From assembly GCF_024919295.1 (NCBI RefSeq), contig NZ_JANWTC010000001.1:124001-188000 (forward strand): a stretch of 64,000 nt of DNA. The letters run 5' to 3'. The notes under the pieces were generated by a model, which was not told the origin of the DNA, ran no database searches, and worked only from the letters and a program-made list of their open reading frames with translations. The translations under genes were made by a program, and so were the position numbers. Every line of letters begins with the position of its first letter. Within the stretch, counting starts at the first letter, position 1. Source of the DNA: Corynebacterium lemuris (GTDB lineage: Bacteria; Actinomycetota; Actinomycetes; Mycobacteriales; Mycobacteriaceae). This document shows, one piece after another, positions 1 to 64,000 of the stretch.

Positions 1-1691
1 TCGAGGACCTCACGTTGGGCCGCCCAGTCGGTGGCCCAGGGCACGGTGAGCTCATAGCTCTGGCCGGTGTAGCGGGCGTCGACAAGCAGGGCGGCCCCGA
101 AATCGGTGGTGCCCATCTCCTCGGCGGCGCGCTCCCGCAGATCCCGGAAGGCCTCTTCGAAGCCGGCGAAACCGGTGGCCGCATCCGCCTGGACCGGCGC
201 GGCGAAATCGTGGCGGACCGGGGCGTCGAGCATGCCCACGGCCGAGGCGATGCCCGGTAGCGGCGGGATGACGGCGGATTCCATGCCCAGCTCATGGACC
301 AGATCCGCCCCGTGGAGGGGGCCGGCGCCGCCGAAGGCCATGAGGTGGCAGGAGCGGACGTCGATGCCGCGTTCCACGCTCACCCGGCGGATGCCACGCG
401 CCATGGTCGCGGCGATGACACGCAGGATGCCCTCGGCGCATTCCTCCGGACCCAGGCCCAGCTCAGCACCGAATTCCGTCATGCGGGAATATGCGGCTTT
501 CCGGTCGAGGGTGAAGCGCCCGCCGAGCAGCCCGGTACCCAGACGGCCGAGCACGAGGTGGGCATCGGTGACCGTCAGGTCCGCACCACCCCGGCCGTAG
601 GCGATGGGTCCGGGTTCCGCCCCGGCGCTGTGCGGGCCGACGCGCAGGCCACCGCCGGAATCCCGCCAGGCGATGGAACCGCCGCCGGCACCGATGGTGT
701 GGACGTCCACGCTGGGCAGGCGCAGCGGCATGGAGTCGATCTCCCCGGCGGTGGTCTCATCGGGTTCCCCGGCGCGGATGAGCGCGATGTCGGTGCTGGT
801 GCCGCCGATGTCGAAGCTGACGACTTTGTCCAGGCCCAGGTGGCGGGCCCAGTTCGCGGCGCCGACCACCCCGCCGGCCAGGCCAGAGAGGACGGTGCGG
901 GCGCTGTGGGTGCTGGCGGTCGCGGGGTTGAGCAGCCCGCCGTTGGACTGCATGACCCACAGCCGGGAGGGTACGCCGATCTCCGTGACACTCTCGACGA
1001 GTCGGCCCATGTAGCCGGCCATTTTCGGTTGGACGTAGGCGTTGACCGCGGCGGTGGAGGTGCGGTCGTATTCGCGCATCTCCGAGGTGATGGATGTCGC
1101 GGCGGTGATCAGCGGCGCAGCACCGAGCTCGCGCAGACGGGCCACGGCGAGCTGTTCGTGGGTGTCGTTGCGGTAGGCGTTGAGGAAGGAGACGACGAGG
1201 GCGTCGAGCTGCATTTCTCGCAGGGCGGGAACCAGGGCGTCGAGGTCCCCGGGCTGCAGCGGCGTGAGCACCTGGCCGAAGGCGTCCATCCGCTCGTCGA
1301 TCTCCACGATGCGTTCCTCCGGGATCAGCGGTGGTACGCGGTGGACGCGGTTGTCGTAGAGCGAGGGGCGGGCCTGGTGGCCGATGGCGAGCACGTCGCG
1401 GAAACCGCGGGTGGTCAGCAGGCCGATGCGTGCGCCGTCGCGGGTGAGGACGGTGTTGGTGGCCACGGTCGTGCCGTGCACGAGACGGGTGATGTCGGCG
1501 GCCGTACCACCCTGCTGTTCCAGGGCGCCGGTGATACCGGTGATGACGGCGTCATCAGGTGCGGCGGGTGTCGAGGGCACCTTCCAGACGCTCAGGCTGC
1601 CGTCCGCCCGGCGGACACCGATGTCGGTGAAGGTGCCGCCGGTGTCCACCGCAACCTGCAGTTCCTCGCGGTGGTTGTCGTGGGTGTGCAC
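1..1691 (-). CDS. hyuA: Hydantoinase/oxoprolinase subunit A (HyuA-like), 3' end outside window
   Basis: Reads from a GTG at 1691 with AAGGAG nine bases upstream and stays open to the window edge (about 563 codons seen; the family is usually near 680-700). The N-terminus has the ASKHA-type phosphate loop DTGGTFTD (about residues 16-23), followed by HGTTVATNTVL and a second loop FDIGGTSTD, the order typical of N-methylhydantoinase A/5-oxoprolinase A. Family members hydrolyse cyclic amides (hydantoins, 5-oxoproline) with ATP, normally with a HyuB subunit, which would be expected beyond the left edge. The substrate cannot be told from sequence. It is divergent from the hydrolase at 1786. Family is clear; the specific reaction is not. 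Confidence 0.88.
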   Translation of the reverse strand, partial: MHTHDNHREELQVAVDTGGTFTDIGVRRADGSLSVWKVPSTPAAPDDAVITGITGALEQQGGTAADITRLVHGTTVATNTVLTRDGARIGLLTTRGFRDVLAIGHQARPSLYDNRVHRVPPLIPEERIVEIDERMDAFGQVLTPLQPGDLDALVPALREMQLDALVVSFLNAYRNDTHEQLAVARLRELGAAPLITAATSITSEMREYDRTSTAAVNAYVQPKMAGYMGRLVESVTEIGVPSRLWVMQSNGGLLNPATASTHSARTVLSGLAGGVVGAANWARHLGLDKVVSFDIGGTSTDIALIRAGEPDETTAGEIDSMPLRLPSVDVHTIGAGGGSIAWRDSGGGLRVGPHSAGAEPGPIAYGRGGADLTVTDAHLVLGRLGTGLLGGRFTLDRKAAYSRMTEFGAELGLGPEECAEGILRVIAATMARGIRRVSVERGIDVRSCHLMAFGGAGPLHGADLVHELGMESAVIPPLPGIASAVGMLDAPVRHDFAAPVQADAATGFAGFEEAFRDLRERAAEEMGTTDFGAALLVDARYTGQSYELTVPWATDWAAQREVL

Positions 1692-1785
1692 GTGGGATTC
1701 ACTCCTTGAGATTTGTGGTCCCCTCCACTCTCCCGCACCTGCGACCTTCCGCGCAGCTTATCCGCGCCCGCGTTATCGTTGCCGC

Positions 1786-2490
1786 ATGAACCTCGAGCGT
1801 CGGCCGATCCTGTTCATCGGCGGCAGCGGATTGTCCGGCTGGATCTGGGAGGACGTGCGCGCCCGGCTGGGTGCGCATCCCGGGGACGGTGTCACCGCCC
1901 GGCCTGCCACCGGCACCCGCGCCAGCCTGCGCGATTATGCGGCGGCGGCCCTCGACTCCGCCCCGGGCGGAGAGTTCACGGTGGTGGCGCATTCCTCCGG
2001 TGGGGTGATCGCCGCAGAGCTCGCCCGCCGGGCCCCGGAGCGGGTGGCCGCGCTTCTGGCCGTCAGTGCTGTCATCCCCGCCCCGGGCCGCTCCTTCATT
2101 GAGACGCTGCCCGCCCCCAACCGGTGGCTCCTCGGTCTCGTGATGAGCCTGACCAGCACCCGCCCGCCCGCATCCTCGATCCGCCGGGGCCTGGCCTACG
2201 GTTTGAACGAGGAACTCGCCGGGCGGATCATCAGCGGTTTCGTCCCCGAATCCCGACATCTCTACCGGGACCGGGTCGGTGCCGGAACGTGGGCTGGTCG
2301 GTGCGGCTATGTGCTGACCACCCGGGACCGGGAACTTCCCTTCGCGGTCCAACGGAAGTCGGCGCAGACCCTCGGCGCGGAATGGACCCGGGAAATAGCC
2401 ACCGGTCATCTGCCGATGCTCGAGGACCCGCGGGCGCTCACCGCAGCCATCACCGATTTCCTGGCGGAAGAGGATCAGACCCGCCGGTAA
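1786..2490 (+). CDS. Alpha/beta hydrolase (small esterase-like)
   Basis: A 234-aa single-domain alpha/beta hydrolase. The nucleophile elbow is VAHSSGG with Ser70, and the C-terminal GHLPMLEDP supplies the expected catalytic His (about residue 208). An N-terminal LFIGGSGLSGW loop fits the oxyanion-hole region. The ATG at 1786 is chosen because the protein then begins directly before the first beta strand; upstream in-frame codons lack family character. It overlaps the 3' end of the convergent cupin gene by 16 bp. It could serve the hydantoinase or the neighbouring catabolic operon, but substrate is unknown. Confidence 0.8.
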   Translation: MNLERRPILFIGGSGLSGWIWEDVRARLGAHPGDGVTARPATGTRASLRDYAAAALDSAPGGEFTVVAHSSGGVIAAELARRAPERVAALLAVSAVIPAPGRSFIETLPAPNRWLLGLVMSLTSTRPPASSIRRGLAYGLNEELAGRIISGFVPESRHLYRDRVGAGTWAGRCGYVLTTRDRELPFAVQRKSAQTLGAEWTREIATGHLPMLEDPRALTAAITDFLAEEDQTRR

Positions 2491-2885
2491 CCGGCCAGGC
2501 TGTCATCGGCGACGTCCGGGAGGTTGACCACGAGGTTGTCCGGGGTGCGCGCGGTCATCCACACCAGTTCCTCGGTGGTGCTCATGTTCGCCTCCACGTG
2601 GGGGAGATGCGGTGGCACGAAGACCCAGTCGCCTTCCTTCATGTCGACGTACTCGGAGTAGTTCTCCCCGAAGTAGATGCGGCCGTGGCCCTTGATCACC
2701 CGCCCGCCGGTCTCGCATTCGGCGTGGTGGTGGGGCAGGGAGCGGTGGCCGGGGGCGTTGCGGACCTCGCCGAACCAGATCTTCGTGGCGCCCGTGTTCT
2801 GCGGGCTGACACCGGAGACGCGGATGCAGTCGCCGGACTGGGTGGTGTTGGTGTCCTCGGTACCCGAGGGGGTGACCTTGATCAT
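2475..2885 (-). CDS. Single-domain cupin protein
   Basis: A 136-aa protein with both cupin motifs: a HHH-x-E cluster (His52-54, Glu56) after a short beta stretch, and a second motif ending PPHLPHVEAN with His96. These residues form a metal site in cupins, which include isomerases, dioxygenases and lyases acting on small acids. The ATG at 2885 has GAGGAA upstream. It is the last gene of the minus-strand operon starting at 5331, 11 bp after the NIPSNAP gene. The context suggests processing or binding of a small organic acid. The reaction is not identifiable. Confidence 0.82.
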   Translation of the reverse strand: MIKVTPSGTEDTNTTQSGDCIRVSGVSPQNTGATKIWFGEVRNAPGHRSLPHHHAECETGGRVIKGHGRIYFGENYSEYVDMKEGDWVFVPPHLPHVEANMSTTEELVWMTARTPDNLVVNLPDVADDSLAGYRRV

Positions 2886-2896
2886 GGGGGATTCCT

Positions 2897-3238
2897 CTAG
2901 TTGTTTCCGATGGGGGAGAAGGAGGTCGGGTACATGATCCGGTTCTCCATCGTCATGATCATGGGGCGGATCTTCTCCAGGCAGCCCTGCCACTGTTCGT
3001 TGGCGGCCAGTTCCGCCCGGCGGCGCCGGCGGTCCTCCATGTCGGAGTAGCGCCACAGGTGCACGAGCTGGTTCTGGGTGCCCAGTTCAGTGACGAAGTA
3101 GCCGAGGAAACCGCCGAGGATGGGTTTCTGCACGGACAGACCCTCCCGCTCGTAGATCTCCAGGTACTCGTCGATCTTCGCGCCCGTCTGGAGGACGTAG
3201 ATCCGCTCCTCGATGATGCAGTCGTAGTTCAGTGCCAT
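2897..3238 (-). CDS. NIPSNAP family protein
   Basis: A 113-aa ferredoxin-like dimeric alpha/beta barrel protein. The pattern I-EERIYVLQTGAK-DEYLEIYEREG near the N-terminus and LVHLWRYSDMEDR in the middle is characteristic of NIPSNAP. Members often sit in catabolic operons for aromatic or sugar-like acids, but their chemistry is mostly undefined. The stop codon abuts the start region of the cupin, and the ATG lies directly at the end of the permease gene (no gap), so translation is probably coupled. Confidence 0.82.
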   Translation of the reverse strand: MALNYDCIIEERIYVLQTGAKIDEYLEIYEREGLSVQKPILGGFLGYFVTELGTQNQLVHLWRYSDMEDRRRRRAELAANEQWQGCLEKIRPMIMTMENRIMYPTSFSPIGNN

Positions 3239-4288
3239 CTAGTTTTCTCCGATTCCGCTGGTGGCCGGTTCTTTCTTCCGGTGGATGCGGTCCTCGTAGA
3301 AGGCCTCCTCGTTCTCCGGGGACACACCACGGCTGCGCTGCCATTTCGCCACGGCACTGACCAGGAAGGGCACGATCAGGGCGGTGACCACCACCGATGC
3401 CGCCACCTGCGTGGTGGCCACATCCAGGACAGCCGCGTAGCTGGGATCAGCTGCCGCCACCGCCACGGGGGTGGCGATGGCGTTGCCGGCGGTGGTTGCC
3501 TCACAGGCGCCGCCGACGACGTTGCGGGTCGGTTTCGGGTGGCGGCGCAGCACGTGCCACAGGTAGAGGGACAGCATGGCCATGCCACCGGAGAGGATGA
3601 TGGTGAACAGACCCAGGACCAGTCCCGGTGCGCCGGAGGTGAAGATCACCTGGAAGTCGATGCCTGTACCCAGGGCGAAGGCGGCGAAGGGGATGATCAG
3701 TCTCTCGCCGGGCCCGAGGAAGTTCCGGGCGATCTCGCTGGTGTTGCCCAGGATCATGCCGAAGAGGATGGGGAAGATCACGGCGACCAATGCCATCAGC
3801 GGGAAATCCGCCAGTCCCGCCACGCCGAGGGCGATGAGGGTGAGGAAGGGTCCGTCGTTGAGCGAGAGGACAGAGACAGCGCCTTTGTCGGTCTTGTTGC
3901 CGAACTCGCCGGTCAGCGCGACGTACAGAGCGCCGTTGGAGTTGGACATGGCGGCGATGACCGCCAACGGGACCAACCCCATGAAGGAGCCGTCCGGGGT
4001 GAGGAAAGCAATCGCGAGGCCGACGGCCAGGGCCGCGGTGTATTTGCCGATGAGCATCACCGCGCCCTTCTCCAGTGCGGTGACCGCGGACTTGAACTGG
4101 ATCTGGGAGCCCATACACACGAAGAACAGGGCGATGAGGACTACCGCGCCGTCCTTGAACAGAGCGGTGGTGAAACTGCCGATCTCCAGGGCCTGTGGGA
4201 AGACGGTGTTGAAGATCGCCCCGAGGAAGAGGGGGACGATCATGAGGGCGCCGGGGATCCTGCCTATGGCGCGGAGGACGTTATCCAT
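3239..4288 (-). CDS. KdgT-type 2-keto-3-deoxygluconate permease family transporter
   Basis: A 349-aa integral membrane protein with about ten hydrophobic segments and the KdgT signatures IGRIPGALMIVPLFLGA at the N-terminus, MSNSNGALY in the middle and a GNAIATPVAVAAADP stretch near residues 270-285. Characterised KdgT proteins are proton symporters for 2-keto-3-deoxygluconate; related carriers may take other keto- or hydroxy-acids. The C-terminal 40 residues are charged and cytosolic. It lies between the AroQ-like pair and the NIPSNAP/cupin genes, so it probably imports the pathway's substrate. Confidence 0.85.
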   Translation of the reverse strand: MDNVLRAIGRIPGALMIVPLFLGAIFNTVFPQALEIGSFTTALFKDGAVVLIALFFVCMGSQIQFKSAVTALEKGAVMLIGKYTAALAVGLAIAFLTPDGSFMGLVPLAVIAAMSNSNGALYVALTGEFGNKTDKGAVSVLSLNDGPFLTLIALGVAGLADFPLMALVAVIFPILFGMILGNTSEIARNFLGPGERLIIPFAAFALGTGIDFQVIFTSGAPGLVLGLFTIILSGGMAMLSLYLWHVLRRHPKPTRNVVGGACEATTAGNAIATPVAVAAADPSYAAVLDVATTQVAASVVVTALIVPFLVSAVAKWQRSRGVSPENEEAFYEDRIHRKKEPATSGIGEN

Positions 4289-4301
4289 GATGGTTTTTCC
4301 T

Positions 4302-4814
4302 TCAGGAGGAGGTGAGGTGCTGCTCGTCGAGGTACAGGGTCAGTCCCACCAGGGAGGAGAGGTAGCTCTGGTGGCGCAGACCCATCACCAGGCTCTGCGC
4401 CTGGCTGGTCAGCCCGGATTCCAGCCGGATGTGCGGGGAGGACTGGGCGAAGTGGCGGACGGTGTTGGCGAAGTGGGTCTCGGCATAGGGTTTGCCGGAC
4501 ATCTCGAAGGCCTGGCGCATCCCCTCGGCGTAAGTCTGCAGGCCGGCCGGATTGACCATCCAGCCGTCCACCTCGTCGGCATGCTCGTGGATCCAGTCGA
4601 TGATCTCGCCGTCCTGGTTGGAGACCAGGGAGATGATCTTCACACCGAGGCGTTCACCCCAGCTGCGGTTCATCCCGTCCAGCTCGGCCCAGGAGATGGA
4701 GCCGTACTTGCTGGGGTCGCGCTTGCCCAGTTGGGACATGTTCGGTCCGTCGATGATGCCGATGGTCCATTCGCGGTCAGTGAGGCGGATGGCGCCGCCG
4801 TTCCAATTACGCAT
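4302..4814 (-). CDS. AroQ-fold (type II dehydroquinase-like) protein, second paralogue
   Basis: A 170-aa protein with the type II 3-dehydroquinate dehydratase outline: DGPN (22-25), LGKRDPSKYG (29-38, retaining the Arg and Tyr of the lid loop), SNQDGEIIDWIHEH (65-78), VNPAGLQTYA (87-96) and ETHFAN (112-117). In dehydroquinases the third block reads GLTHTS, whose His is a catalytic acid; here that position is Thr. Standard dehydroquinase activity is therefore doubtful. The ATG at 4814 overlaps the stop of the upstream paralogue by 8 nt. The two proteins may form a hetero-oligomer. Confidence 0.8.
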   Translation of the reverse strand: MRNWNGGAIRLTDREWTIGIIDGPNMSQLGKRDPSKYGSISWAELDGMNRSWGERLGVKIISLVSNQDGEIIDWIHEHADEVDGWMVNPAGLQTYAEGMRQAFEMSGKPYAETHFANTVRHFAQSSPHIRLESGLTSQAQSLVMGLRHQSYLSSLVGLTLYLDEQHLTSS

Positions 4815-5331
4815 CGGTGCCCTCCCCGGTGGCCTGGGCGGCGCGCTCGTCGAGAAGATCGACCAGGCCGATGAGGGCTGCGGTGTAAGAGTGCTGGCCG
4901 AAGCCGGAGACCACACCGGTGGCCGAGGCGGTGATCTTCGATTCGAGGCGGATGTGCGGGGAGACGCGGGCGAAGTGCTTGACCGTGTTGAAGAAGTGGA
5001 CCTCGACGTAGGGCTTGCGGGTCTCCTCCAGCGCGTGGCGCAGTCCCTCGCTGTAGGAGGTGAGGCTGCCCGGGTTGACGATGATGCCGTCGACGTCGCC
5101 GGCGTTGGCGTGGAGCCACTCGAGGAGCTTGCCCTCGTAGTTGGAGGCGAAGTGGATGATCTCCACCTCGAGGAGGCCGCCGACCTTGTTGACCAGGTGG
5201 TCTAGTTCGTCCCAGCTGCCCAGCGTGTGGTCGCGGTGACCGCGTTCGCGGCCGATGTTGGCGATGTTGGGGCCGTCGAGGACGGCGATGCGCCACTTGG
5301 CGGCCGGGTTGTTCTTGTCGATTCGGGACAT
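4807..5331 (-). CDS. AroQ-fold (type II dehydroquinase-like) protein, first paralogue
   Basis: A 174-aa paralogue of the next gene and the first gene of the operon. It has DGPN (19-22), SNYEGKLLEWLH (63-74), VNPGSLTSYS (85-94) and VEVHFFN (109-115). The lid loop reads IGRERGHRDHTLG, three residues longer than in AroQ and without the catalytic Tyr; the GLTHTS histidine is Ser. Both key residues of the known enzyme are thus gone. The ATG at 5331 has GGAGG about ten bases upstream, the better of the possible starts. The IclR gene at 5450 is divergent, with 118 bp between. The fold assignment is firm, the reaction unknown. Confidence 0.8.
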   Translation of the reverse strand: MSRIDKNNPAAKWRIAVLDGPNIANIGRERGHRDHTLGSWDELDHLVNKVGGLLEVEIIHFASNYEGKLLEWLHANAGDVDGIIVNPGSLTSYSEGLRHALEETRKPYVEVHFFNTVKHFARVSPHIRLESKITASATGVVSGFGQHSYTAALIGLVDLLDERAAQATGEGTDA

Positions 5332-5357
5332 GGGGTGATCCTCCGGGGGATTCATTA

Positions 5358-5447
5358 TGTGAGCTGGATTACCTCTGGGGTGGCTCAATAATGGCACTTT
5401 CGGCAAAAAAGTGGGAACTTTAGATCTTTTTCCCGTTATGTGGGAAA
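5358..5447. promoter_or_regulatory. Divergent control region of the AroQ-like operon and iclR, with inverted repeats
   Basis: TTTCCC-N7-GGGAAA (5429-5447) is a perfect inverted repeat just ahead of the preferred iclR start at 5450. A second GGGAA (5413-5417) pairs with the same TTCCC arm, giving alternating half-sites. This suits an IclR-type operator that could control both directions. A weak GlxR/CRP-like match (TGTGA...TTACC, 5358-5373) lies nearer the AroQ-like gene. All of this is pattern-based. Confidence 0.45.
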
Positions 5448-5449
5448 CT

Positions 5450-6229
5450 ATGGGGGTGGCAAAAAATCTCACCTCCGTGACCAATGCAGTCCGCATCCTT
5501 CGCCTCCTTGGCGCCCGCGAGGGCCGCCTCGGTGTATCCGACATCGCCGAGAAGCTGAATCTGAGCACGTCAACCACCCACCGCGTGCTCTCGACCCTGC
5601 ACACCGGCGGACTCGTGGAACGCCGGAACTCACCCATCCGCTACGGCCTGGCCCCGGGGGTGGCCATCTCCCCCGACCGGGATGAGGGCGAGCGGCTGGC
5701 AGAGCTGGCGACGCCGGTGATGACCCGGCTTAAGGACGTAGTGAATTCGACTATCCACATCCTCTTCATGGCCGGCGACCACCTGGAGTTCCTCGCCGCC
5801 GTCGAATCGGACGCCATGATGCGGGTGACCTCCCGCCTGGGCAGGCAGGTGCCCGCACATCTGGGTGCCGCAGGTAAGGTGCTCCTGGCGCTGGGGGCCA
5901 CGGACGTGGGGGAGCGACTGTGCCGGGAGGAGACGCTCTACAGCCCCACCGGCCGAGGTCCCCAGACCGGTGCGGAGTTGCGCGAGGAGCTGGATCTGGT
6001 GCGTCGGCTCGGCTACGGGCGCAACCTCTCCGAATCAGAGATCGGGATGTACTCGATCGCCCTGCCGCTGCGCGGCTACGACGGCAGGGTCACCTACTCG
6101 CTGACCATCGCCGGCCCGATGTCCATCGCGGAACCGGCGCCCGATGGTGAGCTCTCCGAAGTGGAGCAGCACTACCTGGAGAACCTGCAGGCCGCCGCCG
6201 ATGAGATTGAGGCGCTGCTCGGCCTCTGA
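5450..6229 (+). CDS. IclR family transcriptional regulator
   Basis: A 259-aa regulator. The N-terminal winged HTH includes LGVSDIAEKLNLSTSTTHRVLSTLHTGGL, and the C-terminal effector domain contains the IclR pattern around HLGAAGKVLLA and a final SIALPLRGYDG region. The start could be ATG 5438 or 5450 or GTG 5411; 5450 is preferred since the inverted repeat at 5429-5447 would otherwise lie inside the coding region. It is divergent from the AroQ-like operon and is the obvious candidate for its regulator, responding to an aromatic or sugar-acid ligand. Confidence 0.88.
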   Translation: MGVAKNLTSVTNAVRILRLLGAREGRLGVSDIAEKLNLSTSTTHRVLSTLHTGGLVERRNSPIRYGLAPGVAISPDRDEGERLAELATPVMTRLKDVVNSTIHILFMAGDHLEFLAAVESDAMMRVTSRLGRQVPAHLGAAGKVLLALGATDVGERLCREETLYSPTGRGPQTGAELREELDLVRRLGYGRNLSESEIGMYSIALPLRGYDGRVTYSLTIAGPMSIAEPAPDGELSEVEQHYLENLQAAADEIEALLGL

Positions 6230-6240
6230 GCGTGGCGGGG

Positions 6241-6456
6241 CTACTGTGCTCCGTTGATCTGGAGATAGTGGTCGATGAACGGGGTGAAGGAGGTCCACAC
6301 CTCCGCACTCATCCTCGCCGGCTCCGTCAGAGCATTTCCGCCCATCCCGCCGATGAGACCGGTGACAAGAAAAATGGTGATCGGCAGCGCGGAGAGTTGG
6401 GCGGCCCCTTCGAAGAGGAAGGAGTAGATGTCGGGCGGAATAAGATTCAGGTCCAT
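6241..6456 (-). CDS. Small hydrophobic peptide, 71 aa
   Basis: A 71-aa ORF with a good ribosome site (GAAGGAA about nine bases before ATG 6456). It has no signal peptide; one hydrophobic stretch (about residues 20-42, PITIFLVTGLIGGMGG) is followed by an amphipathic tail. Size, the MDLNL start and lack of signal peptide recall the short channel peptides of corynebacterial outer membranes (PorH/PorA class), but I see no firm homology. It is convergent with iclR and sits alone. Whether it is translated is unproven. Confidence 0.5.
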   Translation of the reverse strand: MDLNLIPPDIYSFLFEGAAQLSALPITIFLVTGLIGGMGGNALTEPARMSAEVWTSFTPFIDHYLQINGAQ

Positions 6457-6643
6457 GGGGGAATTCCTTCAGCGGCGGCGGGGTGGGGTGCACCGGGGAT
6501 GCTAGTGGAGTGGCGGCCTCCCGGCAGGGCCACGGCCCCGACGAAGCGGTGGAAAAGAACGTAGCGTGGATCACCAGGACGGTTCTGCATGGGCCCGTCC
6601 CGGAGGAACCGTCACATCCACACAATCTCCAGGAGTGATAACC

Positions 6644-7201
6644 ATGACCCGTATCGCCATCGTCGTCGGCAGCACCCGACCCAACCGCAACGCCCGTGAC
6701 GTCGCCGAGTGGGTGCACCAGAACGCACCCCAGGGCGGGGATGCTGAATATGAACTCGTCGACATCGCCGACTTCAACCTGCCGCTTCTCGACGAACCCA
6801 TGCCGCCGGCCATGGGGCAGTACGAGAACGAGCACACGAAGGTCTGGGCTGAGAAGGTCGCCTCCTTCGACGGCTACATCTTCGTCACCCCCGAGTACAA
6901 CCACTCCGTGCCCGCCGCCCTGAAGAACGCCGTGGACTACCTCTACGCCGAGTGGAACAACAAGGCCATCGGTTTCGTCAGCTACGGTTCTGCCGGCGGT
7001 ACCCGCGCGGTCGAGGCTTGGCGCCTGATCGCCGCCGAGCTGCAGATGGCTGACGTGCGTGCCCAGGTATTCCTGTCCTTCAGCACCGACTTCAACGGAA
7101 TGACGGAGTTCGCCCCCACTGACGGTGCGACCGGCGCCCTGCAGGGTGTGTTCGAGCAGGTTGCCGCCTGGGCGAAGGCGTTGGAGCCGCTGCGCGCCTG
7201 A
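6644..7201 (+). CDS. NADPH-dependent FMN reductase family protein
   Basis: A 185-aa flavodoxin-like reductase. The N-terminal GSTRPNRNARDVAEWV loop binds FMN phosphate, and VTPEYNHSVPAALKNAVDYL is the classical family signature; YGSAGGTRAVE follows. Such enzymes reduce FMN, quinones, azo dyes or chromate using NAD(P)H in the cytosol. The ATG at 6644 has AGGAG eight bases upstream, better than longer starts. It is monocistronic, followed by repeat copy A. Confidence 0.88.
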   Translation: MTRIAIVVGSTRPNRNARDVAEWVHQNAPQGGDAEYELVDIADFNLPLLDEPMPPAMGQYENEHTKVWAEKVASFDGYIFVTPEYNHSVPAALKNAVDYLYAEWNNKAIGFVSYGSAGGTRAVEAWRLIAAELQMADVRAQVFLSFSTDFNGMTEFAPTDGATGALQGVFEQVAAWAKALEPLRA

Positions 7202-7218
7202 GGGCTGCCGACGGACCT

Positions 7219-7307
7219 GCGCAATATCTGACGTCTCGGGGGTGGGGTCGCGCGCAAAAGCCCTGCTCAACGGCTCTCGCTTGACGTGTCAAGGTCAGAT
7301 ATTGCGC
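7219..7307 (-). repeat. 89-bp inverted-repeat element, copy A
   Basis: Termini GCGCAATATCTGAC and GTCAGATATTGCGC are perfect 14-bp inverted repeats. Next to one end is a 14-bp near-palindrome, CTTGACACGTCAAG in the orientation of copy B (one change from CTTGACGCGTCAAG in copies B and C). Length is identical to the other two copies (35705, 37780). It lies between the convergent ends of the FMN reductase and tetR genes, where it might also act as a terminator. No ORF inside and no transposase nearby. Confidence 0.88.
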
Positions 7308-7334
7308 GCCCCTCCACACCCCACCACACCTCCC

Positions 7335-7958
7335 TCACCCCTCCCCAGGACCGGGTCGGCGCACCATTCCCTGCCACACGATATCCACCGCCGCCCGAAG
7401 TCGCGCGGTCACCGCCGGGCCCTCCAGGGTGATCCCGCGGGCGACGAACTGGTAGTAGGCCACGCCGGAAAGCAGGTCGAGGGTGGCCTCAACGTCGAGG
7501 TCCGCGCGTAGGATCCCGTCCTTGATGCCCTGGCGCAGTAGTTCGGCGACCGGGGTACGGCGGCGGTGGACGTGAGAGCGCCAGTACTGCTGCTGCAGGT
7601 CCGGGTCGAGGATGTTGAGGTGGATGCGGCGCCGGATCATCCGCTCGGTGTCGGAGGCGTGGTTGTCGGTGCCGGCGTAGGTTTCCACGAGGGCGTCGTA
7701 GAGATCCAGGTCCTTGCGGACCCGGATAGGGTGGCGTCCGTGGTCGAGGGCGTCTGCGAGCACCGCGTCGAGGGAGGGCCAGCGTCGGTAGATCGCGGCC
7801 CGGGCCACGCCGCTGCGTTCCACGAGGTGGCGGACGGTGATGGGCCAGGTCTCCTCCTGGAGCAGCTCGGTTGCCGCCTGGAGGACCTGTTCACGTTTCT
7901 CCGGGTCGCGGGGCCGTCCGGGGGAGCGGCGGACGGAGGTTTCCGATGTTCCGGTCAA
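7335..7958 (-). CDS. TetR family transcriptional regulator
   Basis: A 207-aa regulator with the TetR HTH near residues 25-70 (WPITVRHLVERSGVARAAIYRRWPSLDAVLADAL) and a helical ligand domain with a C-terminal TetR_C-like segment. The predicted start is TTG at 7958, whose bases overlap the phosphatase stop (TTGA), consistent with translational coupling; a rarer start codon, but no ATG/GTG precedes the HTH. It is the last gene of the phnDCE-like operon and may regulate it. Confidence 0.82.
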   Translation of the reverse strand: MTGTSETSVRRSPGRPRDPEKREQVLQAATELLQEETWPITVRHLVERSGVARAAIYRRWPSLDAVLADALDHGRHPIRVRKDLDLYDALVETYAGTDNHASDTERMIRRRIHLNILDPDLQQQYWRSHVHRRRTPVAELLRQGIKDGILRADLDVEATLDLLSGVAYYQFVARGITLEGPAVTARLRAAVDIVWQGMVRRPGPGEG

Positions 7959-8740
7959 CGTGTGATCAACCGTTCCCGCAGGGCGGAGACGAGTTCCCCG
8001 TCGACACCGGTCTCCCGCAGCTGGCTGTTGAGCCCGCCGTAGCGTTCGTGGAGGACCCGCAGCATGGTGCGCATCGCTGATTCCGGAGCGGACAGCAGGA
8101 CCGAATCCAGTGGCACGGACATCGCCTGCCCGCCTACGGCGATCTCGGCGAGCTGGCTGATGCGGTCGAGTACCTGCGGCATCACCGCATTGGTACGCAC
8201 ATAATCGGCGACAATGGCCTCATCGTCCGCACCCAGCAGGGAGAGCAGGCAGGCGGCGAAAACGCCGGTACGGTCCTTGCCGGCCACGCAGTGGAACACG
8301 GCTGGCCCGGGAGTGTCGGCGATGGCCTCCAGACCGCCGCGGATGCCGGCCCCGTGGGTTTCCACAAGTGAGACGTACCAGTGGCCCATGAGTTCCGGGG
8401 CGGCGGGATCGTCGGGGTGCTGACTGATCACCTCCGCGAGCGCGGCGGACCCCGGTATGCCGGGATCATCGGTCAGGGGCTGGTGCAGGTAGGTGATGTC
8501 GGTGTTGCCGAGCGGCCCGCGGCCGGTGTAGGCGGCCTCCTGCAGGGAACGCAGGTCGACGATCAGTCTGGTGCCGGCCTCGGACAGGGCGCGGGCGCCG
8601 TTTTCATCGATGAAGGAGAGGTCATCGCCGCGGCCGAGGAGACCGGGGGTGACCAGGCCGTCGCTGACGGGGATGCTGCCCAGGTCGCGGAAGTTGGCCA
8701 GGGGACGCAGCCGAAGTGGGGGTCGTGTGGTTCTGAACAT
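7955..8740 (-). CDS. Tyrosine/serine protein phosphatase-like protein
   Basis: A 261-aa member of the Y_phosphatase3 group. The catalytic P-loop is HCVAGKDRTG (Cys-x5-Arg, near residue 150), and the N-terminal LANFRDLGSIP-V-DG motif is typical of this family (relatives include MptpB). Family members dephosphorylate phosphotyrosine, phosphoserine or phosphoinositides. Its ATG follows the phnE stop codon directly (TAA then ATG), so it belongs to the transporter operon. This suggests it may act on the imported phosphorylated compound rather than on proteins; that is inference. Confidence 0.85.
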   Translation of the reverse strand: MFRTTRPPLRLRPLANFRDLGSIPVSDGLVTPGLLGRGDDLSFIDENGARALSEAGTRLIVDLRSLQEAAYTGRGPLGNTDITYLHQPLTDDPGIPGSAALAEVISQHPDDPAAPELMGHWYVSLVETHGAGIRGGLEAIADTPGPAVFHCVAGKDRTGVFAACLLSLLGADDEAIVADYVRTNAVMPQVLDRISQLAEIAVGGQAMSVPLDSVLLSAPESAMRTMLRVLHERYGGLNSQLRETGVDGELVSALRERLITR

Positions 8741-9538
8741 TTATCTCACTTTGTGACGGATGACCGCGCTGATGCGGTCGATGACGGTCACCAGCACGAT
8801 GATGCTGATGATGATGGCGAAGAGGTGGCCGTAGTCGTAGAGGCGCATGGCGGTGGTCAGTTCCATGCCGATGCCGCCTGCACCCACAAGTCCGAGGATG
8901 GTGGCGCCGCGGACATTGCCCTCGAAGAGCAGCAGTGTGTAGCTGATGAGCATCGGTGCGGCCTGGGGGAGGACGGCCCAGGTGATGACCTGGCGTCGCG
9001 ACGCTCCTGTGGAGGTCACTGCCTCGACCGGGCCTTCGTCCACCGCCTCCATCGCCTCCGCGAAGACCTTGCCGATGGAGCCGACCGAACCGAGCGTCAG
9101 AGCGAGGATCCCGGCGAAAGGCCCCAGTCCCACGGCGGAGACGAAGACCAGGGCGTAGATCAGGTCCGGCACTGACCGCAGGGTGTTGAGCAGGAGGCGG
9201 GTCAGCGCGTACAACCACCGTGGGGCGATGGTGGAGGTGGCTCCGAAGGCGATGATCAGGGAGAGGACTGCGCCGAGGAAGGTACCCAGCACCGCCATCT
9301 GCAGGGTCTCCCGCAGCAGCCCGAGAATGAGGGGCAGGCGGTCGAAGTCCGGCGGCCACAACCGGGCGAGGAAATCCCCGATGCGCGGGAGCCCGTCGAT
9401 GAGCTCGCTGATGCTGAATCCGGATCCCCGCCAGCTCCAGCCGATCGCCGCCAGACCGAGGATGACCGCCGCCAGCCCTGCCGGTCCCGGGGCCTGGAGG
9501 GGACGGCTGAGACGGGTCCGCTCCTGTTCACTGAGCAT
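8741..9538 (-). CDS. phnE: Phosphonate-type ABC transporter permease (PhnE-like)
   Basis: A 265-aa permease with about six membrane segments and the PhnE-type loop EAMEAVDEGPVEAVTSTGASRRQVITWAVLPQ (the EAA motif that contacts the ATPase; only part is diagnostic: EA...G.s..q......P). Two adjacent ATGs occur (9541, 9538); the second has GGAGG six bases upstream and is preferred. It overlaps the 3' end of phnC by 11 nt. It works with PhnC and PhnD to import phosphonates, phosphite or phosphate esters. Confidence 0.87.
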   Translation of the reverse strand: MLSEQERTRLSRPLQAPGPAGLAAVILGLAAIGWSWRGSGFSISELIDGLPRIGDFLARLWPPDFDRLPLILGLLRETLQMAVLGTFLGAVLSLIIAFGATSTIAPRWLYALTRLLLNTLRSVPDLIYALVFVSAVGLGPFAGILALTLGSVGSIGKVFAEAMEAVDEGPVEAVTSTGASRRQVITWAVLPQAAPMLISYTLLLFEGNVRGATILGLVGAGGIGMELTTAMRLYDYGHLFAIIISIIVLVTVIDRISAVIRHKVR

Positions 9539-10289
9539 CATGCACCTCCGGGACCGGCTGGTAGAGGCGGGTGAGGGCGGCGTCGTCAAGCTGGTGGACC
9601 CGGCTGTCGATGATGACGCGGCCGTGCCGCAGTCCGATGATCCGGTCCGCGTGCGCGCGGGCCAGGTCGACGGCGTGCAGGCTCATGAGCACCGGGATGC
9701 CGCGCTCGGCGGCGACCTCCCGCAGCAGGGCGAGAACCGAGCCCGCCAGCTGCGGATCCAGGGAGGAGACCGGTTCATCGGCGAGCAGCAGCCGCGGATC
9801 CTGCATGAGGGCGCGCGCGATGGCCACCCGCTGCTGCTGACCGCCCGAGAGTGTGCGGCAGCGGTCGCGTGCCCGTTTCTCCAGCCCGACGCGTTCCAGC
9901 AGGGCGAGCGCCTTCGCACGCTGCGCCGTGGAGAACATCCCCAACAGGTTCACCGCCCCGGCCTCGTGGAGACCACCGGTGAGCACGTTGGTCAGGCAGG
10001 AGAGATTCGGGACGAGGTGGTGATGCTGAAAGACGTACCCGACGTCCGAGCGCAGCTCCCGCAGTTGCCCGCCGCGCAGCTTATCGACGTCCCGTCCCAC
10101 CACCGCCAGCTCATCCGCGACGGCCGGCACCATCCGGGTCAGGGCACGCAGCAGGGTGGATTTCCCCGAGCCGGAGGGGCCCAGCAGGGCCACCACCTCC
10201 CCGGCGTGGACGTCCAGATCCACGGCCTCGAGGGCGGTGTCGCCGCCGAAACGCACCGTGAGCCCGCGGGCACGGACCACCGCGGTCAC
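9528..10289 (-). CDS. phnC: Phosphonate-type ABC transporter ATP-binding protein (PhnC-like)
   Basis: A 253-aa ABC ATPase with Walker A GPSGSGKST (about residues 37-45), Q-loop YVFQHHHLV, signature LSGGQQQRVAIARAL, Walker B LLLADEPVSSLDP and the switch His in MSLHAVDLA. The PhnC-like feature is the VPNLSCLTNVL-G region after the Q-loop. It starts at GTG 10289, which overlaps the stop of phnD (GTGA), so the genes are translationally coupled. Confidence 0.9.
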   Translation of the reverse strand: MTAVVRARGLTVRFGGDTALEAVDLDVHAGEVVALLGPSGSGKSTLLRALTRMVPAVADELAVVGRDVDKLRGGQLRELRSDVGYVFQHHHLVPNLSCLTNVLTGGLHEAGAVNLLGMFSTAQRAKALALLERVGLEKRARDRCRTLSGGQQQRVAIARALMQDPRLLLADEPVSSLDPQLAGSVLALLREVAAERGIPVLMSLHAVDLARAHADRIIGLRHGRVIIDSRVHQLDDAALTRLYQPVPEVHDAQ

Positions 10290-11176
10290 CGGATATCCGC
10301 CAGCTCCACGCCGGCCTCGCGCGCGATCCGCAGGACCGGCGCATAGACCGATTTGTCCGGGTTGATCCGGTAGGACTCCGCGCCGCCGTAGAGGGAGGCC
10401 AGGTCCTCGTCCGCCATCAGGGCTTCAGGCAGGTGCCCGGTGAGCTGGCGGCGGGTGTTCTCATCGACTTCCGCGGAGACCACAACGGATATCCCCAGCG
10501 GAAGAGGTGCGGTCTCTGCCACCTGCCGGTAACTGCCCTCAGCCAGCAGGCCCCCCTCAATGTAGGTCGGGACCAGCTGACGGGCCGTGCAGGCCATGTC
10601 GACGGTGCCGTTGAGCATCGCCAGGACCGCGGCCTCGTGGCTGCCGGCAAAGGTTGCGGTGTAGTCCCGGCCCTCGGTGTAACCGTGTCTGACGAGCAGG
10701 GATTTCGGCAGGAAGTGCCCGCTGGTGGAGGCGGGGTCGACGAAGGCAATCTGGCCGCCCGCAAAATCGTCGAGATCATGGATGTCACTGTCTGCCCGGA
10801 CGAAACACAGGGAGGCCGGCCCCTCCTCCTGGTCCCAGACGATGATGGGGGTGACGGAACCGTTCTCATAGGCCAGCGCCGTGGCGAACTGGCTGGTCAT
10901 GGCCACGTCGGTGAAACCGGAGCGCACCGATTCCACGACCGCCATGTAGTCGGCCGGCTCCTGGACCTCCACTTCCCGGCCCGTGGCCGCCGCAACCAGT
11001 TCCGCGACGACCGCCGACCGTTCAGCGAGGGTGGGGTCGTCGGTGCTCGGGGGCAGGGCGAAGGTGAGGGGCGCCGTCGTGGGGTCGGTGGGGGTCTGGG
11101 TGACTGCACAACCGCTGAGCAGAGCAGACGCCGTCAGCAGTGCTACCCCGAGGAAGGGAAGAACCGTTTTACCCAT
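10286..11176 (-). CDS. phnD: Phosphonate-type ABC substrate-binding lipoprotein (PhnD-like)
   Basis: A 296-aa periplasmic-binding-type protein with a lipoprotein signal (hydrophobic core then LLSGC, Cys22). The body has the PhnD-family features AVVESVRSGFTDVAMTSQFATAL, AFVDPASTSGHFLPKSLL and YEGGLLAEGS-like loops, with Ser/Thr-rich loops that bind phosph(on)ate groups. It is the first gene of an operon with phnC, phnE, a phosphatase and tetR. No C-P lyase genes are in the window, so the ligand could equally be phosphite or an organophosphate. Confidence 0.87.
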   Translation of the reverse strand: MGKTVLPFLGVALLTASALLSGCAVTQTPTDPTTAPLTFALPPSTDDPTLAERSAVVAELVAAATGREVEVQEPADYMAVVESVRSGFTDVAMTSQFATALAYENGSVTPIIVWDQEEGPASLCFVRADSDIHDLDDFAGGQIAFVDPASTSGHFLPKSLLVRHGYTEGRDYTATFAGSHEAAVLAMLNGTVDMACTARQLVPTYIEGGLLAEGSYRQVAETAPLPLGISVVVSAEVDENTRRQLTGHLPEALMADEDLASLYGGAESYRINPDKSVYAPVLRIAREAGVELADIR

Positions 11177-11402
11177 GGATCACTCCCTTCCTTTCCGGGG
11201 GACAAGGTGACCTGACCTGACCAGGGTTGCATATAAATACGAGATCGGGGGTAACGAAAGGTAATTATGGATGAACTTACCGTGAACTGCAGGAAAAGCG
11301 GCCCTTGGCCCCGCAGTTTTCCTGACATCATGCGTGGGGTCAATCACGGAGCGGGTTTTCCGGGGGCCTGGCTCACGCCTGTGCAGGCGTAGGATCTCAC
11401 CC
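11177..11402. promoter_or_regulatory. Divergent intergenic region ahead of phnD, with tandem GGTCA motif
   Basis: Between phnD (minus) and the gene at 11403 (plus). On the minus strand three GGTCA units follow each other (11206-11225), close to the phnD ribosome site; this could be a regulator site. An A/T-rich patch (about 11228-11272) probably holds the phnD promoter. No PhoR-type repeat is convincing. Confidence 0.35.
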
Positions 11403-12059
11403 ATGGGTACCTCCTACGAATCCCTCCCGGGCGTTCCCGCCCCCGCCCGCAGGGCACTGGCTGCGGCGGGTCACCCCGACCTGGAATCCCTCCACGGCAT
11501 CGCCTGGCCGGAGCTGCTTGAGCTGCACGGCGTGGGCAGGCGGGGCCTGGAACGCCTGCAGGCCGCGCTCCTGGAACGGGGCCTGTCGATGGCGGATGTC
11601 CCCGGACCGGAGGGCCGGGAGGCGGGTTTCACGCTGGGGCACACGGGCGTGAACGCCGCGGACATCAGGACACATGCCACCGACCAGTCCCCGGCACAGT
11701 ATGTCGAGGAACTCGATACCCCGCGGCGGGTGGAGCACGGCCGACTGCTGCTGGAGATCTTCCGCCGCGCCACCGGTGAGGAACCGGTCATGTGGGGGCC
11801 GTCCATGATCGGTTACGGTCAGATGCACTACCGCTACGCCACCGGGCGTGAGGGGGACACCTTCCGCGTGGGATTCAGCCCGCGCAAGGCGAAACTCGCC
11901 CTCTACGGACTGCCGCAGGGGGAGGGTTTCCTCAGTCGGCTGGGAAAGCACACGGCCGGCAGCTCCTGCATCTACGTGAACAAGCCGGAGGACATCGACC
12001 TGGCGGTGCTCGAGGAGATGATCCGGGCGGCCTGGGTCACCGGGGCAGGGGAGTGCTGA
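11403..12059 (+). CDS. Helix-hairpin-helix plus DUF1801 domain protein
   Basis: A 218-aa protein in two parts. Residues about 5-60 form a helix-hairpin-helix-like module (LPGVPAPARRALAAAG, LHGIAWPELLELHGVGRRGLERLQAAL). After a linker, residues about 95-215 match DUF1801 (WGPSMIGYGQMHYRYATGREGD, FRVGFSPRKAKLALYG, CIYVNKPEDIDLAVLEEMI). DUF1801 proteins are cytosolic and of unknown function; the HhH part hints at nucleic-acid contact. The ATG at 11403 is chosen to start just before the HhH module. Confidence 0.75.
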   Translation: MGTSYESLPGVPAPARRALAAAGHPDLESLHGIAWPELLELHGVGRRGLERLQAALLERGLSMADVPGPEGREAGFTLGHTGVNAADIRTHATDQSPAQYVEELDTPRRVEHGRLLLEIFRRATGEEPVMWGPSMIGYGQMHYRYATGREGDTFRVGFSPRKAKLALYGLPQGEGFLSRLGKHTAGSSCIYVNKPEDIDLAVLEEMIRAAWVTGAGEC

Positions 12060-12110
12060 ACTCCGGTTAGTCTGGAGGCGGAACGCGCACCGACCTGCGG
12101 AGGAGCAGAG

Positions 12111-12656
12111 ATGACCACCGAAACTTTCCTGAGCGCCGAGAGCCTGGCCCGGCTGAGCGAACTCACCGGGCAGCAGCTCCTGGCCTACGGCAGCGACCTC
12201 GAACTCGATGACCGTGTCGGCGCCTTCGGGGCCTGGCTGCAGTTCGAGCAGGGGTGGGTCGGGATTGAGTTCGTGGAGCAGGTCATCGATTTCCCCGAGG
12301 GCGAGCGCGTCGAATCCGTGCTCACCGTCCATCCGCTCACTGGCCTTGATCCGGGTGGGGACCCCTATCCGCTGGCGGGGACCATCGCCGCGGTCACACG
12401 TATCCAGGATCGTGTCGCGCAGATCAACAAGCTCGAGGACACCGTGGACTGGGAGTGGTGGCGTGATTCCGGCGTGCGCATCGTGCTGGATTCGGGGCAG
12501 GAACTGCTCCTCCACTGCCCCTCACCGGTGGTCGTCGAGGTGCGGATGCGGGAGGGCCCGACCGGCACCCTGCAGCCGGGTCAGCCGGGGCGTGTCTACC
12601 AGGAGGGGGAGAAGCGTCGTTATGAGTACGCGAACCGGGAGGTCGCGGTGCCCTGA
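12111..12656 (+). CDS. Conserved hypothetical protein, 181 aa
   Basis: Not recognised. A strong ribosome site (GGAGGAG) precedes ATG 12111. The protein is acidic and soluble, with no signal peptide or membrane segment; it shows alternating hydrophobic stretches that suggest a mainly beta fold, and a C-terminal charged tail rich in Glu/Arg/Tyr. It follows the DUF1801 gene by 51 bp and may be cotranscribed. Confidence 0.65.
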   Translation: MTTETFLSAESLARLSELTGQQLLAYGSDLELDDRVGAFGAWLQFEQGWVGIEFVEQVIDFPEGERVESVLTVHPLTGLDPGGDPYPLAGTIAAVTRIQDRVAQINKLEDTVDWEWWRDSGVRIVLDSGQELLLHCPSPVVVEVRMREGPTGTLQPGQPGRVYQEGEKRRYEYANREVAVP

Positions 12657-12948
12657 TCCCGGGGGCGAGTTTCCGGATGATCGGGCGCGGACGGAAGCCG
12701 ATGTCCGGAATCTGGCCGAAAAAGCCGTTTCAACGTCGGCGGGGTCGGGGTCGCGGAGGGATGCCGGATGGTGGGATGCAGCTGGGAAACGGCGCATTCG
12801 GGGTATGTGTCTGAGGTCTCGGCAGGCTGCTGAAAGTGGCTGTGGGAACATGTCCGGTCATGCACTTTTGTGGTGCATACCACTCGTTCATGCCTCTACC
12901 CTGGGAAAAGGCCGGGGATAACCCCTGGAAAATATGCGTTGATACTTC
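12657..12948. other. Intergenic stretch, no gene seen
   Basis: I see no convincing coding region, RNA gene or repeat here. Short open frames on both strands lack ribosome sites and family features. The right end leads into the promoter of the gene at 13004. Confidence 0.6.
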
Positions 12949-12989
12949 TTGACCGTCCACTAAGCCTAGGCTAAGTTAGGCGTACCTCA
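12949..12989 (+). promoter_or_regulatory. Promoter with overlapping DtxR-like box
   Basis: TTGACC (12949-12954) and TAAGTT (12972-12977), 17 bp apart, are plausible -35/-10 elements. CTAAGTTAGGCGTACCTCA (12971-12989) matches 15 of 19 positions of the DtxR consensus TWAGGTWAGSCTWACCTWA and overlaps the -10 and start region, as expected for iron-dependent repression. Confidence 0.55.
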
Positions 12990-13003
12990 ATCAAGGAGTG
13001 AGC

Positions 13004-13771
13004 ATGATCAGCAAGACCACGTACGGCGAGAACCTCGCCCGCCGCATCATCACCGGCGCCGGAGCACTGACTCTGGTGCCGTACCGTGTCGACCCCACCA
13101 TGGCGGTCTCCGCCCTGGCACACGGCCTCGATGACAGCGGGCGTTTCGTCGTGATCTGCTCTGCTGAGGACGCCGATTTCATGGGCGATGCCGAGATCCG
13201 TCTCGACGGCGTGAAGAAGGCGCTGGAGTTCACCGTCGACATCACCGTCGCCAGCCTCCACGCTCTGGCACGTGTCGAGTGGCAGGACAGCGCCGCAACC
13301 CCGACGACCCTCGGTTTCGAACCCGGCCCCCATCTGCGCGTCGGTGTCATCGAGGTGGAGACGGTGCTTCTCCACGGCCCGCACGGCGTGACCAAGTGCG
13401 CTGCGGACGAACTGCTTGCCACCGCGGAGATCAGTGAACTGAACTCCCGGGAAATCGACGCCCGTGATGAGATCGCCCGCCTCTCGGACGTGCAGCTGTC
13501 GACCCTGCTCTCCGGCGCGCTGGTGGGCATGGCCCCGGGCCTCCTGCTCTCCGAGTCGGAGCTGGGCGGCTGCTCCGCACCGGCGGGCGACAACCTGTGG
13601 GTGGTCGACGTCGACCACTCCGGCGTCGCCCTGCTGAAGATGATCGACGGCCGCATGACCACCGTCCTGGTGACCTTCCCGGAACCGGTCATGACCATCG
13701 CAGACCTGGCCGGGGCCGTGGATGCCCTCGCCGTCCACACCTCGGTCCGGCACGCGTCTCCGCGTATCTGA
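13004..13771 (+). CDS. HugZ/DUF2470-like protein, probably iron-regulated
   Basis: A 255-aa protein. Its first two thirds resemble the split-barrel/DUF2470 proteins of actinobacteria (GLDDSGRFVVICSAEDADFMGDAEIRL, VDITVASLHALARVEW), a group related to HugZ heme-utilisation proteins. No signal peptide. ATG 13004 has AAGGAG five bases upstream; the GTG at 12998 lies inside that ribosome site and is rejected. The DtxR-like box at its promoter supports a role in iron or heme handling. The homology is judged from pattern only and heme-degrading residues cannot be confirmed. Confidence 0.6.
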   Translation: MISKTTYGENLARRIITGAGALTLVPYRVDPTMAVSALAHGLDDSGRFVVICSAEDADFMGDAEIRLDGVKKALEFTVDITVASLHALARVEWQDSAATPTTLGFEPGPHLRVGVIEVETVLLHGPHGVTKCAADELLATAEISELNSREIDARDEIARLSDVQLSTLLSGALVGMAPGLLLSESELGGCSAPAGDNLWVVDVDHSGVALLKMIDGRMTTVLVTFPEPVMTIADLAGAVDALAVHTSVRHASPRI

Positions 13772-13787
13772 GAAGCCGGTAACCGAG

Positions 13788-13824
13788 GAACGCGCGGAAC
13801 CCCTTCAGGGGGTTCCGCGCGTTC
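13788..13824 (+). terminator. Strong intrinsic terminator hairpin
   Basis: A perfect 16-bp stem (GAACGCGCGGAACCCC and its complement) with a 5-nt loop, 17 bases after the stop of the gene at 13004, followed by TTGTCT. The gene at 13847 is convergent, so it may work in both directions. Confidence 0.85.
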
Positions 13825-13846
13825 TTGTCTATCGCGTACGGTTTTC

Positions 13847-14125
13847 TCAGCGCGGCGCGTAAGTGGCGCAGAGGGCCATGTCGCCGCTGATGTCTACTCC
13901 TCCAGCGGTACACATGAGGTCTGCGTTGTGCCTGCAGTCCAGACGCTGGCAGGCGCCCACGTGGGCGTCCGGGGACCGCATTCCGGCGCGCAGGTCGATG
14001 GTGTTGATGGTGCCGCAGGCCGGCTGGTCGGCGCCACCGACGGTGATGGCGAAGGCCGTGCAGCCGTCGTTGTTGAAGGCGCAGGCGGTGGCGGTACAGG
14101 AAGCGATCTTGGCGACAGTGGACAT
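13847..14125 (-). CDS. DUF1540 protein with two Cys4 modules
   Basis: A 92-aa Cys-rich protein. Eight cysteines form two similar modules, Cx4Cx6Cx14C (C10, C15, C22, C37) and Cx4Cx7Cx13C (C59, C64, C72, C86), the DUF1540 arrangement, likely to bind metal. ATG 14125 has AAGGAG nine bases upstream; longer starts lack a ribosome site. A well-formed promoter and a DtxR-like box lie upstream, which suggests a response to iron. Confidence 0.82.
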   Translation of the reverse strand: MSTVAKIASCTATACAFNNDGCTAFAITVGGADQPACGTINTIDLRAGMRSPDAHVGACQRLDCRHNADLMCTAGGVDISGDMALCATYAPR

Positions 14126-14186
14126 GGTGCGAGTCTCCTTGCGTTGTGGTTGTGTTTCGAGAGTCTTCGCGTATCTGATATTTTCG

Positions 14187-14235
14187 AGTATAAGTGCCCT
14201 GAGCTGCACAAACAACCAAGGTTAGGCTTAACTGC
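14187..14235 (-). promoter_or_regulatory. Promoter with DtxR-like box for the DUF1540 gene
   Basis: On the minus strand TTGTTT (14210-14215) and TATACT (14187-14192) are 17 bp apart. Directly upstream, 14217-14235 matches the DtxR consensus at 15 of 19 positions (CAAGGTTAGGCTTAACTGC on the plus strand). Placement just upstream of the -35 allows either repression or activation. Confidence 0.6.
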
Positions 14236-14271
14236 GGACTAGAATCCATGCCCTGCAGAGGTAAGGGGTGG

Positions 14272-14778
14272 TCACCGGCTGAATGCCTCGTGATAGAGGA
14301 CGGTGCCGGAGGGGACGGCGGCGTCGGCAAGCGCCAGGGCGCGGACGAACTGCCGGTCCATGCCCGGCCACACCAGCTCCGGCACATCCGCGAAACCGAA
14401 ACGCTCGAGGAAGGTCGCATCTCCCACAGCGACCACACCGCCGGCGCCCATCGCGCGCAATTCCGTCAGCGCACGTTCCAGGATCAGTGAGCCGATGCCC
14501 TCGCCCTGGCGCTCCGGGGCCACGCTGATCGGGCCCACGGCGTACCAGTTCGCCGTCCCGCCGCTGATCTCCACCGGCGACACCGCGATGTGCCCCACCA
14601 CCGCCGGCCCCTTGACCGCCATGAAGGAGAGCGTGAGGGCGTCCGCGTCGCGGAGCTTCTCGACGATCTCGGCCTCCCGCTGCCGCGAATAAGGCTTGTC
14701 CACGAACGCGCGCGACGTGAGTCCCCTGATCGCGGGAATATCAGCTTCAGCCTCCCGGCGAATGGTGAAGGTATCCAT
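14272..14778 (-). CDS. GNAT family N-acetyltransferase
   Basis: A 168-aa GNAT protein with the acetyl-CoA binding motif A in GPISVAPERQGEGIGSLILERAL (R/Q-x-x-G-x-G) and a C-terminal GDATFLERFGF segment typical of YhbS-like members. The substrate could be a small amine, a peptide or a protein N-terminus. It lies 10 bp downstream of the broken Fic gene and is probably cotranscribed with it. Confidence 0.87.
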   Translation of the reverse strand: MDTFTIRREAEADIPAIRGLTSRAFVDKPYSRQREAEIVEKLRDADALTLSFMAVKGPAVVGHIAVSPVEISGGTANWYAVGPISVAPERQGEGIGSLILERALTELRAMGAGGVVAVGDATFLERFGFADVPELVWPGMDRQFVRALALADAAVPSGTVLYHEAFSR

Positions 14779-14788
14779 AAGCCGTATT

Positions 14789-16032
14789 CTACGTCGTCAG
14801 TACTGGTGGTTCTTGTTCAGTCAGTCCGAGGAGTAGGCGCCCCTTCGTGGTCAGGGTGAACCGTAGCGGCCTTTTTGTGATGGTTGCAATGAGTTCCTGT
14901 TTCTCCAGACCGGTCAGGTAGCGGCGAGAGTGTGGAGAGGACAAGTCCAGGTACTCTGCGATTTCGTCCAATTTTGTGCCGCTGCCGGTACCGAAGAGGT
15001 CGACCTGCCCGAGCAGAAACAGAATCCTGAAGCCATGTTCGGAGAGCCCATGGCCCGGTGCATCCTGTAGATCCTGCAGCTTTTCTGTGAGACCTTTGAG
15101 CAGATACTCACGGGCTGAGAGATCTTCTTCCAGCTGGCCCTGTGCCTCAAAGATCAGCCTGAGCAGGGCTAATGCAAAGGGGGTGCCGTCGCCTCTGTTC
15201 AGGTGCTCCTCTACATCGGTGAAGGCCCGGTAGTAGGTTTTACGGTCTTCATGCAGCACCCGAGAGAGGGTCAGAGCTGTGGGGGAGGAGAGTAGCCGAC
15301 TTAAACGTAGGCCGAGTAGATATCGGCCCGTTCTGCCGTTGCCGTCATAAAAAGGGTGGACGGCTTCAAACATAAAATGGGACATAATCGCGCACACCAA
15401 TGGGGGCGAGGCTTTGTCTGACATTGCCTGCAGTGTTGCCTCCAGGCCTCGCAGGATCTTTTCCTCCGGATGGAAACCCCGGTGCAGCGATCTCCCGGCG
15501 GCATCCGTGATGTCTACTGATCCCGCCCGAAACAGCTCTCCATCCAGCAGGTCGTCAGCAGAGAGTTCACCGTCCATGACGTTGTCGTAGATTCCCCGGA
15601 TATCTGCGGGAGATTCCGGCACTTTTCCCTTTCCCTCGCCGAGCGTGAGGTACAGGTGAGAGAGCTCCCGGAAGCGACGGTGCCAGGGAGAGCTCCGATT
15701 CTCTTCGGCCAGTGCATCCTGGATCTGCTGACGGGTGAAGGTGACTCCTTCGATGGCATTGGTGAACATGACTTCATCGAGTAGGAGAGCGCGGACATAG
15801 TGCGTGCTCCGAGGGGGAGGTGCAGCCACTTTGACTGGATCGTGAGCTCCCGGGAGTAGATCTTCTCGACGAGTGAGGTTATCTCCGGCGTGATGAGGCA
15901 GAACAAGGAGTGGTCCCCCACGGGGAAGTCCCAGTGCAGTGCGGACTCGGAGCGGGTCCGCGCCTCAAACAGTTGGTCGGCTGCGGATTTGGTCTGGGCG
16001 TGGAAGACTTTTTTCAGCGTGAGGGAGGACAT
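14789..16032 (-). pseudogene. Fic domain protein (AMP-transferase type), frameshifted
   Basis: Read from ATG 16032 (GGAG upstream) the frame encodes the Fic N-terminal region up to ...QSKWLHLP; the rest continues from about 15829 in another frame as PRSTHYVRALLLDEVMFTNAIEGV and runs to the stop at 14789. Adding one C to the 5-C run (15813-15817, G on plus) restores one protein of about 413 aa. The catalytic motif HPFYDGNGRTGR is intact (His codon 15356-15358), and TNAIEG (about 15746-15763) fits the inhibitory motif (S/T)xxxE(G/N). A C-terminal winged-helix-like region follows. The DNA is less GC-rich than its neighbours, suggesting transfer. It may be a true mutation, phase variation or a sequencing error. 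Confidence 0.82.
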
Positions 16033-16179
16033 GTGGTCATATTCTCCAACTTCTCAGATCGCCCGTTCATGATCAGTTTCCTCGTCAGTTACGGCATCTT
16101 ATTTAGCATAATCGGCGAAAATGTCGAATAAGGAGATCCTAGTTGGATCTAAATCTACGTTTCTCCCTCGAATGACAAA
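16033..16179. other. A/T-rich intergenic stretch upstream of the Fic gene
   Basis: Contains the likely promoter of the Fic gene; base composition is clearly A/T-richer than the rest of the window. No ORF, RNA gene or repeat recognised. Confidence 0.4.
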
Positions 16180-16731
16180 TTAGCGCTGCTTCGGCCGCCC
16201 CCTCCGCGCGGAGACAGTGCGGTCACCAGGGATCCAGAAGCGCAGCGGGGCATCGACGTTCTTGGAGATCCCCACCCGCGGTCCCGCTACCCATTCCGGT
16301 GCCTCCGCCGGCCGCTCCAACGAGACTGGCGTGCCGTTGTCCGCCAGCGACAGGCCGAGTGCCTTGCCCAGGTTGCCGGGCCCGGAGGCCAGCTTCTCGA
16401 AGGCCACGTCGCCACGACGGTGCCGGGCTGTGTCGACGCCGTCGAGGACCTCCCCGGCACGCATGAGGCACCCCTGTCCGACGCCCTCAGGTGCGCAGAC
16501 GATGTTGCCTGCCATGTGGATTCCGTAGGAGAGGTAGACGTAGAGCCTCCCGGGTGGCCCGAACATGGCGGCGTTGCGGGGGGTGGGTCCGCGGTAGGTG
16601 TGGGCTGCCTCGTCCTCGGCACCGAGGTAGGCCTCGACCTCGGTCAGGCGGAGGGAGACACCGTTCATCGTCACCACGCAACCGAGGAGTTGGGGTGCGA
16701 CATGGTCTGCTGGTGCGGTGAAATCGATCAT
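16180..16731 (-). CDS. 3-methyladenine DNA glycosylase (AAG/MPG family)
   Basis: A 183-aa enzyme of the Pur_DNA_glyco family. Signatures are LTEVEAYLG (catalytic Glu), HTYRGPTPRNAAMFGPPGRLYVYLSYGIH (Tyr that intercalates into DNA) and GPGNLGKALGL. It excises alkylated and deaminated purines during base excision repair in the cytosol. It is divergent from the HAD gene with only 32 bp between the start codons, a very short shared promoter region. Confidence 0.93.
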   Translation of the reverse strand: MIDFTAPADHVAPQLLGCVVTMNGVSLRLTEVEAYLGAEDEAAHTYRGPTPRNAAMFGPPGRLYVYLSYGIHMAGNIVCAPEGVGQGCLMRAGEVLDGVDTARHRRGDVAFEKLASGPGNLGKALGLSLADNGTPVSLERPAEAPEWVAGPRVGISKNVDAPLRFWIPGDRTVSARRGRPKQR

Positions 16732-16763
16732 GGCTCCCCACTCTATTTGCGTAGGGTGGGCAT

Positions 16764-17345
16764 ATGAGTGCTCTGCTGTTTGACCTCTACGGGGTGTTGC
16801 TGAAAGAGCGGACCGATGCCGGTCGGCGGCGCGTGGAGCTTGCCGTGGGTGGGGACGCGCGTATCTGGCCCGTCTACGATGATCTCCGTCCGGCCTATGA
16901 TTCCGGCAATGTCGGGGATGAGCGTTTCTGGCGCCAGCTGCAGGTCCGTGCGGGCCTGGCGCCTTTTGACATCGTGGAGGCGGTGGAGGCCGACTGGGAG
17001 ACCTCGATGGCGGAGGATCCGGGGATGGTCGCCTATGCGCTCTCGCTTGTTGACGCCCACTACTGCTGCGGCATCCTCTCCAACGTCCCCGCTGGTCTGG
17101 CGAAACGCGCCCGCGCCGAGCACGGGTGGTTCGACAGGTTCGAGGCGGTGACGATGTCCTGCGACATCGGCCTGGTCAAACCCGATCCCCGCGCCTTCGC
17201 GGTGGCCCTGGATGCGATGGGTGTCAGCGCGAAGGAGACGGTGTTCTTCGATGCCGATCCGCGCAATGTCCGGGCCGCCGAGGAATTCGGACTACGGTCG
17301 GTGCTGTTCACCGGCCCCGATTCCGTGAAGGAGATTCTGCAGTGA
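16764..17345 (+). CDS. HAD superfamily hydrolase
   Basis: A 193-aa HAD protein: motif I LFDLYGVL (nucleophile Asp7; the second Asp of DxD is Tyr, as in other FDxxGV-type members), motif II SNVP, motif III Lys in GLVKPDP and motif IV FFDADPRNVRAA. Such proteins dephosphorylate small metabolites. The stop overlaps the GTG of the gamma-carbonic-anhydrase-like gene (GTGA), so the pair is coupled. Confidence 0.85.
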   Translation: MSALLFDLYGVLLKERTDAGRRRVELAVGGDARIWPVYDDLRPAYDSGNVGDERFWRQLQVRAGLAPFDIVEAVEADWETSMAEDPGMVAYALSLVDAHYCCGILSNVPAGLAKRARAEHGWFDRFEAVTMSCDIGLVKPDPRAFAVALDAMGVSAKETVFFDADPRNVRAAEEFGLRSVLFTGPDSVKEILQ

Positions 17346-17854
17346 TCATCGAGTTCGAGGGGAAGACCCCGAGGATCCACCCGAGTGCCTGGATCGCCCC
17401 GACGGCGGTGATCATCGGTGACGTGGAGATCGGCCCGGATTCCTCCGTCTTCTACGGCAGCGTGCTGCGTGGCGACGTCAACGCCATCCGCATCGGCGCC
17501 CGCACCAACATCCAGGACAATTCCGTCCTCCACGTCGACGGGGACGCCCCCTGCATCCTCGGCGACGACGTCACCGTCGGCCACATGGCACTGGTCCACG
17601 GCACGACAGTGGGCGACGGCACCCTCGTCGGCATGAAGTCCTCGCTGCTCTCACGTTCCGTCATCGGCTCCGGTGCTCTCATCGCCGCCGGCGCCGTCGT
17701 GCTGGAGGACATGGAGATCCCCGACCGTGTCCTGGCCGCCGGCGTGCCGGCGAAGATCCGCCGCGAGCTCTCGGAGGAGCAGTCCGCCGGCTTCATCCCG
17801 CACGCCGGCCGCTATGTCGACTTGGCCAAGCGGCATAACGCTGCGCTGAACTGA
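17342..17854 (+). CDS. Gamma-carbonic-anhydrase-like hexapeptide protein
   Basis: A 170-aa left-handed beta-helix protein with hexapeptide repeats. The three metal-binding histidines are present in the expected context: LHVDGD, VGHMALVHG (two). Arg and Gln of RIGARTNIQDNSVLH also match. Relatives (YrdA/CaiE/PaaY) are carbonic anhydrases or thioesterase-like accessory proteins. GTG 17342 is chosen because it overlaps the HAD stop and starts just before the first repeat. Confidence 0.88.
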   Translation: MIIEFEGKTPRIHPSAWIAPTAVIIGDVEIGPDSSVFYGSVLRGDVNAIRIGARTNIQDNSVLHVDGDAPCILGDDVTVGHMALVHGTTVGDGTLVGMKSSLLSRSVIGSGALIAAGAVVLEDMEIPDRVLAAGVPAKIRRELSEEQSAGFIPHAGRYVDLAKRHNAALN

Positions 17855-17861
17855 TGGGAAA

Positions 17862-17899
17862 AGCCCGGCCCCGATGACGGGAATCATCGGGGCCGGGCT
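17862..17899. terminator. Bidirectional terminator hairpin
   Basis: AGCCCGGCCCCGATGA and its exact complement form a 16-bp stem with a 6-nt loop between the convergent ends of the gamma-carbonic-anhydrase-like gene and tctA. Confidence 0.82.
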
Positions 17900-17913
17900 C
17901 ACTGAGGTCAGGG

Positions 17914-19524
17914 TCACCTACTGAGAGGAGAATTGTCCTTCTCTTCGACCATGGATTGGTCGGAGTCTGCTGTGATCTCAGCGCTAACGGTCGGGGTGGC
18001 CTCGACGGTGGTGTCGCGGACCTCCTCGCGGATCTCCTGGACGGTCTTCCGCTGGCTGCGGGTCATGAGGTAAAGACCCAACGCCGCAGCACCGAGAACG
18101 CCCAGGATGATGAGGGTGATGGGACGTTCGACAAAGATCATCAGCGATCCATCGCCCATGGTCAGTGAGGTACGGAAGTTACTCTCGATGATGGCTCCGA
18201 GGATGAAGGCCAAGATGATGGGCGTCATGTCGAAGCGGAACTTCTTGAGCAGGTAGCCGACCACACCGAAGATTGCGGCCATGTACACGTCCATGAGGGA
18301 GCTGCGCGATGCGTAGACACCGCAGAAGGCGATGACGAGGACGATGGGGAAGAGGATTCCCACCGGTACCTTGAGGATCTTGGTGAACAGGCCGATGAGC
18401 GGCAGGTTGAAGGCCAGGAGGATGATATTGCCGATGTACATCGAGGCGATCACACCCCAGAAGACCTCCGGGTGACTGTTGACCATGTTGGGACCCGGTG
18501 TCACGTTGTGCATGACCAGCGCGCCGAACAACAGGGCTAGCGTCGGGTTCGGCGGCAGGCCGAGGGTCAGCAGCGGAATGAACGCGGAACTGGAGGAGGC
18601 GTTGTCCGCCGTTTCCGTGGCCGCCAGGCCATCCATCGCACCCTTGCCGTACATCTCCGGGTTCTTGGAGACCTTCTTCTGTACGCCGTAGGCAACGATC
18701 GAGGAGATCGATCCACCGCCGCCGGGGATGATGCCGATGAGGAAGCCGATGATCGAGGAACGGCCGATCGGCCCACTCTGTTCCTTGACGGCCTTGAAAC
18801 TGGGGGTGCCACGGACATTCGTCGTGCGCGGGTCCAGTCCGCGGATCTTCGCCTCGGTGAGGAAGAGGATTTCGCCGATACCGAACAGACCGACGGCCAG
18901 CGGGATGACCTGGATGCCGGCGGCGAACTCGTTGCTGCCGAAGGAGAAGCGCGGCTGCCCGGTCTCGAGGTCGAAGCCGATGGTGGCCAGCAGGAGACCG
19001 ACGACCACCATGGACAGGACCTTGACCTTGGAACCGGAGCCGATCAGCGCGGCCATCAGCAGGCCGGCCATGGCCAGGACAACTGTCTCCGGCGGGCCGA
19101 TGCGTCCGGCCCATGTGGCGATCATCGGGGCGAGGAAGGTCAGGCCGATCAGGGCGACGGTGCCGCCGATGAAAGAACTGATGGCGGTCAGTCCGAGGGC
19201 AGGGCCGGCCTGTCCCTTGCGGGCCAGAGGATAACCCTCGAGGGTGGTGATGACCGACGATGCATCGCCGGGAACGTTGAGGAGGATCGCGGGGATGCGA
19301 CCGCCGTACATGGCTCCGTAGTAGATGCCGGCCAGCATGATGATCGCTGACGTCGGATCCATGTTGAAGGTGATGGGGAGGAGGATTGCGATTGCTGCGG
19401 AGGCACCGAGGCCGGGCAGGAGTCCGATGATGGTTCCGAGGGCCACCCCGAGGGTGACGAAAAGGAGGTTCATCGGATCCGCGGCGACGCTGAAGCCGCC
19501 CGCTAATCCAGTGAGAAGATCCAT
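17914..19524 (-). CDS. tctA: Tripartite tricarboxylate transporter, large membrane subunit TctA
   Basis: A 536-aa protein with about 11-12 membrane segments and TctA landmarks: GLLPGLGASAAIAILLP near residue 40, YGAMYGGRIPAILLNVPGDASS and a central GIIPGGGGSISS loop. It forms the solute channel of the tripartite carrier and works with TctB and the binding protein TctC. The charged C-terminal tail of about 50 residues is longer than usual and cytosolic. Confidence 0.93.
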   Translation of the reverse strand: MDLLTGLAGGFSVAADPMNLLFVTLGVALGTIIGLLPGLGASAAIAILLPITFNMDPTSAIIMLAGIYYGAMYGGRIPAILLNVPGDASSVITTLEGYPLARKGQAGPALGLTAISSFIGGTVALIGLTFLAPMIATWAGRIGPPETVVLAMAGLLMAALIGSGSKVKVLSMVVVGLLLATIGFDLETGQPRFSFGSNEFAAGIQVIPLAVGLFGIGEILFLTEAKIRGLDPRTTNVRGTPSFKAVKEQSGPIGRSSIIGFLIGIIPGGGGSISSIVAYGVQKKVSKNPEMYGKGAMDGLAATETADNASSSSAFIPLLTLGLPPNPTLALLFGALVMHNVTPGPNMVNSHPEVFWGVIASMYIGNIILLAFNLPLIGLFTKILKVPVGILFPIVLVIAFCGVYASRSSLMDVYMAAIFGVVGYLLKKFRFDMTPIILAFILGAIIESNFRTSLTMGDGSLMIFVERPITLIILGVLGAAALGLYLMTRSQRKTVQEIREEVRDTTVEATPTVSAEITADSDQSMVEEKDNSPLSR

Positions 19525-19552
19525 GATGTTTCCGTGTTCTTTCTCTGTGTGC

Positions 19553-20032
19553 CTAGATCGGGCGGAGGGGCAGGCTGAGGCCGTAGCTGAACAGGGCGTA
19601 CAGGGCGGTCACGACGACTGCCGCCAAGACGACGGACTTGATGAGGTTCAGGGTGCTGTCAAAGTAGAAGAGCACCACGAGCGTGAGCATTGCCGGAATG
19701 AGGAAGCCGATGTAGTTGTACATCACGGGCAGGAGGAAGATGCCTCCTCCGTACAGCAGCAGTTTTGCCTTCGAGGCCTGCTCGGAGGGGACGATGGAAT
19801 CCCGGCCGAAGGCTGCGATGGCCACAGCTGCGATGATTCCGGTAATGATGAGGAGGCGTGGCCACAGGCCGGGGCCGGGGCTGGCGAATGAGCCGAACTC
19901 CAGCGGCAGGGAGGCGATGCCGAACACCGCGAAGAAGATCAGCAGGGCTACGCCCCCGATCTGGTCGCAGTAGCGGTAGAGCCCGTGGCGACGTCTGTTT
20001 TCAGTGATTCCGGTTTCGACCTGGGTAGTCAC
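19553..20032 (-). CDS. tctB: Tripartite tricarboxylate transporter, small subunit TctB
   Basis: A 159-aa protein with four predicted membrane segments, of size and position typical for TctB. It lies 28 bp ahead of tctA and 37 bp after tctC. Its role is to assist the TctA channel. Sequence conservation in this family is low, so the call rests on topology and context. Confidence 0.85.
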   Translation of the reverse strand: MTTQVETGITENRRRHGLYRYCDQIGGVALLIFFAVFGIASLPLEFGSFASPGPGLWPRLLIITGIIAAVAIAAFGRDSIVPSEQASKAKLLLYGGGIFLLPVMYNYIGFLIPAMLTLVVLFYFDSTLNLIKSVVLAAVVVTALYALFSYGLSLPLRPI

Positions 20033-20069
20033 CGCAGCTCACATCCTTTCGTTGAGTCCGGCAAGCGGA

Positions 20070-21044
20070 CTACTGGAGATCTCCGGCGAGTTCCTCGACC
20101 TGGATCCAGTCCTCGCGGACCTGGTCGCCCGGGGTGTAGCTCGGGGCGATGATTTCTGCGCCGACACGCTCGATGACGTCCGGGTCCTCAATGCAGGTCT
20201 CCAGGGCACCGCTCAGCGCCGTCTTTACCTCGTCGGGGACACCGTGGGGCGCGATCAGCGCGGAGGGCAGCATCGCCATTGGCAGGATGTCGCCGTAGCC
20301 CTCATCCTCGAAGGTGGGGACCTCCTGGAGGAACTGGTAATCGTCGGTGCCCGAGTGGGACAGGGCCTTGACGTCGCCATTCTCGATCTGGGGGAGGACC
20401 TCAGCGGAGACAGTGGTCACGCCGACCGCGTAGTCGTCGTTGGCCACGCCCCGCAGGATCTCGATGGCGGAGTCGGTCTGGACGAGCTCGAGCTGGGTGC
20501 CTTCGGTGCTGTTGAGCTGGCGTGCGAACAGGGCCTGGAGGGAGTTGGCGCCGGGGGTGACGGTCACGACGCTCTCATCCTGCGCGGCTTCAACGAGCTC
20601 GCTGAGGGTGTCGTAGGGGGCGTCCTTCGAGGTGATGATGAGCATGGGCGGATTGGAGACGTAGCCGAAGTAGTCGAAGGAGGCGGCTGTGTAGTTGACC
20701 GTGTCGACGACCCCCGGGGTCAGGGCGACGGGGCCAACCGGGCTGATGCCGATGGTGTAGCCGTCCGGTGTGGCATTGGCGACCTCGGCGGTGCCGATGG
20801 TCCCGGCGGCGCCGGACTTGTTCTGCACGAGGATGCGCTGGCCGAGTTCGTCCTCCATGCACTGGGTCACGCTGCGGGCGATGGTATCGAGGTTGCCGCC
20901 GGCGTCGTAGGGGACGGTCAGGTTGATGGTCTTGGTGGGGTAGTCGCCGGAGGCCTGCTCGTCGGAGGACGACGAGCAGGCGGCGAGGGCACCTATGGTC
21001 ACCAGGGCGAGGGGGAGGGCTGCGTAGCGGGTGATACGGCGCAT
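20070..21044 (-). CDS. tctC: Tripartite tricarboxylate transporter substrate-binding lipoprotein TctC
   Basis: A 324-aa secreted binding protein with a lipobox LAAC (Cys23). It has the TctC/Bug features LTVPYDAGGNLDTIAR and GAAGTIGTAEVANATPDGYTIG in the first third. It captures a carboxylate, plausibly citrate as in corynebacterial TctCBA, and hands it to TctAB. It is the first gene of tctCBA. A CitAB-type two-component system is not in the window. Confidence 0.9.
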   Translation of the reverse strand: MRRITRYAALPLALVTIGALAACSSSSDEQASGDYPTKTINLTVPYDAGGNLDTIARSVTQCMEDELGQRILVQNKSGAAGTIGTAEVANATPDGYTIGISPVGPVALTPGVVDTVNYTAASFDYFGYVSNPPMLIITSKDAPYDTLSELVEAAQDESVVTVTPGANSLQALFARQLNSTEGTQLELVQTDSAIEILRGVANDDYAVGVTTVSAEVLPQIENGDVKALSHSGTDDYQFLQEVPTFEDEGYGDILPMAMLPSALIAPHGVPDEVKTALSGALETCIEDPDVIERVGAEIIAPSYTPGDQVREDWIQVEELAGDLQ

Positions 21045-21356
21045 GGTCTCTTCTTTCGGATAAAGGGGTGGCGGTAAGCGCTGAGCGGCCTGGAAACATG
21101 ATGACTACCGCTGTGAATGGCAGGTTATTATGACAATGTCTGTGCGTAAAGTCACTTTCATGGCTGGGGGTAGCTTGTTTCATAAATTCACCAAATTAGG
21201 TGATGCGGAAACTAATAAATAATGAATAAAATACGTGTGTCATCGGGATTCTCTCCGGCCACGCCGGTTTCCCCACATTTAGAGATTGCAAAATATTGCA
21301 GAACGGGGGTGGGTAGGGTGGCTGACACCGTGGATGGGCAGCTGCTCAACGCAGAA
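21045..21356. promoter_or_regulatory. Promoter region of tctCBA with weak GlxR-like site
   Basis: An A/T-rich, gene-free stretch between tctC (minus) and the panBC terminator. TGTG-N7-TCAC at 21141-21155 resembles the GlxR/CRP consensus TGTGANNTANNTCACA, with mismatches at the inner A and T and the last base. No other structure recognised. Confidence 0.35.
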
Positions 21357-21397
21357 GAAGGTCGGAGCAGGCATTCCCTGTGCCTGCTCCGACCTTC
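21357..21397 (-). terminator. Terminator of panBC
   Basis: A perfect 17-bp stem (GAAGGTCGGAGCAGGCA and its complement) with a 7-nt loop, 21 bases after the panC stop on the minus strand, followed by TTCTTC. Confidence 0.85.
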
Positions 21398-21418
21398 CCT
21401 ATCGGATGGATTGCTGCG

Positions 21419-22270
21419 TCAGCGCTTGACCGGCACCAGCCGCACGTTGTCGATGAGCCGGGTGCCGCCGACGTGGATCGCGGCGACGGCCAGCGCGCCG
21501 TCACCGACCTCCTCCACGGGGAGCAGGGTGGCGGGGTCGACGACCTCGAGGTGGTCGAGTTCCACGCCTTCGGCCGTGCGCAGGACCCGGCGGGCGCCCT
21601 CGATGTCCAGCGGTACGCCGGCTGCCGCGCGTTCATGGAGCTCGGTAAGCACGCGGGGCAGGACCAGGGCCTGCTCGCGGGCCTCCGCAGTCAGGTGCTG
21701 GTTGCGGGAGGACTCGGCCAGGCCGTCCTCGCCACGGATGATGGGTACCGGGCGAACGGCCACGGGGAAGTCCAGGTCGGCGACCATGCGCTGGATGATG
21801 GCCAGCTGCTGGGCGTCCTTCTCCCCGAAATAGGCGCGGTCAGGCTGGGTGAGCTGGAGGAGTTTGGCCACGACGGTGGTCACGCCGTCGAAATGCCCCG
21901 GTCGGGAGGCGCCTTCGAGGCGTTCGCCCATCTCACCGGAGCGGACCCACACCTGCGGCAGACCGTCGGGGTACATTTCAGCCTCGGTGGGGGCGAAGAC
22001 GATATCGACACCCAGGTTCTCCAGGAGTGTGAAGTCAGCGTCCAGGTCGCGCGGGTAGTTGCGGAAGTCCTCGCAGTCGCCGAGGTCGGCGAACTGCAGG
22101 GGGTTGACGAAGATGCTCACCACGACGGAGGTGTTCTCCTGCGCGGCGAGGGAGACCAGGCGGGCGTGGCCCTCGTGGAGCGCACCCATGGTGGGCACGA
22201 GGCCGACGGAACCCGGCAGGTCGGCGATGGCGGAACGCAGCTGCGTGACGGAACGGGCGAGGACGGTCAT
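21419..22270 (-). CDS. panC: Pantothenate synthetase PanC
   Basis: A 283-aa enzyme joining pantoate and beta-alanine with ATP, the last step to pantothenate. It has the nucleotide-binding MGALHEGH motif, FVNPLQF, the [10 protein letters not shown] loop and [19 protein letters not shown] near the KMSKS equivalent. The ATG overlaps the panB stop (ATGA), giving the standard panBC operon. Length is normal. Confidence 0.96.
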
Positions 22271-23076
22271 TTTTTATCCTCGAAGGACTCGGCCTCGTTG
22301 GGGAAGTCGCCGGACTCGACGTCGGCGAGGTAGGTGCGGGCGGCGTCGAGAAGCACAGAACCCACGTCGGCGTATTTCCGGGCGAAACGCGGGGTGCGGC
22401 CCCGGGTGAGTCCGAAGGCGTCGGTCCACACGAGCACCTGGCCGTCGGTGCCGTTGCCGGCGCCGATGCCGATCGTCGGGATCGCCAGCTCACGGCTGAT
22501 CTCGGCGGCGATGGCGGCGGGCACCATCTCCAGGACGACGGAGAAGGCGCCGGCCTCCTGCACGACGAGGGCGTCCGCGCGCAGCTTCGCGGCGGCGTCG
22601 CCGCGGCCCTGGACGACGTAACCGCCGAGGGTGTGCTCGGACTGCGGGGTGTAGCCGATGTGGCCCATGACGGGGATGCCGGCGTCGACGAGCGCGCGGA
22701 TCGTCGGGGCGATCTCCACACCGCCCTCGATCTTCACACCCGCGATGCCGGTCTGCTTCATGAAGCGCACGGCCGTTTCCAGTGCCTGGGCGGGGGAGGC
22801 CTCATAGGAACCGAAGGGCAGATCGGAGACGACGAAGGCGCGCTCGGTGGCACCCGCCACGGCGGTGGCCATGGTCATCATCTCCTCGACGGTGATCGAC
22901 AGGGTCGAGTCCTGGCCGAGGATGACGTTCGCGGCGGAATCGCCGACAAGGAGCAGGTCGATGCCTGCCTCGTCGAAGATTGCGGCCGTGGGGGCGTCAT
23001 AGGCGGTCAGGCAGGAGATCTTCCGGCCCTCGGCCTTGGCCTGGGCGAAATGGCGGGTACGCATCCGGGAAACCAT
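22267..23076 (-). CDS. panB: 3-methyl-2-oxobutanoate hydroxymethyltransferase PanB
   Basis: A 269-aa enzyme making ketopantoate from 2-oxoisovalerate and methylene-THF. Signatures are [25 protein letters not shown] (metal-binding Asp), [14 protein letters not shown] and [19 protein letters not shown]. The start at 23076 (ATG) is a few residues longer at the N-terminus than minimal homologues, but fits [13 protein letters not shown]. First gene of panBC. Confidence 0.96.
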
Positions 23077-23226
23077 GGGTCATGAGTATAGGCCGTGACA
23101 GGGCGGAGGATGTCACTGGCAGAAGAAAGGGCTGAGCACGGAAAAGCGCGTCCGGGAGGAACGGTAGTGTAGGTGTGATTAATTCATGATCGCTTATCTG
23201 TTTGTCTGCTCTGCCAGGAGATCCCC

Positions 23227-23649
23227 ATGCCCAATCACCCCACCCCCAGCCGCGCCCGGGAGACCTTCACCCGCTTCACCACCGCCACCGCCGATTACCT
23301 CGGCAGGCCCGGGGTGTTCGTCGTGGCGGTCATCGCCATCCTCGCCTGGGCCGCCAGTGGCCCGGTGCTGGGGTTCTCCGACACCTGGCAGCTGATCATC
23401 AACACCGGCACCACCCTGGTGACCTTCCTGATGGTGTTCATCATCCAGAACACCCAGAACCGCGACAGTGCGGCGCTGCATCTCAAGCTCGACATCCTCA
23501 TGCGTGAGCACAACATCACCGATCCGGTGGTCTATGACGCGGAAAACCGTGGTGAAGCCGAACTCGAGGAACTCAACGAGCAGATCACCCCGCCCCACGA
23601 TCCGGTCTCCCAGCGCGCCGGCGCTTCCTTCCCGGCCAAGGGGCTGTGA
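23227..23649 (+). CDS. Low-affinity iron permease family membrane protein
   Basis: A 140-aa protein with two membrane segments (about residues 27-45 and 57-75) and the family signature FLMVFIIQNTQNRDSAALHLKLDIL. Proteins of this Pfam family resemble yeast Fet4 parts, but the bacterial members' iron transport is unproven. AGGAG lies upstream of ATG 23227. The C-terminus is cytosolic and acidic. Confidence 0.85.
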   Translation: MPNHPTPSRARETFTRFTTATADYLGRPGVFVVAVIAILAWAASGPVLGFSDTWQLIINTGTTLVTFLMVFIIQNTQNRDSAALHLKLDILMREHNITDPVVYDAENRGEAELEELNEQITPPHDPVSQRAGASFPAKGL

Positions 23650-23657
23650 GGAAACAG

Positions 23658-23963
23658 CTACAGAGAAGGCCCGCCCTCTCCCTCCCACCGGTTCAGGGAG
23701 GCGATCTTCTGGGTGTTGTACCGGCGCCGGACGCCGCAACCGTGCTCATCGTCTTCCGGGAGGAATTCGGCCCCCAACTCCTCCAGGATCTCCCGCAGAT
23801 GATTCTGCTGGGAGTCATCCAGCTCCCTCCGGCTCCTCTCGAAGTCCTCGACCGCCTCAGTTCCGAGGCCGGATTTCAACCCGAGGGTTTTCTTGGAGAT
23901 GCGCAGCAGGATGCGGGCGGCACGGGACTGGTCGGGGTGGAGGATCGGTTGTTCAGTGTTCAT
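23658..23963 (-). CDS. Small HTH (XRE-like) DNA-binding protein, 101 aa
   Basis: A 101-aa protein. Residues about 12-75 fit the short XRE-type module RAARILL-ISKKTLG-SGLGTEAVEDFERS-R--D-----LREILEELGAEFLPED--G-GVRRR, common in small regulators and antitoxins of actinobacteria. The HTH is somewhat degenerate. No toxin gene is adjacent; the iron-permease-like gene is convergent. It may be a remnant or a stand-alone regulator. Confidence 0.68.
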   Translation of the reverse strand: MNTEQPILHPDQSRAARILLRISKKTLGLKSGLGTEAVEDFERSRRELDDSQQNHLREILEELGAEFLPEDDEHGCGVRRRYNTQKIASLNRWEGEGGPSL

Positions 23964-23977
23964 GGGGCCAGTATGAC

Positions 23978-24003
23978 AAAAACCCGCGCCGACGGGGCGC
24001 GGG
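23978..24003 (-). terminator. Intrinsic terminator of the ROK regulator gene
   Basis: On the minus strand CCCGCGCC-N5-GGCGCGGG followed by TTTTT, 32 bases after the stop at 24036: a textbook hairpin with U-tract. Confidence 0.85.
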
Positions 24004-24035
24004 AGGCCTGTTCGGGTGCAACCTAACGGAGCCCC

Positions 24036-25073
24036 TCAGGCGTACAGCGCCAGCGGTTCGCGCAGCGTCTGGTCGAGCGCCACGGCGCGGGCGATGGCGC
24101 GCACGACCTCCCGGTGCGTGGGGATCAACCGCAGCTGGACCTCCGGCAGCCGGGAGCGGACCTCCGCGGCGAAGAGCTTCGGTGCGGCGGGGTCGTCGAT
24201 GAAGGCGGAACCGGCCACGACGATGGTGGAGGGGTCGTGCGCCCGGGCTACCTCGGTGGTCAGTTCGGCGAGGCGGCAGGCGCGGGCGTCGAGAAGCGGG
24301 CGGGCGTCCGTGTCCTCGACCGCGGAGCTGATGGAGGACCAGCGATCCCCCAGGACGCCTGCGGTGGTCAGCTCGCGGGCCTGGAGCGGCAGGTCGAGCT
24401 GGGCGACACCCTCGTCGTCGGCGACGGCGGCACCGATCGAGTCGTCGGCGAACAGTGCCATGGTGCCGGTGAGCAGGCCGGCGGACTGGATCTCGGAACC
24501 GAGGATCGCCGGCACCGCCGCGGAGACCACCACCGGCACGGAGAACTGGTAGCGCAGGCGGCCGGCGAAGTCGACACCGTGCCAGCCGAGGTTGGGGGCG
24601 TCGACGATACCGTCGTCGGTGACCCGTCCGGAGGTGGTCACCCCCACGGAGGCCAGCGGACGTTCCAGTCCGGCGGTGAGCCGGTTGAGGCCGGCCATGA
24701 CGTGCTCGATGAAGTCGGATTCGGTCAGCTCGGCGACGGGGGTGGGTACCTCGGCGTCGCGGATGGTCCGGCCGCGCGTGTCAAAGAGGCCGATGTAGGT
24801 CGTGGATGTACCCACGGCGATGCCGGCGTGGAGGGCCGGGTGGTTGGTCAGCTCGAGCGGAATCGTGGGCCGGCCGCGGCCCTGGGAGCGGGTGAGGTCG
24901 GTGCGCTCATGCACGAGGCCTGCGCCGATGAGCGCGGCGATGGCGCGTGTGATGGTGGGCTGGGACAGGCCGGTCGCCTCGACGAGCTCACTGCGGGTGA
25001 CGATCTGGTTCACCCGGACCAGGTGGAGACACTTCGCCGCCGGAGTGCGGGGACGGGAGAAGACGGTGGCCAT
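24036..25073 (-). CDS. ROK family transcriptional regulator
   Basis: A 345-aa protein with an N-terminal winged HTH (VTRSELVEATGLSQPTITRAIAALIGAGLV, about 27-57) joined to an actin-like ROK domain. The sugar-kinase phosphate loop is altered (IAVGTSTTYIGLFDTRG) and the CxCGxxGC zinc motif is absent, so a pure regulator rather than a kinase is likely. ATG 25073 is preferred over the upstream TTG. A palindrome lies just upstream and may be its own operator. The MFS gene at 25154 also points the same way, upstream of it. Confidence 0.85.
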   Translation of the reverse strand: MATVFSRPRTPAAKCLHLVRVNQIVTRSELVEATGLSQPTITRAIAALIGAGLVHERTDLTRSQGRGRPTIPLELTNHPALHAGIAVGTSTTYIGLFDTRGRTIRDAEVPTPVAELTESDFIEHVMAGLNRLTAGLERPLASVGVTTSGRVTDDGIVDAPNLGWHGVDFAGRLRYQFSVPVVVSAAVPAILGSEIQSAGLLTGTMALFADDSIGAAVADDEGVAQLDLPLQARELTTAGVLGDRWSSISSAVEDTDARPLLDARACRLAELTTEVARAHDPSTIVVAGSAFIDDPAAPKLFAAEVRSRLPEVQLRLIPTHREVVRAIARAVALDQTLREPLALYA

Positions 25074-25094
25074 GCCGGGATAGTACAACTATTC

Positions 25095-25133
25095 AGACAG
25101 CGCTGTCTAATTATCCAGAATCTAAATAGACAG
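25095..25133. promoter_or_regulatory. Palindromic operator candidate upstream of the ROK gene
   Basis: AGACAGCGCTGTCT (25095-25108) is a perfect 14-bp palindrome. A half-site AGACAG recurs at 25128-25133, 33 bp (about three helical turns) away. The position 22 bp upstream of the ROK start suggests autoregulation. Confidence 0.5.
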
Positions 25134-25153
25134 CTCAGTTCGTGGTGGGGGCG

Positions 25154-26449
25154 TCAGTTCGTCGGGTCCTGGTCCTCGATGTGCCGCGGCACCGGTTTCC
25201 GGTAACGGGTGAAACTGGGCACGAACACGGCACACGCGAGCGTGCCGACGACCACCAGCACACCGCCCAGCAGGGTCGCCAGCCCCACGCCGACAGGCGC
25301 CGCCGCCCAGCCGTGCAGGACATCCGCCAACCGGGGGCCACCCACCACCACGACGATGTACACCCCCTGGATGCGCCCCTGCACGTGCTCGGCGGCCGCC
25401 TGCTGGAGGATCGCGGTGCGCAGGCTCGCGGAGAACATGTCCGCGGCCCCACCCAGGACCAGCATGAGGATGACCAGCCACGCCCACACCGTCACCGCGC
25501 CGGGGCTGGCCATCACGGCCACACCCGCCACGATCACGGCCACGCCCCAGACCATGATGCACACGATCACGGACAGCCCCTGGCGCACCACCCGCGAGAT
25601 CCAGCCCGAGATCAGCCCGCCGAGCACCGCGCCGACAGCCATGGAGGAATAGAGGAGGGCGAGCATGATGCCGCCCTCGTCCGCCTCACCGAAGCTCACG
25701 GCGGCGATCTCCGGATAGAGGGCGCGCGGCATGCCGAAGGTCATGGCGATCAGGTCGAGCAGCATCGCCACCATGAGGATCGGCTGCCCCCGCAGGTAGC
25801 TCAGGCCGTCGAGAACCGAACGGATGCCGGCGCGGATGGCCTCCTTCTTCGGCGGCAGGGCCGGCAGGGCGAGGACCGCGCCCAGCGTCGGGATCAGTAG
25901 TGCCGCATCCAGCGCATACAGCCAGGAGAAGCCGATGAAGGGGATGAGCGCGCCGGCGACCAGCGGGCCGACGATGGCGCCGAACTGCATGAGCATCATG
26001 TTCAGGCTGGCGCCGGCGGGCAACTGCTCGAGCGGCAGGATCGACCGGAACACAGCCGTGCGCGTCGGCTGGTTCACCGCGAAGAAGGCCTGCTGCAGCG
26101 AGAAGGTCAGCAGCAGCCACCAGACGTTGGTGTTTCCGGCGGCCGTCAGGCCCCAGAAGGCCAGGGCGGTGAGGATCATGCCGAACGTGGAGGCGGTGAG
26201 CACCTTCCGCTTGTCGAAGCTGTCCGCGATCGACCCGCCGTAGAGCCCGAAGACAACCAGCGGCACCAGTCCGAACAGTCCCGTCAGGCCGACATAGGCG
26301 GAGGATCCGGTGATGGAGTAGATCTGGGCGGGCACGGCCACCACCGTGAGCTGGGCGCCGATGGTGGTGGCGATGTTCGCGGTCCACAGCCGCCGGTAGG
26401 CGGGTACCTGGAGGGGACGGGTGTCGGCGAAGAAGTCACGGATGCTCAC
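25154..26449 (-). CDS. MFS transporter (MFS_3/enterobactin-exporter-like)
   Basis: A 431-aa major facilitator protein with 12 predicted membrane segments. The loop GSIADSFDKRKVL between segments 2 and 3 is the family's conserved loop, and AVNQPTRTAVFRSILPLEQLPAGASLNMM is typical of the MFS_3/EntS-like group. Likely an exporter of a drug or siderophore-like compound. It is followed by the ROK gene in the same direction and preceded by the sirtuin gene. Confidence 0.85.
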   Translation of the reverse strand: MSIRDFFADTRPLQVPAYRRLWTANIATTIGAQLTVVAVPAQIYSITGSSAYVGLTGLFGLVPLVVFGLYGGSIADSFDKRKVLTASTFGMILTALAFWGLTAAGNTNVWWLLLTFSLQQAFFAVNQPTRTAVFRSILPLEQLPAGASLNMMLMQFGAIVGPLVAGALIPFIGFSWLYALDAALLIPTLGAVLALPALPPKKEAIRAGIRSVLDGLSYLRGQPILMVAMLLDLIAMTFGMPRALYPEIAAVSFGEADEGGIMLALLYSSMAVGAVLGGLISGWISRVVRQGLSVIVCIMVWGVAVIVAGVAVMASPGAVTVWAWLVILMLVLGGAADMFSASLRTAILQQAAAEHVQGRIQGVYIVVVVGGPRLADVLHGWAAAPVGVGLATLLGGVLVVVGTLACAVFVPSFTRYRKPVPRHIEDQDPTN

Positions 26450-26519
26450 GATGGGGAATGCTAGCCCCTGAGCAGGGATTACTGACCGAGGACTCTGCGC
26501 AGGTCCCGGTTCCCACTGC

Positions 26520-27281
26520 TCAGAGCGTGAGTTCCAGGACCAGCTCGGGGAGGCCGCGGGCGGCGGTGTTGCGCCAGGAGACGTCCGCCATGCTGCTCAG
26601 TTCGGTCTCCTCCGGGGAGATCTCGAGGATCTTCGCCCCGGCCTGCTTGGCCACCAGGGGCAGGCCGGCCGCCGGCTGCACCACGCCGGAGGTGCCGATG
26701 ATGACCACGAGGTCCGTCTGGCGCATCCGTTCCTCGGCCCGTTCCCATTCCTCCTGGGGGAGGTTCTCACCGAACCAGACGACGCCAGGGCGGATGAGGT
26801 TCTCACACTGCGGGCAGGTGGGCGGGGTCTGGCGGGCGACAGGCTCGGTGGGGTAGTCGATCCTGCCGCGCCAGGGACGCGAGCAGATGGTGCAGCGGTA
26901 GTCGAAGAGGGAACCGTGGAGGTGGACAACATCGCTGGTGCCTGCGCGCTCGTGGAGGTCGTCGATGTTCTGGGTGGTCACCCCCACCGAGGCACCCGGC
27001 AGGCTGGCCCAGTCGGCGATCGCCCGGTGCCCGGCATTGGGCTCGGCGTTGCGGCATACGCTGGCGCGCCACAGATACCAGGCCCACATGGGCTCGGGGT
27101 CGCGTGCCCAGGAGTCGATGGAGGCGAAGGCCGCGGGATCCACTTTCGTCCACAGGCCCGTCTGCGCATCACGGAAGGTGTCGAGCCCGGATTCGGCGGA
27201 CATACCGGCCCCGGTGAAGACCTCCACCCGCCCGGCGTCGCGGACGAGGTTGAGGGCATCAGCGTATTGTTCGGTCCTCAT
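26520..27281 (-). CDS. NAD-dependent protein deacylase (Sir2 family)
   Basis: A 253-aa sirtuin. The NAD loop is GAGMSAESGLDTFRD, followed by TQNIDDLHERAG and catalytic HLHGS; the zinc site is CTICSRPW (Cys-x2-Cys) and CPQCENLIRPGVVWFGE. It removes acyl groups from lysines in the cytosol. Divergent from the DUF885 gene. Confidence 0.93.
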   Translation of the reverse strand: MRTEQYADALNLVRDAGRVEVFTGAGMSAESGLDTFRDAQTGLWTKVDPAAFASIDSWARDPEPMWAWYLWRASVCRNAEPNAGHRAIADWASLPGASVGVTTQNIDDLHERAGTSDVVHLHGSLFDYRCTICSRPWRGRIDYPTEPVARQTPPTCPQCENLIRPGVVWFGENLPQEEWERAEERMRQTDLVVIIGTSGVVQPAAGLPLVAKQAGAKILEISPEETELSSMADVSWRNTAARGLPELVLELTL

Positions 27282-27354
27282 GACTCACACGCTACCTGCT
27301 CGGGCCGGACGGAAAATGGGATTAGTGGCGCCACCCCCGCTACACTGACGTGCC

Positions 27355-29046
27355 ATGAGTTCCGATACCGCCGTGAATTCGACTCCCCACAACTCTGACA
27401 CCGCCGGGCGCTCGCCGTCGCTGCTCGACGCGTCCTGTGAGGGATTCGTCCATGACCTGGCGGCCCTGTCCCCGACCGACGCCACTGCCTGGGGAATCCC
27501 GGGCTTCGAGGGCGAGCTGCAGGATTTCTCCCCCGCCTACTGGGCAGCCCTCGCCGACCGCACCCGCGAGATGATCGCGGACGTCGACGCCTTCGACGAC
27601 GGCACTGACGATTCCGACGACGAGGATGACTTCGACGAGGTCGACCACGTCACCGCCGCGGTCCTGCGCGACCGCCTCTGCCTGGACCTGGATCTGCACC
27701 ATCACGGTGAGGACCTGGCCCTGCTCAACAACATCGCCTCACCCGTGCAGACGATCCGGGACACCCTCCTGATCATGCCGACGGACACCCCGGAACAGAT
27801 CGACGCGATCCGTTCCCGACTGGCCAAGGTGCCCGCCGCCCTGGCCGGTTACCGCGAGTCGCTCGCGGAGGCCGCCTCCCACGGCCATGTCGCCCCAATC
27901 CGTCAGGTCGACGAGGTCTACTCCCAGTGCCAGGACCTGGTGGAGTCGCCCTCCCTGCTGGAGGACCTCGGCGTCGATAAGGACACCCCCGAGGTGGACG
28001 CGGCGAAGGAGGCCTTCGCTGAGATGGCCGACTGGCTCTCCGAGCAGCTGGCCACCCACGCCCCGCGCGAGGATGCGGTGGGCCGGGAGCGCTACCAGCG
28101 TTTCTCCCACCTGTTCGTCGGCGACATCGTCGACCTGGACGAGGCCTACCTCTGGGGCCTGGAGCGTCTCCGCGAGATCGATGCGGAGCAGCAGGCCATC
28201 GCCCGCTCCCTCTACGGCACCTCTGATGTGCGCCTGGCCTACCGGAAGCTCAACGAGGAGGAGCGCTACACCCTGCACGGCAAGGACGCGCTCCTGACGT
28301 GGATGCAGGAGACCGCCGACGACGCCATCAAGGGTCTGCACGGCACCGCCTTCGACATCCCTGAGCAGGTCCGCACCATCGAGGCGAAGATCGACCCCGC
28401 CGGCACCGGCGGCATCTTCTACACCCCGCCGAGCGACGACTTCTCCCGCCCGGGCCGCATGTGGTGGTCCGTCCCGGCGGGCCAGGAGAAGTTCCATACC
28501 TGGCAGGAGCTGACCACCGTCTTCCACGAGGCCGTGCCGGGCCATCATCTGCAGATCGGTCAGACCCTGGTTGAGCGTGAGAACCTCAACCTGTGGCGTC
28601 GCGTCGCGTGCTGGAACTCCGGCCATGGCGAGGGCTGGGCCCTGTATGCCGAGCAGCTCATGGAGGAGCTCGGCTACCACGAGGATCCCGGCACCCGGAT
28701 GGGGCTTCTCGACGCCCAGCGCCTCCGCGCCGCCCGCGTCGTCCTCGACATCGGCGTCCACCTGGGCAAGAAGGTCCCGGAGGGCACCATGGTGTGGGAC
28801 GCGACCTACGCCAAGGCTTTCCTGCGTGAGAACACCGCGATGGACGAGGCCAACCTGCGTTTCGAGCTCAACCGCTACCTCGGGTGGCCCGGCCAGGCCC
28901 CGTCCTATGCACTGGGCCAGCGCCTGTGGGCGCAGACGCGTGACGACGCCGTCGCCCAGGGCATGGCCGTGGCGGATTTCCACCGCGAGGCCCTCTCCCT
29001 GGGTTCCATCCCGATGTCCCTTCTGCGGGAGCAGATTCTGGATTAA
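27355..29046 (+). CDS. DUF885 family metallopeptidase-like protein
   Basis: A 563-aa soluble protein of the DUF885 family. The zinc-binding motif FHEAVPGHH is at residues 390-398 (an HExxxGHH variant), and a later Glu-containing region (GHGEGWALYAEQLMEELG) provides the third ligand. No signal peptide. Members are believed to be intracellular carboxypeptidase-like enzymes, but substrates are unknown. Length is normal. Confidence 0.88.
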   Translation: MSSDTAVNSTPHNSDTAGRSPSLLDASCEGFVHDLAALSPTDATAWGIPGFEGELQDFSPAYWAALADRTREMIADVDAFDDGTDDSDDEDDFDEVDHVTAAVLRDRLCLDLDLHHHGEDLALLNNIASPVQTIRDTLLIMPTDTPEQIDAIRSRLAKVPAALAGYRESLAEAASHGHVAPIRQVDEVYSQCQDLVESPSLLEDLGVDKDTPEVDAAKEAFAEMADWLSEQLATHAPREDAVGRERYQRFSHLFVGDIVDLDEAYLWGLERLREIDAEQQAIARSLYGTSDVRLAYRKLNEEERYTLHGKDALLTWMQETADDAIKGLHGTAFDIPEQVRTIEAKIDPAGTGGIFYTPPSDDFSRPGRMWWSVPAGQEKFHTWQELTTVFHEAVPGHHLQIGQTLVERENLNLWRRVACWNSGHGEGWALYAEQLMEELGYHEDPGTRMGLLDAQRLRAARVVLDIGVHLGKKVPEGTMVWDATYAKAFLRENTAMDEANLRFELNRYLGWPGQAPSYALGQRLWAQTRDDAVAQGMAVADFHREALSLGSIPMSLLREQILD

Positions 29047-29056
29047 TGTGAGATGC

Positions 29057-29386
29057 ATGTCACAGTTCATGCTCTCGGTCCATCATGTCCCCGGCTCCGA
29101 GCCCTATGCCTCGGAGGAGGAGATGCAGGCCGCCTTCGCGGCCGTCGCGGCCTTCAACCAGCAGCTCGCTGACGACGGCCGGCTCGTCTTCGTCGGTGCG
29201 CTCCATTCGGAGACCGACATCGTCACCGCGAAGGGTGTCGACGAACCACCCGTCCGGGAGGGCGCGCAGCTCGGCGGTTTCTGGGTGGTCGAGGTCGATG
29301 GCCGTGCTGACGCCAGGAAACTGGCCGAGCAGGCCTCGGCGGCCTGCCGCCAGCCGATCGAGGTCCGCGAGTTCGAGTCGTCCTAG
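29057..29386 (+). CDS. YCII/DGPF-domain protein
   Basis: A 109-aa dimeric alpha/beta barrel protein (SQFMLSVHHVPGSEPYASEEEM, LGGFWVVEVDGRADARKLAEQAS, PIEVREFE) of the YCII-related group often found with ECF sigma factors; here none is near. It starts 10 bp after the DUF885 stop and overlaps the convergent pirin gene by 4 nt. Confidence 0.82.
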   Translation: MSQFMLSVHHVPGSEPYASEEEMQAAFAAVAAFNQQLADDGRLVFVGALHSETDIVTAKGVDEPPVREGAQLGGFWVVEVDGRADARKLAEQASAACRQPIEVREFESS

Positions 29387-30084
29387 ATTTCCCGGTCCAT
29401 CACCCACACGAGGATATCCGCCCCGCCATTCACGGTGAGCGATTCGGCATCGGTGACGCGCAGGACGTCACCCTCCCCGAGGTGGTGACCTGCCGCCTCC
29501 ACCTGTCCGCTGATGACGTAGAGGTGCACGAAGGCTCCGGCGGGCACCGTCACCTTGCCGGTGGAACGGGCCGCGTAGAGCGCCGCCCCGGTGGTGCCCA
29601 GCGGCAGGGGAGAACCCGGCCCGGCGATCTGCACCGGGCCCCCGCCGGCCAGCTCAACGTTGAAGTCCCGGGAGGCGTGGAAGGGGGTGGTGTCGCGGGC
29701 ATCGGCCGGCAGCCAGGACTGCACCACCCGCACGCGCTCACGGCTGGTGTAGCCCGCGGCGTTGACCTCCGAATGCCGCACCCCGGAACCGGCGCTGATG
29801 TGCTGGGCGGAACCGGCCCCGAGCTCAGTGCAGCCCGCCGCGCCGCTGTCGCGGTGGCGCAGGCGCCCCTCGACGACCCACGTGACGATCTCGACGTTGT
29901 CGTGCTGGTGCATGTCGAAGCCCTCACCGGGTGCCACGACGTCGTCGTTGTGCACCATGAGCAGGCCGAAGGCATTGGCCGCCAGGTCGAAATTCCCGGT
30001 GGCGGGGAAGGACTGCCGGGAGGTCAGCGCGGGATCGCGCCAGATGTCGCGTTCCCCGGACCGGACTACAGAGATGGTTGACAT
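29383..30084 (-). CDS. Pirin family protein (YhhW-like bicupin)
   Basis: A 233-aa bicupin. The metal site is in the N-terminal cupin: FDMHQHDNVEIVTWVVEG (His, His, Glu) with a later ISAGSGVRHSEVN (His). Such pirins may oxidise flavonoids such as quercetin. The C-terminal cupin has lost metal ligands, as usual. It is the last gene in a minus-strand operon with two AbrB-type membrane proteins, 33 bp downstream of them. Confidence 0.88.
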   Translation of the reverse strand: MSTISVVRSGERDIWRDPALTSRQSFPATGNFDLAANAFGLLMVHNDDVVAPGEGFDMHQHDNVEIVTWVVEGRLRHRDSGAAGCTELGAGSAQHISAGSGVRHSEVNAAGYTSRERVRVVQSWLPADARDTTPFHASRDFNVELAGGGPVQIAGPGSPLPLGTTGAALYAARSTGKVTVPAGAFVHLYVISGQVEAAGHHLGEGDVLRVTDAESLTVNGGADILVWVMDREI

Positions 30085-30117
30085 GTCAATCAGGCTAGTC
30101 GCGGTCGGGGAGCGGGA

Positions 30118-31155
30118 TCAACGTCTCCGCGTGAGCAGACGGATGATCTGCGGCAGATAACCGGCCACCGCCAGCAGGGTGAGCATCCGCAGCAGCTGCA
30201 GGGTCACCACCACCGGTCCGGCCCCGCCCTCCGAGGACAGGGCCAGGACGGTCTCCAGCGCGCCGGGGCTGGTGGCCAGGTAGGCCTCGAAATAGGTGAT
30301 GTCCAACCACAGGTGCAGGGGATAGGCGGTGGCCGCGCACGCCAGGATGACCACGACGATGAAGCTCAGCGTCGCCGGCAGCTGGCGGGCGAAGGCCTTC
30401 AGGGCGGGCAGGGACAGCGCGCCACCGCACATCCAGCCGATAACCAGGAAGGCCGCGATGCGGAAAGCCTCCGGCGGCTGCAGGCTCCATCCCTCCGGCA
30501 GGGCGAGACTGATCAGGACAGTGAACAGCATGGGGCTGAGGATCGCCGGGGCCGGCAGGCGGATGAGCCTGCCCAGCCTTTCGCTGAACAGGGCGATGAC
30601 CAGCACCGCGAGGAACATGTACCACGGGCCGGCCGCCTGCTCCCCGGCTGCAGTTCCGCCGGGGGCGGTGAAGAAGGCGGTGATCAGCGGCAGACTCATC
30701 GACACGATGAGCAGCCGCAGGTACTGGCCGAGCGCCACGAAACGGTAGTCGGCGCCGAGTTCCTTCGCCAGCACGGGCAGGATTGAGGCCCCGCCGGCGA
30801 GCATGGACAGGATCCCGGTTTCCGGCATGACGGAGGGTTCCCGTTTCGCAAGCAGCAGACCACCGGCCACGCCGATGCCCAGCGTGACGAAGGAGACCAG
30901 CAGCCCGGGGATGAGCAGCCCACCCAGCGTGGCCAGGGGGACCGCCGCCAGCGGCAGGCCCGCCAGGATGCCGATGACACCACGGCCGAAGCGGTAGACG
31001 TGGTCGTTGATGGGCAGTTCCGCGGAGGTGGCCAGCGCCATCGTCCCTGAGGCGATGATGGCCGCCAGGATCCAGGCGGCCGGTACCTGCCACCAGGTGA
31101 ACAGCCAGCCGAGTCCGATGGAGGCGGGAATCACCGCAGCCCAACGCCAGTTCAT
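30118..31155 (-). CDS. AbrB-type (PF05145) membrane protein, second copy
   Basis: A 345-aa membrane protein with about ten segments and internal duplication, of the AbrB/ammonia-monooxygenase-like family, putative transporters. Landmarks: PAAWILAAIIASG, GRGVIGILAGLPLA, TGILSMLAGGASILPV and AYLATSPGALETVLALSSEGGAG. ATG 31155 overlaps the stop of the upstream paralogue (ATGA). Substrate unknown. Confidence 0.85.
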   Translation of the reverse strand: MNWRWAAVIPASIGLGWLFTWWQVPAAWILAAIIASGTMALATSAELPINDHVYRFGRGVIGILAGLPLAAVPLATLGGLLIPGLLVSFVTLGIGVAGGLLLAKREPSVMPETGILSMLAGGASILPVLAKELGADYRFVALGQYLRLLIVSMSLPLITAFFTAPGGTAAGEQAAGPWYMFLAVLVIALFSERLGRLIRLPAPAILSPMLFTVLISLALPEGWSLQPPEAFRIAAFLVIGWMCGGALSLPALKAFARQLPATLSFIVVVILACAATAYPLHLWLDITYFEAYLATSPGALETVLALSSEGGAGPVVVTLQLLRMLTLLAVAGYLPQIIRLLTRRR

Positions 31156-32222
31156 CGCTCTCCTCCTGAGCCCGGATCCCTGTGGAACAGCCGCAGGATC
31201 TGCGGCAGATAACCCGCGATGAGCAGCACGCCCAGCAGGCGGATGAGCTGGATCGCCACGACCGACGGCCCCGCCCCACCCTCCGAGGACAACGCCAGGG
31301 CCGTCTCGATGGCCCCGGGGCTGGTGGCCAGGTAGGCCTCGAAGTAGGTGATGCCGACCCAGGGCACCAACGGGATGGCCAGCAGGGCGCACACCACCGA
31401 CAGGCCCACGATGAAGATGAGCGTGGCCGGCAGCTGACGGGCGAAGAGTTTTAGCGCGGGCAGCGACAGCGCGCCGCCGCACATCCAGTCCACCACCAGG
31501 AAAGCGAAGACGCGGAGGAACTCCGGGGGTTGCAGGGACCATCCCACCGGCAACACCAGTCCCAGGGCCACGGTGATCAGCAGCGGGCCGAAGACCCCGG
31601 GGGAGGGCAGTCGCAGCAACCTGCCCAGATCCGCGCCGAAGAAGGCGATGAGCAGCACCACCGGGAACATCCAGTAGTTCACCACCGGCGGCGCCACCCC
31701 ACCTGCCGCCCCGGGGGCGGCGAAGAAGGCGGTGATCAGCGGCAGGGTCATCGACACGATGAGCAGGCGCAGGTACTGCGACAGGGCCACGTAACGGAAA
31801 TCCGCCCCCAGTTCCCGCGCCATCACCGGCATCACCGAGGAACCGCCGGCCAGCATCGACAACACCCCGGTCTCGCGGCTGATCTCCGGTTCCATGCGCG
31901 CCAGCAGCAACCCGCCGAGGATGCCTGCGGCGACAATGACCACCGCGACCACCAGCCCCGGCGCGAGGTAACCCGCCAGTTCTGCCAGCGGCACCCCGGC
32001 CAGGGGGATGCCGGCGAGCATGCCGATCGTGCCGCGGCCGACCCGGTTGACCCAGGTGTTCAGCGGCAGTTCCGCGCGGCCGAGGAGTGCTGCGGCACCG
32101 GCGGCGAGGATGCCGGCGAGGATCCAGCCGGCGGGTACGTTCCACCAGGCGAAGAGCAGCCCGAGGAGCACGGAGGTGGGGACGACGATGAGCCACCGCG
32201 TGCCAACCCTGCTTGAATCCAT
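31152..32222 (-). CDS. AbrB-type (PF05145) membrane protein, first copy
   Basis: A 356-aa paralogue of the next gene, with the same signatures (VPAGWILAGILAAG, GRGTIGMLAGIPLA, TGVLSMLAGGSSVMPV, AYLATSPGAIETALALSSEGGAG). The start is set at ATG 32222, just before the first membrane segment. The pair overlaps by 4 nt and probably forms a two-subunit carrier with the pirin gene in the same transcript. Divergent from the TSUP gene. Confidence 0.85.
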   Translation of the reverse strand: MDSSRVGTRWLIVVPTSVLLGLLFAWWNVPAGWILAGILAAGAAALLGRAELPLNTWVNRVGRGTIGMLAGIPLAGVPLAELAGYLAPGLVVAVVIVAAGILGGLLLARMEPEISRETGVLSMLAGGSSVMPVMARELGADFRYVALSQYLRLLIVSMTLPLITAFFAAPGAAGGVAPPVVNYWMFPVVLLIAFFGADLGRLLRLPSPGVFGPLLITVALGLVLPVGWSLQPPEFLRVFAFLVVDWMCGGALSLPALKLFARQLPATLIFIVGLSVVCALLAIPLVPWVGITYFEAYLATSPGAIETALALSSEGGAGPSVVAIQLIRLLGVLLIAGYLPQILRLFHRDPGSGGER

Positions 32223-32297
32223 GAGAGCACCATACGCCGGACACCGGAGGCTGTGACGTGGCACGCTGAGAGGAACCGTCAGCGTGAGGAGGTGGCC

Positions 32298-33065
32298 GTG
32301 GGCCCGGAACTGTGGGCAGTACTCATCGTCGGGGCAGCCGTCGCCGGGTGGATCGACGCGGTCATCGGCGGTGGCGGACTGGTGCTCATCCCACTGCTCA
32401 TGGCCGTGGTCCCGGGCCTGGCACCCGCGACGGCGCTGGGGACCAACAAGCTCACGGCAGTCTCGGGCACGGCGTCGGCGGCGTGGACGATGATGCGGCG
32501 TATCCGGCCGCGCTTCTCCCCGTGGTACGTCGTGCTCGGCCTGGCGTGTTCCGGCGGGGGTGCGTTATCCGCCTCGCTTATCGACGCCGCCCTCCTCCGC
32601 CCCCTCATCATCGTCCTCCTGCTCGCGGTCGGCGCCTTCGTCGCCCTGCGCCCCGGTTTCGGCACGCAGATCCGGGGCGGGACGGCCGCACCGGGCCGGT
32701 GCCGGCGGCTGCTGGTGCTGCTGCTCGTCGGCGTCATCGCCTTCTACGACGGCATCTTCGGTCCAGGTACCGGCATGTTCCTCATCATGGCCTTCACCGC
32801 GGTGTTATCCCAGGACTTCCTGCGTTCGGCGGCGATGGCGAAGGTGGTCAACACCTCCACCAACCTGGGTGCACTCCTCGTCTTCGCGGTGGGTGGGCAC
32901 GTGTGGTGGCAGTTGGGGGTGGTCCTGGCGGTGGCCAACATCGTCGGCGCGCAGCTGGGGGCCCGGACCGTGCTGGGTGGTGGGGTGAAACTGGTGCGCA
33001 CCGCGCTGCTGGTGGTGGTGATTGTCATGAGTTCTTATCTCGCCTGGCAGCAATTTTCCAGTTGA
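32298..33065 (+). CDS. TSUP family (TauE/SafE) membrane transporter
   Basis: A 255-aa sulfite-exporter-type permease with eight predicted segments and the TSUP motifs GWIDAVIGGGGLVLIPLLM and GTNKLTAVSGT in the N-half, and FYDGIFGPGTGMFL and VNTSTNLGALLVFA in the C-half. It may move sulfonates, sulfite or another small anion. GTG 32298 has AGGAGG five bases upstream and is preferred over an earlier upstream start that adds a non-conserved, hydrophilic leader. Confidence 0.88.
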   Translation: MGPELWAVLIVGAAVAGWIDAVIGGGGLVLIPLLMAVVPGLAPATALGTNKLTAVSGTASAAWTMMRRIRPRFSPWYVVLGLACSGGGALSASLIDAALLRPLIIVLLLAVGAFVALRPGFGTQIRGGTAAPGRCRRLLVLLLVGVIAFYDGIFGPGTGMFLIMAFTAVLSQDFLRSAAMAKVVNTSTNLGALLVFAVGGHVWWQLGVVLAVANIVGAQLGARTVLGGGVKLVRTALLVVVIVMSSYLAWQQFSS

Positions 33066-33084
33066 CGTCCCTATCGTCGGAGTC

Positions 33085-33327
33085 ATGAGCACGACAATGA
33101 CAATCGAACCCCTCTGTATCACCGCCCCGGCGGAGGTCGCCGGCGATAATGACGCCGCGCTTGACTTCCTCGCCGGGGAGTTCTTCCTGGCGAAGGTCTA
33201 CGGCAACGACGACCTTGAGGTCACCGCCACCACCGAGGCCCTGCCGACTCTGGCACTGGCCGCCGCCGCCTTCGACGCGGCGGACATGCCCGCCAACTTC
33301 CGTCTGGTGGAGCTGGTGGAGGCTTAG
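33085..33327 (+). CDS. Small acidic hypothetical protein, 80 aa
   Basis: Not recognised. An 80-aa acidic, Ala-rich protein with GGAG before ATG 33085; no signal or membrane segment and one Cys. It lies 19 bp after the TSUP gene and overlaps the convergent HrpB gene by 4 nt. Could be an accessory protein or a conserved coryne-specific gene. Confidence 0.55.
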   Translation: MSTTMTIEPLCITAPAEVAGDNDAALDFLAGEFFLAKVYGNDDLEVTATTEALPTLALAAAAFDAADMPANFRLVELVEA

Positions 33328-35651
33328 GACCTCTTCTTGGTCCGCGCCGTCGCCGGTGCGGTCCACGGGTCCTCCGGCCACGGGTGCCTGGGGTAGCGTC
33401 CCCGCATCTCCGCGCGCACCTGGGTGTAGGGTCCGGACCAGAAACTGGCCAGGTCATCGGTGACCGCCAGTGGGCGCCCCGCCGGGGAGAGCAGATGGAA
33501 GAGCACCGGTACGCCCGCCAACTGCGGAGATTCGGCCAGCCCGAAGCACTCCTGCAGTTTCACCCGCACCACCGGTCGCCCCTCGGAGTAGTCGAGGCGG
33601 TGGCGGTTGCCGCTGGGCACCCGCAGGCGTTCCGGTGCGAGCTCGTCCAGCCGCGCCGCCTCCGGCCAGGGCAGCAACCGCTGCAACGCGGGGTACATGT
33701 CCACCCTGCCTATCTGCGCTCCCCGCGCCAGCCCGTCCAATTCCGGCCCCAGCCAGGACATGGGATCGGCGGCCTCGACATCCGGCCACGGCTCACCGAG
33801 CTGCTGGTGCAGATAGACCAGGCGCTCCCGCAGGTTCTGCGCGGCCTCCGAGAAACGGAACATTCCCAGCCCCTCCCGGGCCACGGTCGCCGCCAGCGCC
33901 GTCGCGGCCTCATCCGCCGGCACCTGCACCGGCGTCGAACTCAGCTCGATGGCACCCAGGCGCACCACCTTCCGCCCCCGGACCTTCCCGCCCACCACCG
34001 AGGCCACGATCTCCTCCGTCACACCCACGGCCTCCCGGGCCTGCGCCTCATCCAGGCGGGCCGCCGCCCGGATGGTGGCCCCGGCCCGCCCCTCGCGTGA
34101 GGTGCCGCCGCTGCGGGTCACCTCCGCCACCGCCAGCCACCGCGCACCCGTCAACCCCAGATCCCCGGGCAGCACCGCCCGGGTGCCGCTGGCCAGCAGG
34201 TATTCCTCACCCACCCGGCGGGCCACCCTGCCGGGGAAGGCCAGGGCCGTGATCACCCCGGGATCGGTCTCTCCCGTGCCACCACGCACCAGTTTCCGCA
34301 GACGTGCCGCCTCCCGGGCCGGGGCCTGGGCGCGGGCGATGTCGCCGCGTGGCGAATCCGCCAGCACCGCCACCACCCCGGCCGCCGCCGGACCACACTC
34401 CACCAGAGCGCGCCCCAGCCGCGGGTCCACCGGCATCCCCGCCAACTGGCGACCCAACGCGGTGGCCTGCCCCTCACCGTCGACCGCACCGATGCCACGC
34501 AGCACCGTCTCAGCGGAGTCGAGGGCGGGGGTGGGAGGGGTGTCGGCAAGTGGGAGCCCGACACCGCGCGGGGTGCCCCACACCGCCAGCGTCAATGCCG
34601 CCTGTGTGAGGTCACTCGTCGCGATCTCCGGGGTGATGTGCGCACGGAACTGCTGGTAGTCGGCCTGCGAATAAGCACGGATCACCGTGCCCGGCCCCTC
34701 ACGCCCGGCACGACCCGCCCGCTGATCCACCGTCGACTGCGCCGCCGACACCGTCACCAGACCCGTCATGTCGCGCGTCGCATCCCGGCGCGGCACCCGC
34801 GAGAGCCCCGAATCCACGACCACCCGCACCCCCGGAACAGTCAGCGAGGATTCGGCTATCGACGTCGCCACAATCACCCGCGCCCCACCCGACAACGCCG
34901 CATCCTGCTCGCGGGCATCCAGCGAACCGTGCAGCGGCACCGCCCCGGGGATTCGGCCCACCACGTACTCCACCTCCCGGACCCCGGGGACGAAGACCAG
35001 CACCGCGTCAGTGTGCCCGGTGGCCAGCTGCGCCAGATGGTCCAGGAATTCGCGCGTGTTTCCCGCCCGGCCGGGGTGCGGGACGTACTCGAAGCGCAGC
35101 GGATAGGTCACCGCCGGGGTGTCCAGCACCGGTGCCTCCATGAGCGCGGCGAATTTCTCCACATCCAACGTCGCCGACATCGCCGCCACCGTCAGATCAT
35201 CACGCAGCTGCACCAGCTCCAGCAGCATGCCCAGCACCAGATCCGTGTCCAGCTGCCGTTCATGCACCTCATCGACCGCCACCGCGCTGACACCGGTGAG
35301 TTCCGGATCGAACATCAACCGGCGCAGCAGCACCCCCGGGGTCATGAACTCCACGAGGCTGCCCGGATGGTGCTCCCCGCGGACGGTGAAACCGATGCGC
35401 TCCCCGATGCGGGAACCATCCAGATGGGCCAGCCGACGGGCCGCCGCGCGCACCGCGACGCGACGGGGTGCGGTGACCAGCACCTTCCCCTGCACGTGGT
35501 TGGCCAGGGCCGGCGGCACCAGCGTCGTCTTACCGGTGCCCGGAGGGGCCTGCACCACCAGGGTCCGGTTGTTGCTGAGCAGGGCGGGAAGCTGGCCGAT
35601 GGTGTCGGCCACCGGCAGACCCGCACCGATGCGGGACAGATCGAAACTCAT
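33324..35651 (-). CDS. hrpB: ATP-dependent helicase HrpB
   Basis: A 775-aa DEAH-box-type helicase with Walker A PPGTGKTTLVP, Ia APRRVAVRAAA, Walker B DEVHER, MSATLD (motif III), and QRAGRAGREGPG (motif VI), then the HrpB-specific C-terminal domain ending with LFHLLSPAGRPLAVTDDLASFWSGPYTQVRAEMRGRYPRHPWPEDP. Role probably in RNA metabolism. Two ATGs (35660, 35651) are possible; the inner one is given. Divergent to the DUF559-like gene, with repeat copy B between. Confidence 0.92.
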   Translation of the reverse strand: MSFDLSRIGAGLPVADTIGQLPALLSNNRTLVVQAPPGTGKTTLVPPALANHVQGKVLVTAPRRVAVRAAARRLAHLDGSRIGERIGFTVRGEHHPGSLVEFMTPGVLLRRLMFDPELTGVSAVAVDEVHERQLDTDLVLGMLLELVQLRDDLTVAAMSATLDVEKFAALMEAPVLDTPAVTYPLRFEYVPHPGRAGNTREFLDHLAQLATGHTDAVLVFVPGVREVEYVVGRIPGAVPLHGSLDAREQDAALSGGARVIVATSIAESSLTVPGVRVVVDSGLSRVPRRDATRDMTGLVTVSAAQSTVDQRAGRAGREGPGTVIRAYSQADYQQFRAHITPEIATSDLTQAALTLAVWGTPRGVGLPLADTPPTPALDSAETVLRGIGAVDGEGQATALGRQLAGMPVDPRLGRALVECGPAAAGVVAVLADSPRGDIARAQAPAREAARLRKLVRGGTGETDPGVITALAFPGRVARRVGEEYLLASGTRAVLPGDLGLTGARWLAVAEVTRSGGTSREGRAGATIRAAARLDEAQAREAVGVTEEIVASVVGGKVRGRKVVRLGAIELSSTPVQVPADEAATALAATVAREGLGMFRFSEAAQNLRERLVYLHQQLGEPWPDVEAADPMSWLGPELDGLARGAQIGRVDMYPALQRLLPWPEAARLDELAPERLRVPSGNRHRLDYSEGRPVVRVKLQECFGLAESPQLAGVPVLFHLLSPAGRPLAVTDDLASFWSGPYTQVRAEMRGRYPRHPWPEDPWTAPATARTKKRS

Positions 35652-35704
35652 GGCCCCCATTGTGCCGGGGCGCTGGGCGGGGTCGAGTGGAGGCGCGGTG
35701 GGGT

Positions 35705-35793
35705 GCGCAATATCTGACCTTGACGCGTCAAGTGAGGATGGTTGAACAGGGACGATGCGCGCTGAACCCGCCCCGGAGCGTCAGATATTGCGC
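35705..35793 (+). repeat. 89-bp inverted-repeat element, copy B
   Basis: Same structure as copies A and C: termini GCGCAATATCTGAC / GTCAGATATTGCGC (here extended by T...A to 15 bp), then the 14-bp palindrome CTTGACGCGTCAAG, then a 47-bp core. It lies between the divergent hrpB and DUF559-like genes, 85 bp before the latter's GTG, so it could carry or affect a promoter. Confidence 0.88.
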
Positions 35794-35878
35794 ACCGTTA
35801 TTTCCCGCCGGGAACCGCCGGGCCTCACACCCAGTCCAACAGTGGTGACGACACCCCACAACAGAAAGGACAGCCCCG

Positions 35879-37018
35879 GTGGCCTATCACGGGAGACGCG
35901 TTGATGAACTGATCGCCGAGGGGAGCGGAAGGATCAGGGTCTGGGATGGCATGTCACTGTCACCTGACCAGTTCGTCCAACCCACCTCCAGAACGGAAGT
36001 CTTTGCCAATGCTGCGCAGCATCTCGACCTTCCCGAAGATGACCCACAGGTTCACCAGGCGGCGGAAGAACATTATGTGGCCGTTTCCCCCGACCACATG
36101 GTGGCCAGGGCCCACCTGCGTCCCGAGAAGCTGGTGGAATACCAGCGGACCAACCATCCCCGACGATTGGCCTATCCGGCGGATGCACGGACACGCATCG
36201 TGGCACACCTGACCGAGCATCCGGGTTGGGTGGCCGCACAGTTCAGCGCCGCCGCTCTACTGGGGATCACCGATTTCTCGGACGGACTGGATGCGTCGGT
36301 GCTCAACCGGAGGGGGCGGAAACCTGCGGGCAGCCCGCTGCAACCCGATCAGCGCAGGTTCCACGCATTCTGCCAGCCCTGGACCCTCCACGTGGGGGAA
36401 CGGGGGCTGAAGGTGACCCCACCGATGCTGACGTTGGCGCACTGTCTGCGGTCGGTACTCACCGAGGATGATGTCTGGCCGATCGGCGCTGAGCTGAAAC
36501 AACGTGCTCATACGGTCAGAGCGGTGCAGGTGATAGACCGTTTCCGGAGGGAATTCGGCCTGGATGAAGAACACATCGCAGAGGCCCTGAGGGGACTGGT
36601 CAACCACCGGGTCCTGTGTAGAATCCTGGCGTTGAGCAGCCCCGGCATGGATTCACCACCGGAGACTGTCCTGCGTCTCGCAGTTACCCAGGCGGTGGAG
36701 GACCTGGGGATCACCTTCGTGGCGCAGGTGCCGGTGTACACCGATGGAACAGTGGGGACGCCGGGAAGCGAAAGGGGGAAGGGGAGCTTGCTCACGGTCA
36801 TTGATCTGGCCTCTCTTCCGGCCAGGGTGGCGCTGTTCTATGACGGGGAGCATCATCTGGAGCGTTCGCAGCGTGACAAGGATGCGCGGATCCTGGCCTG
36901 GCTCACGGCACAGGGGTGGCTGGTTTTCCGGGTGTCGGCGGGAATGTTGCGGAAAACGAAGCAGCTGCAGGCGGATATTGCCGGAGCGATTGCGATGCGT
37001 CTGTCGAATGCAGCCTGA
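35879..37018 (+). CDS. DUF559-like (PD-(D/E)XK-type) protein with N-terminal regulator-like part
   Basis: A 379-aa protein of an actinobacterial group with an AbiEi-like N-terminal part and a C-terminal nuclease-like fold. The C-terminus shows the DUF559/Vsr pattern: VIDLASLPARVALFYDGEHHLERSQRDKDARILAWLTAQGWLVFRV, with Asp, Glu and QR....D..R...L...G. No cognate methylase or toxin partner is present. GTG 35879 has AAAGGA nine bases upstream. Such genes are often multicopy in corynebacteria, function unknown. Confidence 0.65.
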   Translation: MAYHGRRVDELIAEGSGRIRVWDGMSLSPDQFVQPTSRTEVFANAAQHLDLPEDDPQVHQAAEEHYVAVSPDHMVARAHLRPEKLVEYQRTNHPRRLAYPADARTRIVAHLTEHPGWVAAQFSAAALLGITDFSDGLDASVLNRRGRKPAGSPLQPDQRRFHAFCQPWTLHVGERGLKVTPPMLTLAHCLRSVLTEDDVWPIGAELKQRAHTVRAVQVIDRFRREFGLDEEHIAEALRGLVNHRVLCRILALSSPGMDSPPETVLRLAVTQAVEDLGITFVAQVPVYTDGTVGTPGSERGKGSLLTVIDLASLPARVALFYDGEHHLERSQRDKDARILAWLTAQGWLVFRVSAGMLRKTKQLQADIAGAIAMRLSNAA

Positions 37019-37043
37019 AGTATCCCGTGCCACACTGGGCACC

Positions 37044-37775
37044 ATGACTGACACCACCACGAACAACCAGAAGATCGCCGTCATCACCGGAGCTTCCTCC
37101 GGTATCGGCGCCGCCGCTGCTGATGCCCTGGCCGGGGACGGTTTCCATGTCGTCGTCGCCGCGCGCCGGCTCGACCGGGTCGAGGAGGTGGCCCGGAGGA
37201 ACAACGGCACCGCCATCCAGCTGGATGTGACCGAGGATGAATCGGTCGCGGCTTTCGCGGAGGAGGTGGGCAAGCTGGGCCGGGTGGATGTGCTGGTCAA
37301 CAACGCGGGTGGCGCCCACGGCATGGATACGCTGCGTGAGGCGGACCTGGATGACTGGCAGACGATGTACGACGTGAACGTACTCGGTGTGGTGCGGGTG
37401 ACCCGCGCACTGTTGCCGCTTATCGACACCGCCGAGGGGCTGATCATCAACATCGGTTCCATGGCCTCCTTCACGGCCTACCCGAAGGGCGCGGGTTACA
37501 ACGCCGCCAAATTCGGTCTACGGGCGCTGACTCGTGCCTTCCGTCTGGAGGAGGTCGGTAACCCGATCCGCATCACCCAGATCGACCCGGGCCGGGCGGA
37601 GACCGAGTTCTCCCTGGTGCGTTTCAAGGGGGACGCGGACGAGGCGGGCAAGGTCTATGCCGACAAGCTCAACCTCACGGCGGAGGATGTGGCGGAGACG
37701 ATCCGCTGGGTGGCGTCCCTGCCGGCGCACGTGAACATCGACACCCTCAACATCATGCCGCGGGACCAGGCCTGA
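37044..37775 (+). CDS. SDR family oxidoreductase
   Basis: A 243-aa classical short-chain dehydrogenase. TGASSGIG (cofactor loop), AARR (Arg suggests NADP preference), NNAG, catalytic Ser in NIGSMASF and YxxxK in YNAAKFG. The YdfG-like C-terminus (VGNPIRITQIDPGRAETEFSLVRFKGD) suggests activity on 3-hydroxy acids such as serine or 3-hydroxypropionate. Follows the DUF559-like gene by 25 bp; repeat copy C lies just downstream. Confidence 0.9.
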   Translation: MTDTTTNNQKIAVITGASSGIGAAAADALAGDGFHVVVAARRLDRVEEVARRNNGTAIQLDVTEDESVAAFAEEVGKLGRVDVLVNNAGGAHGMDTLREADLDDWQTMYDVNVLGVVRVTRALLPLIDTAEGLIINIGSMASFTAYPKGAGYNAAKFGLRALTRAFRLEEVGNPIRITQIDPGRAETEFSLVRFKGDADEAGKVYADKLNLTAEDVAETIRWVASLPAHVNIDTLNIMPRDQA

Positions 37776-37779
37776 GCCT

Positions 37780-37868
37780 GCGCAACATCTGACCGCCCCG
37801 GACGGCCTCGGCGCGCATCGTCCCTGTTCAGCGGCTCTCGCTTGACGCGTCAAGGTCAGATATTGCGC
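37780..37868 (-). repeat. 89-bp inverted-repeat element, copy C
   Basis: Termini GCGCAACATCTGAC (one transition) and GTCAGATATTGCGC, with the perfect internal palindrome CTTGACGCGTCAAG adjacent to the right end. Length 89 bp as in copies A and B; a 20-bp core segment is identical to copy B. It starts five bases after the SDR stop, so it may also terminate that transcript. Confidence 0.88.
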
Positions 37869-38021
37869 AGCGCTCCTGCCCATTCCACCTGGAATCAGCA
37901 CCCACCTCGTCCGCGTGGGCATCGACTGCGAGCCGCTAAGCAGTGATAACGCCACAGTGCGGGTCCCGGCGACCGGTACCGCCGTCCAACCGGCCCCGGC
38001 CGCGGGCTAGACTGGGCGACC

Positions 38022-38315
38022 ATGCACGCCCATGATGTCGCGATCCGTGATGAGTCGATCAAGCTCGGCCAGTTCATCAAGCTTGCCGGCCTGGTGGCCA
38101 CCGGTGGTGAGGCCAAGGAGCTCATCGCCGAAGGCGAGGTGACCGTCAACGGTGAGGTGGATACCCGCCGGGGGCGGACGCTGCAGCACGGGGATCTCGT
38201 GTGCATCGGGGAGGCGTGTGCGCGTGTGACGTCGGCGGCCGAGGGCGAGGACGATTACTTCGACGAGGCCACCGCCGATGATGATTTTGATCCTGAGAAG
38301 TGGAGAAACCTCTAG
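38022..38315 (+). CDS. RNA-binding S4 domain protein
   Basis: A 97-aa protein made of an S4 domain (KLGQFIKLAGLVATGGEAKELIAEGEVTVNGEVDTRRGRTLQHGDLV) plus an acidic tail. Related to YaaA/YbcJ-type proteins that bind structured RNA. Its TAG is followed immediately by the VOC gene's ATG, so they are cotranscribed. Confidence 0.88.
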   Translation: MHAHDVAIRDESIKLGQFIKLAGLVATGGEAKELIAEGEVTVNGEVDTRRGRTLQHGDLVCIGEACARVTSAAEGEDDYFDEATADDDFDPEKWRNL

Positions 38316-39125
38316 ATGCCAGCTTTCGAGGCCGTCGGCGGCATGCCGTACTGGATCGACCTGACCACCTCTGACGTGCGGAAGTCCGCGCGTTTTTATT
38401 CTGAGCTCCTCGGTTGGGAGATCGAGGGTGATGATTACCGCCTGGCGCGCGTCCAGGGTCTGCCCGTCGCGGGTTTTATTCCGCAGCCGGAGGGTGGGGG
38501 TGCGTTCCCGGACACGTGGGTGACCTACTTCCTCGCTGATGACATTGATGGCCAGGTTGCGCAGGTCAGGCGTCTGGGTGGCCGGGTGCTCAGTGAGCCG
38601 ACGGAGGTCAGCCTGGGCCGGATGGCCGTGCTTGTCGACGCCGCCGGCGCCATGTTCGGACTCATCGAGCCCGCCGGGGAGGACGCCTTCGTCGCCGCCG
38701 GTGAGCCGGGCACCCCGGTGTGGCATGAGCTGACCGCCACGGCCGGTTTCAAGGAGGCGGTGGATTTCTACCACGGTCTGCTCGACTGGGAGCTGATCGC
38801 GATGGAGGCCGGCGAGGACTTCACCTACACCACCGCCGTGGCGGAGGGCGCGCCCTTTGCGGGGTTGTGGAAGGCAGAGGGTGTGTTCCCGCCGCAGGTC
38901 CCCAGCTTCTGGCAGTCCTACCTGGGTGTGGCGGATATCGACGCCGCCGTGGCCCGCGTCCCGGAGCTCGGTGGGGAAGTCATCACGCAGCCCTGGGACT
39001 CGGAATTTGGTCGTCTGTGCCGGATCGCGGATTCCACCGGTGCGGTGGTCGTGCTCTGCGAGGTCGACGAGCCGGTCGAGGAGGAGCTCCACGAGACGGA
39101 TCTGCTGGGGGGCCTTGAGCTCTGA
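38316..39125 (+). CDS. VOC (glyoxalase-like) protein, two domains
   Basis: A 269-aa protein with two tandem VOC modules (MPYWIDLTTSDVRKSARFYSELLGWEI and PVWHELTATAGFKEAVDFYHGLLDWELI). Similar to the actinobacterial hydroxylase-like tandem VOC proteins (27 kDa antigen Cfp30B type). Metal ligands are not certain. Function unknown; the start directly follows the S4 gene stop. Confidence 0.85.
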   Translation: MPAFEAVGGMPYWIDLTTSDVRKSARFYSELLGWEIEGDDYRLARVQGLPVAGFIPQPEGGGAFPDTWVTYFLADDIDGQVAQVRRLGGRVLSEPTEVSLGRMAVLVDAAGAMFGLIEPAGEDAFVAAGEPGTPVWHELTATAGFKEAVDFYHGLLDWELIAMEAGEDFTYTTAVAEGAPFAGLWKAEGVFPPQVPSFWQSYLGVADIDAAVARVPELGGEVITQPWDSEFGRLCRIADSTGAVVVLCEVDEPVEEELHETDLLGGLEL

Positions 39126-39133
39126 GCGGGGTC

Positions 39134-39418
39134 ATGGAGCTCGACGAACTGAGCTCACGCGTCCTCGATCTGGTTGACCGGGTGCCCGCCGGCCGGGTGG
39201 TCACTTACGGCGATGTCGCCGCCCGGGCCGGCACGGGACCCCGGCAGGTGGGCCGGATCCTGGCCCGCGTCGGGCATCTGACGTGCTGGTGGCGGGTCGT
39301 CCGCGCCGACGGTACCTCCGCTGTCGCCGCGCAGGCGTCCCGGTTCTGGGACGCGGAGGGCATCCCGCACCGCGACGGCCGGGTGGTCCTGGGGGCCTGT
39401 CGCTGGGAGTTCTCCTGA
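39134..39418 (+). CDS. Alkyltransferase-like (ATL/MGMT family) protein
   Basis: A 94-aa MGMT-family DNA-binding domain (VPAGRVVTYGDVAARAGTGPRQVGRIL). The active-site PCHR motif is replaced by CWWR (Cys51, Trp52-53), so the alkyl-accepting Cys is absent and the neighbouring Pro has become Cys. ATL proteins bind O6-alkylguanine and recruit nucleotide excision repair. Downstream of the VOC gene by 8 bp. Confidence 0.85.
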   Translation: MELDELSSRVLDLVDRVPAGRVVTYGDVAARAGTGPRQVGRILARVGHLTCWWRVVRADGTSAVAAQASRFWDAEGIPHRDGRVVLGACRWEFS

Positions 39419-39474
39419 ACCCTGGATGACTCCGTGCCGCGCTGCTACGCTCGCGGGGGAATCGAGGTAATCTC

Positions 39475-40665
39475 ATGCCCCCACTTCGCGTCGCAGTCAT
39501 TGGTCTGGGAACCACCGGGTCCATGGCCCTGTGGCAGCTCAGCCGGTCCCCGGACGTCGAGGTCATCGGTCTGGAGCAGTTCGGACTCGGCCACGGCTAC
39601 GGGGCATTCACCGGTGAGACCCGGTTGTTCCGCACCGCCTACCACGAGGGTGCGAAATACGTCCCCCTTCTCCAACGCGCCCGGGAGCTGTGGCGTCAGC
39701 TCGGTCAGGCCGTGGGCCGTGAACTGTTCCACCCTTACGGGGTGCTCACCGTCGGACGTGAAGATTCGGCCCCCTTCCAGCGGCTGCTGGCCTCGGTGGC
39801 CACGCACGATCTTCCCCATCAACGGCTGGATGTCGGGCAGCTGCGCCGCCGTTACCCGGGCCTGGATTTCCGGGAGGATGAGGCTGGGGTCTTCGACGAA
39901 CTCGGTGGTGCGCTGCGCCCGGAGCTGGCGGTACTCAGCGCGGTTGAACAGGCTCAGGAGAACGGCGCGGCGGTCCACGACCACGAACCCGTCCTGGGTA
40001 TCTCCGATACGGGGGAGGGGGTGATCGTGACCACCGCCAGACGGCAGCTGACCGTCGACCGGGTGATCGTCACCGCCGGCAGCTGGGTGACGGGACTGTT
40101 CCCGCAGATCGCCGACCTGGTTGAGGTGCGGAAGATGGTGCTCACCTGGTTTCTGCCCCGGATCTCCTCGGACTTCGAACCGGCCCGCCTGCCCTGCTTC
40201 ATCCGCGACCGCGATGGCTTCCACATTTTCGGGGCCCCCTGCGTGGACGGTTACAGCGTCAAGATCGCGGCCATGGACCGGTGGGGGACCCCCGATACGG
40301 AGAGGGTGGAACAGGCCGACCTCCACCTCGACCCCGATGAGGTCTCCGACTTCGGTTCGCAGGTGTCCAGGCTCTTCCCCGGCGTGCAACCGGAGCCGAA
40401 CCGCTTCTCCGTCCACTTCGACACCTTCACCGCCAGCCGCGACCCGATCATTGACCGGGTGGGTGATGTGGTGGTGGTCGCCGGGTTGTCGGGCCACGGC
40501 TTCAAGCTCGCCCCCGTGATCGGCGAGCTGGCCCGCGATCTGGCGGTCACCGGCCGGGCGGAGGGGCGGCATCCGGACTTCACCCTCGCAGCGCACCGGC
40601 CGATCAGGGAGGGAACAGACCCGGGTCCGGCCTGGCCGCAGAAGATCGTGCGGGACCGCGCCTGA
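39475..40665 (+). CDS. FAD-dependent amine/sarcosine-oxidase-like protein (SolA family)
   Basis: A 396-aa DAO-family flavoprotein. Rossmann FAD loop VIGLGTTGSMAL at the N-terminus and the C-terminal GLSGHGFKLAPVIGE motif place it with monomeric sarcosine/N-methyltryptophan oxidases. The Cys that binds FAD covalently in sarcosine oxidase seems absent (RFSVHFDTFTASRDPIID in that region), implying non-covalent FAD. Followed after 17 bp by a zinc alcohol dehydrogenase. Confidence 0.85.
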   Translation: MPPLRVAVIGLGTTGSMALWQLSRSPDVEVIGLEQFGLGHGYGAFTGETRLFRTAYHEGAKYVPLLQRARELWRQLGQAVGRELFHPYGVLTVGREDSAPFQRLLASVATHDLPHQRLDVGQLRRRYPGLDFREDEAGVFDELGGALRPELAVLSAVEQAQENGAAVHDHEPVLGISDTGEGVIVTTARRQLTVDRVIVTAGSWVTGLFPQIADLVEVRKMVLTWFLPRISSDFEPARLPCFIRDRDGFHIFGAPCVDGYSVKIAAMDRWGTPDTERVEQADLHLDPDEVSDFGSQVSRLFPGVQPEPNRFSVHFDTFTASRDPIIDRVGDVVVVAGLSGHGFKLAPVIGELARDLAVTGRAEGRHPDFTLAAHRPIREGTDPGPAWPQKIVRDRA

Positions 40666-40682
40666 ACACTTACCCTGGCTGC

Positions 40683-41723
40683 ATGACTGATCTGACCGTC
40701 CGTGCCTGGGGCACCCCGGGTTTTTCGCAGCCGCTGGAGCCGGTGACCATCACGCGTCGTCCCCTGCGGGAGGATGACGTCCTCATCCGCATCGAGTTCG
40801 CCGGCATCTGCCACTCCGACATCCACACGATGCGGGGTGACTGGGGCGAACGCGAGTACCCGCTGGTGCCGGGCCATGAGATCGTCGGCATCGTCGAGGA
40901 GGTCGGCGACAAGGTGCTCAATCACCGCCCCGGTGACCGGGTCGGGGTGGGCTGTTTCGTCAACTCCTGCGGGCAGTGCCACCCGTGCGGGCTGGGGGAG
41001 GTCTCCTACTGCGAGCAGGGCCCGGTGCTCACCTACGGCGCCTACGATGGTGGCGAACTGACCCAGGGCGGGTATTCGCAGGCCATCGTGGTGCGCGAGT
41101 CCTTCGTCGTGGCGGTCCCGCCGGGTCTGGATCCGGCGGCCGCTGCCCCGCTGCTGTGCGCGGGCATCACCACCTACTCGCCGCTGAAACACTGGGGCGC
41201 GGGCCCGGGTAAGCGCGTCGCGGTCATCGGCATGGGTGGTCTCGGGCACGTCGGCGTGAAGATCGCCGCGGCCATGGGCGCGGAGGTCACCGTCCTGTCC
41301 CATTCCACCGCCAAGCGTGACGACGCCCTGAGTTTCGGTGCCACCCGCCATGTCTCCACCGCGAGCGGTCTACCGGAGGACCTGCACAACTACTTCGACC
41401 TGATCCTCAACACCGTCTCCGTCGACCTGGACACCTCCGCCTATCTGGGCCTGCTGCGTTTCGACGGCGCGCTGGTCCAGCTCGGTCTGCCCGGTGCACC
41501 CCTGCAGACCCCGACCCGCATGCTCACATCGCGGCGCCGTTCGCTGTCTGGTTCGCTGGTCGGCGGGATCCGTGAGACCCAGGAGATGCTCGACTTCTGC
41601 GCGGAACATGGTGTGACCGCCGAGATCGAGCTCATCGACGCGGAGCAGATCAACCAGGCCTATGACCGCACGGTCGCCTCGGACGTCCGGTACCGCTTCG
41701 TCATCGACGCGGCCTCCTTCTAG
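40683..41723 (+). CDS. Zinc-dependent alcohol dehydrogenase (YahK/CAD-like)
   Basis: A 346-aa MDR enzyme. Catalytic zinc ligands Cys43 (GICHSD), His65/Glu66 (GHE) and Cys159 (LLCAGITTY); structural zinc Cys96, 99, 102, 110 all present. The Rossmann motif GMGGLGHVGVKIAAAMGAEV with no acidic residue after the second strand (LSHST) favours NADPH. Reduces aldehydes to alcohols, as in YahK and AdhC-type enzymes. Confidence 0.93.
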   Translation: MTDLTVRAWGTPGFSQPLEPVTITRRPLREDDVLIRIEFAGICHSDIHTMRGDWGEREYPLVPGHEIVGIVEEVGDKVLNHRPGDRVGVGCFVNSCGQCHPCGLGEVSYCEQGPVLTYGAYDGGELTQGGYSQAIVVRESFVVAVPPGLDPAAAAPLLCAGITTYSPLKHWGAGPGKRVAVIGMGGLGHVGVKIAAAMGAEVTVLSHSTAKRDDALSFGATRHVSTASGLPEDLHNYFDLILNTVSVDLDTSAYLGLLRFDGALVQLGLPGAPLQTPTRMLTSRRRSLSGSLVGGIRETQEMLDFCAEHGVTAEIELIDAEQINQAYDRTVASDVRYRFVIDAASF

Positions 41724-41733
41724 GGGGCCGTCG

Positions 41734-42744
41734 GTGGATGCCCGTGGAGCCCGCTACGTACTCAGACGTGTGGTCCGGGAGTTCTTCCTCCTGGGCATCA
41801 TCGACATGGCCGCCAATCTCACCTTCTTCACCCTGCTCGCGGTGGCGCCGACGATCCTGGCGATCTACTCCATCGCCACCATCGTCCTGGCGAACAACGC
41901 GGGCCTGGTCTCGGAGCTGACCACGGACTTCATCACCACCTACATCCCGGGGGAGTATCGGGCGGCGGTCACGGATCTGGTCAATGCGGTCATCGGTTCC
42001 TCCACCGGCGGCATCGTCGGCCTCATCGTGGGGACGATCGTCGCCCTGTGGTCGGCCTCGGCCTATGTGCGGGCCTTCTCCCGCTGCGCCAACACCGTCT
42101 ACGAGCAGTCGGAGGGGCGACCGCTGATCGCCAAGCTGGCCACGATGCTGGGCACCACCCTGTTCATGGTGGTCGGCATGGTGCTCATCCTCGCCTCGGT
42201 CATGCTCAACGAGACGGTGGTCAACGCCACCCTCGGCCTGATCGCCGAACCCCTGGGCCTGTCCGGAGTGCTCGACTACCTGCTGAGGGTCTTCCTGCCG
42301 GTGTGGCGGTGGCTGAAATGGCCGATCATCTTCGCCCTGGCCGTCCTGCTGCTGGCCGTGCTCTACTACGTCACCCCCAACGTCCGGCAGGCCCGGTTCC
42401 GCTGGCTCAGTGTCGGCGCCTTCATCGCTTTGATCGGGATTGCGCTGGTCATCGTGGGTTTCTCTCTGTATCTGAACTATTTCGCGGTCCTGGGTTCCTA
42501 CGGGGCGATCGGCACGATGCTGGCCCTCATGTTCACGGTGTGGGGCGCGAACATCATGCTGATTCTGGGCGTGAAGATCGACGCCGAGATCGAACGCGTC
42601 CAGCAGCTCAGGGCCGGGGTGCGGGCGGAGCGGCAGATCCAGCTGCCGCCGCGTTCCACCCGGCGTAACCGCGAGCGGGAGGTGGCCCGGGAGAAGATGG
42701 CCGAACGTGGCCGCGATCTGCGGCTGGGCTACCGCGAGGACTGA
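41734..42744 (+). CDS. YihY/BrkB-type inner membrane protein
   Basis: A 336-aa protein with six membrane segments and the YihY features (TFFTLLAVAPTILAIYSI, LWSASAYVRAFSRCANTVYEQSEGRP, YYVTPNVRQARFRWLSVGA, GAIGTMLALMFTVWGANIMLILG) and a basic C-terminus. Function not established. GTG 41734 is preferred because earlier codons overlap the dehydrogenase gene. Its 3' end overlaps the convergent esterase gene by 16 bp. Confidence 0.87.
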   Translation: MDARGARYVLRRVVREFFLLGIIDMAANLTFFTLLAVAPTILAIYSIATIVLANNAGLVSELTTDFITTYIPGEYRAAVTDLVNAVIGSSTGGIVGLIVGTIVALWSASAYVRAFSRCANTVYEQSEGRPLIAKLATMLGTTLFMVVGMVLILASVMLNETVVNATLGLIAEPLGLSGVLDYLLRVFLPVWRWLKWPIIFALAVLLLAVLYYVTPNVRQARFRWLSVGAFIALIGIALVIVGFSLYLNYFAVLGSYGAIGTMLALMFTVWGANIMLILGVKIDAEIERVQQLRAGVRAERQIQLPPRSTRRNREREVAREKMAERGRDLRLGYRED

Positions 42745-43658
42745 GCGCGCAGGAAGTCCGCGACGTCCGCGACCTTCTGCCGCGCCACTTCCGGGGTGGA
42801 GATGCGGTGGCGGGAGACGTACTCCCGGACAGTGAGGTCGGTGACCTGCTCCAACCCGGTGGGGCGCTGGGCAATCTCGTCTTCCGACGCCACCTGCACC
42901 AGCGTGCGCGGCCAGGTCGCGGGTTCCGGCACCGACTGTTCCGCCAGGATCTCCGCGGGCAGACCGTTGACGCTGCCGAGGTCGGGGAAGGTGAGCACGA
43001 GGGCGTCGAAAAGCGGGGCGTTCATTGCTGCCAGCGCCGCACCGGAGGAATAACCCCAGCCCGTCAGCGACGTCGCGTTGTGGTGCTGCGCCACCCCGGC
43101 CGCCTTGCGCACCATGGCGTTCATCTCCGCGACGGTGCTCTGCGGTGCCAGCGGATAATCCAGGTCCAGGATGATGGTGCCGGAACGCTGCGCGGCCGCG
43201 GCGACCTCGGGGCGCCACGCGATCTCCAGGGCGTTGCCCGAACCCCGCCACCAGCCGCCCGAGTGAAGGCTGATGGCCCACGCACCGGTCGGCTGGCCCG
43301 GGGTGAACAGGCGGCCGCCGACCTCCGGCACCTCCTCCACCTCGACGCCCTCAGCCCACACCACGCCCGGCATGGAGTGGTCGAGACCCGAGCCGAGCAT
43401 GAGCATCGCCGTGTGGGTGATCCGGTCGGGCAGGCGCGCGATGTAGTTGTCCGCCGGGTCCGGGTCCCCCACCCCGCCCTTCCACGGCGGGGTGAAGTCG
43501 GGCAGCTCATAGTGGGCGTCGATGTAGGAGGCCAGCTGGGCGAGCTGCTCCTCCGCGGAGAGCTGCCTGTCGACGCCGCCTACCTGGAACTCTGCACGGA
43601 ACTGCTCCTCCTGCAGCTCTTCGGGGGTTCTGGCATTGTGCGCGGGGGTGTCAGTCAT
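42729..43658 (-). CDS. Alpha/beta hydrolase
   Basis: A 309-aa hydrolase. The nucleophile is in GWGYSSGAALAAM (G-x-S-x-G), preceded by the HSGGWW-type oxyanion hole loop (ISLHSGGWWRGSGN), as in the HSL/acetyl-hydrolase type, and a later Asp/His region. Start ATG 43658; the frame remains open much further upstream, but that region is the complement of the gene at 43755. Cytosolic, substrate unknown. Confidence 0.82.
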   Translation of the reverse strand: MTDTPAHNARTPEELQEEQFRAEFQVGGVDRQLSAEEQLAQLASYIDAHYELPDFTPPWKGGVGDPDPADNYIARLPDRITHTAMLMLGSGLDHSMPGVVWAEGVEVEEVPEVGGRLFTPGQPTGAWAISLHSGGWWRGSGNALEIAWRPEVAAAAQRSGTIILDLDYPLAPQSTVAEMNAMVRKAAGVAQHHNATSLTGWGYSSGAALAAMNAPLFDALVLTFPDLGSVNGLPAEILAEQSVPEPATWPRTLVQVASEDEIAQRPTGLEQVTDLTVREYVSRHRISTPEVARQKVADVADFLRAQSSR

Positions 43659-43754
43659 GGCGACCAGCCTAGTTGCCGCAGCGGACCGACGTTCACGGTT
43701 CAATGCGGCTACGCTGGGAATCACGACAGAAGACATCCAGGCAGGAGCATGACC

Positions 43755-44375
43755 ATGAGCGGTGTAGCACATATTTATGACGCAGAACTCAGCCCTTCCA
43801 AGGAAGATATCGCAGCCCGTTACGCAGGTATCGTCACCCTCCTCGGTTCCTGCCGTCTGGTCGACCCCGATGACGTCGTCGGGATCGAGGTCCTCGTCGG
43901 TGCGGACATCGACGGCCGCACCGTGCAGCTCCCCGTGACCTACCGTCCCTCCGAGATCAACCCGGAGCACACCCTCACCGAGATGGACCACAGCGTCCTC
44001 GGCCACCGTTGGGTCTCCAACGCACTGGGGGATCCGGTGGCCGTTGCCCAGGTCATCCGTACCATCCTCGAGGGCGATGACGGGGCGACCCGCTCCGACG
44101 GGGTACCCGCTGTGCTGGATCTGCGGGGTTCCGGTGAGCAGGAGAAGGTCGAGGTCGGCGACGTGGAGTTCTATGAGGTCACCCGGCAGCGTGCCGTCGG
44201 CACCGTCAACCTCGCTGGCCGGGTGCGTTCCTTCCAGCTGCGGATGCCGCACCTGCTGCGCCGCATGGACACCGGTGGTACCAGCGCCGACACCGCGCGC
44301 CTGCACCTGATCGGCTGGCTGCCGGCCCTGCCGGAGAAACGCCTCGTGGTCGCCGAACTCAGCATCCGCGACTGA
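43755..44375 (+). CDS. Maltokinase N-terminal cap-like domain protein
   Basis: A 206-aa protein resembling the N-terminal cap of actinobacterial maltokinases and its stand-alone relatives: IYDAELSPSK near the start, VGIEVLVGADIDGRTVQLPVTYR, EMDHSVLGHRWVSNALGDPVAVAQVIRTIL. No kinase domain follows. ATG 43755 lies 8 bases after AGGAG and is favoured over ATG 43749. May act in glycogen/trehalose metabolism or bind a nucleotide; unproven. Confidence 0.7.
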   Translation: MSGVAHIYDAELSPSKEDIAARYAGIVTLLGSCRLVDPDDVVGIEVLVGADIDGRTVQLPVTYRPSEINPEHTLTEMDHSVLGHRWVSNALGDPVAVAQVIRTILEGDDGATRSDGVPAVLDLRGSGEQEKVEVGDVEFYEVTRQRAVGTVNLAGRVRSFQLRMPHLLRRMDTGGTSADTARLHLIGWLPALPEKRLVVAELSIRD

Positions 44376-44538
44376 ACCATGCCCACGTCCGTCCCCTGAG
44401 GGGATCCGCTGTTTTCTTTTCCGGAAACCGCCTGCTCACCCAGAGTTCATCTCGTTTATAGGTCGATCTAACTATTTGGTCACTTTATAGTCGTATGTTC
44501 TATGGGTCTGTAGAAGCTGAGGGAAAAGGAAAACTCTC
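44376..44538. promoter_or_regulatory. Upstream region of the metallophosphoesterase gene
   Basis: A/T-rich region with two TTTATAG units (44455-44461 and 44484-44490), 29 bp apart, and a TATGTTCTATGG patch that could supply a -10. No clear PhoR-type array of 8-bp repeats. Confidence 0.3.
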
Positions 44539-46365
44539 GTGGCACACTGGTCCAACACACTCAAAAAATTCACGGCTGTATCGGTCTCCGCGCTCGTCCT
44601 GGTCGGCTGCACAGGAGCCGACGGGGGACAGGAGACCTCGCCTGCCGCCCAGACGGCCACCGCAGAGGTCGATCCGGTGTACGGCGAGACAAACGGCCTT
44701 GACCTGATCGAGCTGCAGGATGCCAAGCCGGAGGTCGCTCCCGTCCCGGCCAGCAACGAGCCGAACCGCATCGCGATGAACCTGCCGGAGGACCCCGCCA
44801 CCGCGATGTCCTTCAACTGGTACACCACCGATAACCTCACCGACTCCGTTGTCCGCGTCTCTACCAGCGAGGACATGGCAGACGCCGTGGAGTTCACCGC
44901 CGACGTGTCAGAGGTCGCCTCGGAGTACGCCGAACGCGACGCGGAGGGCTACTACATCTACGCCTCAGTCACTACCGACGAGGAGGGGGATTTCCTCGTC
45001 GATGACAACGGTGAGCCGGAGGAGGTACTCGGCTACTTCACCGATGAGCAGATCACCCGGGAGAACACCGAGTGGACCGCGGACGGTGACGGTCTCGGCT
45101 ACCTGGCCCTGCAGGAGGTCGCCGAGCATTCCCACAAGGCCACCGCCACCGGCCTGGAGCCGGACACACAGTACTACTTCCAGCTGGGTTCCGAATCGGA
45201 GGGCTTCTCCGACACCGGTTCCTTCCGGACCGCCACCGAGGGCGTGTCGCCGACCCAGTTCATCCACTACACCGACACCCAGAACGCCTACTGGAACGCC
45301 AACGTCAACAATGAGGCGGCCTACGGCGCCAACACTCTGGAACTGGCCATGGAGACCGCGCCGGACGCGGAATTCGCCGTCCACACCGGTGACTTCGTGG
45401 AGATCGCCCAGGTCGAGGACGAGTGGGTCGACAACCTCGACATGTCGCGTGAGTCGAAGATGAACCTGCCCCACGCCTACACCCCCGGCAACCACGACGA
45501 GTACAACCTGAACTACATCCGTGAGTCCGATGCCGTGGATGAGAGCGCATTCAACGAGCACACCAACGTGCCCGTGACCAACGGTGCGGTCAACGGTGGT
45601 TCCTACTACTCCTTCGACCACTCCGGTGCCCACTTCGTCGTCCTCAACACCAACGACAACAAGGAATCCGCGGACAACCCGGAGTCCGGTGCCATCGGCG
45701 CCGAGCAGATGGAGTGGGCGAGGGCCGACATCCAGCAGGCCCGCGACAACGGCGCCAACTGGATTGTGCTGATGTACCACAAGCCGGTCTACTCCGCCTC
45801 CTACCACGCACTCCAGGACACCGACGTCCAGGTCACCCGTGAGGAGTTCGTCCAGATCGCGGACGAGCTCGATGTCGACCTCGTCCTCCAGGGCCACGAC
45901 CACAACCTGACCCGCACCAAGTCCCTGCTCTACACCCCCGACAACTTCGCCTACGGCGAGGTCGAGGAGACCGAGAAGACCGAGATCGACGGCGTCGAGT
46001 ACCACGTCAACCCGGAGGGCGTCACCTACGTCATCCCGAACACCTCCGGAACCAAGACCTACGACGCGATCTACCAGAAGGGCGCCGAGCATGTCGCCAA
46101 GGTCCGCCCCCGTCTGGACTGGATGACGGAGGAAGACACCGAGCTCTGGAACGGCCTCTTCGACATCGCGGAGCAGCCGGAGAACTCCCCGAAGTTCGAG
46201 CACAAGCACGACAACTACCGTCAGTCCGAGACCCAGACCTTCGCCGTCTACACCTTCGACGAGGACACCTTCAAGATCGAGTTCTACGTCGTGGAGGGCG
46301 ATCTGCACAACGGCGGTGAGCGTACCGTCACGCTGCGTGATTCCTACGGCATCGCAAAGCGGTAG
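44539..46365 (+). CDS. Secreted metallophosphoesterase (purple acid phosphatase-like) lipoprotein
   Basis: A 608-aa protein starting with GTG (AAAGGA upstream). The signal peptide ends in a lipobox LVGC (Cys24). An FN3-like purple-acid-phosphatase N-domain (about 70-240) is followed by the calcineurin-like core: YTDTQNAYW, HTGDFVE, GNHDE, YHKPVY and GHDH supply metal ligands. It probably releases phosphate from organic esters at the cell surface. The protein is unusually acidic, as expected of an exported enzyme. Confidence 0.9.
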   Translation: MAHWSNTLKKFTAVSVSALVLVGCTGADGGQETSPAAQTATAEVDPVYGETNGLDLIELQDAKPEVAPVPASNEPNRIAMNLPEDPATAMSFNWYTTDNLTDSVVRVSTSEDMADAVEFTADVSEVASEYAERDAEGYYIYASVTTDEEGDFLVDDNGEPEEVLGYFTDEQITRENTEWTADGDGLGYLALQEVAEHSHKATATGLEPDTQYYFQLGSESEGFSDTGSFRTATEGVSPTQFIHYTDTQNAYWNANVNNEAAYGANTLELAMETAPDAEFAVHTGDFVEIAQVEDEWVDNLDMSRESKMNLPHAYTPGNHDEYNLNYIRESDAVDESAFNEHTNVPVTNGAVNGGSYYSFDHSGAHFVVLNTNDNKESADNPESGAIGAEQMEWARADIQQARDNGANWIVLMYHKPVYSASYHALQDTDVQVTREEFVQIADELDVDLVLQGHDHNLTRTKSLLYTPDNFAYGEVEETEKTEIDGVEYHVNPEGVTYVIPNTSGTKTYDAIYQKGAEHVAKVRPRLDWMTEEDTELWNGLFDIAEQPENSPKFEHKHDNYRQSETQTFAVYTFDEDTFKIEFYVVEGDLHNGGERTVTLRDSYGIAKR

Positions 46366-46384
46366 CACCTGAATAGACACCGAT

Positions 46385-46410
46385 GGTGCCGGACAGAACT
46401 GTCCGGCACC
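46385..46410. terminator. Terminator hairpin between convergent genes
   Basis: GGTGCCGGACAG-AA-CTGTCCGGCACC, a perfect 12-bp stem, 20 bases after the phosphoesterase stop and touching the stop of the M13 peptidase gene; probably works for both strands. Confidence 0.75.
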
Positions 46411-48350
46411 TACCAGATGGTGACGCGCTCCTCCGGGGCGATCCACATGGGGGAGTCCGCGGTGATCTCCGGGAACGCCTCGTAGAACTCGTCGATGTTC
46501 GCGGCGATGACGTTGCAGCGGAACTCGGCGGGGGAGTGGGGGTCGATCGCCAGGTACTGCTGCGACTGCTGGGGGCGGATGGCGGTGCGCCAGACCCGCG
46601 CCCAGGACAGGAACAGCCGCTGCAGGCCGTTGAACTCGCGGCCGGCGAGACCCGGGTCAGCGTCCTCGACCTCGAAGGGCAGGACCGGGGAGGTCTCGTA
46701 GGTCAGTCCACGGTCCTCGAGGTAGCGGCGGTAGGCCACCACGGCGATACCCAGACCGCCGAGGTCACCGATGTTCTCCCCCAGGGTGAACTCACCGTTG
46801 ACACCCTCGGACTCGATGCCCGCCTCGCGTAGCACGGTGGGCACCAGGCCGTTGAACTGGGCGACGAGTTTATCGGTCAGCTTGGTGAAGGCCGCCCGGT
46901 CCTCCTCGGTCCACCAGGAACGCAGGTTGCCGTGGCCGTCATACTGCGAGCCCTGATCGTCGAAGCCGTGGCCGATCTCGTGGCCGATGACCGCACCGAT
47001 GGCGCCGAAATTCTCCGCGGCGTCCATGTCGGGCGAGTAGAAGGGCCGGCGCAGGATGGCGGCGGGGAAGGTGATGTCGTTGACCACCGGGTTGTAGAAG
47101 GCGTTGACGGTCTGCGGGGTGGTGAACCACTCCTCCCGGTCCGCTGGCCTACCTATCTTGTTCAGCTCATAGTCCTGCAGGAAGGCTGCCGCGGCGCGGA
47201 CGTTGTCCAGCAGGGAACCGCCGTCCGCCCCGAAGGACAGGCCCTCGTAGGAGCGCCACACATCGGGGTAGCCGATCTTCGCCTTGAACTGGCCGAGTTT
47301 CTCCAGGGCACGTCCCTGGGTTTCCCCGGTCATCCACGGCAGCTGGTTGATGCGCTCCCGGTAGGCCGCCACGAGGTAGTCGACGAGTTCGAGCATCTCC
47401 TCCTTGGAGCTGGGCGGGAAGTGCCTGTCCACGAAGACCTTGCCGATCTCCTGGCCCACCAGGGCCTCGACGGTGCCGACGCCACGCTTCCAGCGGTCGC
47501 GCTGCTGAGTCGCACCGGAGAGGAAGGTGCCGTAGAACTCGAAGTTCTTCGCCCCGACCTCCTCGGGCAGCACCCCGGCGCGGGAGCGCAGGATGTGCCA
47601 GGTGGCCCAGAGCTGCCAGTCGGCCAGCCGGTCATCGGTGAGCAGTCCGGCGAGATGGTCGACGTAGGAGGGCATCATCGACACGAGGCGCTGCTCGGGC
47701 AGGCCGGTGCCGGTGAGCAGGGCGCGGATGATCCGGGGCAGTGCCTGCAGTTCGGTGGGGTTGTAGGTCTTCACGGCATCCCTGGTGGCCACCACGTCCC
47801 AGTGGCCGGCGGCGATCTCCGTCTCCAGGGCCACGATTCGCTCGGTCGCGATCTCCGGGGTCAGCCCGAAGAGGCGGGCGGGGTCGAGGAACTGCAGCAT
47901 CTCGGCGACGTGACGTCGATAAACAGCCAGCGTCTCGGCGTGCTGCGGCTCCCGGTAGTAGGCCTCGTCGGGGAGGCCGAGGCCGGACTGGATCAGGTAG
48001 GCGAGCGCATCCTCGGAATCGGAGTCCTTCTCCACCCAGAAGGTGAGCGGGGAGGCCACCCCCATGCACTCGAGCTTGCCGAGGCGGACGGCGAACTCCT
48101 CTGCATCGGAGACACTGAGCAGATCCAGGTCCGCGTCCAGGGGGCGCATACCGGCGGCGTTGACGCCCTCGACGTCCATGAAGGAATCGAAGAGGGTTCC
48201 TGCGCGGCCGGTGTCGGTCTCGACGATCTCGCGGACGTCGATCTCGGCCTGGTCGCGGAGCTTGTGGAAGGTGCCGTCGACGCCGCGGTCGTCCGGAATC
48301 ACGTGGGTGGCGAGCCAGGGGCCGTTGACATAGGCGTAGAGGTCATTCAT
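46410..48350 (-). CDS. M13 family (neprilysin-like) metallopeptidase
   Basis: A 646-aa peptidase. Zinc motif HEIGH at residues 457-461 with the third ligand in GENIGDLGG, plus VNAFYNPVVNDITFPAAILRRPFY upstream, as in PepO. No signal peptide or membrane anchor, so cytosolic as in other corynebacterial members. ATG 48350 is preferred to a longer start because MNDLYAYVNGPWL matches the family N-terminus. Confidence 0.93.
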   Translation of the reverse strand: MNDLYAYVNGPWLATHVIPDDRGVDGTFHKLRDQAEIDVREIVETDTGRAGTLFDSFMDVEGVNAAGMRPLDADLDLLSVSDAEEFAVRLGKLECMGVASPLTFWVEKDSDSEDALAYLIQSGLGLPDEAYYREPQHAETLAVYRRHVAEMLQFLDPARLFGLTPEIATERIVALETEIAAGHWDVVATRDAVKTYNPTELQALPRIIRALLTGTGLPEQRLVSMMPSYVDHLAGLLTDDRLADWQLWATWHILRSRAGVLPEEVGAKNFEFYGTFLSGATQQRDRWKRGVGTVEALVGQEIGKVFVDRHFPPSSKEEMLELVDYLVAAYRERINQLPWMTGETQGRALEKLGQFKAKIGYPDVWRSYEGLSFGADGGSLLDNVRAAAAFLQDYELNKIGRPADREEWFTTPQTVNAFYNPVVNDITFPAAILRRPFYSPDMDAAENFGAIGAVIGHEIGHGFDDQGSQYDGHGNLRSWWTEEDRAAFTKLTDKLVAQFNGLVPTVLREAGIESEGVNGEFTLGENIGDLGGLGIAVVAYRRYLEDRGLTYETSPVLPFEVEDADPGLAGREFNGLQRLFLSWARVWRTAIRPQQSQQYLAIDPHSPAEFRCNVIAANIDEFYEAFPEITADSPMWIAPEERVTIW

Positions 48351-48393
48351 ACAGCCAACTCTAGGCGAGGCGGACCCCGTTAGTCTGTGAGTC

Positions 48394-49002
48394 ATGAGTT
48401 CCTATCGTCTCCAACCGGCCGCGGACCACAGGTGGTGGTGGTCGCTGTTCGGGGTGACCACCGTCATCCTGCTGCTGCCCGCCATGCTGCTCCCGGTTCT
48501 GCCGGTCCGGGCGGTCGCCTCCGACGTCCGCCTCGGGATGACCGGCTACAGCTGGTCGATCCCGCTGGACCTGACGTGCCGCCCCGACACCGGCGCCTTC
48601 GTCGGGGGCTGGATGTGCGGTCCCGTCTCCGTGCAGACGATGATCGCGGAGGGGGGAACCGAACCCGACCGCACGCTGCGGCGCATGATGCGCGCCGTCG
48701 CGTCCATCCCGCCGTCCGAGGGCGCCGAGATCCTCCGGGAGGGGCAGGCCCGCATGCTTATCGACGAGCGCGCCAACGCCGTGGGCATGTCCCTGGAAGG
48801 CAGCGGTGAACATGAGGGACTGACCATGGTGGCCGTGCTCATCGGACCCGGGCGCCAGATCGCCCCCATCGCGGACATGGTGTGGGAGGGTTTCACGGGG
48901 CAGGGCCTGCCCGAAATCGTCAAGGAGGCCATCGCCACCCCCCTGGTCCAGGACCACCAGGAGTTCATCCTCCCCCTCGAGATGGTGCAGGTGAGTGTCT
49001 GA
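48394..49002 (+). CDS. Membrane-anchored hypothetical protein, 202 aa
   Basis: Not recognised. One N-terminal membrane segment (about 18-40) then a probably extracellular domain containing two cysteines (62, 75) that may form a disulfide. Its stop overlaps the ATG of the PrsW-like gene (TGATG), suggesting joint function with that protease, for example as substrate or partner. Confidence 0.7.
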   Translation: MSSYRLQPAADHRWWWSLFGVTTVILLLPAMLLPVLPVRAVASDVRLGMTGYSWSIPLDLTCRPDTGAFVGGWMCGPVSVQTMIAEGGTEPDRTLRRMMRAVASIPPSEGAEILREGQARMLIDERANAVGMSLEGSGEHEGLTMVAVLIGPGRQIAPIADMVWEGFTGQGLPEIVKEAIATPLVQDHQEFILPLEMVQVSV

Positions 49003-49871
49003 TGAGCCGCAGATTCCGCATGTCCCTGCTTATTCTGAGCATCCTGGGCATCCCCGTCTTCCTCTACTTCTCCGGCGTGAACTTCCTCGTCTCCCCGGTC
49101 GGTGCCGCCCTGAGCATCCTGTTCTCGGTGCTCTACCTCGCCCTTGTGCTGTGGCTGCTCAGCCGCTCCCCGATGTGGCCGCAACGTGCCGGGGCCGGTG
49201 CGCTGTGGGTGGCCGCCAGCCTCCTGTGGGGCGGCGGGGTGAGCTTCCTGCTGGTCATGCTCGGTGGACTGCCCATCCTGGAGATCACCGACCGTCTGGG
49301 CCTGCAGTTGATCTCCGCCTCACTCGGCGGGGCCTACCCGGAGGAGATAGCCAAGGCCCTCGGCGTCGGTGTCATCCTCTTCAGCTTCCGCGCCCTCAAC
49401 CGGCCCTGGCACGGCCTGATGACGGGTGCTGTGATCGGCCTGGGTTTCGAGGTCACCGAGAACGCCATGTACGGGGCCTTCGGCGCGTTGCTCGATCCGA
49501 ACACCGATCTCGCGGGCACCCTGGAGATCTGGGCCGTGCGCCTCTTCGTCGGCCCCGGCCTGCACATCATCTTCTCGGCGTTGGCCGGTTGGGGCCTGGG
49601 TCTGGCCCTGTTCACCGCTGACCGGTCCCGCTCCTGGCGGCTGCGCACCGCCGGGCTCTGGCTGCTGATCGCCTTCGGTCTGCACTTCGCCTGGAACCTG
49701 CTGCCCCCCGACTACTGGATGATGATCGTCAACTACATCGTCGTCGCCCTCGTCATGTACCCGCTGTTCGTCTGGGTGTGGATCACCGCCCACAAGGCGG
49801 CCAAGGATGACGATTCCTACGCGTACACCCCGGTGCCCCTCACCTCGTTCGGGCAGCTGGAGCGGGCATGA
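49002..49871 (+). CDS. PrsW family intramembrane metalloprotease
   Basis: A 289-aa membrane protein with eight or so segments. The PrsW motifs are present: EEIAK (Glu-Glu-x-x-Lys) in YPEEIAKALGVGV, GFEVTENAMYGAFG, the His in LHIIFSALAGWGLG and LHFAWN. PrsW cleaves anti-sigma factors within the membrane; here the target is unknown. It overlaps the upstream membrane protein and the downstream IclR gene (ATGA). Confidence 0.88.
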   Translation: MSRRFRMSLLILSILGIPVFLYFSGVNFLVSPVGAALSILFSVLYLALVLWLLSRSPMWPQRAGAGALWVAASLLWGGGVSFLLVMLGGLPILEITDRLGLQLISASLGGAYPEEIAKALGVGVILFSFRALNRPWHGLMTGAVIGLGFEVTENAMYGAFGALLDPNTDLAGTLEIWAVRLFVGPGLHIIFSALAGWGLGLALFTADRSRSWRLRTAGLWLLIAFGLHFAWNLLPPDYWMMIVNYIVVALVMYPLFVWVWITAHKAAKDDDSYAYTPVPLTSFGQLERA

Positions 49872-50629
49872 GCACCCCGGGTCCGGGTGTCGCAGAACGG
49901 CTCTTCCAGGTGCTCTTCGCCTTCAGCCCGGAAAGAAGACGCCTGACGCTGGCGGATATCACCCGCCGAACCGGCTTGCCCCACGCTACGGCGCGGCGGC
50001 TGGTGCACTCCCTCCTGGCTGCCGGCGCCCTGGAGCGGGAGGAGGACGGCAGCTTCGTCATCGGCCTGAAGGTGTGGCAGATGGGCACCCTGGCCCCACG
50101 CAGTATGACCCTGCGCACCGCCGCCCTGCCGTACATGGAGGACCTCCACGCCGCCCTACGGCAGCACGTCCAGCTCGGCATCCTGGAGGGCCACGAGGCG
50201 GTGCTGGTGGAACGCTTCTCCGCTCCCACCGCACTGGATGTCGTCTCTCGCGTCGGTGGGCGCCTGCCGCTGCACTCCTCCGGCATCGGCAAGGTGCTGC
50301 TCTCCCGTGGCGGCCCCCAGCTGTTCCAGGAGATCGTGGATCGGGGACTGAAGGCCTACACGCCCAACACCATCACTGACCCGGAGGTACTGCGCCGGGA
50401 CCTCGCGGATGTCCGCAGCCGCGGTTTCTCCGTGGTGCGGGAGGAGACCAGCCGTGGAGCGGACTCCGTCGCGGTCCCCGTTTTCGGTGCCGGACGGCAG
50501 GTGGTGGCAGCACTGTCCGTGGTCGTCGCCTCCGGAACGGTGAACCTGAACTCCATCTCCCCGGCCCTGGTCGCCGCTGGACGCGGCATTTCCCGGCGGC
50601 TGGGGGACGTTCCGGGCAGCCATTCCTGA
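49868..50629 (+). CDS. IclR family regulator, candidate for the hydroxyquinol cluster
   Basis: A 253-aa IclR regulator: winged HTH LTLADITRRTGLPHATARRLVHSLLAAGAL (about 27-56) and effector domain (VSRVGGRLPLHSSGIGKVLLS, ADSVAVPVFGAGRQVVAALSV). ATG 49868 overlaps the PrsW stop by 4 nt. It is convergent with the aromatic catabolic operon (50702-55364), which is the probable target although it is not divergent from it. Confidence 0.88.
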   Translation: MSTPGPGVAERLFQVLFAFSPERRRLTLADITRRTGLPHATARRLVHSLLAAGALEREEDGSFVIGLKVWQMGTLAPRSMTLRTAALPYMEDLHAALRQHVQLGILEGHEAVLVERFSAPTALDVVSRVGGRLPLHSSGIGKVLLSRGGPQLFQEIVDRGLKAYTPNTITDPEVLRRDLADVRSRGFSVVREETSRGADSVAVPVFGAGRQVVAALSVVVASGTVNLNSISPALVAAGRGISRRLGDVPGSHS

Positions 50630-50645
50630 GACAGGTGGAAAGCGC

Positions 50646-50679
50646 GACGGGCGTCCCCTCCGTAGAGGGAACGCCCGTC
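50646..50679. terminator. Terminator between iclR and the aromatic operon
   Basis: GACGGGCGTcCCCT and AGGGaACGCCCGTC form a 14-bp stem with one mismatch and a 6-nt loop, between convergent genes. Confidence 0.75.
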
Positions 50680-50701
50680 GGGTGGAGCAGCGGAGGAGAC
50701 G

Positions 50702-52072
50702 TCAGCGGAGAGCTGCGTCGACCGATTCCGCGGTGGCGGGAGCCGCGGTGCGGGGCGCCCCGCCCTGCCGATTCGCGTTCTGCATCTTGAGGACTCCACC
50801 GGCCACCGCCATGGCAGCCGCGCCGAGCAGACCGACAGCGGCGAAGGCGTAGAAGCCCCAGGGGTAGGCGATGCCGGCGGTGACGAGAGTGCCACCGATG
50901 ATGGGGCCGCTGATGGCGCCCAGTCGGCCGACACCCAGGGCCATGCCGAGTGCCGTGCCACGGATGGCGGCGGGATGATGCGTGGCCACGAAAGCGTTGA
51001 CCAGGTTTTGCGCGGAGAACACGAAGACGCCGGTGATGAAGACCAGAGCATAAGTGCCGAACACCGGCAGCCTGACGGCCAGCAGCGCCAACATCAGGGC
51101 GGATCCGAGGAACCAGAAGAATGCGGCGCGTCGCGGGCTGATCGCATCAGCGATGCGTCCGGCGAACAGGAGACCGATGACGGCACCAATGTTGAGGACC
51201 ATCAGCAGCCCCAGTGCATTGCCCAGATCGAAGTCGGCGGCCCGCATGATCTGGGGCAGCCAGGTATTCAGGCCGTAGACGAGCAGGAGACCCATGAATG
51301 CGCCGATCCACATCAGCGGAATCGTCCACCGGAATTCAGGGGAGAACAGGGTGCGGAAGGAGTTGGTCTTCCCAGCGTTGTCGGTCTGGTCCTGGGTGGC
51401 AGGGTCTGCGAGCGGAAGATGGTACTTCTCCGCGATACGCCGGGCATCCTCGGACCGGCCGCGGGCCTGCAGGTACTGCGGGGAGTCAGGCAGGAGAGCC
51501 CACATCAGGGGCAGCAGGACCAGAGCCGGGAGGGCGCCCAGGATGAACATCAGCCGCCAGTTGGTGCCGGACTCGGCGAGGACGACGATGCTCAGCAGGG
51601 CGGTGAGCACCGCACCGACGTGGTAGCCGGTCATGAGCAGGGTAACTGAGTTGGCACCGCGATTCCGTCCCGAGAATTCGGTCACCGTGGCGATGGCGAT
51701 GGGCAGGCAACCTCCCAGTCCGACACCGGCGAAGAACCGCAGGATCCCCAGCGTAGTGGCGCTGTCCGCCAGGGCACAGGCCGCTGTGAGCACCGAGAAC
51801 ACCAGGACGGAACCCATCATGAGGTTGCGCCGGCCGAAACGGTCGGTGAGGAAACCCATGGCCATGGCGCCCAGCATCATGCCGAATAGACCGGCGGAGG
51901 CGATGCCCGTCGCGGTCGCGGGGGTGACGTCGATGGCGGGATCGTCGAGGAGGGAGGGCAGGACTGCGCCGAGAACCACGGCGTCATAGCCGTCGAGAAC
52001 GACGGCGATCCAACAGAGAAGAGGCACCCAGGTCCTGGCCGACACACGGCCGACCGACATTGTGGTGGTCAT
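50702..52072 (-). CDS. Aromatic acid:H+ symporter-type MFS transporter (AAHS family)
   Basis: A 456-aa MFS carrier with 12 segments. DGYDAVVLGAVLPSLLDD in segment 1 is the AAHS signature (Asp essential in PcaK/BenK), and GFLTDRFGRRNLM is the loop 2-3 motif. Last gene of the operon; likely imports the aromatic acid that the monooxygenase uses. The substrate is a hydroxybenzoate-like acid by family. Confidence 0.9.
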   Translation of the reverse strand: MTTTMSVGRVSARTWVPLLCWIAVVLDGYDAVVLGAVLPSLLDDPAIDVTPATATGIASAGLFGMMLGAMAMGFLTDRFGRRNLMMGSVLVFSVLTAACALADSATTLGILRFFAGVGLGGCLPIAIATVTEFSGRNRGANSVTLLMTGYHVGAVLTALLSIVVLAESGTNWRLMFILGALPALVLLPLMWALLPDSPQYLQARGRSEDARRIAEKYHLPLADPATQDQTDNAGKTNSFRTLFSPEFRWTIPLMWIGAFMGLLLVYGLNTWLPQIMRAADFDLGNALGLLMVLNIGAVIGLLFAGRIADAISPRRAAFFWFLGSALMLALLAVRLPVFGTYALVFITGVFVFSAQNLVNAFVATHHPAAIRGTALGMALGVGRLGAISGPIIGGTLVTAGIAYPWGFYAFAAVGLLGAAAMAVAGGVLKMQNANRQGGAPRTAAPATAESVDAALR

Positions 52073-52101
52073 GATCAGGTCTTCCTTTCAGGAGAAGCAC
52101 A

Positions 52102-53016
52102 TTAGATGTTGGCGGGGGCGAGGGCGATGTTGAAGCGGGTGCGTGCCCAGGTGGTGTCACCGAGGTCCCGGCCGTCCGGGGTGGGGGTGCCGGCGGGTTG
52201 TTCGGTGAAGTCCTTGATCAGGGACTGCTTGACCCCGAAGACGGTGTCGTACTTCAGCAGGTCATCACCGGTGACGAAGATGTGGGTGACCAGGGTGCGC
52301 TTCTCGGGGGCGGTGACCATGAAGTGCAGGTGGGACGCGCGCATGGGGGAGCGCCCGGTCGCTTCGAGCATTTTGCCGACCGGCCCGTCATGTGGGATCG
52401 GGTAAGGGGTCGGTGTCAGTCCCCAGAAGCTGTAGTTGCCGTTCTCGTCGGAGTACAGGTGGGCGCGGCCGGCGACACGGTTGTCGTCGTACTGGACATC
52501 GTAGAAACCGTCCTCATCGGCTTCCCACACTTCGATGCGGGCTCCCGGGATGGGATTACCGTCCGTGTCGGTGACGGTGCCCTCCACCCAGCAGGGTTGG
52601 CCGGTGGCGCCGCCGGAGATGTCCCCGCCGTTGGGGATCTCGGGGGCATCGTCGACGAAGAAGGGGCCGAAGACGGTGGCCTCGGTGGCGTTTTTATAGG
52701 CGGTGTTGTTGACGTTGATGGTCTGCATCGAGACGCCCAGCACATCGGAGAGCAGGATGAACTCTTGGCGTCGGTCGTCGGTGATGTGGCCGACGGCGGT
52801 GAGGAATTCGATCGCGATGTTCCACTCCTCCTCGGTCAGGCGGACATCGCGGATGAAGGCGTGCAGGTAGGTCACCAGGGACTGCATGAGTTGTTTGAGT
52901 CGGGGATCCTCGCAGTCGCCGAAGGAACGCAGGACGTTGCGGATGAGGGTCTCCTCGACCCGGGCTTGCTGCTCGTCCGCGGTTGGGGATGTACGGGTGG
53001 TGTCAGGGGTGCTCAT
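52102..53016 (-). CDS. Hydroxyquinol 1,2-dioxygenase
   Basis: A 304-aa intradiol ring-cleavage dioxygenase. Catechol_dioxygenase N-terminal domain (about 25-95) then the beta-sandwich with Fe(III) ligands: Tyr in [11 protein letters not shown] and FYDVQY, and His in RASHLHFMV. Family details ([25 protein letters not shown]) fit hydroxyquinol rather than catechol enzymes. It opens 1,2,4-trihydroxybenzene to maleylacetate. Third gene of the operon. Confidence 0.92.
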
Positions 53017-53049
53017 TGGTTTCTCCGTGGAGTCAGTGGACCGGGCGAT

Positions 53050-54156
53050 TCACAGGCGGGAAGGCACCCGCGGCGTGGGCGTGGTTCCTTCGAGTGCAGC
53101 AGTCAGGAGGAGGGTGATGTCCTCCTCGGTGGCGGGAGCGGGATTGGTGGGCGGAAAAACCGCCAGGACACGTCGGGTGGCCTCCGGGATGTCCGCAGCT
53201 TCCAGGCCGTGATCGGCCAGGGCGGTCGGAGCGTCGATGCGTTCCCGCAGGTCATTGAGTGCTACGACGGCTGCCTGGGCAGGGTCTTCCCCCTCGGCCC
53301 CGGGGCGGCCGAGGGCAGCCGCCAGACGTGCAGCTAACTCGGGGACACCGGGGGCGTTGAAGGCCAGGACATAAGGCAGCACAGTGGCGTGGGTCTGGGC
53401 GTGTGGCAGGTTGAAGGTGCCGCCCAGGATGTGGCAGATCTTGTGGTGCAGCCCGGAACCGGCGGAGGCGAAGGACACCGCGGCGAGGTAGGCGCCGTAG
53501 AGGGTCTGCTCGCGTGGGGTCATGTCCTCCGGGTCGGTGACGATGCCGCTCAGACCCGTGGCCAGAGCGCGGGCAGCTTCCAGGGCGAGTGCATGGTTGA
53601 TGGGGTCGGCCTTCGGGGCCCACAGGGAGTCCACGCAGTGCGCCAGGGCGTTGAGACCGGAGGACACGGACAGGCCGACCGGCAGGGTGCGGGTGAAGTC
53701 GGCGTCGTAAATGACGGTGACAGGCAGCACCCGGTCATCCACGCCGGTGGTCTTGGTGCGGTCCTCGGTCAGACCCCAGACATTGGTGGCCTCTGAGCCG
53801 GCATAGGTTGTCGGTACGGCGATGACCGGGATGCGGGAGGTCAGGGCGATAGCCTTGGCCAGTCCGGTGGTGGAGCCACCTCCGACGCAGACGATCAGGT
53901 CCACATCATGCGCGGCAGCCGCGGTGCGGGCGCGTTCAGCGACCTCGACGGGGACGTGCATGACCACCTCGTCCCACCACAGCACCGGGGTGATCCTGTT
54001 GGTGGCTACCTCGGCCATGGGGCGTTCGAATTCGGAGGCGATGACCATCACGCGGGCAGCCTCCATCCGGTCGACCTCGGCGGCCAGGTGTGCCGCGGAT
54101 TGCCCGGAACCGAACAGGACCCGCTGCCCCAGAGTGACGTGCTCAAACTGCATCAT
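53050..54156 (-). CDS. Maleylacetate reductase
   Basis: A 368-aa iron-dependent-ADH-family enzyme. Signatures are CVGGGSTTGLAKAIAL, AVPTTYAGSEATNVWGLTEDRTKTTG, NALAHCVDSLWAP and HHKICHILGG (His ligands). It reduces maleylacetate to 3-oxoadipate with NADH. ATG 54156 overlaps the monooxygenase stop (ATGA). Confidence 0.94.
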   Translation of the reverse strand: MMQFEHVTLGQRVLFGSGQSAAHLAAEVDRMEAARVMVIASEFERPMAEVATNRITPVLWWDEVVMHVPVEVAERARTAAAAHDVDLIVCVGGGSTTGLAKAIALTSRIPVIAVPTTYAGSEATNVWGLTEDRTKTTGVDDRVLPVTVIYDADFTRTLPVGLSVSSGLNALAHCVDSLWAPKADPINHALALEAARALATGLSGIVTDPEDMTPREQTLYGAYLAAVSFASAGSGLHHKICHILGGTFNLPHAQTHATVLPYVLAFNAPGVPELAARLAAALGRPGAEGEDPAQAAVVALNDLRERIDAPTALADHGLEAADIPEATRRVLAVFPPTNPAPATEEDITLLLTAALEGTTPTPRVPSRL

Positions 54157-55364
54157 GCCAGCACACCCGTCTCGATGTCCTGGGCCGGGTCATAGGAGTA
54201 GATCCAACCGGACTTGACCAGCGGATCTCCCTCGTTCAATGCGGCATCACGGGCCTGCTGCTCCGGCCCGTCGGGAAGATGGTTGATGTCCTTACGGGCG
54301 TGGCTGGCCTCCTGGAGACGGGTGGCCCGCTCGATGCGGCGGTCCTGGTAGTTGATCAGTGCCGTCTCCAGGTCGTCGGAGAAGCGGGTGACCGAGTCAG
54401 CCAGCACGGCGGCGTCCTCGATGGCCTGCGCCGCGCCCTGGGCGAAGAAGGGGAACATCGGGTGAGCGGCATCGCCCATGAGCGTGATCCGGCCGTAGGA
54501 CCACTGCTTCAGCGGTGCGCGGTCCAGCAGCGCCCAACGTCCGGGGCGCTCGGCGTTGGCGATGAGTTCCTCCAGGCGCGGGTCCCAGCCGGTGAATTCA
54601 GCCTGGAACTCCTCGAGGTCGACCGTCGCCGTCCACGATTCGCGGGTGTACGCACCGGCTGGTGCGAAGGCCACCAGGTTGATGTACTTGCCGGAGGATA
54701 CGGGGTAGTGGACGAGGTGGTGCTCGGGCCCGATCCACAGGGTCTGCGCGGGGCGGCGGGCGAATTCGGGAGCCTTGTCCACGGGGACGAGGGAGCGGAA
54801 GGCCGACATCCCGGAGTCCTCGGCAGGGGAGGTACCGACCAGGTGCTGGCGGACCACCGAATGCACACCGTCGGCGCCGATGAGGATCTCGGCGGTGTGG
54901 ATGGTGCCGTCCTCCATGGTCAGGGTGACTCCATCCGCATCCTGTGCGACGTCGGCGACGCGGCTGCCCAGGTGCAGCCGCTCAGGCGGGAACAGTTCAC
55001 CGATGGCCTCCAACAGATCAGCGCGGTGGGAGACATAGGTGTGCTCGCCGTAGAGCTCCTGACAGCGGGTGTCGAGGTTCTCCACCGACAGCACGGTGCC
55101 GTTGTCCCAGCGACGGAACTCCCAGCCCTGCTCGAGCTGGACAGCGGTGGAGGTGAAGCGGTCCAGTGCGCCCATGCGGCGCAGGAGACGGACGGCGTTC
55201 GGGGCCATGACCAGGCCTGCGCCCACCTCCTTGATTTCCGGGGCCTGCTCGAAGACGGTGACATCGTGACCCTGCTGGAGTAGCAGGACAGCTGCGGAGA
55301 GCCCTCCGATGCCGCCGCCGACAATGGCGACCTTCACTGGGCGGTTGTTTTCGAAAGTAGGCAT
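54153..55364 (-). CDS. FAD-dependent monooxygenase, salicylate-hydroxylase-like
   Basis: A 403-aa class A flavin monooxygenase. GGGIGGLSAAVLLLQQG (FAD), ADGVHSVVR (DG motif) and GDAAHPMFPFFAQGAAQAIEDA (GD motif). Most like salicylate 1-hydroxylase and 6-hydroxynicotinate 3-monooxygenase, which hydroxylate with loss of CO2. In this operon it likely supplies hydroxyquinol. First gene of the operon, AAAGGA before ATG 55364. Confidence 0.9.
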   Translation of the reverse strand: MPTFENNRPVKVAIVGGGIGGLSAAVLLLQQGHDVTVFEQAPEIKEVGAGLVMAPNAVRLLRRMGALDRFTSTAVQLEQGWEFRRWDNGTVLSVENLDTRCQELYGEHTYVSHRADLLEAIGELFPPERLHLGSRVADVAQDADGVTLTMEDGTIHTAEILIGADGVHSVVRQHLVGTSPAEDSGMSAFRSLVPVDKAPEFARRPAQTLWIGPEHHLVHYPVSSGKYINLVAFAPAGAYTRESWTATVDLEEFQAEFTGWDPRLEELIANAERPGRWALLDRAPLKQWSYGRITLMGDAAHPMFPFFAQGAAQAIEDAAVLADSVTRFSDDLETALINYQDRRIERATRLQEASHARKDINHLPDGPEQQARDAALNEGDPLVKSGWIYSYDPAQDIETGVLA

Positions 55365-55529
55365 GATCGGTCCTTTTCAGCGTTGCGGTTTCTGTTGACC
55401 CAGGGGTTCGGGATTGGCGGCAACGTTAGGTGAGGGGGATCACATGAAAACATCAATGTTCACTGGATGGACATCTAGTTTGTGGGGCTCCGTGGTCCTG
55501 GCAGCTTTTCGGCTCAGTAGAGTTGCATT
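55365..55529. promoter_or_regulatory. Divergent promoter region of the hydroxyquinol operon
   Basis: 165 bp between the monooxygenase gene (minus) and the DUF3253 gene (plus). ACATC occurs repeatedly (about 55452-55481), including the imperfect inverted pair TGAAAACAT/ATGTTCA (about 55446-55463), a possible regulator site. Confidence 0.35.
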
Positions 55530-56018
55530 ATGGGCAGCGAGAATGTGGAGCACACGCCGGATGGCCGCTACATCGTGGTCAAGGGGCGGCGGTGGCGTGC
55601 CACGGACCCGTCGATCCCGGAGTCGTTGCGCGCTGAGCTCGTCTCGGCGCTCATGACGGGACGCCGCATGGTCCGCACACACGGTGATGCCGCCCGGGTG
55701 ATGGTCCATGACGCGAAGGTGGCGCTCGGGGAGCGGGGTGATCCCTGGTGGGAGCCCACGGGGGAGGGGCAGCGCAAGCGTATTGCCGCGACCGTGCGGA
55801 CACTCGCCCGTGCCCGCGGAGAAGAGGCCTTCGCTTCCGACGATGTCGCCCGGGTGGTCGGTGGGGAGGGCTGGCGGGAGCACCTGGGCACGGTGGATGA
55901 GGTGGTTGCGCAGCTGCGCGACCAGGGAGTGGTGCGTACCGGGGCCACGGATACTGACGGCCCGGTCCGGATCGCGGCGGCCGAGGGGCTGGAATTCCAG
56001 CCGAACCTGCCGGACTGA
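55530..56018 (+). CDS. DUF3253 domain protein
   Basis: A 162-aa protein in two parts: an N-terminal segment GRYIVVKGRRWRATDPSIPESLRAELVSALMTGRRMVR typical of small bacterial proteins of this group, and a DUF3253 HTH-like part (KRIAATVRTLARARGEEAFASDDVARVVGGEGWREHLGTVDEVVAQLRDQGVVR, about 83-137). Soluble, possibly nucleic-acid binding. Divergent from the aromatic operon and convergent with DUF1622. Confidence 0.75.
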   Translation: MGSENVEHTPDGRYIVVKGRRWRATDPSIPESLRAELVSALMTGRRMVRTHGDAARVMVHDAKVALGERGDPWWEPTGEGQRKRIAATVRTLARARGEEAFASDDVARVVGGEGWREHLGTVDEVVAQLRDQGVVRTGATDTDGPVRIAAAEGLEFQPNLPD

Positions 56019-56033
56019 CCCTCCGCGCCCGGT

Positions 56034-56393
56034 TCAGGTCTCCGCGGTCTGCTCCTCTTTCTGCCAGGGCCAGCGGCCGGTGACCTCCAGTTCCAGGGAG
56101 AAGCTGAGGAAGGTCCTGATGATCACGATCAGGCCCAGGACCCCCACCGACTGGAAGGTGGGGGTGATCGCCACGGTGCGGATGATGTCGGCCGCGACGA
56201 GCAGCTCCAGGCCGAGGAGGATGGAGCGGCCCAGCTGCTGCCGGTAGCGGTGGTAGACGTCCTCGCCTCTGCGTCGGCGGAGCAGTGCACCGCCGGCGAG
56301 GAGGGTGGCCACGAGGATGCCGATCACCATCGCGGCGACGCCGGCGACATCGACAAGTTGCCCGGTGATCTCCATTGCTTCCTGGAAGGACAT
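56034..56393 (-). CDS. DUF1622 membrane protein
   Basis: A 119-aa protein with three predicted membrane segments and the family pattern RYRQQLGRSILLGLELLVAADIIRTV. Function unknown. Located upstream of gltB on the other strand. Confidence 0.85.
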   Translation of the reverse strand: MSFQEAMEITGQLVDVAGVAAMVIGILVATLLAGGALLRRRRGEDVYHRYRQQLGRSILLGLELLVAADIIRTVAITPTFQSVGVLGLIVIIRTFLSFSLELEVTGRWPWQKEEQTAET

Positions 56394-56442
56394 ACGCGTT
56401 CCTCTCCTGGTGCGGCCCGTGTGTCTCCAGTATGGCTGAATG

Positions 56443-56549
56443 TGTGGCGCAGGTCACGCCGTTCCGGGCAGTGAAATTCTCTACTTCGGTGCCATTACCT
56501 ATTGCGCGACAGGCTCAGGTGTAGTTTTCTGTAGATCGACAGACAGATA
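56443..56549 (+). promoter_or_regulatory. gltBD control region: GlxR-like and AmtR-like sites
   Basis: TGTGGCGCAGGTCACG (56443-56458) fits TGTG-N7-TCAC, the GlxR core. CTGT-N6-ACAG preceded by TTTT (56525-56542) fits the AmtR pattern tttCTAT-N6-ATAG with an A-to-G and a T-to-C change. It lies 25 bp before the gltB ATG. Known biology: gltBD is under AmtR and GlxR control in C. glutamicum. The match here is inferred by eye. Confidence 0.5.
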
Positions 56550-56567
56550 ACTCGTGAGGAGGCAGAA

Positions 56568-59500
56568 ATGCACAGACAGGGGCTCTACAACCCGGCCCAC
56601 GAACACGACGCCTGCGGCGTCGGATTTGTCGCTGACCTGCACGGGCGGGCGTCGAGAAGCATCGTGGACCACGGCCTGCAGATCCTGGCCAACATCGACC
56701 ACCGCGGAGCCGCCGGCGCGGAGAAGAACACCGGAGACGGCACCGGCATCCTCCTGCAGATCCCCGACAGCCTCTACCGCGCGGTCGTCGACTTCGAGCT
56801 GCCCGCGCCGGGTGCCTACGCCACCGGCATCGTCTTCCTGCCCGCCGACGCCGCCGCCGTCCCCGCCGCCCGGCGCGCCATCGGGACCATCGCCCGGGAG
56901 GAGGGCGCCCGTGTCCTCGGTTGGCGCGAGGTGCCGGTCGAGCCGACAGGCCTGGGCTCGATGGCCCTGGCCGCGATGCCCTCCTTCCACCAGATCTTCC
57001 TCGCCGCGGGGGAGCGGACGGGCATCGAACTCGACCGGGTGATGTTCTTCGTCCGCAAGCGCTGCGAGCGGGAACTACCCGGGGTGTACTTCCCCTCGTT
57101 GAGCGCGCGCACGATCATCTACAAGGGCATGCTCACCACCCCGCAGCTGGCCGCCTTCTACCCTGACCTGCGCGATCCACGCCTGGAGTCCGCGCTGGCC
57201 ATGGTGCACTCACGTTTCTCCACCAACACCTTCCCCTCCTGGCCGCTGGCGCACCCCTACCGGCTGGTCGCCCACAACGGGGAGATCAACACCGTCACCG
57301 GCAACGAGAACTGGATGCGGGCCCGCGAGGCCCTGATCACCTCCCCGGAGCTCGGCAGCCTGGAACGCATCCTGCCCGTGTGCACGCCCTCGGGTTCGGA
57401 CACCGCGCGTTTCGACGAGGCCCTGGAACTGCTCCACCTCGGCGGTTACCCGCTGCCGCACGCCGTGGCGATGATGGTGCCGCAGGCCTGGGAGCACAAC
57501 CCCACCCTCGATCCTGAGCTGCGCAGATTCTACGAGTACCACTCCTGCCTCATGGAGCCGTGGGACGGCCCGGCCGCCATCGCCTTCACCGACGGCCGCC
57601 TCATCGGTGCCGTCCTCGACCGCAACGGTCTGCGCCCCGGGCGCGTGTGGATCACCACGGACGACACCGTCATCATGGCCTCCGAGGCCGGTGTCGTGGA
57701 TATTGCACCGGAGCGTGTGGCCAAGCGCACCCGGGTGCAGCCGGGGAAGATGTTCCTCGTGGACACCGCCGCCGGCCGCATCGTCGGGGACGCCGAGATC
57801 AAGGCCGGACTCGCCGGTGCCGCCCCCTACGGGAAGTGGATCACGGAGAATTTCGTCCCGTTGGCCGGGCTGCCGCAGACCCGCTACCGCTACATGCCGC
57901 ATGAGCGGGTGGTGCTGCGCCAGCGGGTCTTCGGCATCACCGAGGAGGACGTCGACCTCATCATCGGGCCCATGGCGCGCAACGCCGCCGAGGCCATCGG
58001 CTCCATGGGCTCCGACACCCCCATCGCGGCGCTTTCTGCCCGCCCGCGGATGCTCTACGACTTCTTCGCCCAGCGTTTCGCCCAGGTGACCAACCCGCCG
58101 CTGGACGCCATCCGGGAGAAGTCCGTCACCTCCATGATCACCCTGTTGGGCGCGCAGTCCGACGTGCTCAACCCCTCCGCTGAGGCCGCCCGCCGCATCC
58201 GGTTGGAGACCCCGGTGCTGGACAACCACCACTTCGCCACCCTGGTCCATGCTGATGACCAGGGGGAATGGCCCGCCTTCCGATCGGCGGTCATCTCCGG
58301 GCTCTACCCCGTGGCTCAGGGCGCGGCGGGCATGCGCCGCGCACTGGAGCGCGTCCTCGCCGAGGTCGACGCGGCCATCCTCGAAGGCGCCGGCCTCATC
58401 GTGCTCTCCGACCGCGAATCCGATGCGGAGCTCGCTCCGATCCCCGCCCTGCTGCTCACCTCCGCGGTGCACCAGCACCTGGTCACCGAACGCACCCGCC
58501 TGCGCGCCTCCCTCATCGTGGAATCAGGCGATGCCCGCGAGGTCCACCACCTGGCCATGCTGCTGGCCTTCGGCGCCGACGCCGTCAACCCCTACCTGGC
58601 CTTCGAGACCATCGATGAGCTGCGGCTGGCCGGCCGCCTGGGCGAGCTGGACCTCGATGCCGCCTGCACCAATTACGTCACCGCGGCCACCACGGGGGTG
58701 CTCAAGGTCATGTCCAAGATGGGCATCTCCACCGTCGCCTCCTACCGCGGTGCGCAGCTCGCTGATGTCACCGGCCTGTCCCAGGAGCTTCTCGACGCCT
58801 TCTTCGGCGGCCTGCCCTCACCCATCTCCGGCGTGGGCCTGGATGAGCTGGCCGCGGACGTCGCGGCCCGCCACCGCTTCGCCTTCCACCCCCACCCGGC
58901 CGGGGCCACCCGTCCCGAGCGCGACCCCGGCGGGGAGTACCGGTGGCGTCGGGAGGGGGAGTACCACCTGTTCAACCCGGAGACCATCTTCAAGCTGCAG
59001 CACGCCACCCGCACCGGCCAGTACTCGATCTTCCGCGACTACACCCGTGCCGTCGACGAGCAGTCCACCCGCCTGGCCACCCTGCGCGGCATGCTCGAGT
59101 TCCACTCCGACCGCCCGCCGGTGCCGCTGGATGAGGTCGAACCGGTCAACGAGATCGTGAAGCGCTTCTCGACGGGCGCCATGTCCTACGGTTCCATCTC
59201 CGCGGAGGCGCACGAGACGCTGGCCATCGCCCTGAACCGGCTCGGCGGGATGTCCAATTCCGGCGAGGGCGGCGAGGACCCCGAGCGTTTCCACCCCGGT
59301 GCGGACGGCAGCTGGCGGCGTTCCGCCATCAAGCAGGTTGCCTCGGGACGCTTCGGCGTGACCAGCCACTACCTGAACAACTGCACCGACATCCAGATCA
59401 AGATGGCCCAGGGCGCCAAGCCCGGTGAGGGTGGCCAGCTGCCGCCGGAGAAGGTCTACCCGTGGATCGCGAAGGTGCGCATCACCACGCCCGGCGTCGG

Positions 59501-61058
59501 GCTGATCTCCCCGCCGCCGCACCACGACATCTACTCCATCGAGGACCTCGCCCAGCTCATCTTCGACCTGCGCAACGCCAACCCGCAGGCCCGGGTTCAC
59601 GTGAAACTCGTCGCCGAACAGGGGGTGGGCACCGTTGCGGCCGGGGTGGCGAAGGCGCACGCCGACGTCGTCCTCATCTCCGGACACGACGGCGGCACCG
59701 GCGCCTCTCCGCTGACCAGCCTCAAGCATGCCGGCGGACCCTGGGAACTCGGTCTCGCCGAAACCCAGCAGACCCTCCGGCGGGGTGGCCTGCGCGACCG
59801 CGTCCGGGTGCAGTGCGACGGCCAGCTCAAGACCGGCCGCGACGTCATCGTCGCCGCCCTGCTCGGCGCAGAGGAATTCGGTTTCGCCACCGCCCCGCTC
59901 GTCGTGGAGGGCTGCATCATGATGCGCGTCTGCCACCTCGACACCTGCCCGGTGGGTATCGCCACCCAGAACCCGGACCTGCGGGCGAAATTCACCGGCC
60001 GTGCCGAGCACGTGGTCAACTTCTTCACCTTCCTCGCGGAGGAGGTCCGCGAACACCTGGCAGCATTGGGCTTCCGCAGCATCGACGAGGCCGTCGGCCA
60101 GTCCCAGGTCCTGCGCCAGCGTGTCGACGCCGCCTTCACCGCCGCCCACCCGCGGGCCGCCCGGCTCGACCTCGCACCCCTCCTGCACGCCGCCGACTCC
60201 CCCTTCTTCCCCGGGCAGGCCCCGCGTTGCACCACCGCGCAGGAGACCGGGCTCGACGGGGTCCTCGATGAGCGACTGCTCGCCGACGCCACCCCCACCA
60301 TCCGCTCCGCGGCCCTGGACGGTGGCGCACGCATCGACCTGGCCTACCCGGTCCGCAACACCGACCGGACCGTGGGCACGCTCACCGGTTCCCGCATCAC
60401 CCGCCTGACCGGGGGAGCGGGCCTGCCGGAGGACACCGTCCGCGTCCGGCTCACCGGCTCCGCCGGCAATTCCGCCGGTGCCTTCCTGCCCGCCGGACTC
60501 ACCCTCGACCTGGTCGGCGACGCCAACGACTTCCTGGCCAAGGGGCTGTCCGGTGGTCGGGTCATCCTCCGGCCGCATCTGCAGGCCCCGCCCCAGCTGG
60601 CGGGTGCGGACCCCGACATCATCGGCGGCAACGTCATCGGCTTCGGCGCCACCAGCGGCGAGATCCTCATCCGCGGCGGGGTCGGCGAACGCTTCTGCGT
60701 CCGCAACTCCGGAGCCACCGCGGTCGTCGAGGGTATCGGCAACCACGGCTGCGAGTACATGACCGGGGGGCGCGTCGTCGTCCTCGGCGAGGTCGGCGAG
60801 AACTTCGGCGCCGGCATGTCCGGCGGCATCGCCTACCTCGCCCCCGTCGGCGACCTGACACGGAAGATCAACCCGGGGCTCGTGGACGTCGAGAAGCTCG
60901 ACGGGCACGACCTCGACTTCCTCACCCGTCTCATCGACCGCCACCGCCGGCTCACCGGCTCCACCACCCCCTGGCAGGCCCACGACCTGCTCAAGATCAT
61001 CCCGCGCGACTACCGGCGCACCCTCATCCCCACCCGGGAGGCTGTCCACCATGGCTGA
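56568..61058 (+). CDS. gltB: Glutamate synthase large subunit GltB
   Basis: A 1496-aa NADPH-GOGAT large chain. The catalytic N-terminal Cys of the glutaminase domain is Cys16 ([10 protein letters not shown]), which implies removal of a 15-residue propeptide. The FMN/3Fe-4S synthase domain ([44 protein letters not shown]) and a C-terminal beta-helix ([11 protein letters not shown]) follow. It makes glutamate from 2-oxoglutarate and glutamine. RBS GAGGAGG. The 3' end overlaps gltD by 8 nt. Confidence 0.97.
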
Positions 61059-62550
61059 TCCACACGGCTTCATCAACCACGCCCGCACCGAAGCATCCCA
61101 CCGCCCGGTGCGGCTGCGCCTGCTCGACTGGCGCGAGGTACACGACCACGGCCACCCCGCCCGGCACACCGAACAGTCCGCCCGCTGCATGGACTGCGGC
61201 GTACCCTTCTGCCACGCCGGCTGTCCACTCGGCAACATCATCCCCGAGTGGAATGACCTGGTGCGCCGCGACCGCTGGCGGGAGGCCTGGGACCGGCTGC
61301 ACGCCACCAACAACTTCCCCGAGTTCACCGGCCGTGTCTGCCCCGCCCCCTGCGAGGGCGCCTGCGTGCTCGGCATCAACGACGACGCCGTGACCATCCG
61401 CGAGATCGAACTCGCCATCGCCGAACACGGCTTCCGCGCAGGCTGGGCCACCCCCCTCCGACCCGCCACCCGCACGGGGAAATCCGTCGCGGTCGTCGGC
61501 AGCGGACCCGCAGGCCTGACCGCCGCACAGCAGCTCACCCGCGCCGGGCATGATGTCACCGTCTTCGAACGCGACGCCGAGCCCGGTGGCCTCATGCGCT
61601 ACGGCGTGCCCGAGTACAAACTCGAGTCCCGCTTCCTCGACCGCCGCCTGGAGCAGATGCGCGCCGAGGGCACCATCTTCCGCACCGGTGCCGCACCCAC
61701 AGCCGCGGAGCTGGCGCTGTTCAGCGCCACCGTCCTCGCCACCGGCACCCCCGTGCCCCGCGAGCTCGACGTCCCCGGCCGGGAGCTGGCCGGCATCCAC
61801 CACGCCATGGACTTCCTGGCGCACGCCTCGGCTTCGGCTCCGGCGATCAACGCCCGCGGCCGGCGCGTGGTCATCATCGGCGGCGGCGACACCGGAACCG
61901 ACTGCTTCGGCAGCGCCCTGCGCCAGGGGGCGGCGGGTGTCACCCAGTTCGACATCCGTCCGAAGGCACCCCGCGAACGGGCCGGGTCCACCCCCTGGCC
62001 CATGCAGCCGCTGATCTGGCGGCAGGCCACCGCACACGAGGAGGGCGAGTACGTCATCACCGGCGATGAATCCGCCGATGAGATCGTCGCCCTCGGCCTG
62101 GCCCACCGCGAGGTGGGTGCCCCGTTGGCCGGGCGCATGTTCTCCGTGAACACCGTCGCCTTCACCGGCGTGGACGGCCACGTGAACGGGATTCACGGCG
62201 ACAAGGTCGAGGTCGTCGACGGCCGCCGCGTGCCCGTGGCCGGCACCGACTTCGATGTGGAGGCCGACCTGGTCCTCATCGCGCTGGGTTTCACCGGTGC
62301 AGAGCCCGGCGGACTCCATGCCGAACTCGGCGTGGCGTTCAACGATCGGGGACGCATCGTCCGCGACGGCTCCTACCGCTCCACAGTCCCGGGTGTCTAC
62401 GTCGCCGGCGACAACGGCCGCGGCCAGTCGCTGATCGTCTGGGCCATCGCCGAGGGGCGGGCCGCCGCCGCAGCGGTGGACGCCGACCTCATGGGCACCA
62501 CCACGCTGCCGGCCGTGGTTTCCCCCACGGACCGGCCGCTGGGGGTCTGA
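61051..62550 (+). CDS. gltD: Glutamate synthase small subunit GltD
   Basis: A 499-aa NADPH:FAD subunit. N-terminal 4Fe-4S cysteines ([25 protein letters not shown] and [13 protein letters not shown]), FAD loop [13 protein letters not shown] and NADPH loop [10 protein letters not shown]-terminal [23 protein letters not shown]. It passes electrons from NADPH to GltB. Normal length. Confidence 0.96.
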
Positions 62551-62565
62551 GCCCAGGGGCCGGTC
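62530..62565. terminator. GC-rich hairpin at the gltD end
   Basis: GACCGGC and GCCGGTC (7 bp), plus an inner CTGGG/CCCAG pair, span the gltD stop between convergent genes; no U-tract, so weak evidence for a terminator. Confidence 0.35.
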
Positions 62566-62579
62566 CGGGAGAACCCGGG

Positions 62580-64000
62580 TCAGTTGCTGGTGGTGATGTT
62601 CATGTTGGAGGGTTTCCACCAGCCCGGCCGTTGGATGAGCTCGTAGTCGATCGCAGCCTCATCCGGGGCGACCTCCGCGGAGTTGGTCCGCAGTTCGTAG
62701 ATCTCGATGGAACCCCAGTCGCGGTGCCAGTCCTGCCTGGTGTAGCTCGGCAGCTCATAGGAGGAGTTGACGGCCTCGGCGGTGCCCATGACGCCACCAC
62801 CGTCGTAGTCCTGGAACGGCGTCAGCGTCGCCTTGCCCGGGTGGTCGGGGGAGATGCGGAACTCGGGGATCTCCGCGACACCGGCGAAGTGGTCGAAGGT
62901 GCGCTGGCAGGGGAACTGCAGGGCGACCGCCCAGTCGATCAGACCCGGATCCTCGGAACCGACGATGTTGTCCAGCGTGTCCAGGGTGGGCACGCGCGGT
63001 GGGGTGAAGGCCAGCCACTGCTCGGGGTCGAGGCTGAGGTCGGTCGCGGTGATGCGGATGACGTTGGCCTCCTCCGGCAGGGCCTCGATCGGCAGGCGCA
63101 GGTTACGCCAGGAGGGCAGCGGGCCGATGTCGAGGAGCTCCGTCTCGTCGATGTCGCGGACGCGGCCGTCCTCCCCGCGGGTGCCGTACTCGAGCAGGAG
63201 CTCCTGGCCGTTGTGGCGCACACCGTTGATGTCGGAGTGCTCGATACGTCCGGCAGCGGAGACGACGATGAGCGGTGCCTCATCGGTGTGCTCGGGCAGT
63301 TCATACCAGGAGGTGGTGATGTCGGCCGGGTACTGCTGACCGGAGGTCCAGGAGCCGACGACCGGGACCTGTGTGTAGTCGAGGTCGAAGGGCAGGCGGG
63401 CTCGGGAGCCGTTGACGCCGACCTCGGCACGCACACCACCGGTGTTACCGGTCTCCTGGCCGGTGGCCTCATCGGAACCGCCGGCGTTCTCGGCGTCGGC
63501 GATGGCACCGACGGAGGAGGTGGAGACGCTGTCCTGGCCGATGGACGGCGGGACGTTGTTGGCCTCGAAACCGCGGTTGTCCTCGGATTCCAGGGACTCA
63601 CCCAGCGCCACCCCACCGACCGGGGTGAGGAAGGAGTCGTTGGAGTTGGTCTCCACGAGGGCGTCGTTGGCCAGGCTGCACGTGTTGCCCGCCAGGGAAC
63701 GCAGGTTGCCCATGCCGACGGAGTAACCCGGTGTCTGGGAGATGAAGCCCTTGGCGAAGGACGCCATGGAGAACAGCACGATCAGGGCGCTGGCCACGGC
63801 GATGGGTGCCGCGGCGACACCGGCCCAGCGGGAGCGTTTGTCGGCCTGCTCCGCCTCGAACTGCCGGAGTGTGCCCTGCTGTTCGGCGCGGGCGGTGCGG
63901 ACATCGCCGATGAAGGACTGGACCACACCGATGACGAGGATGACCAGCGCGATGAACAGGACCAGGGTGGAGGCCTCGAAGCCCTTGAACTGGACCGTCT
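62580..64000 (-). CDS. emb: Arabinosyltransferase of the Emb family, C-terminal part (5' end outside window)
   Basis: The frame is open from the window edge (64000) to the stop at 62580 (about 473 codons). It starts inside the last membrane segments and then encodes the large extracytoplasmic carbohydrate-binding domain of Emb proteins: SFAKGFISQTPGYSVGMGNLRSLAGNTCSLANDALVE, DWHRDWGSIEIYE and RPGWWKPSNM at the C-terminus. Emb proteins build arabinan in cell-wall arabinogalactan. The catalytic N-terminal part lies outside the window. Convergent with gltD. Confidence 0.9.
   Translation of the reverse strand, partial: TVQFKGFEASTLVLFIALVILVIGVVQSFIGDVRTARAEQQGTLRQFEAEQADKRSRWAGVAAAPIAVASALIVLFSMASFAKGFISQTPGYSVGMGNLRSLAGNTCSLANDALVETNSNDSFLTPVGGVALGESLESEDNRGFEANNVPPSIGQDSVSTSSVGAIADAENAGGSDEATGQETGNTGGVRAEVGVNGSRARLPFDLDYTQVPVVGSWTSGQQYPADITTSWYELPEHTDEAPLIVVSAAGRIEHSDINGVRHNGQELLLEYGTRGEDGRVRDIDETELLDIGPLPSWRNLRLPIEALPEEANVIRITATDLSLDPEQWLAFTPPRVPTLDTLDNIVGSEDPGLIDWAVALQFPCQRTFDHFAGVAEIPEFRISPDHPGKATLTPFQDYDGGGVMGTAEAVNSSYELPSYTRQDWHRDWGSIEIYELRTNSAEVAPDEAAIDYELIQRPGWWKPSNMNITTSN

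Follow-up and report, generated by a model that had tools for sequence, protein, structure and literature searches.

In a 64,000-nucleotide stretch of Corynebacterium lemuris DNA (hereafter, the window), two tandem AroQ-like genes encode a pair of proteins, A and B, with changed active sites and a recurrent permease neighbour. We propose, at a probability of roughly 0.45, that A and B assemble into one mixed enzyme, which would take a proton from a small acid that this permease is predicted to import and then dehydrate or isomerise it.

The gene set that a sequence-only reading had placed at window positions 2475–6229 is present: AroQ-like A and B, a KdgT-type permease, a NIPSNAP protein and a cupin, all on the minus strand, and a divergent IclR regulator (Table 1). 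All scored above their Pfam cut-offs (Cupin_2, 36.7 bits; NIPSNAP, 90.8 bits; KdgT, 352.6 bits; DHquinase_II, 94.0 bits for A and 89.6 bits for B), including both IclR_C and HTH_IclR in the regulator. The esterase and the hydantoinase said to adjoin the locus are real as well, being an alpha/beta hydrolase and a hydantoinase A by Pfam. Since the reading frames of A and B share 8 bases and the other minus-strand genes are spaced by 0, 11 and 13 bases, a single transcript for these five genes is plausible; purine-rich leaders precede the starts of all five. Scans of the locus returned 0 promoter-like sites and five terminator-like sites (versus a mean of 1.7 in shuffles), and a search for an inverted repeat upstream of A found none. 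Long plus-strand open reading frames across the same positions look like GC-rich antisense frames.

Table 1. Genes of the A/B locus, in window coordinates.
Feature	Length	Position	Strand	Basis
Protein A, type II dehydroquinase fold, changed lid	174 aa	4807..5331	-	PF01220, model, alignment
Protein B, type II dehydroquinase fold, lid pair kept	170 aa	4302..4814	-	PF01220, model, alignment
KdgT-type permease (PF03812); recurrent partner of A and B	349 aa	3239..4288	-	Pfam, locus comparison
NIPSNAP-family protein; accessory	113 aa	2897..3238	-	Pfam, locus comparison
Small cupin; accessory	136 aa	2475..2885	-	Pfam, locus comparison
IclR-family regulator, divergent; alternative shorter start at 5450 possible		5411..6229	+	Pfam (IclR_C, HTH_IclR)

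Judged by profile and model, A and B have a type II dehydroquinase fold, which is flavodoxin-like. Their AlphaFold single-chain models had mean pLDDT values of 88.7 (A) and 90.3 (B), and the 50 Foldseek matches listed for each protein were type II dehydroquinases, with the sole exception of one designed particle for A; identity to solved dehydroquinase structures was 22–33% among the Foldseek matches listed. Neither protein reached the cut-off of the AroQ equivalog TIGR01088 (A, 98.5 bits, and B, 87.4 bits, versus 169.85), and the genome carries a separate, ordinary AroQ that scored 197.4 bits against PF01220, versus 94.1 for A and 89.8 for B. Type II dehydroquinase is described as a single-function homododecamer and a drug target, and within its lid Tyr24 is the proposed base and Arg19 is essential (PMC7144000).

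Residues were counted over 143 aligned rows, comprising 139 family members and four AroQ sequences, after the fragments P0057 and P0058 had been removed. We take His81, Asp88, Asn75, Glu99 and His101 to have active-site roles in AroQ, with His81 and Asp88 as pocket residues. The altered active sites claimed earlier for both tandem paralogues are real and fall in columns that are otherwise conserved: His81 was found in 0/139 family members and Asp88 in 2/139, whereas each was present in 4/4 AroQ rows. Because His81 is lost throughout the family and Asp88 in all but two members, the substrate of A and B is probably something other than 3-dehydroquinate. Thr94 and Gln101 replace these two residues in protein B of this locus, and the AroQ residue Ser103 is Phe in 23/23 A and Ala in 23/23 B. 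B nevertheless shares the lid pair of AroQ, with Arg19 and Tyr24 kept in all 23 members of its clade; at this locus they correspond to Arg32 and Tyr37, and Asn25, Asn88, Glu112 and His114 are kept too. By contrast, the lid is swapped in the A clade, where Arg19 occurs in 0/23 and Tyr24 in 1/23 proteins, and protein A of this locus has Glu29, Asp34 and His35 where AroQ has Arg19, Tyr24 and Gly25. This lid looks rebuilt rather than decayed, because a new consensus is conserved in A (Glu19 in 22/23, Gly21 in 20/23, Arg23 in 21/23, His25 and Leu27 in 23/23). The AroQ columns Asn12, Asn75, Glu99 and His101 are retained in all 23 A proteins. The Arg112 column holds Arg in every A and B protein (23/23 each), and so a remnant of the old dehydroquinase pocket may persist in both.

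In the mixed enzyme, B would abstract a proton from the imported acid through Tyr37 and Arg32, with His114 serving as the acid as in AroQ, and A would use Glu29 and His35 to complete or tune the active site that the two share. Such a role for A is suggested by the architecture of the dehydroquinase oligomer, which forms its active sites close to subunit interfaces. The assembly would be a lyase or an isomerase, acting on the acid that the neighbouring KdgT-type permease is predicted to bring in.

Among 242 Corynebacterium genomes searched at E 1e-40, three carry the A/B pair, each time with a KdgT-type permease less than 7 kb away: adjoining the pair, one gene off, or ~6.5 kb off. When nine window proteins were compared with the C. 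comes and MAG loci (tblastn, E 1e-5), A, B and the permease alone matched both, and the FMN reductase of the window matched one of the two. The IclR regulator, the esterase and hydantoinase A, without a match at either locus at this threshold, were rejected as defining parts. The same applies to the NIPSNAP protein and the cupin, which also lacked a match in the C. comes genome (G1289) and the MAG genome (G925) at E 1e-6; a second copy of the cupin lies beside acyl-CoA type genes in its own genome, and the cupin has such neighbours on plasmids too. LysR genes are found at the other two loci. Genes at the fetched loci were called with a crude script based on codon positions, which overlooked the window's own A, B and esterase, and the comparison was redone by tblastn. 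The acid-degradation module envisaged by the sequence-only reading thus stands in its tandem paralogues, its permease and its surroundings rich in catabolic genes, but not as a fixed six-gene unit, since only A, B and the permease recur. A scan of genome contigs with one query sequence gave two loci. Wider sampling at E 1e-44 yielded matches in 5/397 of the order sample and 2/374 of the class sample (own genome counted), and a class sample around Geminicoccus gave 0/337 at E 1e-38. The phylum sample returned 295/396 at E 1e-20, the best apart from the own pair being 3.5e-35; these matches are probably ordinary AroQ.

The permease was correctly assigned to the KdgT family and, like KdgT 2-keto-3-deoxygluconate permease, matches PF03812 over nearly its full length. 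The label of sugar-acid transport is unsafe, however, because a 62.5% identical relative on a Rhizobium sp. WL3 plasmid sits between catA and benD; the KdgT equivalog TIGR00793 was not reached either (217.9 bits versus a cut-off of 453.8). At E 1e-30 the permease was found in 1 of 33 sampled family genomes, its own. Another close relative, on a Paracoccus plasmid, had no ring-cleavage-type neighbours at its locus. In the C. comes region, transposase and resolvase genes separate the A/B pair from a dioxygenase. A search for the cycloisomerase relative of C. comes covered five genomes. In G680 a 59% identical counterpart adjoins a gene that by eye is a putative intradiol dioxygenase, and the window genome (28%) and the MAG genome (27 and 29%) have only distant counterparts. 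We do not count this cycloisomerase relative as a part of the module. Going by the genes around the related permease and around the C. comes pair, our guess is that the imported acid comes from aromatic ring cleavage and is of muconate or lactone type. This ring-cleavage link is based on few loci, namely one Rhizobium plasmid and one C. comes region.

As the original description of the locus presupposed, A and B orthologues do usually occur together: a B-type partner, assigned by DNA read, common organism record or equally long contigs, was found for 10 of 13 A-type proteins (longest contig >2 kb). In a tree built from 66 of the 143 aligned rows, in which long branches are present, A and B formed separate clades with support of 100/100 and 100/99, respectively. 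A and B distances over 12 pairs were correlated at r = 0.87, a value reached by 0 of 5000 permutations, although the correlation partly reflects mere shared descent and genes for successive enzymes co-evolve too. The A-B heteromer is proposed on this co-evolution, and the structure predictions are of single chains.

The co-evolution fits equally well with A and B being two separate homo-oligomeric enzymes for successive catabolic steps, B as a lyase with the classical lid and A, with its Glu/His lid, performing the other step. A lid that is newly conserved rather than decayed, together with the invariance of Asn12, Asn75, Glu99 and His101 across A, speaks for this reading, and we regard two separate enzymes as a serious alternative, if a somewhat unlikely one. 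What speaks against it is a tandem on rhizobial plasmids, whose lid-less partner is easier to understand as a non-catalytic subunit, though this is another pair and the argument may not apply to A.

The rhizobial tandem (Mesorhizobium WSM4875, Shinella zoogloeoides Teo12) resembles A/B in consisting of adjacent AroQ-like genes, one with the catalytic lid and one without; that it, too, combines a lid-bearing with a lid-less partner is a point for the mixed enzyme. It differs in that the partner's lid is deleted, not replaced as in A, in having a xanthine-dehydrogenase-family hydroxylase and a semialdehyde dehydrogenase as neighbours, and in having no KdgT-named gene within the annotated stretches. 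In the best tree, A stands apart from both B and the lid-less rhizobial partner; the AU test did not reject trees joining A with the lid-less partner (p = 0.108), A with B (p = 0.146) or the two rhizobial genes with each other (p = 0.418). From these comparisons of sequences, we favour an independent second origin of asymmetric pairs. A and B nest within a group of AroQ-like actinobacterial proteins (group C; single-copy status checked for part of 89) that likewise has His81 in 0/89 and Asp88 in 2/89 members. Group C differs from the pair in its canonical lid, with Arg19 in 89/89 and Tyr or Phe24 in 89/89, and the neighbours at the loci read include genes that by eye are of CoA-ligase, CoA-transferase and cyclase type, or else a fumarylacetoacetate hydrolase named in the annotation. 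A literature search found no description of the A/B pair. The mixed enzyme in its most detailed form, in which B contributes the Tyr/Arg lid and A the new Glu-Gly-Arg-His lid to mixed sites, a ring-cleavage acid enters through the KdgT-type permease, and asymmetric pairs had more than one origin (among actinobacteria and among rhizobia), is unlikely to hold in every part.

Alternatively, A might be a regulatory paralogue whose altered pocket binds the pathway acid and controls B or the transporter. The missing catalytic lid pair in A and its linkage to B would suit this role, which we consider improbable, given that Asn75, Glu99 and His101 are kept in all A proteins and that a regulator gene lies close by at each of the three Corynebacterium loci. 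It is more improbable still that the pair serves a quinate/shikimate route as catabolic 3-dehydroquinate dehydratases: the fold and PF01220 match, the NCBI name of relatives ('type II 3-dehydroquinate dehydratase') and the lid and His101 kept in B are outweighed by scores below the AroQ profile cut-offs, the loss of His81 (139/139) and of Asp88 (all but two of 139), the lack of the Arg19/Tyr24 pair in A and the ordinary AroQ of the genome. By eye alone, no quinate/shikimate dehydrogenase or dehydroshikimate dehydratase was recognised among the called genes of the ~80 kb around the operon.

Collectively, our results suggest that databases misname the A/B-type family as '3-dehydroquinate dehydratase', and the linkage to the permease is a clue to the substrate of A and B. 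With pocket residues lost, catabolic surroundings, and a canonical lid paired with a rebuilt one, these dehydroquinase relatives would represent new chemistry on the fold.

A and B, two tandem AroQ-like proteins, head a compact minus-strand run of five genes that faces a divergent IclR gene, and this layout, as described by the sequence-only reading, is present in the window (see table). The genome holding it comprises 3.17 Mb in 61 contigs. Catabolic genes are abundant in the ~80 kb fetched around the operon, including those for a TRAP transporter, aldehyde and alcohol dehydrogenases, a P450, a GMC oxidoreductase, acyl-CoA and carboxylase functions and hydantoinase B (all assigned by eye), and hydantoinase A (profile match). 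Opposite-orientation GGGAA/TTCCC repeats around the IclR start are a possible operator; a repeat finder with a minimum length of 8 returned none.

Coordinates of the operon genes and of other loci considered
Feature	Location	Strand	Remark
A	window 5331 to 4807	minus	first gene of run
B	window 4814 to 4302	minus	second gene
KdgT-type permease	window 4288 to 3239	minus	third gene
NIPSNAP	window 3238 to 2897	minus	fourth gene
Small cupin	window 2885 to 2475	minus	fifth gene
IclR gene	window 5411-6229		divergent from run
Repeats around IclR start	window 5411-5450		GTGGGAAC at 5411; TTCCC at 5430; GTGGGAA at 5440
FMN reductase	window 6566-7201; MAG locus (L091) 12092-12646		82% identical; further shared genes nearby
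KdgT-named permease	Rhizobium sp. WL3 plasmid (L099) 9001-10038		between catA and benD
First rhizobial AroQ-like gene	plasmids L055 8440-8943, L056 4047-4550		
Second own cupin	own contig 13 (L086) 11061-11522		
Consecutive glutamine-synthetase-like, amidotransferase and ring-hydroxylating dioxygenase genes	C. comes (L075) 395-8001		

A and B have a dehydroquinase fold, yet they are not ordinary type II 3-dehydroquinate dehydratases (AroQ). Both match PF01220 above its cut-off and, by sequence, solved type II dehydroquinases (lowest E value 1.5e-17 with A, 7.3e-17 with B), and in Foldseek their AlphaFold models (mean pLDDT 88.7 and 90.3) matched type II dehydroquinases, which bears out the earlier assignment of two paralogues of this fold. 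On the AroQ equivalog profile, A (98.5 bits) and B (87.4 bits) both fall below the cut-off of 169.85. A separate gene in the same genome scores 197.4 bits against PF01220, versus 94.1 for A and 89.8 for B.

Residues were compared in an alignment of 139 wider-family members (23 A, 23 B, 4 rhizobial proteins and 89 from C, a group of AroQ-like proteins from actinobacteria) with four AroQ rows. His81 and Asp88, which we take to be substrate-holding residues, occur in all four AroQ rows; His81 is absent from 139/139 family members and Asp88 from all but two. The altered active sites anticipated from sequence are thus confirmed, and in A the catalytic loop, or lid, is replaced as well. A D88N mutant of type II dehydroquinase exists, according to PDB titles among the Foldseek matches. 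For type II enzymes, an excerpt of PMC7144000 gives Tyr24 as the proposed base and Arg19 as essential. Both are retained in every B protein (23/23). A carries Glu19 (22/23), Asp or His24 (21/23), Gly21 (20/23), Arg23 (21/23), His25 (23/23) and Leu27 (23/23), and such conservation of lid columns points to a lid that was rebuilt rather than decayed. Asn12, Asn75, Glu99 and His101 are retained in all 23 A proteins.

In a tree built without the lid columns, A and B each form one clade (support 100/100 and 100/99, respectively) within the C family. Distances among A proteins and among their B partners correlate at 0.87 over 12 pairs, a value reached by none of 5000 permutations. Three of these pairs were read as DNA (own, C. 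comes and the MAG G925); the Zobellella and Raineyella pairs share an organism name and equal-sized contigs for both proteins, and the remaining seven were paired from A and B contigs of equal size. Co-occurrence likewise held: there is a B-type partner for 10 of the 13 A-type proteins with a longest contig above 2 kb, the exceptions being P0001, P0013 and P0019. The pair is rare: a search of 242 Corynebacterium genomes at E 1e-40 found it in three. In the third, G1449, the match sits where it does on the G925 contig, and the two are taken to be one genome.

Comparison of loci gave no support for a fixed six-gene module. A tblastn search with nine window proteins found three with matches in both the C. 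comes and the MAG locus: A (identity 83% and 72%, respectively), B (87% in C. comes, 76% in the MAG) and the permease (66-69% in C. comes, 62% in the MAG). For the NIPSNAP, cupin, IclR, esterase and hydantoinase A proteins, neither locus gave a match at E 1e-5. The FMN reductase matched the MAG locus only. Because several further chromosomal neighbours are common to the own and MAG loci, these are probably the same chromosomal neighbourhood. The permease adjoins B in the own locus; in the MAG a single gene separates it from A, and in C. comes its distance from A is ~6.5 kb. Of 33 sampled family genomes, the own one alone showed such a permease at E 1e-30. The regulator also varies, being IclR in the own locus and LysR in C. 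comes and the MAG (the latter by eye).

Mesorhizobium WSM4875 and Shinella zoogloeoides Teo12 each have a plasmid on which two AroQ-like genes are neighbours. The lid segment is missing from the first of the two when it is translated from an upstream start, and the second retains Arg19 and Tyr24. The annotated start of the first gene looks too short on both plasmids; the in-frame upstream start gains the first strand, still without a lid. This lid-less type matched only these two of 72,556 plasmid records at E 1e-15. The best tree places the rhizobial proteins apart from A and B; AU tests did not reject a common origin for A and the lid-less partner (p 0.108), and the same was true of the other groupings tested. 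Cyclase-family genes accompany C-group genes at three loci (L058, L059 and L080), two of which, L058 and L080, also contain CoA-ligase and CoA-transferase type genes (all by eye); these loci are perhaps another pathway with the same fold.

Clues to the substrate are weak and fix no single reaction. A 62.5% identical permease relative in Rhizobium sp. WL3 lies between catA and benD, near catC, a cycloisomerase and pcaD, and because of this position some PF03812 members may transport muconate or aromatic acids; the other close plasmid-borne relative, in Paracoccus, has no such neighbours. The C. comes pair follows genes for a cyclase-family protein, a glyoxalase-family protein and a relative of muconate cycloisomerase (198.6 bits, below the subfamily cut-off of 334.95), and a catechol 1,2-dioxygenase (495.4 bits, cut-off 404.4) lies ~3.2 kb from B with transposase and resolvase genes between (by eye). 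C. comes also has consecutive glutamine-synthetase-like, amidotransferase and ring-hydroxylating dioxygenase genes, a layout that we take to resemble aniline dioxygenase clusters. Genome G680 holds a 59% identical relative of the C. comes cycloisomerase adjoining an apparent intradiol dioxygenase, on a different contig from its AroQ-like gene. In pAL1 of Arthrobacter Rue61a, a cupin with 75% identity to that of the operon belongs to a cluster that includes an AMP-binding protein and a gene named salicylyl-CoA hydroxylase. About 43 kb away from the operon, a second own cupin, with 59% identity across the matched stretch, is surrounded by acyl-CoA dehydrogenase, MaoC-type and carboxyltransferase genes (by eye). 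Combined, the clues from the permease relatives, the genes around the C. comes pair, G680 and the pAL1 cupin point more to aromatic-acid catabolism than to sugar acids.

As the main rival reading, A and B would be two successive enzymes. In the likeliest reading, A and B would together make up one two-component enzyme, a lyase or isomerase derived from the dehydroquinase fold, and a dedicated permease would supply its substrate.
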